From Branchiostoma lanceolatum (Eukaryota; Chordata; Leptocardii; Amphioxiformes; Branchiostomatidae), in the NCBI RefSeq assembly GCF_035083965.1, contig NC_089724.1, positions 13,758,910 through 13,822,909 on the forward strand: 64,000 nucleotides of DNA, read 5' to 3'. Below are positions 1 to 64,000 of this stretch, piece by piece. The translations under genes and the position numbers were made by a program. Position 1 is the first letter of the stretch. Each line of letters begins with the position of its first letter. Under the pieces are notes generated by a model, which did no database searches, had not been told where the DNA came from, and saw only the letters and a program-made list of their open reading frames with translations.

Positions 1-3000
1 ATTACTAACTGGCCATACACATTTATGACAGAACACGTGAATTCATAAATACTGCATGGTCTAGTATGAATATTGTTTACATGGTATTTCATTTCATGTT
101 GTTCATGGTTGAATGTATTTATGAGAATGAGCGATGAATAAAAGGAATCCAGTCAATCATTTTCTAACATCGATGCTAAGGATAACAACAGCGCTACAAA
201 GGGTTCATCACTTACCCTTTGGAAAACACGTTTCGACATAAAGATATGCAGCCGGGTATTTCAGTAATATCAATATTTCAGTCTCGTAGGAATTTGCGTT
301 GGCACATGTAATATAGCAATCCTTCCTCTCATAAAGTTCAGCAATATTGCCTCCCTCCCACACACACCGGTCTAACAGACAGGCTTTCTAGAACTGCCCG
401 CCGCATAGCAATGTGGATACCAGAAGAAGGATTGTTGGGTTGAGGGGGTGAAATTTGAGGCCCTCCCACGATTGTGCTACAATCAAAAGATAACACATTT
501 TACCACTCGATGATTAATTTAGATGCATAAATCTCCCAAAGGGCCGGCTCAGACCGACAATTTCATCCCGAGCCGGGTTGATCACAGAAGTTCCTGACCC
601 GCACTCAGAAGACGTTCAAACGACTGATGAAACATCTCACGTTGTGATCGAAAGCTTCACGGTTTGCACGGAATCAAATTGACCATGATTTAACGTCCAT
701 CGGCTTCAAATAGCATAGCCGTTGAAGGGTCTGATCGGGTAAATAGACTCATCAGCAATCAACTAGTTTGTTACAGCGTTGGCTGTGGGCTTGTGTTGAT
801 CAAACCGCCCTCAGGGAGTACAATTCGGGCCTGATTAGTAGTAGGAATCCATATAGTTGCGCGTAGTGGTCTGCGTCATACGCAGGGCCGTCCCTTCCTC
901 TTGAGCAGTTGATGAACGCTGTGATCCATCTGTACCGAGGCTGATTCTACTGAATACTAATTCCCGACAAAGATGTCCCTGTGATTCTACTGTACTTTCT
1001 GCTGTAAAAGGGGTGAACTGGATAGGCACAAGCTTGAGGAGAATGGGGGGGGGGTGCAGCCACCCGATCATGAGAGTAAGTCTCAGCACCTCGGACAGAA
1101 CCTCTAATTAAAAAATGTGCTTAAAGTACTCCTTCTCCATTCATATATTATAGTCAACTGTTATGATACCAACTAACATAAGACAACTGTAAACTGATGA
1201 ACGCAAAAGGTGCTGGATCAGTTGATGTCACTGAATACCAAAAAAAATACTCCTTGATAAGATCCTTAGCACCCAGCACGGATGCAGATCTGTAGGTAAT
1301 ACATATGCCGATAGAAGAGGCGTCTGCCAAGGGACCGATGACCTCTGTGGACGCTGATAGATTTTCCATCTGCTCCAGCTGTTATTCTATCTCTTGAGTC
1401 ATAGTCCCAGATAGAATACAAATAACATAGTATCATAGACGGCGGCTTTATAACAACAACAAACTACTCAGCTTTACCTTTCAGGCACACGCACTGTTTA
1501 AGTCACTTTCCTCGAAGCCATACTAAAGTAAAGAACAAACGGCGAAGGCTGCATTAAAGTGAGGTCGTAGGAAATATCCATGCGCCATTATGCGATACGA
1601 AAACATTCTAGTGACGAAAACATCCTACAGAAAATCATCTATGCATTGATGCGATTATCATCTCATGCCTGGCAATCCAAGTAAAGTCGCGCGGGCGGAC
1701 AGGCACACATTCCCCATGACCCCTTCTAGAGCCGGGCGTCAAGGTGTCAATCAACATCCTCCAGTTGTGAATGCGCCATGAACGAACTTTCTCCGTACAG
1801 GGATTGCCCTCGGAACTGTAGATTTATTTAGTGGCGAGGGGAGCACGTCTACAACTTCTCGGTCTGCGGTTTATTGCAAAATTGCCCCTGGGTAATTCGG
1901 CTTTCAACGTCTCTATTAGACGATAAGCATGGGGGGCTGCACAATCAGAGATAGCCGGGAACTGAAAACGTGCATGAGACGTCGTAAACAGTCCTTATAT
2001 GGGACGCTGGCTTGCGTGTAGATTATAGATATGGAAGCAAAGTTTATCACTCGTGGCACTATCTGGCCGTCGTAAATATGATATCAATCATGAACGATAT
2101 GCGCTTGATTCAGATTTTGAATTAGAAATTTGTAGCTTATCGGCCAACTAACTGTCTGGATGTAAAGGTCTTGTTTTTTTAACCATAACACTTGGTTTTT
2201 GTTAAGAGCCTACCAATTTCGGTAAATTCAACCCGTGAATAACACTGTTTGGTTTCGTAAACGCAACAGTGCTACGTTATGACAGGGACGTTCACTGGTA
2301 CAACATAAACTACGTTATATTGTATAGATTTAAGAGCTCGACCTTTTGTTCAGTATTTCCCCACATACGGATTCATTTCGGCGATGCCAGCAGGTACAAT
2401 AACTATCCCTATTCCTTTCTTGAAACCGGACCAAATCTAGATGGACCATGGAAGTACTCTATCCATATGGGTGCATTAAACTGGCAGTTCCACAGCCAAG
2501 GTGCATTGACAAGCCCGCGGGTCGATTGGGGGTATTTTCGGCCGTGACATCAACTGATCTTGCCTGTTGCGAGCCATATGCTTAGACCTATTACTGCTCT
2601 ACTTTTATGACAGAGACCGTCATTTTCCAGGCTATTGGTCTTGTGTTAAACAGCCTTTGAATGACACTATTTGTAGCCAGGAGGAAAATGGAGTGGAAAT
2701 ACTGCGTGATAGTAGATGATACCCATAATGTTACACCCGTTGTGATTCTTTTATCTCCAAAGGACTCCAAACTCCTAATATCATCTATCCGTAAGACAAA
2801 TCATGTGTGTTGCACCGAAGGCACTTGGTAAAAGATTTACCATCGGAACTCGAGAAGATCTATCTCATTAGTGAATGTCCTACTTTAAAAAAGAAAACCC
2901 TCGTGATCGTAGCAATGACTGTTACCTAACTGTGTATGCACGCGTCTTCAGACATGTTTAAGATTTACTGAAGCAGAAGGACCTTTAGCCGATTTTAGAG

Positions 3001-6000
3001 CAGGTGAGTAATACGTTCCCTGGTCTTATCTTTTAAATGAAGACACTATTTGTAACAAAGACAGGCGACTACGCTCTCTTATGAGTCGAAACTAACGAAA
3101 ATTGGTCGGATCTAAGAATCGCTTCGGTGGAACAAAAGACATCACATAGATCTGCGAGGAGGTAATCCTTGGATCTTAACTACAGGCATTGTCCGTGCAG
3201 AATCGATAGGGGGCGTGTGTAGAAAGAAGGATATCATCGACAATAGAATCGGCTAGAGGGATCTGCGTTTGCGCTGGTGATTTTTTGTACCGTTTTGTTT
3301 GTGTTGGAGTTGTTGGCCCAATTTTTACAATGTGCATGGGCCTAACGAAGCTTTTATGCAATATTCATCTTACTTTGGGTGTTATGCTGCGTTGTGTTAT
3401 ATTATGTTATACTATGCTAATCTGTAACTGCAAAAATAACTTTTAATCATTGTAGATCCAACTGGTAATGTATTACATAACGTCTATGAGAGGAAGTCAT
3501 CACACAGACTATAATATACAGAAACTAATCACAGTAATGTTCGTTAAATTCTGAACTGATCCGCGCCAATCTCGGTCCGTCGGTACAGTAATAACACGGG
3601 TACAGTAGCGATGTTGCTCACCCAATTTTACTTCCGTGTGACAGGCTTAAAAATCAATTTCACTTGAGTGTCTCGCGGCAGCTCCGAAATGAAAATACTT
3701 CTCAGCACACTATACCTCTTCCCCAGCAGAGTTCACGTCGGCTGATAAGGTTTGGATTATCCCAGCCCCGGCAGATGTGCGCTTGTTCTGTTTCATTTGT
3801 GGCTACCTCCCTCGGCGACCGGGGGACGCTGGGTGATTTATTGGAAACGTTTCAGTCTGGGATCGAACAGTACTTGCAGTCAACAGGTTGTTTTACTCTA
3901 TCTCAGAATTACACCAGCACGACGAAACATGACGTAATGTCCGCCGAAAATGTCAAACGGTGTCGAGGAAAGACGTCAATAACAGAATGACAGGAAATAA
4001 GCCGCGTGGTTATTGTCTTGATATACATTTTCAATTCCACGCAACATTTGTGCAAACCTTTTCTCTCTGTACATGTTTTGATTCAATACGCTATTTTGAA
4101 ACCAGGTCACGCCGAAAAGAATTGGAGTGCGTGACACTTTTTCATGATACACAAAGACCACATTAGAAATATGGCTGTTCCCTTCCGTTTGACATGTAGA
4201 AAAAACATAATCATAGAATTGTCTCCATGTCTTGCCGTTGACGTGTCCATTCCTGAATGAGTGATGATTATGATGATGATTATGCTGTTTCCTGGAATTC
4301 TGCACACGAAATCACCGTCTCTATGGTGATTGATGGGGACGTCATCGTCCCGGTGTGACTCCGGACTCCGCGTCTCGTCAGCACACCGCCCCCGTGTCAC
4401 CCCAGTTAGCAGCGGCAACAACCACACGCCAGCCGCCCATCTGTTTTCACACCGTCCGAGGCTGTTTACGATCAGCCAAACCTATCGGACAAGACTGATA
4501 TCTAACCTTAAAACACATAGTGGATAATTAATTACAGGTAGTTAGTTTAGCACCTTTTTCTTGTTTTGCTGAAGTTTGATTATATCAGTGTACAAATGGT
4601 ATATAACATACAGTAACACAGCCGTATGGAGTTTAGGCAAGGCAGAGGTAGAGGCAAATCAGTGATAAGAATATTGTAGACATAAGTACAATAAGTGGTT
4701 TGAAGACAACAAGCTTTAGTTTTTACGGTATGCGTGCGCTAGTTTCCATGTTTGGTGGTCTAAAGCTACGCTTTGTTAAGAACTAGTCCGTATTACGACA
4801 TGGAGCCATCATGTAGTTTTATGTGTTTATTCACATACAGCATGTTACAGAGAGAATATGTTATCCAGAATAAATTGTATTTGTATGTCCATGGCTAAGG
4901 ATGACAGAAAACCAAACTCTTTCTCATAAAACATTTAGATATACCTTAAGTCAGCCATCGTAGCCGCTTAATGGGTACTTATTCGTATTGACCCGCAACC
5001 AGTGGCGATAAAGCGATCAATGCAGAAGCAAACACCGTCGTGGGGACCACATGGGAGCATCAGGCGTCTGTTTACACCGGCATAAAGGTTAAACTAGATC
5101 CAAATACAGCATTCACGCCTTTAGCAAATATGAACAGTGATAGATATGAAATGCACATTCTCCGATGATAGATTTCTCCTTACACTACATCTAGCTGGTT
5201 ATAATTCTTTTATGGCAAGTCGGCAAACACAAAATTCAGTGCCTGGATCTAGATGTATAGGTCCGATCAGAATAATTCAATATCGGCTTGCTGATAACAA
5301 CCCCTGTATCTAAAGGCGGACGTGTTCAGCTCTTTGACAGCTAAAAGATATACACGTGTGTATGAATTAGTTAGTGCTTCCCTCTGTTTTATAATTCTTG
5401 GGTATACCTTTGTTCTTTCCTTTGAGGTGCTGCCTAGTTTTCCGTGATACCTCTTTGTATATCTCTCTGATAGTACTCTCTGGTTCGTCTTCTACCATCT
5501 CTGTGGCATGGCAGAAGTATTCATCTTGTCTGCGGGGAGCCTACGCTTCATCCGGCCACCTTGAGTGATCGAATCTCCTTCTTTGAAATCGTAAACAGGC
5601 TAGTAGAGGATGTTTTGCAAGGCAGATTACTGCCTTATTCAAAGGCTGTCACCACTCCTGTGACTGATGGATTAGATAACATCCCCGAGGTACACACGAT
5701 GTCACATTTCATCCGAGGGTCGCGGTTTCTAAATCCTCAGTGATTGACGTCCTGGTGTAATTTTGCAAATAATTCAGAGCTCCACAGCTGCATTTGTCTT
5801 TACAGTGGTATTTCCCGAAAATGAAAACGACAGTTATACTGCGCGCCAGTTTTATGATTGAATGCATAAGAAACGGATGAAAACAGTTCTGTATAGATTT
5901 TTCCTTACTGAGATTGCCTCTCCTATAGAGTATATTTCAGCATATTTGAAGTGCCAAGCATCATACTGAGGGGCGTCCATTATTATGCGGGTCTCTCCTG

Positions 6001-6516
6001 AAGCCCCCCCCCCCCACTGATGGTACTGTCCGTGGTGCTGAAAAGGTTGCTACTCTTGTAACGCACGCTCTGATTGGTAGATCGCTATAGTCGTGTAAAG
6101 AATACCGCTGATTTAACCACGCGCGATATGCAAAATGATACGGCGCACTTACGTAATTACACCAGGTCTTGATCGATGGCTTCAATGCTAATTATTCCAC
6201 ACGAGTGAGCCAAAATGTTTTGTATGGTAATCGTTTACCTCTGATCAGGATTCACTGTGGCAGGTTAGTTATTACATATTTTGGTGGCAGTAATCGTCAA
6301 CAACATTCTCCCTCTCCTTACTACCATGGCTGTGCTCATTTCATTGATTCCAGATTGTAGTTGCATTGTGTTGCTCATAATGTGACTTAGGTTAACCTGG
6401 TGTTCGTGTGGTACGTGTGTTAAATGTGTTGAGATTTTTTGTATCTGTCATGGCAATGTTTTTATGATTATGTAAAATCAAATGCCAAATATAATGCTTC
6501 GATATTTTTGACACAG
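1..6516. other. Upstream intergenic DNA, no supported gene
   Basis: I see no run of exons with matching splice phases, no recognisable protein and no RNA gene here. Open frames are short and scattered on both strands; the longest reads about 110 codons near 3976-4305. There is a short GAT-rich microsatellite near 4258-4283 and a C-run near 6005-6016. The last few hundred bases may contain the promoter and a 5' untranslated exon of the EF-hand/Rab gene that follows, because the sequence just before its start codon looks like a splice acceptor at 6515-6516. Confidence 0.5.
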
Positions 6517-6529
6517 GAAGCAATCCAAA

Positions 6530-9500
6530 ATGGAGGAAATTTCACTTCCGCCCGGCCTACTGACGTCACGCGCTAAAAGGATGGCCCAGAATATCTTCTC
6601 GCTGTGTGACGTAGACGACAAGGGTTTCATTACTATGAGAGACCTGGAGATCGCTCTATCAGAATACAGCGAACTGTGCCTCACTCCGGAGCAGGTCGAG
6701 TACGTCTTCAGCCTCCTGGACACCCAGCGGTCAGGCAGGCTGCACCGCGACCAGTTTGTGTCGGCGTTCGAGCGCTTTTTGATGATAGATCACAGCCAGA
6801 TGATGCTGGGCACAGGCAACATGGAGGATGGGCTGGACGAGATGTACGAGTCCCAGACGCCGCCCGTGTCTCCGGACATACTCACGCTGCAGGCTGAATG
6901 GGACTCCTTCCTCAGAAGCGTCGGAGGGAACGTATTGCTGGAGGGGTGAGTCACTCTCGCATTCCTAATGAGATAGAAGCTGAATGATGGCACGGTACGA
7001 ATGCGGCACAAGACCTATAATAAGCCTCGCGTTTTTACCGCCACCTCCCGAGGGTGTGCCCCCACCTACCGCTGATGTTTGCACTGCAAATGAGATCTGT
7101 ATGGCTTAGGTGTAGGCGTTGGCAGTTTGTTTGGGTTTCCAGCTGTCATCTTCAAGTAGTTTTCTTAAGAAACGCTGGATACAGCTGGTACATTTCCTTA
7201 AGTACTTGATGGATGTAGGTTTAGAGGGTACTTAATTTCAGCTTCAGATGACGTTTAAAGGTAAGTAAACCAATTTAGGGAAGATCCTAGATGATCGCAG
7301 GAAAACACAGTTTTTTAATGGCATATCTGTCATCATATCCACTTTACTTTCAAACTGAAATTGTACTGTATTGTAGTCCAATGCCAACTAGCACCAAGAC
7401 TGCCAGCGCAGCAGTTTGTATGATGTATTATAATTAGCCCTGCCATGTATTGTGCTGATAATGTCCGCAGAGGTCACAACGGCTTTGTCTCGGGGTAATG
7501 GAAAATTTCTAGGTACGAGACAGAAAGATGAGTGATATACTGTTTTAATCAAAGCACACCCATTGCCACCCTAGGCTGAACCAGAGACACCAGACACCAT
7601 TAATAAAAGTGGCCCTATATCTAATAAAGAAAATACATGAAAACCATTAATGCAGCGAGGTCAATAACGCACTGTAATGCATAACCTGGGCCAAGGCCAC
7701 ATAAATGACAAAAGCTATCCATACAAAAACATTGCACAGGATAATTACTCTTTGAAGAAAGTGTGTGTCATGCTTCATCACGGAAAAAAATGAGACAATT
7801 AACGGGTCACTCCTGCCCTGTTTGGTGCAGCTACAGCACATTTCCGGTTCAAATGAGTATCATCAATAATACTTGTGGCCTCGATTGAGCTATAATAACT
7901 ACACAGGTGTGTTGTAGGAAAGGTTATTCTGTACATGTGGGTTCCCAATATGCAGGGATGAATAAATATCGTTCGGTAAGGACGCCCTCAAGTAAGTTTG
8001 CCGACCGTATCTTTTTCATTTTTCTATCAGGACTCTTAGATTTTTTAGACGGGGAATAAGACTAAATAGTCACATTTCAGCTAGGAATGCATCCAAAAGA
8101 CAGTCACCCTACAAGGAGACCGTCATTTGATAACGAACAGTCTTTGGCTCGCATTGCACAGGCGTCCCTGAGATCCTAATCTGTATTTCAGTCACCCACA
8201 TGACCAAAGGGATATAAGCTTATTAGTAAGGACATTTCCTTCATTATTCCACGCTGGATCCTGGCGTCAGTTGTACGGTATCAGAGGGATGAAACGTGCC
8301 GAGATTTCAAACAAAGTCCGGGCACATCAAGTTCCATCAGCTCCAGATTACCAACCGGGAGACGATGTTTAGACATGGCTGCAAAGGTCAACATGTGGAG
8401 GGCTGTATTGACTGACCGGCCAGACAGCCGCGCTTATTGAGATTTGAATAGCAATTCCATGATACTCCATCAGCCTGATTGGTCATCACTTTTTACGTCT
8501 CCTCACAACTGAAAACATGGGTGATTCTTTTTACATCGATAGGAAAAATAATTACATTTATGTACTCGCAATTGTCTGTGTTTTGTATGTACATGTGTTT
8601 CTGCGTGATCCGCTTAGATCTGTGTTGAAAACATCCTACAGATCTATGCATTACGTCACGTGTCCTATGGGGCCGTTTTACCCCGATGGGGTGTAGTTTA
8701 TTGTTATAATCCTCCTCTTGGGACCATTACCAACACATTTAGATTATGAAAGGTGTGGCTCACGTGAAAAAAATGTATTAGTCAAAAGCATTCGCAGCTC
8801 TAAATAACGAAAAATATTCTACTTAATTTTCATACTGCAAAACCTTTAAAAAGTGAACATCTAGCGTGATGTACAGAATCGATCTTGCTTCACGGCCGGC
8901 ATAATTGAAGAGAACGCCAGTCCACGGGGACCGCCGGAGGCTACTGTTGGTTCAGCGGTGCATAATGTATTGTGACGGGCTCACGGGGCACTAGCGTTAC
9001 CTCACAGGTCAGGTCAATGGGGTAATAGATGGCTTTTCATGGGAAAACCATTACAATTGGGACCATCGAAATAGCTCCTTTTAAGAAGCAAGTATGCCTT
9101 TGAAGCATTTTCAACCGACCGGTTCAAATCTAATTTGTGGAAGGTTCTTTCCATGAACGGAACACAAAGCCGTTTTCATGAAACTCTGACAAACCGCGCA
9201 CCTACCCACTAAACAGGTTAACAAACTCGCGGAGAGGAGACGTGTATGTAATGATGGATATGTTCGTTACATAAGAATTTGTGCCCCTGAACATCTTTCA
9301 GTGGTAAACGAATTACTGTGGGCTCCCCATACACATTACATGAGATTTTCTTCGTATCTTTTTTGCCTTTGATATATTCTTTTCCTTCAAAAGTTGACAT
9401 GACGTGCCCTCTGGGCATACGGATGGCGAAGAGCTATCATCTTTAGAAAAATCTTACCGGCTACGAAACCACTGAGGCGGAAACTTCAACAATCATATCA

Positions 9501-12500
9501 ATGGATAGTCAGTGCGGAGCAGCAACGTTCCCAGGAATATGTTTCTAGATCGTTAGTGACGAAGACGTACGCTTTTAACATCTCCGAGTTCAAGAAGTTT
9601 GAAATGGGCGGCAACCTCAGCTCACTGCCTACTATCAGAAAACAAAACCACAAGATGTCGACTTAGATGGAGACTCGGGTTGTGACAAACGGCGTTGTTT
9701 GGATGCATGTCGTCTAGTTAAGTCCTCTTAACAGAAGTGCTAACTTTTTAAGAAGCGCAGTAGCAAATATCAGGCTCAGAGAGGGATTTTAGCTTTTGTC
9801 CTTTGTGATTTAAAAGTGACATTGTTTTTTCCAACACCATCGAATAGTCAGAAGCTGAACGGTCTTGAACATCTGCGAAGTTGAAGCAGTTTTAATAATT
9901 TTTATTATTCCCCAATGAGGTCTCCCACTCGGATACCACGGTGCCCCGTGTGGTTTGATTAGTGTTATAATCGACAGCTTGACTGGAGTTACAGCTAATG
10001 ACGAAATCTGTTGCGCCGCTACTATGTCACGTTTCTTCAGCACCTGTTCAAAATTGGGCCACACTGATGGGGGCAAAACAAGCATATGTACATGTGTAGG
10101 TCATTGATCTCTTCTTACATCGTACGTTTCAACCCCTAGATCCAGAGACACTTTCATTACCCGGCGATAATTGGGTTCGCAGTGAGTGGTGATTATTGAC
10201 GTGTCTGGCATACAGATTCCCCTGGCAACGTCTTACAGAAAACCCGAGAGCGCTGTCAAAAAACGAACTCTACTTGTTTGCGTATGATTTGCCCCCGCCT
10301 GGAGACTGTTCAATCAGAGGAACGACCGCAGGAATCGATAGTGCGGATATTACTTCCCAAGTCCTCCCCAAAAGGCAATATATCCGTGGTGGAAGACATC
10401 TTCAGCAAGCATGAAATAACCCCGCCATCTTCAGAGACGTGATGATCAACCCTTGTATAATGGTCTGATTCCCACCATTATTCCTCCACAGAAGAAACTC
10501 TGTCACCATAAAATGTCCCACAGCAGCACATAACTGCCCATATATTTTGTATAGTACGTGTCCTTATCCTCCAGACTTGACAATGGGCTCTTCCGACCTT
10601 TATGTGATCGCGTAGTTTGGCTAAAACTTGTGGCAATTATTTTCACAGATATTAATGTTGGATATCTGTTCCAAATGATGCTGGGGAACGAATATCGAAG
10701 ACGAATAAGAAGTAATGATATTGAACACGGTGACTTTAAGGAGGTGTTTTAGTTTATTAGAAGTAAAGTCGAATCTTATCCAACTCTTGCTGTACCGTTC
10801 TCAAGTCTTTAGTATTCAGCAGATCGGCTGCAAGCCAAGGTCAATGCGTCTATGTCAAAGCCATTAACGCTGCTATGTAGAGAAAGTAACTTCCTGCGGT
10901 GTATTGAAGGCTGCTTCCAAATCCTTTGCTGCATGGCTCGCCATATCCAAAGGACCCCAAAATAAATTTGTTAGGGTTCCAGAGAGGACCAACCTTGCTC
11001 AAACACATGCATTAAGTTCATAACATTTTGTTACAAGTATGGTCTTCATATTTCGTTACAATTTTGTATACTAGCTTATGTTGTTTACATTCATGTCTTG
11101 TATATATATTTAGTGGTGGCATTAATATAAGTGGCGCAAGCGTTGAGTATCCATGACGTCTACATTTGCGGCCTGCTCATCTCTCATTCATCTGCAGCCT
11201 CTGGTCAATAAAGATAACCAGGTGATGATGCCATATAGCCTTCCTTGTTACGTCATTAGAGATGCCTTAAAGTTAGTGTTCCATTAGGGGTTGGTAATAA
11301 ATCGTGAAGAACATAAGTCAGAGCTATTTACTTTCACCATTAGGATGGATCACACAAATCACTTTTTGTTGGTACATGGTCAATATATCATGCATATCTT
11401 AAGTGTAACATCATTTGATTAGATGGGCATAATGTATCTTAAAAAATCACATAAAATCATTTGATGTCCCATTGCACGACAGCGCTGCACTCACTGCGAG
11501 ATGACCGATGCCCAAACACATACCTGTGAAAAGAAATGTATCCATTTGAAAATACATATTGGTCAGTGTCCTTTGACTACACATGTATTTTGCAAATGTC
11601 AAAAGCATGGTGAGCTTCATATGGGTTTCTCAGATATTTGCGAGCACTCTGATCTACAGAAATGATAAGAGAACAAAACCTTTTTGCTACCGTATATGTC
11701 GAGTTAGGAATCCATCATCTGTCTCGACTTCAACCATCTCTTACAGTAGTCGCCAGTTTTGGTAGTACAAATCACCCTTATCTATCTACTGCAGTTGTAA
11801 AGCTCCTTTGGATAGCGGGTAGATGCGTAAATATTGCTACGTTTTCCTTTACCAGAACAACTGATGGAGTTACAATGGATATAAACCCTTTTATTTGCGT
11901 TATTTCAATACTCAGACAGGATCAGTTGTTCCTTGTTTTTTTTTTTTTTGCCTTTCCCAAACCATAGATGCGAACATTTCGCAGCCACGCCCACCACCGT
12001 CTTGCACAAGACTTGACTGTTTTGCACGGTCCTAACCTTTTTCTGAAGAGACTGAAAAATCTAGACCGACTTTTCGAGAGAGTTAGTACTGGTGTGATTC
12101 TCCAAATATGGGTAAAATTGGCAAGAGTAGTTTCGTGTCTCGGCTTTATTATCTCCATGAAAAAAGGCTTTTTCATGGAGATACTGTTTTGCGTGCGTTT
12201 GAGTGTATGTTTGTGTCACCGGATGCAAGGAGAACTAGAGTTCCACAAACACATTATCTTCGCCAAATAATCAAGGCTTATTATGGAAAGTGATTTATAT
12301 TTACGTGCCTATCACCCCCTGCAAATTTGATCATGCACCATACCATTTGGACGTTATGATTGGGCGAATGAGTCCAGTTAAGATAGGGTTAAAAATCATT
12401 TGGTGGTACAGGACTAGTATATGTGTAGAGTGTGCTGATATATGTTATAACTGGTCATGAAAAAATATGAGTATGTTGATATTATATGGGCCACAAAGGT

Positions 12501-15500
12501 TCGATATGGCAGTGTTGAAAGTTGAAAGTGATGATGAAATAGTACAGTCAATACATATGAATAGAATAAATCTGGCACGTTTTTAGGTGTTTCTAGTCAG
12601 GCTTTCTATTTTGTCCCTATTTCGTTATGTCGCCAACCGTGTTGAACAAAAATGCTTAAACTGAACGCGTCAAAAACCAGCAGGACCCACACCTCTGCTT
12701 GGAGAATAGTTTATTGATTTGACCTACGTGTACGTTTATGCAAGGCTATCTGTTTACATGACCTGACACTGTCCCATGTCCCATTGAAAGGCAGTGGGTT
12801 AACAAACTTTCCTTACTAATTATGCAAATTAGCTGTTTTTTTGCATAATTAGTCATTGATTATGTAAAGCACCATCCGAGCTCTCTACATACCAAACATC
12901 ACGACGATCTGTCGACCCATTCTCAAGTTATTCATGTCCGAATGTCAAAACAAAAACACCCACTGCGGTTCTTAACAAGCCGCTAGGGGGCCAAAATTTA
13001 CAGAACTTACTTTCTGTGGCATGAACTATCTACCACACAAAACTCATGACCATAGCACTTTCAGAAAATATGCCCCTAAATTTTGAAGCTCTGCTGCAGT
13101 ACCTTTGGTACCCGCTAGAAGGCCCATTATCGAACTTGACCTTCCTTTCGGTAAATCCTACCCATCCACTAAATATCATAAGGATCCATCAACAGCTTCT
13201 TGAGTTATGTTGTCCACAAGAAAATTCACATCCACACAAAGCCCGCTGCAGTACCGACGGAAAGTGCCAGGAGAACCATTTTTGAACTTGACCTCCGTTT
13301 TCACAACATCTACACACCTGCAAAAAATCATGAAGATCCATCAACGTTTCCGTCACTTATTTTGCCTACATACAAACACAAAAAAATGCTAAGTCCGCTG
13401 CAGTACTATTGAAAAACGCAAGGTAAACCATTTTCGAACTTGACCTTCCTTTACACAACCACTACACACCTACCAAAAATCATAAAGATTCATTGAAGTT
13501 TTCTTGAGTTATGCTCCTGACATACATTCAGACCCACCCAACAGATTTTTCAACCGAAAACATAATCCTCTCCGAGTACAAGTACTCGGCGAAGATAATA
13601 ACTGAAGAAAGGAACGACAGATTGTTATGTTATTTGGTACGCAGGTAGGTTGGACAGAGATGTACACACTGAAGTGCAAATTATGCAAATTCAGTGTGTT
13701 TGCGTGTGCGGTTGCGTGTGTGTATGTTTGTGTCACCGGATGCGTAAAGTCAGCATAACTGTAGAACGTGTAGATGGATTGTAATGATATTTGGTATGTG
13801 AGTAGGTGTCGGGAGGAGAAAGGTCAAGGTCGATTTTGAGCCCCCTGGTATATGTCACTGGAACTGCAATGGCGTATTTGTCAAAATCTTTTAAGGAGAA
13901 TAACTGAAGAGAGGAGCGACAGATTTTCATGTTATTTACTATGCAGGTAGCTTAGACAGAGATGTATACAATGAACTGCAAATTATGCAAATTGGACTTA
14001 ATTTGCATAAGTAATGAGGAATATCTATATTTGCAGTGTTGTCCATTGCATATTGTGGAACATTTGTTAGTAGCTATTTATAGCGAAAGTGGGTCACTTC
14101 TCCTGGGCCCGACAGGTGGGGGTCATACCATTGAGGGATATAGAATGGGGGGGGGGGGGGAACTTGTTTAATAAAAAACAAAGTTTCGTGGAGATTTCGG
14201 GTCCTAAGACTCTTGTTTGGTATAATGTATACCTCCATATCCACCAGTGATTTTTCACAGCTTTACTTGGATTTCACCATGAATAGACTTATAGTCTGGA
14301 AGAAAATGTGAAGCGAAAGGAAAAGCCGATTTCCCTGCCTCCGCACTTGGATAATTGAATATCGGCACTGGATGTTGCGGTCGGCGGAGCATGAAATGTT
14401 CTTTCGCTATTAATGTGACAAAGTTCATGAAACTCCATTTAAGACTACGTCGCTCACACAACTATGAGCTTGGGAAGGACTTATAACGATAACGATACAA
14501 TCGCTCATTCTAAAGCCTACTGATGAAACGGAATTGTGTTACCAACCTCCGACCAGACCACTGACTATAAACAACAATATTCACTGGGGCATGTATGATG
14601 CATGGGAAATTTGTATTAAGATAGATGCAACGTTCCATACACCACATGTGCACAGGAATCGAATTTATTTTGATATCCAATAGCATAACTCGAGAGATTA
14701 GTTCTTTTGAAACTGGATTATGGTTTAGCTTCATCTTAATCCCCGATTACTGCATATCCTGCATATTACTGTGCCAAATATCTACGCCAGACTTTTGTGA
14801 TTATATTGAGATAAATGTTTTGTAGATATTTTCGTCTGAATCATTATTTAGTGTGGCACAAGTTTTATCGCTCTGTTCACATTTCTTTCTGTAGTTTTAG
14901 CCAGATAATACTCACAGATAAGAAATATCGAAGGTGATGATGGGATATCCTTTAGAAACGCATCGCCGCACGACGTCTAGTGGATTTCCCGGTCGTGACA
15001 GAAGCAGTGGGGTGTCACAGACTTCATTTCGCGCGCGCGGAGAGCCGGCGTTTCCGCGTTATCTCCCCCGTGCAGGTGTGCTCACGTCACCCCGTGGTCT
15101 CTTTCTTCTCAACTAATGAGGCTTTCTGGCGTCAATGCACGGTAACGGGTCTATAATCGGATTTATAATAACACTTTATGAGTTTTTGCAAGTAATTTGA
15201 TATGATAGAAGTTTGTTCCAGTTTGCATGTATAGTGATTACTGCAGGGGTTATCTAATCAAACAAAATACCAGGTACAGCCCTTCACTGAGGCTGGGAAT
15301 CCCCTTTATCAAACGAATCATAACTGATAAACCTGGTGTTGATCACGCTTTTGTTATCCAGATGCCATACATGACTACATGACTAACGTCCCGAAGATAG
15401 GAGGTATATCATGGGTCATTAAGGCGATTTTGATGAGGCACAAAGTGTATCATTATACGAAAAACTCCGTTACATCAATACTTAATGTATAAAACACACA

Positions 15501-18500
15501 ATGGAGCTTAGACCTTACATATTTAACTTCAAAAGTCAACATGAAAGTTTTATGAAATAAACGTGGATTAGTTGAAAAATGAGACATGCGTTAATTGATC
15601 CTTAACGCATACCGACAAACATTTCATATGTATGAAGAGGCTTAAGGTAGTTCCCTACGCCGACACACTGCAGAGAAAACCCTTTTGAAACCATGTCAGT
15701 TTCCGTCTTGTTTCAGTAGTGCAATGACGTCATAGCCACATGCCTGGCATCCATCAATCTATTATACGTGACAAGACCTGATTATAAGCTGGAGTCATAA
15801 CGTGCATGTTATCTGTACTTCCCAGCTGCCATAACGAACAGCCTTTGCGCCCAAGAGTTCCGGCACATCCGTGTCAGCAGTGTAAATAATCAATGGGTTC
15901 AAACAAATCGAACAGGGAAACATAAATCATCACCAAACTTTCAACACGAAACAGGATACAACAATGTTGACGGTGATGAATTACAGCGAGACTTTCAAGG
16001 GGCAGAGATATTTATATTTCCGCCACGTACAAGTATGAATTTTGTGGAAGCTTGGCTTCACACAGGGTCAATTTGCTTATTTGGGAGTTCGGGACCCTCG
16101 CGGCTAGGTCAGCCTGTGCACTTTCCATCAATGTAACATACATGTGATAATGCAACCTTAGATAATCACATTTATATTGCCTATAACACAGCATACAAAG
16201 TCATAGCCAGCAGTCATATCTGCACATACGTTAAGAATAAACTTTTCTCTAGTTGCCGCACCTGAAATCATGTCTTTTAAGACGCCTTGAAAGATAAGCA
16301 TTGTCTTTTTTTACTCGAGACGTTTGCCCAGACAACGAAGACTAAAACGCGACTTCTGACGCTTTTGGAGCAACTTCTGGTGCGTTTGTAGTGACTTTTT
16401 AGTCCTGGCGTGTCTGCAGCAACTTCTGACGCGTCTGTAGCAACTTCTAACGCGTCTGGAGCAACTTCTGACGCTTCCGCATAAGTCGGGTAACTTCCGA
16501 CGCGTCCGCAACAGTCGGGTAGCTTCTCTAGCTCTAATCAAGTCACCCGACAAAAAAGGCTTACAGAATATGAATACGGTATGGTATTATCTAAGACATG
16601 GCACCAGTCGTGACCTGTGAACACGATGACGCCTCCAGATCCAGACACTGCAACCTCTAGTTTAGAACTGTCTGTCTGCTGAAGACTTTCTGAGATAAGC
16701 TCTGCCGGACACAAACAAGAAAGAATCTCAAAGTCAGGTCTTCCATCTAAACCCATAAGTTAGACTGTGCTATTCAATTCAAAGCACTGGCGGACCTTCA
16801 ATCCAATACTTTCCGCATCGGCATCAGCTTTGGACTGAAACGCATAGACGAGACGGCGGTGATATCAGACCACGGAATGACGTCACGTCTTGTCCGAAAC
16901 CAAATGAAAGTTACACCAGCTAACATATGGCTGGTAGCCATGACTAGTACTGGACACTTGTCATGCAATATATCATTTCATATCAGCTTCTACTCTTTGT
17001 TTCATCAGGGGTTGTAAAAGTATCTGATCAAACATAACTTTAATTCATTTGATCATACATACGGTCAACGGCCTACATGACCACCTTATACCTGCAAAAT
17101 GAACCTTTTTCATGTCAACTAAACCTTCTATCGTTCATTATCATCGGAACTACATGACTATCCCAAAATTAAGGTCACCAGACAGTCCTAATGTTGATGA
17201 TATGTCATGTGCAGACACTTACAGTAGCTGGGCACTGTTGGTTCTACCATAACTTCATCCCTGGCATGGGTGCTACAATATGATATCAAGTAAACTCTGA
17301 AGTTTTTCATTTGCAATTTATCAGTTTTTACAGAATTGTTATACAGTCATTGCGTCTCACATTGTCTTTACAATGGGAACTGCTTTAAACATATCGTCAT
17401 CTCATACCATGTACTGAAGTTATCACGCGTCCGTGCGAATGTCGTCTTCACTCCATCAGCTCGTTAGTTAGTTAACCTTGTCGGGCTGACCGCCAAACCT
17501 ACGGGAGACTTGTCAGTTCTACCATTTCTAGAAGTGATCCTTCTTCGGGGCGCAGCCGTCATGTTTCTCCACCCCAGACGGGTCGATAGGACTGCAGGCC
17601 GCACGGCATCAATCTTCATCCCGGCCTGCTTCTTCACGGTTGACCCTTCAATGCCTCGGCAGTCTCGGCGGGACAGGCCGATAGGTTTTACCTCCAGGCA
17701 GAGGTTTTAGAGGGAAGAAAAGAGGCTTTCGTTCGGGGCTTTCCCCGGATGATTCAGAGGGAAGGGTCGTTCGTATATTGATTTTGCAGTCAACGTGTGC
17801 AGTGTGCGAGCCTCACTTATTCATGTGCGGTAACCATGAGAATCATCTTTTCTTCGAGAACTAGTTATCAGGATTTACTAGGTACGCTTTCCATGCATGC
17901 CTCGATCACATGACGGTTTATCTTGTGAGTGCCTATTACTCTACATCTAAATGACATACGACATGTTACATCAACTAAAGCAGTTGCAAAGTCTTTATTT
18001 CATTACACGATGTTATGCTCCCGTTTAAGTTGAACATTTCTATACACTGCGTACTTTGGGGTTTGATTCGTACATTTCCACGTCTATGGTCGCTAACCGT
18101 GACTTATATCGACTGGCATTGACCGCGGGGACACATGGGATGGAGCGGAGGGGGGCTTTGATTGCCAACAATTCATGCTTCATTTCCGCCACAGCCGTGA
18201 CTTTCGGACGAACAGTAGGAGCTGCGGATAGGCCGGATCTAAAAACTATCAGAGTGTGGACTCCAAACATCGCACGTGATCCCCACCCACGCACAGTTTC
18301 TACAACAGTGGATCCACAGATTAATGTCTGGATATACAGATAGATTTTCCACCGACTCTCCACCAGGATTCCATCTGCTTAGTGATGATGATTCGGCGAA
18401 GTGTGTCTATGGTGCCCGGCAACGACATTGAAGCTAAATTCTACGGCTAAAACACAAGATCCTCAAAATCGTTTGTTCGGTTGCCTTCGATCAACACAGG

Positions 18501-21500
18501 ATTTGTGTCTTTGTTTCCGTAGCTGTCATTTTTCCCTTATGAAATATCGCCCCAGCAAGCCAAGGTGTAGACCGTCCATCACCGACACGTGTTCCAACGA
18601 CTACCTCCAGAGCGATGGATTGTTCATGTCAGCAATGCCGGCAGCCAGTTACTGTAGACGGTTTGTCTTTTGCAACCGCAATAACCCCGCTTAAGTTGGC
18701 CTACACGTATGACAAGCACATTAATATCCTATCTCTACTATGGCCGCTCTGGTTGCATATGTGTATATCCAACGTTTTAGCTGACTGTGTAAATTTCATA
18801 TCCCACGTGGTTCAATTTTCTTTTCCGATATGATGTTGAATAAACAGCATATGTTATATGGAACAATTCACAGCGACCAAATTGCATATTATGCTATTCA
18901 TTACGATGTACGATAAACACCTAACAGTACCAAGTGAATATCATTGTAGTCTCAAAACCCCGTTCATATCAAGCCTATCATAGCCGGTTGAATAAATTAA
19001 AAGACTTAACCGACTAATTTAGCCGGCTATCTTAGCCCAATATGAACGCAATTTAACCGACTACATACATGTAAGGGTTTTAGCGGGTTAAATTGAAACC
19101 ACCTCCTGAGTCTCAATGCGTTTGGGGCTAATATTCATTACTGTTACATGAAAAAAATATCCTCAGAAATCATATTCTTTCTATGGAAGAATGTGTAGTA
19201 GTTCTTTATCATTGACGATGACTACTTCCTGCCCACCCCAGTAACAATGACCTGCAGGGTCTGTGGCAGCGCCTGCGCCAGGACGAGCCCGAGCTGCTGC
19301 GGCCGTTTGAAGTGTTCCTGCGGAACGCCATCTGCGAGATCTACGAGATGCAGACCAAGTGTGACAGTGTCGTCCGGAGGTCGGTCCATCAGTCCACGGG
19401 GCTGTGATTGCATTTTGTTTTAGTTTTGTTTCCAGCGGTGGTGACCCTTCTAGACTGCTACACGTACCCAATATACACAAAGCAATTTAATTCACTCCAA
19501 GTTTAGAAATACAGAATTGCGTGCACAAGTAATTCTTGATTCTTATTTTCTCTGATGTTGCTGTGCCTTTTCGTCTATTATTGGTCTTACGATTTAATCT
19601 ACTTTATTGATGTGATTTGTATCTTTTATATAAATGTATGTGTGTATATATAACCTACAGAGATTACGCTTGGTATCTCTTGTATGAAATTCATAGCTGA
19701 TGAATGTTATAAATGCACGAAATCAAACCAATTGAAAAACCTGAAGGCATTTTCTGCCAGTTGTATTATTAAGCTAGGTTAGCATAGCTTCCATTTCAGC
19801 GACTGCTTTCTTGTCCTTTTAACTTTTCTCAATGTCTACTTACCACACAGTAAGTCCATGCTGCACAGTCAAGAGGTGAAGAGATTGTATGAAGAGATGG
19901 AGGTCCAACTGTCCAAGGAGAGGGAGAAGATCAGAGTGGAGGTGTGCTAGTATTCTTAGAATTAACACAAATTCTATTTCATTCTTTAAGCCTGTTTATG
20001 CCTGAAATAGCGTAAGAAATGCCTTCAGATTGTTTATACGTTTACATGATCGTCATAATGATTCTTAAAATAATGTTTTGACCGATAAATAGATATCGGA
20101 TTTCATCTCACGCGCACACATAATCACTTTAATCAAATACTGCCGCTACCGCTGCTGCTGTGGTGCCGCTATAATCCACCGACTGTCAGAGGTACATGTA
20201 TGAACAGGCTTGTCACGTAGGCTTAGCGTATTCATCAGCAGGCGTCTTGTTTCAGGTGGAAGAAAGAATGCGAGTGGAACTTGCCAGAAAACTTGAGGAA
20301 AAGGATGATCAACTTCGAGAACTGAACCAAAGGCGAAAGGAGGTACATTGGAACACATACCATTACATGTACTTTGGAGACCGAAAGTGTTACGTGTGAG
20401 CACAATGAGTAGGTGAAACCATAACGTTATTATGTCTGTTAAGTCCTTTTTGTACTGTTGAACGAATATACATATCTTCCAGGTTCTGGTTGCTGCTATA
20501 TAAGGAAATACAATGTACCATCAATCCCATGCAATAATAATGCGTGTGAAACAATATGATTAATTCAAGTATGATCTCCTAACTGATCATAACTAATGGC
20601 AGTCTGTTGACAAATACGGCCGTCTGTATCTGGCAGGTTAGTTCCAACTGATATTTTGATCAACATTCCATGTTTCTGTTTGTCACCACAGTTAGAACTG
20701 ATGCTGAAGGACCTCGACCACAGAGAAAAAGAAAAGGACAAAAGATACCAAGAGGTAACCACACAGCACTATTCCTAATCAGTTTTATTGTCAAAGATGA
20801 AATATCATTATCGTACAATGCACTTTTTTTGCATATTACAATGATTTCTGATGTAGTATACTAATTATTTATACCTGGCAACCATTAAATGTTTTGAACA
20901 CATGGTTGCAGCTGGAGGGGATGATAGCAGAGCTGACTGTTAAAGAAGCGCAGATCATGAAGGAGAACGAAGTGCTACAGAGGGTACGTCAGCTCACCAA
21001 CACGCACCATGTACACACTTACACACACCGTGTAGATGTTGTCTTTCATGGGAGGCCATGATATATTACATGTTTGCTTGTCCGAGAATGCCGCGTATTG
21101 TAGGTAATTAGGTCAAAACCTGTTGATAGTGGGCCATTGCTGTCCTTGATTTCCATCCTTTTAAATACTACTTTGCATTCCCGATATCATCTAAAACGCA
21201 GACACGTATCATAGATTAGATTTGAAAAAAAAGACAAGTCTCTCATCGGGTGCCATTGGTGTATTTCCAACATTTCTGTTACCGTAACATCTCCACAGGA
21301 AAACTTGAAACTACAAGCCCAGTTGGACGAGTCCCTTCATAGTCTGGAGGAAAGTCAGGAACTCTGCATTCAGATGCAGGAGAAATTACACAAGGAGCGG
21401 GCACTACTGTCCAGGTAGGGTATTGGCTTATTAAGTGACATTCACTCAAGAGAATATTTAGACAGAGAGTTCTTTTGGTGTCGACATGTAATTGTCGTCT

Positions 21501-24500
21501 AGCGGCAAATAAATGTTCAAGATCACTGTGCATTGCGATCCCGTTACACGACATCATGGGAGCTACTAGTGATCTCAGAAGGACGCTGAAGCGGTATCAG
21601 ATGGTCAGATTTAATACAATGATGCGTTTTCACGTTTTCCCATGTTCTAGAGACTTCGAAGACGCGGTCATGGAAAACGAAAGGAAGGCAAAAGAAAGAG
21701 ATGACTTGGAATTCCAGCTACAGAAACTGAAGTACGTAAAACTTCGGAATTTTTTCCAATACTCATCATCAACATTTAACCTTCATGGATTCAGCTCTGT
21801 CAAATGCATGTAGGACTGAAGGCATTTTTCTGGTGACCAAACAGTTGATCCACATTGATTTACTAACCAGTTGATAATACGCAATTGGTAGATATATATA
21901 CGCAACAATCTTAACCTTTAGTCACCAAGCCTATTGTGACTTTTTTCAGACAAAAGATGTCAGAAGAGAGAGCTGATGAGTTGGTAAGTTTTAACTATTT
22001 CATTTTACCACATGCACAGTTGTAACATCACACTTGGTAGTAAAACTCTTAACGTATCCCTACGAAAGTTAGCACGTTCTGCGTGTACGGCATTGCTGAC
22101 ACGGAACAAATTCATACCCTACTACAAAGGCTAATTTCCTTCCCAAGTATCATTGTTCATAAAGTAGATGAAATTTCATTCCTGGACCATAAAAATAAAT
22201 GCTGGAGGTCGTTAAGTACATTCGATCTCCTGCAAGTACTGTGGAGTCGTGCTCACCTTTCAACCTTTGCTTGTTTTTCAGCTTGTTTTGTGTCTTCTAT
22301 AGCAATCAAACATGTATGTCGTCATTTCATATTGGGGCACAACTAGATAATTGCTAATTTGCGTTCAGAGGTGAACACACTTCAGACAACATGGGGCACT
22401 GAGGTACGGAACTACCCTCCCGTCATCCGAGAAGCAGCGGTAACTAATCTCCGCTACCTGCGTCAGAACGTACAAAACTTCACCGAACCGGCAAATCAAT
22501 GCGTGACCCTTGCCCGACCTTGTTTCTACTTCAATGTCAAATACGTCAGTCTGTAGTATTGTGATAGGATTTCTTGAGGAAGATTACGGCCCTTATTCCC
22601 GCAGAACTTCGATTTGCCTGTAGCGTGATTGCTTTGATCTTGAAGGCATCACTCAAGGTGAAAACATCACTACAAAGAGAGGCTGATAGACCTGGGTGTT
22701 TTAAGTTTTTCAGTGGGTGGCTGAGCAGATAGCTATAGTTCGTCGTTGGTGTGTACATCAAGTCCGTTCTTGTTGAATGTTCCGTATTGCTGAGAAGGAC
22801 TTTGGGGCAAAGAAGATACTAAAAAATACGTTCGTCAACACATGAACTACTTTATTCGTCACATCTTAGGCTAGGTTAACTGTATCTTGACACACTTTTT
22901 TTTTAATTGCTTGAAGTTATTCATGTCAATCAGAAAAGCATGCTCCCAACCCGAGAGTTCATCTGCCGTGCAGAGTACTGCCACGCTTTACCATGCCCAT
23001 TTCCGATGTCATATCTATTTTACATACATTGTGATTCACAGATACATGATGGAAAAGATTGAAATGAAACAGAAACCTTGCTAAGAAATGTTGTGGCTTT
23101 AATCATTCCGTTGTTTTTTCAGTCTAAAATCGCGCATGAAGTGGAGTGTGACACAACGTCTCAGGTAAGGACATTCATGTTTAGAATCCATGTCTAAGTC
23201 ATCTGTATAGCATGTATGTAATACTATTGAACTATCTTACTCCAAGTTATGATCAAAGACAAGTGCTATTCTACCGGAGTTCAAAGGCCATGTTGAGCCT
23301 GCGTCTCTTTTGCCGTATCAGCAGAGTAGAAAATTACATAATAATGTATATACGGGCATCCATCAGTATGTTTCCCTCGAATTCTGGCAGTTTTTGTTTT
23401 CTGTCTTTGTGATTTATACTGCTCTTCAAAGGACAGCGTCTGCATGAAAAAATCATACAACGTTTTTGGGGCTCGAGAGGCTTCTTTGCGATTCTCAGAA
23501 GCACTGATGATGTTTACACTGATAAATGCATTGATTACCATATTCTTTCTGAACACCAAACTCTCGTGTCCTACAGACCGTAAGAACACCTGACAGGTGT
23601 TTCAAGATCATCCTTGTGGGGGACTCAGGCGTGGGGAAGACCAGCTTCATCCACAGGTTCTGTAAAAACACCTTCAGCCCCAAGAGACAAGTCACAGTCG
23701 GTACGTACTACAAAGCTATCCAGCTTAAGTTGATTTTTATCGTTTCTTTTTTTTTCAAATTCAAAATAACACAACTGTACATAAAGCACCATCCAACAGA
23801 TAAAATTAAGAAATCATATGATATCACATAAAGTATTCCATATACCACGGTGTTTCTCTAGTCTTAAGGTGATGTTTTGTCTAGTTAAAAAACGTATGTT
23901 TTTTCTTCTTGTATGGATGTACCGAGGTTGATTATCGGTGCTGTGTTTCTACAGGGATAGGGTACTACATGAAGACCATGGTGACGGCAAACACCATCAT
24001 CTCTCTACAGATATGGGACACGGCAGGACAGGAACGGTTCGTACGCTTAGGTTTACTGTGTCGACCAGCACATGACATATGCAGTTTTTATTTTATTCAA
24101 ATTGCAGCAGGCAAAACATGACCACCCAGGCAGCAGTGGCTGATTTTGGGCGTCTGACACAGCACATACAATTACAATGTTGAAAACTACGCATATATAC
24201 AAATAAGGTCACTAACGTACACAATGATTTGATAACAATAATAATAATAGTAGTAGTAATAATAATAGAAATGACAAGGAGGTTAGAGGTTTGAGAGGTC
24301 AGAGGTTAACAATACTAAAATGATTAAAATTTGAAGTAGTTTGGCATGGTAAGTTGACATGGATGGCTTAAATGGAAGGCAATACATGACATATACAGTT
24401 TGGTGTGTATAAGGGAAATAAAACTTATGATTTAAAATACAACACAACAATGAAATCGATTTTTTAGGAAGCTGCATGCATGTCTAATCAAGATTGAGTC

Positions 24501-27500
24501 CAGCACTCCACTCCTAGCTTGTAAAAGCCCATTTGTCCATTTCTGACGTAAACGTGAGGTGGGTTTGGTCAGAACAGGCCGCCAGACGGTGCTTAGCTCG
24601 CACGAACCTGAACTTAGTATTGATTTCCACTAAATCCATTTTGCCAGCCCCTCAGGGCCATTAGGGAGCGAAACGTGGAGTGCTGTGTTTCTTATGCTAT
24701 GGCAATTGGACGGAAACGGTTTAACGAAAAACCCCATTTACACCTAATTACCCACCGTAAAAGACTATTTCTTTAAAGTAATATCCCATGGCATGTGATG
24801 TACAATGTCACTCCTTCCGCGCTTGTAGATCGAATGAAATACCTTGGATCAGTAGCTAGAACCAAACCACAAAAATTGCTTTATACTCATTTCTATTTGG
24901 TGAAATTTGCATCTGTAATACTGTAAATGTTGCAATTTTCGCTGTGGTTTAATGTCCGTGGTTTTTGCGGTGAACTTAAAACCACCGCGAAGAAGGCTTG
25001 TTCAGTCCTCTACCCGCCTACTCATTTTGTTTCAACCGCGAATTTAAAACCACTGGAACGCTCCATATGCATTTTCTACCTATCACGATAATCAAATCAC
25101 CGCGAACTTCAATGTTGTTGCAGTAACATTGGCTTTTAGGAACATTGCCTACGTCTCCTCCCACAGCAGCTTGCCCTGTGTGCACTCTGACTTGTTAATG
25201 GTGTTCCAGGTTCCGCAGCATCCCGAACTCGTACTTCAGAAAGGTGGACGGGGTCATGCTGCTCTACGACTTGACGTGCGAGGAATCCTTCAAGAACGTC
25301 AATAACTGGATGCAGGACATTCAGACCGGGGTAGGGGGCGTTCGTTTTGTGCACATTATTTGAGGAACCGTACAATGCGACAGTCAGATTCTGCCACCTA
25401 GTTGGTTGAAGTCACCACAGAATATTGTTATGTTTCGCCAACGAAACATATTGTTTTTGTCAGGTTTCTTCTTCTTCTTCTTCTCCTTCTTCTTCTTCTT
25501 CTCCTGTCAAATCTTCAAATCGCTTCTTCTCGGTCGTCCGTCGACCAAATTAGCTGAAATTTGGTATGGAGGTAGAGTTTGTGTATACCCCTAGACCCTT
25601 TTAAAAATTTTTCCATATAAGTTTTTTAAATGATTTTATCGAGGTTTTTTGGTCATTTTCCGACAAAAGTCGCACATTATGGCCTCCAGTGCCGTGGTGT
25701 TAAAACCTAAGGACCTGAAATTTGGTTTAGTTGTGCATTGGATATTTACCCAAAGGACCCCATAATTTTTTTGGGTATACACTACTTCAAAATGATTTAT
25801 TTTGCAATTTTTTGATGGAACTTTTGGTTATTTTCTCACAACTAGGTCATCTTGTAACATAAGCCCTCCTACACTTCCCCCAAGTCTGGGAGTTAAAACC
25901 AAGCAGATGTCAGGGGGTACCTCTACTAATGGTATTACAGAAAGTTATATGTACCTTATGTTACATGGTACGGATGTTATATTTGAGATGTAGGTACCTA
26001 TAGGAAAGGTGAATAAACCTGACAATTAATTATGCTAATGAGGACCTAATTTGCATAATGTATGCATAATGTTGTATGTCCCTTACCGTAAAAGCTGCGG
26101 ATGTCATCTTTGAGATGTAGGTACCTTTAGGAAAGACGAACACACCTGGCCATAAATTATGCTAATGACGACCTCATTTACATGATTTATGCGTAAACTT
26201 GTAATTCCCTTACCGGAAAAGCTGCAGATGTCAGATTTGAGATGTACGTACCGTTAGCAAAGGTGATCACATCTGGCCATGAATTATGCTAATGAGGACC
26301 TCATTTGCATATTTCATGCATAAACTTGTATTTCCCTTACCGTGAAAGCTGCGGATGTCATCTTTAAGATGTAGGTACCATTAGGAAAGGTGAATTCCCC
26401 TGGCCAAAAATTATGCTAATGAGGACCTCCTTTGCATAATTCATGCAGAAACTTGTATTTCCCTTACCGTACAAGCTGCAGATGTCATATTTGAGATGTA
26501 GGTAGCTTTAGGAAAGGTGCACACGCCTGGCCATGACATATGCTAATGAGGACCTCACTTGCATAATTTATGCATGATGTTGTATTCCCCTTACTGTAAA
26601 AGCTGCGGATGTCATCTTGAATATGTAGGTACATGTAGGAAAGGTGAAAGCACCTGGACATAACTTATGCTCATGAGGACCTCATTTGCATAAATTATGC
26701 AGGAACTTGGATTTGCCCAGGAGTTATTTTGGGACAGCCCACTTCTTGCATGAGGAGTATGGGCGAAACATCCTGAATTTGCTCTTAAAGCAAATGACGG
26801 CCAGTCTAGTTTACATGAGTTAATTTTCAAGCTCACGTGAAGGTTGGCTACATTTGCATTATATCAAAGTATGCTGCAAAATGAATTATCGTACAGAGAA
26901 GTTGTGATTTGCCCTCAGTTCCAACCCGTAGAATGCGGGCGCCCTCCAGGTTACAGATAATGGGGGTACGCTGTCTAGCCGATTTGACTTTGCAATATAA
27001 CACGGGTTTAGTAGGATTAGGTTCCATTTTAGGCAGTACAGTTCAGTAAAATCTGTGAAATGATCGCATTTAAAGTGCGGTCGTAAAACGCAAACATGAC
27101 CGTGAGATTTTCAAATTAATGACGCTGAACTTTGCAATGCGGGCTTTTAGCAGACCTGTAATCATGTTCCGATCTCCCTGTGTGAATTTACCACGCGGTG
27201 ACAGGAAGTAAGATTAGTCGGAGCTGTATATTCCTGTTCTGTAGTAAATGTCGAGGCTTGTTGTCAACATCGTATTTCAAATTAGAGTGGCTTTGTACTG
27301 TGACTCGAATACTGATAGACTGTAGCTGATACGCATAGATCAAGTTGGCGTCCTAACTCTGAATACCTTTGATGAATAGAAACGTCGTATGTTTCTTTGC
27401 TTACAATATGCATGTCTATATTGTTTGTGTATTTTGTTAAGATCATGATAAAAAATGACTGGGATTAGTTATTTACATCGTTATCTGTATAAATCTTCTA

Positions 27501-28676
27501 AAATCATCGAAAGAATGAACAAATAATTCAATAAAGAAAAGGACACTGAACAACGACACTGCATCAAAAGAAATACAAGTCAGATAACGTATCTAAACAT
27601 GACTATGCTTTTGTAGGTTGATGAAGGGAACGCTACGGCAGTGACAGTACTGGTGGCGAACAAGCACGACCTAGCCGAGAAACACAGAATCGTGAGCGAG
27701 GCTGCGGGGAGAAACCTGGCGAAGGTGTGTTCCGTGTTTATCGTTGAGGACTCGTCAGTCTTCCCCGACGCTTTTTGCCTGCATAGCTGGTAGTCAGAGA
27801 GATGTTTTATCTCCTCGAGCTCGCCCTTACAATCAGTTACCATCTCTCCAGTGATTGTTATTACCCCGTACCTTTTGTTAGGAAAACATCCCGTGTATTT
27901 CTCAATGAAGTAGCCCGTAGATAACTGTTATGAAGGGATCGTTTTACTTCTTTGTCAACGCTACTGCTGACTGCGCCCTGTAGCGTGACAAAATTTCCGA
28001 TTATTCTTATCTGTTATTCCAAACATAAGCAGGCGGTAAATCTGTATTCTGAAAGTAATAAAATTGGATGAAACCACATTCCTGCCTTAAGTAGAAAATT
28101 GATTTCTATTCCGTGCGTTTCAGGAGTACGACGCGTTGTTCGTGGAGACGAGTGCCAAGCTGGGAACAAACGTCGCGCAGTCTTTTGAAATCCTGACAAG
28201 GTGAGTCACGTAAAGCAATCAAGATTCAGAGAAGGACCGCAATCTACCCTCTGTAGTAGGACGTAATGGTTGATGGAAATTAAAATCCTCATATTTCATT
28301 GAGGTTATATGTACAAACATGGCTGTATCCAGGACCCGTCCCTCCGTCTCGGGAGTTGTTGGGACAGACAAAAATTTTAGCTCATCTGTCCACAAAAATT
28401 TGAACTTCATGACATGACATTGATGAAAATTTATTTTTGTAAGATATAATGACAGCAGAATCTAACATGGGCTCCAAAGATGAGTTACATTAACAAATCT
28501 AAAGTTGGATACAGCCCTGTCGCCCCTGTGTACAAATTATGTTTATCCACCTGGTGATATATTCGGGTTAACTTTACAGAAAGCTGCAGGAGAGAGAGGA
28601 CGAGCAGATCAGAAGCCTCCCTATCGACGACAGACAACAGCAGGAGGCGCTCAAGAGAAAGAAGAAATGCTGCTGA
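6530..28676 (+). CDS. CRACR2A: CRACR2A-like EF-hand, coiled-coil and Rab GTPase protein (16 exons)
   Basis: Coding exons: 6530-6945, 19242-19379, 19851-19941, 20256-20342, 20692-20754, 20912-20983, 21299-21414, 21651-21731, 21950-21983, 23123-23164, 23577-23700, 23955-24036, 25210-25330, 27617-27724, 28124-28200, 28580-28676. All introns are GT/AG and all phases agree, giving 582 residues. Residues 15-80 hold two EF-hand units, both imperfect (loops at D27-D38 and D64-Q75). Residues about 140-380 form a charged coiled coil. Residues 381-582 are a Rab GTPase with P-loop GDSGVGKT (395-402), [13 protein letters not shown] and ETSAK, ending KKKCC, a dicysteine end typical of geranylgeranylated Rabs. 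In vertebrates the long CRACR2A form is a Rab that couples calcium entry and vesicle traffic in the cytosol and on membranes. RASEF and Rab44 share the architecture; the segment joining EF-hands to coiled coil looks closest to CRACR2A. Exact orthology is not settled. The start ATG follows a likely acceptor at 6516, so a non-coding first exon is probable. Confidence 0.9.
12150..12235 (+). repeat. Palindrome-headed interspersed repeat
   Basis: A perfect inverted repeat with 15-bp arms (12150-12164 and 12169-12183, loop AGGC) is followed by T/G-rich sequence. The stretch around 12205-12232 recurs almost unchanged at about 13719-13740, sharing the core TTTGTGTCACCGGATGC. The design, a short perfect hairpin followed by a T/G-rich lead, is seen again at 25429 and 62607 in this window. 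Confidence 0.6.
13090..13550. repeat. Tandem repeat, period about 152 bp, three diverged copies
   Basis: Units start near 13094, 13246 and 13398, each opening with CTGCAGTAC, then an A/G-poor stretch containing GAACTTGACCT, then AAAATCATAAAGATCCAT-like sequence and an ending like CTTGAGTTATG. A single related copy lies in the first intron of the aminotransferase-like gene (52555-52735). The short open frames across this region come from the repeat itself. Confidence 0.75.
13560..14000. repeat. Interspersed repeat pair with hairpin
   Basis: A perfect hairpin (CCGAGTAC at 13572-13579, GTACTCGG at 13582-13589) is followed by sequence that recurs about 305 bp downstream: both copies run through ATAACTGAAGA, a GACAGATT core, ATGTTATTT, GCAGGTAG and CAAATTATGCAAATT. 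The ATTATGCAAATT motif resembles the core of the 127-bp satellite at 25930-26720. Confidence 0.6.
16340..16530. repeat. 21-bp minisatellite
   Basis: Degenerate units of about 21 bp with consensus like GCAACTTCTGACGCGTCTG, the clearest being near 16408-16470. Because the unit is a multiple of three, the minus strand stays open as an Arg/Ser/Cys-rich string. I see no splice context or family match that would make this a gene. Confidence 0.7.
18962..19048. mobile_element. Small foldback (MITE-like) element
   Basis: Left arm GTTCATAT...ATAGCCGG near 18963-18986 is matched by the right arm CCGGCTAT...ATATGAAC near 19023-19046 in inverted orientation with a few mismatches. The whole is under 100 bp, so it can only be a non-autonomous remnant. 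Related words (TTAACCGACTA, GCGGGTTAAAT) continue to about 19095. Confidence 0.5.
24236..24268. repeat. AAT/AGT microsatellite
   Basis: Short run of AAT triplets interrupted by AGT triplets, inside intron 12 of the CRACR2A-like gene. Confidence 0.85.
24918..25128. mobile_element. MITE-like element with imperfect terminal inverted repeats
   Basis: The left end (24918-24950, core TACTGTAAATGTTGCAA) is complementary to the right end (25094-25128, core TTGTTGCAGTAA) over about 30 bp with several mismatches. The interior repeats the words CCGCGAA and TTTAAAACCAC. It has no coding capacity. It lies in the intron just before the Rab exon at 25210. Confidence 0.6.
25429..25510 (+). repeat. Palindrome-headed repeat with TTC tract
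   Basis: A perfect 9-bp hairpin (TATGTTTCG at 25429-25437, loop CCAA, CGAAACATA at 25442-25450) is followed by TTGTTTTTGTCAGG and a CTT microsatellite at about 25465-25505. The sequence to about 25620 (AGCTGAAATTTGGTATGGAG) looks like the body of the same element. Same design as the units at 12150 and 62607. Confidence 0.65.
25930..26720. repeat. 127-bp satellite array, about six copies
   Basis: Units recur at exactly 127 bp (GCTGC(G/A)GATGTCAT at 26094, 26221, 26348, 26475 and 26602, with a weaker copy near 25967). Each carries a near-palindrome of about 31 bp around TAATGAGGACCTCATTT whose arms are ATTATGC and GCATAAT, so every unit can form a strong hairpin and carries octamer-like words (ATGCTAAT, ATTTGCAT). 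It lies in intron 13 of the CRACR2A-like gene, between Rab exons. Confidence 0.9.
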
Positions 28677-31600
28677 ACGCATCCAACCGCAACTAGAACG
28701 GGTCGTGCGACCGCAACATAACCAAACACAAACAAACACATCTGTGAATACGTCATTACCTTTCGACGGTCATAAAGACTTAGAGTGCCAGAAGATTCTA
28801 TGAGTCCCCACTAACTAGAGAGAAAAGAAGATCATTCTGTTCCATAATATACAGAAATAATCCCACAGTATACCATGATATTGAGGTGGGTTTATATGAT
28901 GCTGTACGGAAAGCATTTTCCTTTATCGTGCCATTTTCTTCTATCTGTTCCATGTGGAAAACTTAATGTTTAAAACAAGCTACTTGCAGGTATACGTTTC
29001 CATAAAGAGCGGTACTTCTCAGATTCTAACGATCACGTATCTTTATACTGAAGATTCACTGAAGATTTCCATCCATAAACCGGATTTTAACAGATAACGT
29101 TACTTCATACGCAGAATGCAGTACTCTGGCGGGTAACGTTAGACCTAATGCCGTGGGAAGAATATGGACAAAGGGCGAGTGTATGTCAATAGTGGAGAGT
29201 TTCTTCCCGAGAGGAAAGACCTAAGATCGAGTAGAATCCATTTGCCTTTGGAGAGCTTTCAAGAAGGACGGGTTTCATGTTTTCTGTCTCGTAACGTGCC
29301 AATTGTCAGTTTGGTTGTAGTTTCAGGTATGCATTGACACTATGTTGATGCAGAGAAATCGCCATTTGTTATCTCTATTGATATTTTAGATATGAAGTTC
29401 CGACTGCTAGCTATCCCGTCTTGGATATAATTAACGCAGTCAGTTTATTTGGTACCGGAGGCATGTTTAGTATAGTGTTGGCGCTGTTCCTTCTGTGCCG
29501 CTGCTTCTACTCGTTTCAGCAGTAGCTCTAGATCTGCTGTCCGTAACGGGGCGCCCGTACCTGCGCTGACTCGGCTGCAGCTGTCTGCTACACGTTAATG
29601 CTACCTATTTTCTAAAAGCTTTTGTCAGTCTGAATATCCCCGTCAGGACGGCTAATAGAGAATGATAGCTACCCTTTTATGTCTCTGTACGACTCTACAG
29701 CCCCTCTCCTTCTTTGTTCCCATGTACAAAATGTACATACCATATATTTGCTTTGCCTGGAGACCTTTTACGATAACCATCCCAGACAAGGTCATTTTTC
29801 TCTCCGTGGGCGGCCTTTATCGATATTTTATGACTTGAAAGAAGTATAATGAAATGAAATGGAGTCTTTCCATTACCCCTTACAGAGTAAATTCCATTTC
29901 TGCCAAAGCCTAAAGACTTATTTAATGTCTGTGCGATAGATTCGCAAGAACTATCATTACCAAATGTCGTTTGCGCTGTATAGAGAGCTTATAAAGGACT
30001 CTCGGCCAGCAAGGGTAGAGCTAAAAATACAGAATGGCCTCATCTCGTGCGCGACTACAGCTGGGCGGTGTTGGTACGGATTGTTGAGACGTTGGAAAAC
30101 ATTTTGAATGGTACTGAAGTATGAACATGAACCTGTTGCAGCATATTGATTGAGCGTAATTTCGCATTGTATCAAAAACCATCCAAATGTACAAAGAAAG
30201 CATATATTAACATTTTACTTCCACGTTGACATGGTCAAGACATGTTGCATGGTTTCTTTCGTTAGGAAACTGAACTGGGTAGTTTTGAACCAGTTATGTT
30301 TGATATGTGTAAATACTGTAGTGTATTCATATCAGAAAACTATGGTAGAGTTTTTGGTCTGTTTGAAAAGTGTTGCTGTAACTTGGTTTTGAACCCAGAG
30401 TATATTCACCCCAGGATTCAACTCAGATATATGTGGAGATCTATATGTCCTTTTTGTGCTCCAATTTAAAGGAGACTTATTACTTACACGTTGCTCACAT
30501 ATATCATGTGATGTACAACGGGATGTATTTCAGTTGTTCACAGAGATGACTGTAAGAGATGTATCTAAATGTTATACACAGATGGGTCGTGAAAACTAAA
30601 AACTGTACCATAAACCATACAGTTGAACATTTAATCAGTTTACAATGACTCTAACCACATACATGTAACTCATCTAATGTACATGTAAACTTATGTATAT
30701 GCGCGATATGCTATCATGTGAATACAAGGATAGGTAGGAAACACCTTTGTCCATAATCGCCACTAGAGCCATATCCGTAACTCACGACTTAAGTCGCTTG
30801 TTCTGAGTCACTTCTTTGTGTCTTGAAACGTATCATAAGGTTGGTAGGTATTCAGGCTCGGCTAAGCCGAGAAGAAATAAGAACACTCCTGGTCTTCCGT
30901 CTTTAGCGTAAACTTGTTTCTGTCTCAAATTGCGAGACATTGGTCGGATGATTGAAGACGTGTCACAATTTCTATTTCCATACTGACTGAAAGACAGACA
31001 CGTTTGGATTTTTCATGAAGCAAAGATGTCTCAAGACTTGAAGAATTCATGACTTAACATAAGAACAGGCTACAGTGGCGACTTAACAAAGGGGTTTGCT
31101 GACCGTATGGAGTTGAACTAATTTCACTAGATGAAAGGAAAACATACATGTATTACTCTAACAACATTGCCTCTATATATTCCAAGATCTACGTGCCGTG
31201 TAGATAGACCCAGTTCATGGTGCTTGTAAGTTTAGTGATGTATAAAGTCTTGAGAGCGTGTACATATTTAAACAGACTTCACACAAAAGAGATCACGGAC
31301 AGACCTGCACCTGATACTTGTTATTCTGTTGTTTTCTCCAGTGGTTTGTATGTTAAGTTGCGACAAAAGATGCCATTAAAACGATGATGGGATTGTAAAG
31401 CGAAAACATGTTTCTGTGTCCATATGTTTGATCTGAATCAACATCTAGCTCAATGTGATTGTAATCTCGGTTAACAGTCAGCAGAAAGGTGCGTCTTATA
31501 AAACCAAAAATGATCACCCAGTGGACTCCTCATATATTCAATCAACACAAGATATATCTAATCTATTACATCATTTTCTCAGCAGACAGCCTTACTGGTC

Positions 31601-31746
31601 ACTTCTGTGTTTTCCCTACGGGACATGGAAAATTCGATATGGATTTAGCATCCAAAATAAAAACTATAAACATACCCAACGATATCTTAGACACATCGCG
31701 TTAATCTGTATAAGCCGCCTGTAGTCCAGTTGGATGGCCGGACGAC
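28677..31746. other. Intergenic region between two convergent genes
   Basis: The CRACR2A-like gene ends at 28676 and the receptor cyclase, read from the other strand, ends at 31747, so this 3.1 kb should contain both 3' untranslated regions. I did not find an unambiguous AATAAA signal for either gene. A palindrome (CTCGGCT A AGCCGAG, 30857-30871) sits near 30860. No coding region is supported. Confidence 0.5.
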
Positions 31747-42843
<11,097 letters not shown>

Positions 42844-45800
42844 TTTGTCAACCAATAAACACGCCAAAAGATTTGATCAACCCGTATATCCTGAAGACAT
42901 GTGTACATTTACCACAAAACAAGCAGATAGAGTACTAGAGCAGAGAGTGGAAGTACATTAAAACCTGATTCGGTATTTATACTACCCAGAACCTCACAAC
43001 GCTTAAGAATAAGAATAAGGAAATTGGGATGAATGGAGTAAGAGTATACAATCGTCTGTAAATGGTTTATTTCCTGATATTTCTTACTATGTGTAGTGAC
43101 CGGCTTTGATTCCTGCGTTACCGGCCACACTATTAATATCTTCCCCGAACACATAATGTACCTGCTGCAGGTGGAAGGAGCTCAGACTAAGGAGTTATGC
43201 ATACAGATGAAGTAATTTCCTGTCCAATCCCGAGTTGTAATTACGAGCTGATGCGGCTTTCTTTCAGATCATTTTGAGTTGGGTGTGGCAGGTGGGGAGG
43301 GACTGAGCCCTTTCACAGATATATTCAGAAGGTTGTGAAGACTTGCCTGTCCGTGGTGACAACAACAGGGAAATACTCCCCACTGAGATCTTTCCTGCAT
43401 ACAGTTTGAGGGGTGAATTGACGCCCAGAACTAGTAAACACTTAACAATCCACTAGACTCCACTTCCTGCTAGAATCAATGACAGGACCAGAATAATACT
43501 GGTTGATCTTTTGTTTTAAATATTCAAATATTTTTCTCTACTGGTTTTCAAACTAACATTGTCAAACAAAGCAAATGGTACAGAGACGCTACATAATCAA
43601 TATAATACTATCCGCAACATTAAGGTTTTGGAAAACTAGCCTTGTGTTCAAATGTCTGATCTGTTTTCAAATCCGCCCGGTCAGAATTTTGTGAATGTGC
43701 CTTATTGTATTCATATTAGCAACTTCGAAATGCCTTTTCACAGCTGAAAGATGGCTTATGATAGCGGTGTCTTCTAATTTGCTAATCTAAGAAGCCAGTA
43801 TGAACTGGGTTCTGTAGAACTGCCCATGTAACTGCCACACAATCTTTCACATTACCAGGCAGAGCATGGCGAGCCAATGTTGTCATTACTTTAACCTAAT
43901 ATTTGGTTAGATGAAGCCAACTCGATTAAGTGCAACGGTATTTCAATTCTTTATCTGTTGTTCCTACAGTTCATCTTGAAGAGTAAATCCATAAACTTGT
44001 TTAAGCGTTTTAGCCAGGCCTCCGCTGATTTGAACACTATGGCCGTCGGCTGACGGTGGCTGGTAGTTTTCGTTAGCTCACTTTGTGGGGGGGATTTTAT
44101 AGTACAAACTTGCCCTTAAAACGTTAGTATAGTTTTATCCTTAACAGGATAACCTGTCCTCCTCCAGTTATGCTAAGAACCATTTAGGGTTTTGAGATAC
44201 TTGTTCGTGCACAAAAACGACAAAGAAGCGCTAGGACTGACGGCTGGATGGATGTGGTTGTTTATTCATGACTCAGCATAAATAGTAAGTAGTAATCACT
44301 TCAAAGTGCAGGACGGAATAAATATTTAATATTTTTCCCTCTCGTGCAAACGCCTGGGATTATTTCGTTACCTTACCGCCTAAGAGAATAGCAATAGAAG
44401 GTACCATGTGACTTGGAAAGGATGTTGTTCTTTTTATGCATCCTGATTGTTGGTTTTTGTACAGTAAACTTTAACATTTCCTGCTTTGGGATTCAAAGTC
44501 AAGCAACATAAGCACAGTTGATAAGGCTACCCAGAATTCATGCAGATAGATTCTATTTAGATAGATGGATAGATATATAGATATAGCCATCTAGTACATG
44601 TTGCTATATGAACACGGCAGCGAGAAACGCGATCATATATACGTAACCCAGCTGTTTCAAGTTTTCAAACAACAAACGTCATACACTCATTGAGTGCGCG
44701 TCTCCGAGTAGGTTGTACATAGGAGCGATGGCGATCGGGAAATCGTGATTGGTCTAAATTTAGATCTCGGACATGCAAGAAACTACATCCTTTTTGTCCC
44801 ACACTTCACGTAGCCAACGCCCACTCTCGCTGCGGTTGAATCAGAAAATAATGCAATGTCGGTACTCTGATGGCCGCCAGGTAGGTCACTTCTCCCAGGA
44901 AGAAGAAATAGGTCAGTGGCCTCCGGTGCCTCCGACGTTACATGAATGCAGACAATATCACCTCATCCGAAGCGATGATTCCAGATCATGCTACAGTCCC
45001 CTAACTATGAGATTGCTCGTAGGATTCATAACGTTATATCAGATCTAAGATATAACGAACAAAAGATATAAAACATAACCACTGCTTTCAGTCACCCCTA
45101 AAGCCCTTATATTTACTGCAAGGGTCCGAGCAGGTCTTGATGATAATGATAATAATGATAATGGTTTCTTGAATAAAACTATAAGTACATCCTATCAACC
45201 AGTGGCAGCCAACAGGCTGAATTGGTGCTGGGACATTACAGCGGATTGAAAACACAGTGTGAAAGAAGAAGACAGCATATCTATATTTATATACAGTATA
45301 AACTTATATACATATATGAACATTAAAATCACATTAATCACAGTCCAAGTGACCGCACTTCGCGTAATCTATTTTGGTCTTGACATGACAGATGGAAAGA
45401 CTCGGCTGACGGGTTATGTTACAGAAAACATGTAATCTGGGACGGGTTTGATAAGTATATATAGCTATAGCCTTTGGTGAATATTTTGTTTTGTCACTTT
45501 CTTTACTTTGAGTTCTGTACTTTATTCCCCAATCATTCTCGTCGTGTTTTCCACCTGCAAATTAAAATTACATCTTTTATGTATTCGGCCCTCCCTCTGT
45601 GCTTACCTCAGTAGACAATCAAAGCTCCTGGCCATGTGTTGAATAACCAGGAGAAACATGTTCTAAGCGGGAACTCGTGTACACAGGGCGCGTTATTAGT
45701 CTGTGGTGATCAGGAAAAAAAATTGCTGCTGACGTGCGCACCTCACGTCAGCGAGGGTATGAAAGGGCCCGCCCGCCCAGGTAGGAGCACTCACTCCGGC

Positions 45801-48655
45801 GGGAGAACAACAGGACGGACAGGTGAGGGCGGCTCCGGCTCCGCGGAGTTGGTAGGTGAGGCGTCTCCTGGGAGTAAAGCAGAGGAGACTCCACCTGAGC
45901 ACACAGTACTACTGCTGTTTGATAACTTGCTCGTTTTTGTAGCCTTCTTTGCAGTTTTTTTTATTTTAATTCATTGATAGTTTGTGTCGCGTAAGCTCGT
46001 TTGACGGTGCCCTTTGTGTATGATATCATGTTTTTATGAGTGCGGGCCTAAACATGATGATGCCGTGGGCGGGGGTGCCTGGGGCTGCTGAGTCGTTAGT
46101 CTTACATATACAATGTATTTCTATCTATTCAACATATGTTGTTGCCGCTACAAAAGTACAGGGTACTTGGCTGGGTGCGTGAGCGGCTTCCTTGCCACAT
46201 TTTTTCACAGTACTAGTTCTCTTTCTCTTTCTTTTTACAGGGATGCACATTGCACGGCTGAGGCGAACATACATGAGTAGTTTCCTCAGGCAACTGAAAA
46301 GACAGTGCTGAGAAACAATATTTTCTGAACAGATTATTGTGCTATGTGACACTAAACTCTTTGGTACATGCATTTGCCACACTGCAGGGTCCCTGACGTG
46401 CCGCCTGAAACGAGAGCTGACATTTTCCCGCGGTCGGGTACTGTGTCCTTCCATCATAGTGTGTTTCTAAACGTCACCATGATACAGGACACAGCCCCTG
46501 ACTGCGGGACCAAGCACGGCCGTGGTGAACCCTTCTGTGGTGAGTTTAAATAAGCGCATACACACAAGCAAACACAGACACGTACATGTGACTCCACACA
46601 GTACCGATTTCATGGCATGTCAATTATTCAGTTGCAATTGGTTTATTTCCAAACAATTGCTACATTTTCCCAAGGACTTAGTCCTATCAAAATCTACAAA
46701 ATAACGATAACGCTGCTCTGCTGAAAAGCATTTTCATGAACTCTATAAGACGGTGTTACTTTGCTATCCATTGTAGTTGCTATGGTAACACAATGGCCTG
46801 CGTCATAGCGTCAAAAAAAAGCGTAGCAGCGCTCGAACAAAGAGTCTTTCATTAGCAAAACGCCTCTGAGGTTATTGCACGATTGACACAAGTAGAATAG
46901 ATCAAGTTTACGTCATATTATTTTTTCATGTGCCCCCATTTCATTTCTTGGGCGAATGGAAGTGGACAGCTACTTCTAGTTTCCTAGGTCGCCTGGATCC
47001 TTGAGTGTACTTTTTGTCTCCTGTCTTAGACACAATTTATCTTGCATTATATTTTTGTTCGTTAACATTGGTTCCAACACAGGTTTTCCTATATCTACAT
47101 ATGTTTTCCGATAAAAAGATACAAAAAAAATTGTACAAACAACAGAATAGCAAACGGTGCATTGTCGCCATGAATATTTCCTTACATCACATGGAGTAAC
47201 CAGATCGATTGACGTAACGAACGCATCCTGTGTTTCCACGGCAACCACTCACCAAACGGCAGCGCTGCAGACAATTAGCACGCCTTCTTGTGTCGGAGAT
47301 CTGTACATTGTGCGCGTAACGAAACCAAGAAAGAACGTGTACATCCTGAAGGAAATAATGGCTTGTCGGTGATTACAAGTCGTTGAATAGATTTGTATAG
47401 AGCTAGCGCACTGACAGTTTGATCATTTTTCTTAATACACTGACAGCCCCTCAAGAACAGCTGGAATGGGATAATCACTCGGCATGGCAATGTGCGTGGT
47501 GTTTCTAGATCACAAGGTCGCGGGTTCGAATCACGGTGTAATCTCTGGTCTCCATTTGCACACCACTAAAGGTAGAAATTAAAGTCCATCCAATGAAAAT
47601 GTACAGTACTTTAAGCCAAATATCACGTGTTTCAATCTCGTTTAAGAATCCACAACACATCTTGAGAGAATGGCTCTTGTGCAACATGTGCAACCACAAT
47701 AAAGAATTGAATTGAGCCATGATGTATTGCCAAAAAATGAGAAAAACATCCACGTATACACACACGTATACAATACAGGCCATGAGTATGCCAAACAACA
47801 TGAATGCACCCCCCCCCCCAAGAAACCGTCAATTTGATATGTATGTCCACTAAGCAAATTTCCATTGCTCCACTTTGCTCTAAAAGAGATATTAGCGATA
47901 ATTTTTCAACAGCTTCTTAATACAATGACTCGCTTAGTTTTCTTTGTCCGTTTAATACCAGTTTATGATGAACATTTGCTCTTTAGTAAAAAGAATCCCT
48001 CAAGTTAATAAAATTCAATACAACAATGCCCCCTCACAGAACAAAACAAGACGGTTATACGCCCTTTTGGTATTTACATAATCATAAATACGTGGTGTGT
48101 TTGCGTACATTTATACATGTAATCTTCATGGAAACATTCTAGCTCTACATGAATTATACAAACCGCTTGAAATTGGTCCTACTCGACATCATCATGAAAG
48201 AAGAAAACTCGCAGATTATTTCCCATCGTTGTTGCAACATTTTTGTCATAATGAATTGCAAATACGTCTGAGAACCAGTCATAGCTTCGTAGTGATTTAA
48301 CACGTTGCTGTGTTTCATATCAAATAACGTCACTTGTTGAGACGGATTTACGTAAGTGTGTACAGGACTACCTGTGTTTTATTAGACATTTTACTTTTTA
48401 TTTTTATCTTTTCGAAACAATCATATACTGCCAGGTCCGCAGTACTCCGCTTACACATTGTACACCTACGTATATACAAATAACTACTTATAGTAATAAC
48501 AAAATAAAGTAAGTTACCTATTCGTCAATAACAAGGGAACACAACCAATAGTAGCTTTCCTATTTATCCATCTATGTTTCCCCCTGGAAGTGTAACTAAC
48601 TTAGCATTGTTTGCAACATTACTCGACATCGTATGATTTCTGGCTTCTCAGAATG
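42844..48655. other. Intergenic region between receptor cyclase and aminotransferase-like gene
   Basis: This 5.8 kb lies upstream of the cyclase and downstream of the aminotransferase-like gene, both on the minus strand, so it should hold the cyclase promoter. No coding exons are supported. A C/G-rich, CpG-dense stretch at about 45740-45905 is a candidate promoter or untranslated exon. Reverse-complement AATAAA signals at 48378-48383 and 48397-48402 could end the aminotransferase-like transcript. GATA microsatellite near 44555-44580, a C-run near 47810 and a SINE-like head near 47485 are present. Confidence 0.5.
47485..47560 (+). mobile_element. tRNA-derived SINE head (A and B boxes)
   Basis: TGGCAATGTGCGTGG at 47485-47499 resembles a polymerase III A box and GGTTCGAATC at 47523-47532 is a good B box, at tRNA-like spacing with GATCACAAGGTCGCG between them. 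The flanks do not pair as a tRNA acceptor stem, so a SINE head is more likely than a functional tRNA gene. The 3' end of the element is not clear. Confidence 0.45.
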
Positions 48656-51600
48656 TCAAAGATCGTCACCGTCTTCTTCCTGGTCGTCGCCTTGGACAAA
48701 AGACTGCAACTCCTTCTCCCTAGAAAATAAAGTATAGTCATATCATTTATGGAAAACTATTCTCGTGGTTTATCAACTACAGGAACAGCGGTTAACACAA
48801 AAGCTAACTCTGCTTCCTCTGTCCAAGCTCACCCACTTAAGCTAAAAGGACAATAGTCATTCCTTCACAACTTGAAATATAGTGATGCCGTTTTTATGGT
48901 GAAAGTTTCAGAGAAAAAGATCCATGTAAAAGTTACCATCTCTGTCTCCTGTTTGTGTCATTCAGTGTCCTTGATACTACAAGGGCGCCATGTTGGGGAG
49001 GGTTTCCCCACATTGGAGCAGCCATGTAGACCAAATGACTGGACACAGTAAGCCAGGCACTGTCGTCTGACGTCACCACAAACAGACACCCGACACCGTC
49101 GTCTGGAAAATAATGTTATACGGGCGATCTGACTGTCTGTCCTGTTTATAGGTCATCAACTTGCAGGTTACAAATTTTACATTTACATGTATCATACACT
49201 AGTGGCAAGGTTTATCAAATGGATTGATATCATCCATTAAGTACTTTTATCTGAAGACCGCTTGATTCAATTGGTTCACACAGACTTTAATAAAACAGTT
49301 ATGATATCCCCACAGCCTGCCACAACCCCCAACAGGCACCTCTCTACAGCTTTTTAGGTCTGAGCGAGTGAGCGTGAGGAATGATTGTGACGCTTATGAA
49401 TAAATCAATTTCTTCCTACAAATACTCACTCTGTACAAAAGCATACACTGTTTGACGCATGATAGAAAAGGGTGCTTTGGGAAGAAATCAAACCAAGCAA
49501 ACCAATGCAATATAAAGAAAGAAAAACTTATAACTGTTACACAAAGTATTACAGAGAAATGAATGACACCTCTACCCATCCCCAAACCAGCACACTAGTT
49601 CTGGCGGACAACATGGCCAAATAAATCACAGCTATAACGACACGACATTTTGAGATTTTGTAAATTTTTGTTTTATCTTGTTTCATTGATACAAATAAGG
49701 TCGTAATTAGTATAATCTCTTTCAATTGAAGGTCCTCTCTACCCAAGTGACATGCGTTGTATATGTGAAAGTTCTATATTTTGTAATATTTATAATATTT
49801 CAATTGTAAGATAACATTACGGCATAACATGGGCAATAAACTAGCAGAATATTTTTTCTTGCTTTTTTTAGTTTTTCTCGTATTTCTTAACTCGTGGACA
49901 AATTTTCTTATATTAAGAATTTACTTCAAGAACGAATAAGAAAGAAAAATTGGTAACAGTAATGTGGTGCGATGATAAGATACGGGAGCGTAGTCACAAA
50001 TGGTTGGTCCCTTAAGGTAGTTGCCATGTGGCACACCTGGAACTAGCCAGTTCAATCTTAAGTTTATCACTCCGACGCAGGCATTAGTTCTGGCTGGTTA
50101 GGAAAAGGGGGAATCTCATTTTTCAACGAATAGACGACAATTCAGGTACAATTCAGGTACCAATTTACCGCAAACACTTTGTGTCCTTCCTCAAATAATC
50201 TCGTAGAAAGATACTTTCTTTTTTATCCTCTCGCTCGTCAGATTTGGGAGCCTCCTGACAATGCCAAACCTGTATGACTGCAAGATAAAGTCCCTTTGCA
50301 GCAACACATTGGTATACCGGTTGCAATGTTACTCCTACTTCCACTACTTACCGCGGAGCCCAAACTGCCTGGAGAGCGACACGGCCACAAACATCTCCAC
50401 TCCCCTGTCCGTTAGGGACCGGATCACACCGGCGTCTCCCTCCACCGACCCCGACATGAGGCCCAGGCCGCCCGCTAGCACGAACGGGAACAGGTTTCTT
50501 TCCTTTGAAAAAATCAAAATAAAATAAAACTTATTTCTGTTATGAGAAAAGTTTACAGCGTGCATCGAACTTAATGATAATGGGACATGGAAAGAAAACA
50601 GAATTAGCTGAAGCAGAGACGTCTATTCAAATACATAATATACACTTACTTACTTTACATATACACGCATTTAACAAAACTGTCAAGCAATCAAAAAGAT
50701 ATGACTGTAGCAGCAAAAGTTTTTTGTTGTCGTTTTCATTACGTCATTTAGACTTTCAATTCTTGACATCTGCACCGTGCTAGTTGCCACTCCGCAAGGT
50801 GGCGTAACTAAACTGTGCCTTACCATGATTATGTCGACCATCCTCTGTATAGGTTTAGTCGAGATGCTGTCAGCTTCAAATACGGCAACCGAACCTACAG
50901 GGAAACTCTGGCGAAATGTTTTCGATAGTTATCCTGATTGGCAAAATATCTGAGTTGTAAGTGATGAGTCATAGGGAGGGAAAGAACAGCATAGATCTTT
51001 TAAACTATACAAGTTAGAACTTACACGTCCAGCTTACGAAAAAGAGCAAATGAGTTTATTGCTGACCATGGAAACTTTTCTACATGTCAAAATTTGACAA
51101 TTACTCTTAAGATTCTCACCATTGCTACATCTACTACGAGTTAGACCACTAGATTCACATGTTGTTACCTTCAGTGTCTCAATCAAGTCACTTGCGCCTG
51201 ACGAGTTGAGTTCGTGACTGTTGTTGTAATACCGGACATCACCGAAGGACGCCGCTTTAAACACGCCATCATATAAATCTGCAGAAAACAAAACAAACAC
51301 ATACGATCAAGATAGTGAAGCATCGATTTGAATTGTTGGTGAGTTACTTGTTAACAAAAAGGATAGTGAATCTCTGATTGCCTTGTTCTAAGTAGGTCGC
51401 TACGCTATCCGGTCCGTGATGCCTGCACATGCAAAGCACCTCATTAGTCGTCATTGTTCTCCTCGCTTCTTACCATTGTTTCAAGCTTATATCTTACAGA
51501 GACTGCATATTAGATATTACAAATGTTTGCGACAGACCCCGACTATAGACTCCGTACCTGCTGACGCCCTGGGTAACACCACAGTGTTCAGTCGGAGCTG

Positions 51601-52679
51601 TCTGTGTAAGAAGTCCGCCCCCAGCCGGACAGCACCAGTCTGTCCTATAGTCTGGAAACAACCAATCTGAAAAGTGGGATACCATTAAACCACTGATCAC
51701 TTTAGTTTTTAAGTAGTCGCATTACGAAACCGAAGAAAACTCTACATTTTACTTTGTCACTGGATGTGCTAGTGACGTATCCTATTTCATTGAAGAGAAA
51801 CATGATATGGTCTATATTTCTGTCATAAAAACATTTTACAGATATGTATGGCGGTATTCTGCTTCAGAAATCTGATATTTGACAGCGATTCTAATATCGC
51901 ATCGTTTTTCTGACTTAGTAGTTCTGTGGTATCATATTTTCCATCTCGATTATTTCTAACTGGTAGGTACAAATTATCCAAGAGAGTCTTCTCAATGTCT
52001 TGACACCTTATTCTCAAAAACGACACCACAGTTATCGCCGAAGACCAGACATGTCGCAGCCGAGGTAAACTCTGGTAGGCCGGGGACTGGGATGTACTCG
52101 TGATTGACAGCTTCGTCGGACGAGATTTCCCTCAAAACGTTCTTGACGACTTCAGGAGTCCAGGATGCCAAATCTGTGGTCCTTACTGTAGAATGAAATG
52201 CACAACAACAACAACAAAAATCTAATTTTGAAAAATGGGACCTTTCTTTTCTGTTCTATGTTACCTAGTGCTACAACAGGGTCTTGCCTTCCAATTCCAT
52301 AAATGGTTTTAGCTGAAAGTAGGCTCAAGTCATTCACAGTAACATTGTTATTGGGGGAAAGGTCGGTGATGCTAGATCACCTACTTGTACATTTACTTAC
52401 CCGGAGACCTGGGAACAGGAGGCAAACTTTGGAAGCGTGATGTCGTCACCAGTGGACGAACTTTTCTGGAACGCAAAGAAAACAGTTGGAAACAAGCTCT
52501 CTACCACTAAAAACTTATGACTGTAGCATGTCCAGAATACGAGATATCAAAACCGGAAGTTCCGCTGCAGTACCTTGGAAAGCCGGTAGGAGGTCAAATA
52601 TCGAAATTGACCTTCGTTTTCTCAACCCCTACCAACCGTTCTGCCAAATATCCATGTACAGCCTCTTGAGCCATGCGAT

Positions 52680-52731
<52 letters not shown>

Positions 52732-52834
52732 AAGTTGATGTGATTCTAAACTGATGTACTAACAAATAAAGAGAATATGATGTCAAACAAGCACACCTTA
52801 TTTTGACTGCGTCTCTTGAACAAATGTTTCCCAT
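48656..52834 (-). CDS. Cytosolic aspartate-aminotransferase-like pseudoenzyme (9 exons)
   Basis: Exons in transcript order: 52797-52834, 52401-52465, 52007-52185, 51558-51666, 51169-51278, 50824-50907, 50352-50502, 48937-49102, 48656-48719; phases agree and give 321 residues. Family features of GOT1 are clear: NHEYIPVPGLPEF (62-74), FQTIGQTGAVRLGADFL, NLFPF (198-202), VSLSRQFGL (236-244) and WGNPPQHGALVVSRTL. But the cofactor lysine (GOT1 SFSKNFG) is Arg240, the Asp that pairs with the pyridoxal ring (PFFDSA) is Leu204, and the HNPTG and PTW segments are missing. It stops after an acidic tail (DDQEEDGDDL), about 90-100 residues short of GOT1, so the substrate-binding C-terminal domain is absent. 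Clean splice sites and frame argue against a dead pseudogene. The first two exons are less sure; the third onward are firm. GOT1L1 is the nearest vertebrate analogue I can think of, but orthology is open. A non-catalytic role, perhaps as a binding partner, is inference only. Confidence 0.85.
52555..52735. repeat. Interspersed repeat copy followed by (CA)n microsatellite
   Basis: CTGCAGTACCTTGGAAAGCC and the following ATTGACCTTCGTTTTCTCAA-type sequence match the 152-bp units at 13090-13550. It ends in a CA run of about 48 bp (52682-52729). It lies in the first intron of the aminotransferase-like gene. Confidence 0.8.
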
Positions 52835-54222
52835 CCTGTCCAGAAGTCAGGTCATAACATTAAAAGCTTGTGGGTATATTCCACCAGGGGCTACTGTTGG
52901 CGAGTGGTTCTGGTTTTGTGATTCTTTGCAAGTAAATTTTGCACTTGTTGCTCTAGTTTCCTCACAGTTAAAGTAACGTTATGTTTGGTATCCATGGACG
53001 ATACAAATAAAAGAAAAGCAACAGAGACAGCAAACTGCAAATGTACTAGGTGTGTATTTAATTTCGGGTCGACGCCACAGAGAAAGCACTTCATCATTCC
53101 ACCACGCAAAACAAAAAGAAAGAACATCCTTTGCGTTACATTCATGGCCCACTTGTAGAACAAATTGCCAATTTTCCCCATACGCATTCATCAAGGAAGA
53201 ACAAATAGTTTAATCCTCTGTAATTATGGACTTAGATCTCTTCCATAAAAGCTTGGTGGTAAATACGACGTCTATTCTTTTGAATGGCAGTGCCTACCCA
53301 GGGTTCTTGAGAACGTTTTGGAACTATCTTTCACATGACAACACGCATAAGCAAACATTGCATGTCTTTTGTGTGTTACTCTCGTCTTGGATTATTGATC
53401 ATTCACTATATGAATGAGCTGTGGGGATTAGCTGTGTTATGCTGTATATGCCTGCCACTTTCATGTTGTTCTGGTGTGAAGATTGTAAATACTTCATTTG
53501 GCTTTCGCTTTATGAAGTAATCTGGATTATTTAAATTGACGTACAAAGTACAAATTAACGAATTCTCCTGATGAATAGTAACACACCCCTGATGGAATGC
53601 CCTAATGTCGCAGCATTTCTAACAAAACAGAGTATTTACCTGTTATATTAGAGACGCATCTTATGCTTTTGGCAACTCAGTACGCAGTCAATAAAGATCA
53701 ACGTTATGTAGACCTTAGATACAAAAATAGGTAAAATCCTACATAGTGTGTCTACACAGGTGGAATTGGATGTGTCCAAGTGAACGAACAAAATTTGGGT
53801 TAACGTGAAAGGCTCTTGTTATGGATTAGTCCACAAACGATTGACTTTTAAAGTCTTAAGAACAGATAATTACAAATGTGAGTGGTTTCCCCATGCCCCG
53901 CTGTGTTGCCACTGGTAACTCAAACGAAAACACCGCGCCAAAGGACACAGGCTTGTTATATGTTGGTCCCAGGTTAGTAGTCCGCAGCCGTATGTCTGTA
54001 ACGTTATCTGTAAGAAGTTAGAGAATTTTGGAAGGTGGGTCTTGTGATTTGTGACATCCTACTATCTATAGTACAATTGAGTAGCCTGCATTTGTCAGAT
54101 GTTCGGGTGATTCGGTGATTGACTGATTGGCTGCATGATTTGTTTACAGTTTTACTATTTCTTTATCAGTTTATTTATTGATTGATTGAGTTTTAACAAT
54201 ATTTCACAGCACAAACTTGACG
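52835..54222. other. Divergent intergenic region, possible shared promoter
   Basis: The aminotransferase-like gene (minus) and the ABC transporter gene (plus) start 1.4 kb apart and read away from each other, so this stretch may carry both promoters. I see no TATA box at a convincing distance and no coding exon. An open frame on the minus strand at 52891-53187 has a charged end (KLEQQVQNLL) but no splice support. Confidence 0.4.
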
Positions 54223-63528
<9,306 letters not shown>

Positions 63529-63556
63529 GTGAGAGCACTTAGCCTGGCTCTACAAG

Positions 63557-63607
<51 letters not shown>

Positions 63608-64000
63608 GTCAAAATTTCACACAATCATCAATTAAATGCATTATGTTATGAATGTATGGCAAAATAAGCTGGACAGCTGGTGCTAATAACACTCATCGTA
63701 GAAACTTCAGCACCAAGGGCAAAGACCAGTGTCTAACTTTGTACAGGGAGAAATGGTTTCATTGCCATTTGTTCCTAGAATATCTCAAATATCATGTTGC
63801 TTAATTGTGCTATATGTTAGTATGTAGGCCTTGGTCCAGGGAGAAAGCAGGGAAGTATTGGCAGAGATCTGAATCTTAGAATTAAGGATTCTTCACCATT
63901 GTTTATAATATACTCCTACCATCTTCCTTTGCACTGCAAACTACAGTGTAACTTATACTACAAGCAAAATTGATGATACTGCAAAGAAGTGAGGGGGTTA
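63529..64000 (+). other. Intron of the transporter gene at the window edge
   Basis: After the donor at 63529 no further exon of the transporter is seen before the window ends; the next would be expected to start the segment leading into the second nucleotide-binding domain. Confidence 0.7.
63557..63608. repeat. (CT)n then (CA)n microsatellite
   Basis: A run of CT dinucleotides, interrupted once, passes into a short CA run just after the last transporter exon in the window. Confidence 0.95.

Follow-up and report, generated by a model that had tools for sequence, protein, structure and literature searches.

The window (the whole 64-kb stretch of Branchiostoma lanceolatum DNA that was analyzed) was found to carry on its minus strand a gene related to aspartate aminotransferase, hereafter the GOT-like gene. 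By joining of exons, nine exons running from 52834 to 48656 were assembled into a frame of 321 amino acids and a TGA stop codon, with no internal stops. All eight introns were bounded by GT and AG and the phases agreed at all eight junctions, in keeping with the first-pass annotation, which had described a nine-exon frame with consistent phases. The start codon in exon 1 is flanked by A at -3 and by G at +4. The exons and the other features of the window are listed in Table 1.

Ten neighbouring open pieces were scanned against Pfam, and seven matched a model and three did not. The EF-hand and Ras/Rab exons possibly belong to one EF-hand/coiled-coil/Rab gene, which would be RASEF- or CRACR2A-like. 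From the matches to guanylate cyclase, kinase and ANF receptor models on the minus strand, we infer a membrane guanylate cyclase receptor gene, in the region of which two minisatellites are located. The plus strand from about 54225 to 62000 is a probable ABC transporter, presumably ABCC4/MRP-like. Its start, placed by eye at about 54225, is head-to-head with the GOT-like gene, with the two starts about 1.4 kb apart. These genes, taken together, point to an animal genome.

Table 1. Exons of the GOT-like gene and other features of the window (residue ranges are those of pig GOT1; E values are for matches to the large-domain profile unless stated otherwise).
Feature	Position	Strand	Observation
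Exon 1	52797..52834	-	start codon; MGNICSRDAVKI; GT donor
Exon 2	52401..52465	-	basic/proline linker; good splice sites; phase 2 in, 1 out
Exon 3	52007..52185	-	pig 40-99; NHEY; start of large domain; own match, E 9.6e-11
Exon 4	51558..51666	-	pig 100-141; GADFL kept, PTW lost; own match, E 1.5e-4
Exon 5	51169..51278	-	pig 141-178, by spliced-protein alignment; no own profile match
Exon 6	50824..50907	-	pig 179-213, by spliced-protein alignment; no own profile match
Exon 7	50352..50502	-	pig 214-264; own match, E 6.6e-8
Exon 8	48937..49102	-	pig 264-319; WGNPP kept; own match, E 3.1e-10
Exon 9	48656..48719	-	WEKELQSF opens the linking helix; homology to about 6jpk residue 323; acidic tail QGDDQEEDGDDL and TGA follow
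Two AATAAA polyadenylation-like signals	48378..48402	-	pattern search; about 250-280 bases 3' of the stop; use not implied
AC repeat	52682-52729		perfect, 24 copies, within intron 1 of the GOT-like gene
Open frame	52894-53187	-	98 aa; lies immediately 5' of exon 1 of the GOT-like gene; no match in Pfam
EF-hand exon	6530-6946	+	Pfam
Ras/Rab exon	25199-25360	+	Pfam
Guanylate cyclase, kinase and ANF receptor pieces	33098-41398	-	Pfam
Minisatellite	39096-39498		period 43/127, 9.4 and 3.1 copies
Minisatellite	40888-41206		period 107, 3.0 copies
Two ABC_membrane pieces	55-62 kb	+	Pfam, below curated cut-off (E 0.0013, 0.00094)

The exons differ in what supports them. Four of the nine (exons 3, 4, 7 and 8) match the large-domain profile unaided, exons 5, 6 and the start of exon 9 are supported by alignment of the spliced protein, and the support for exons 1 and 2 is confined to splice sites, phase and start context. 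Exon 1 is without homology and has an intron-like GC content (0.37); exon 2 did not clearly resemble the N-terminal arm or the small-domain segment of GOT1, and the N-terminal small-domain profile did not match it. The protein starts with MGNICS (52815-52834, minus strand), in which G2 and S6 fit the N-myristoylation pattern and a Cys is nearby, hinting at membrane anchoring provided that exon 1 is correct.

The spliced protein was compared to known families. Its top phmmer matches among solved structures were cytosolic aspartate aminotransferases (5tor, E 1.4e-41, residues 35-306), as judged from the best 60 of the 81 distinct sequences matched; the mouse GOT1L1 chain 9ijj_4R was matched at E 2.4e-33 and the Pfam family PF00155 at E 7.7e-14. 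Over pig residues 40-322, the protein was 34.8% identical to human GOT1; the values for mouse GOT1L1, mouse GOT2 and the yeast enzyme were 28.4%, 27.1% and 23.8%, respectively. Homology to the large domain of the aspartate aminotransferases (GOT1/GOT2, EC 2.6.1.1) was thus evident, and the NHEY, GADFL and WGNPP landmarks named in the first-pass annotation are all present. A four-residue gap after GADFL was considered as a GOT1L1 trait and dropped, as GOT2 has the same gap. A scan of viral contigs for relatives gave three pattern matches, none of which was confirmed. By title and start of abstract, no paper linking aspartate aminotransferase with amphioxus dealt with the GOT-like gene, and no paper linked GOT1L1 with Branchiostoma, within a coverage that mostly excludes subscription papers.

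The active site was analyzed by reference to the cofactor and substrate residues listed for the Schizosaccharomyces pombe aspartate aminotransferase in PMC6715241: Tyr70, Ser107, Gly108, Thr109, Arg263, Asn191, Asp219, Tyr222, Lys255, Arg289 and Arg383, of which the last seven correspond by alignment (offset 3) to 266, 194, 222, 225, 258, 292 and 386 in the pig numbering used here. Only three of the 11 match vertebrate GOT1 (Tyr70, Thr109 and, at 107, the Gly of vertebrate GOT1). The other eight are lost. The Schiff-base lysine (258) is replaced by Arg240 (AGG, 50368-50370), Asp222 by Leu204 (codon 50476-50478) and Tyr225 by Gly207, all in exon 7; Arg266 is replaced by Gly248 and Arg292 by Ala274 in exon 8; position 108 is Gln, Asn194 falls in a gapped stretch and is Asp, and Arg386 is absent. 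The Arg and Leu at the lysine and aspartate columns, as well as the loss of the PTW and HNPTG segments, had been pointed out from the DNA letters and were upheld by alignment and codon reading. The column of Trp140, which is described as stacking on the cofactor (PMC6135512), is Ala130 in exon 4, and the stretch of exon 6 from which HNPTG is absent is seven residues shorter than in GOT1. Losses beyond that earlier list are the small domain, Arg266, Arg292 and Tyr225. Of the phosphate cup, Tyr70, Thr109 and Ser255 are still present. As AGG is one base from the Lys codon AAG, the loss of the lysine alone could be due to sequencing or to an allele; the other losses could not. No lysine was restored in the other two frames of exon 7, one of which has stops and the other of which is unrelated.

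The first-pass annotation had described the active site as dismantled; evidence that it was specifically targeted is weak. Enzyme-invariant columns were kept at 4 of 17 active-site positions compared to 27 of 61 others (Fisher p = 0.16), using a list of 23 active-site positions, 17 of which fall on invariant columns of the range. The same test gave 6/17 compared to 41/61 for mouse GOT1L1 (nominal p = 0.025) and 7/17 compared to 36/61 for a human GOT1L1 row not taken from a database (p = 0.27). The idea that neofunctionalization had left its mark as preferential loss of the active site was rejected, since the concentration of losses there was not significant.

The small domain of the S. pombe enzyme is given as residues 16-47 plus 323-409 (PMC6715241), and chain 6jpk, whose numbering agrees, was taken to be that enzyme. 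Homology of the GOT-like protein to 6jpk extends from about residue 40 to about residue 323, with domain borders at 48 (Trp43 of the GOT-like protein, in exon 3) and 322/323. The large-domain profile was matched with an E value of 1.5e-53 over positions 1-261 of 266. By contrast, the N-terminal small-domain profile gave E 0.12 for the protein and 0.53 for the best stretch, residues 163-184, which does not lie where the domain should be. No match was given by the C-terminal small-domain profile, and exon 9 is without the C-terminal small domain. The GOT-like protein, therefore, lacks the small domain of an aspartate aminotransferase. Both halves of this discontinuous domain seem, from the predicted protein, to have been lost from the gene, and because the ends of homology fall near the domain borders, the loss appears to have been domain-wise.

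Whether selection has kept the frame was examined by simulation. When human GOT1 was decayed neutrally to 35, 45 and 55% identity, none of 300 copies was stop-free at any level (minima of 4, 3 and 2 stops), and four further neutral settings at 35% likewise gave none of 300 each (minima of 2, 3, 1 and 1 stops); the simulations were without indels and are thus a mild test. At the sites where it differs, the GOT-like protein has a mean BLOSUM62 score of -0.48, a value attained in the four settings by 1, 3, 0 and 1 of 300 neutral copies and by 9 of 2000 sets of shuffled residues; its replacements thus respect the fold better than neutral change does. Its hydropathy correlation was reached by 0, 11, 3 and 18 of 300 copies, a weak result in the two settings with 11 and 18. 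Taken together, these results indicate that selection held the frame and, partly, the fold for much of the history of the gene. Past selection on the frame does not prove present function. The GOT-like protein keeps 31 of 78 enzyme-invariant, 27 of 67 moderately variable and 21 of 74 least conserved columns, compared to 47, 30 and 24 for mouse GOT1L1. The invariant columns are kept no better than the moderately variable, and the constraints of the enzyme are gone. The gene is open and an essential catalytic residue is lost, as in pseudoenzymes.

These data bear on a paralogue that was long functional (perhaps GOT1L1-like) and is now decaying, with expression or splicing already lost and a stop not yet arisen. 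Such decay would be consistent with the suboptimal acceptors of exons 6 and 7 (a pyrimidine fraction of 0.56 in the former, AAG in the latter), with enzyme-invariant columns not being preferentially kept, with a very long branch in the tree (2.26) and with a GC3 of 0.58, at the low end compared to three neighbouring exons (0.59, 0.75 and 0.81). The truncated C terminus also fits, as C-terminal truncation is a common first step of gene decay. We nonetheless regard ongoing decay as rather unlikely, given 321 codons without an internal stop, GT-AG borders at every intron, a GC content of 0.53 in exons compared to 0.37 in introns, and a loss that matches domain borders.

A less probable account is that the small domain is missing only through a fault of the gene model or assembly, the real gene or another allele being more complete. 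Exons 1 and 2 and the acidic tail are without homology, a single sequence was seen, and intron 7 is 1249 bases in length. However, the window has no runs of N, and when both small-domain profiles were searched against its 1691 open segments of at least 25 aa (a length limit that a very short exon could escape), none matched at E <1, the lowest E values being 1.2 (at 62.7 kb) and, on the opposite strand, 1.9. Nothing credible was found among the tblastn matches listed for terminal GOT pieces. Such a fault would also leave the losses of Asp222, Tyr225, Lys258, Arg266 and Arg292, which lie inside the independently matching exons 7 and 8. We thus consider this account improbable.

A still-active enzyme of changed chemistry (e.g., PLP-independent or racemase-like, with a remodelled pocket) is very improbable: the remaining phosphate-cup residues would suit it, and GOT1L1 was once claimed to be an aspartate racemase and displayed significant L-aspartate aminotransferase activity when made in HEK293T cells (PMC4282708), but Lys258, Asp222, Tyr225, Arg266, Arg292 and Arg386 have been replaced or lost, the small domain that would close the site is lacking, and the same source describes the racemase activity as not reproduced.

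The relation of the GOT-like protein to GOT1L1 was examined by use of a tree of ten rows, including the human GOT1L1 row. The tree grouped the GOT-like protein with GOT1L1 (support 83/93), with a warning of joined long branches. The grouping was retained without the human row (87/93) and fell to 40/53 without the active-site columns. In topology tests, joining of the GOT-like protein to GOT1 instead (AU p 0.118) or a group of GOT1 and GOT1L1 without it (p 0.123) was not rejected, and joining to GOT2 or to the fungal enzymes was rejected (p 0.008 each). Orthology to GOT1L1 was, therefore, set aside as not robust by tree. Residues shared exclusively numbered five with both GOT1L1 rows, five with three GOT1 rows, six with two GOT2 rows and nine with the mouse GOT1L1 row alone. 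As there is no excess of GOT1L1-only residues, convergence may account for the losses that the two have in common, including the change to Gly at 266. Human GOT1L1 neighbours were compared by eye to the genes recognised in the window, a comparison short of a proper synteny test, and no shared neighbour was seen. On the predicted protein, we call the GOT-like protein a pseudoenzyme of the GOT1/GOT1L1 group.

Apart from the GOT-like protein itself, the only degenerate GOT relative for which database letters were compared was mouse GOT1L1 (9ijj chain 4R). Both proteins have lost Trp140, Tyr225, Arg292 and HNPTG, both have Gly for Arg266, and in both SLS precedes the lysine column. By contrast, mouse GOT1L1 has an entire small domain and keeps Lys258, Asp222 and Arg386, all of which are missing from the GOT-like protein, and retains six of the 11 listed residues (70, 107, 194, 222, 258 and 386) compared to three. 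Thus, the suggestion that the lancelet protein is more degraded than GOT1L1 held against the mouse protein. The identity of mouse GOT1L1 to the GOT-like protein is below that of human GOT1. GOT1 resembles the GOT-like protein in large-domain sequence and is its best match among the solved structures listed, yet is a full enzyme that possesses the small domain as well as the 11 residues of the list, or their equivalents in GOT1.

The explanation that we favor, with some confidence, is an open and probably functional gene for a GOT1-family pseudoenzyme that is reduced to the large (dimer-forming) domain and serves as a non-catalytic scaffold. The first-pass view that the product is not a normal aminotransferase is supported by Arg240 at the lysine column, the loss of eight of 11 residues and the loss of the small domain. 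A protein of this sequence would be incapable of Schiff base formation, and the holding of PLP or substrate would very likely be lost. It may instead act through contacts with other proteins, serving as a docking subunit or scaffold that is either homodimeric or paired with GOT1; a scaffold role fits the retention of the dimer-forming domain with loss of the small domain and the chemistry. The sequence shows the structure of the gene, its homology, the losses of residues and of a domain, and a frame that has long survived. We infer the folding, loss of PLP binding, dimerization, scaffold role and axonemal location of the GOT-like protein, the last being a lead by analogy only.

This analogy is to GOT1L1, the closest degenerate relative, which would suggest a structural role, perhaps in the axoneme of sperm or cilia. 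A cryo-ET study of the mouse sperm central apparatus tentatively modelled GOT1L1 around SPEF2 in the C1b projection, an assignment that the authors call uncertain. Mouse Got1l1 RNA is reported in spermatocytes and sperm (PMC4282708), and expression of GOT1L1 in bacteria is described as giving little soluble protein (PMC9283133). Because activity has been reported for GOT1L1 and its axonemal assignment is uncertain, a purely structural GOT1L1 is not a safe model for the GOT-like protein. Other PLP-family proteins without the catalytic lysine are SPTLC1, AZIN1, AZIN2, PDXDC1 and mouse Ldc1, of which SPTLC1 is modelled in heterodimers with SPTLC2 or SPTLC3 (PMC11016064). These resemble the GOT-like protein in being descendants of PLP enzymes that have no lysine. 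Partner roles are known in this set beyond the SPTLC heterodimers, and none of the five is known to belong to the GOT family.

A more specific form of the scaffold reading, which we regard as doubtful, is that GOT1L1 has its invertebrate-chordate orthologue in this gene, the product of which would be a scaffold, made of the large domain only, in the central apparatus of cilia or sperm. If true, an aspartate aminotransferase became an axonemal building block before the vertebrates, and mammalian GOT1L1 would be a half-way stage that has the old lysine. Were the GOT-like protein a counterpart of GOT1L1, a relative incapable of catalysis would favor the structural role in the argument of racemase versus axoneme. 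The point of interest is that a whole domain was lost together with the chemistry, and a bare large domain kept in frame would provide a natural test of its non-catalytic roles.
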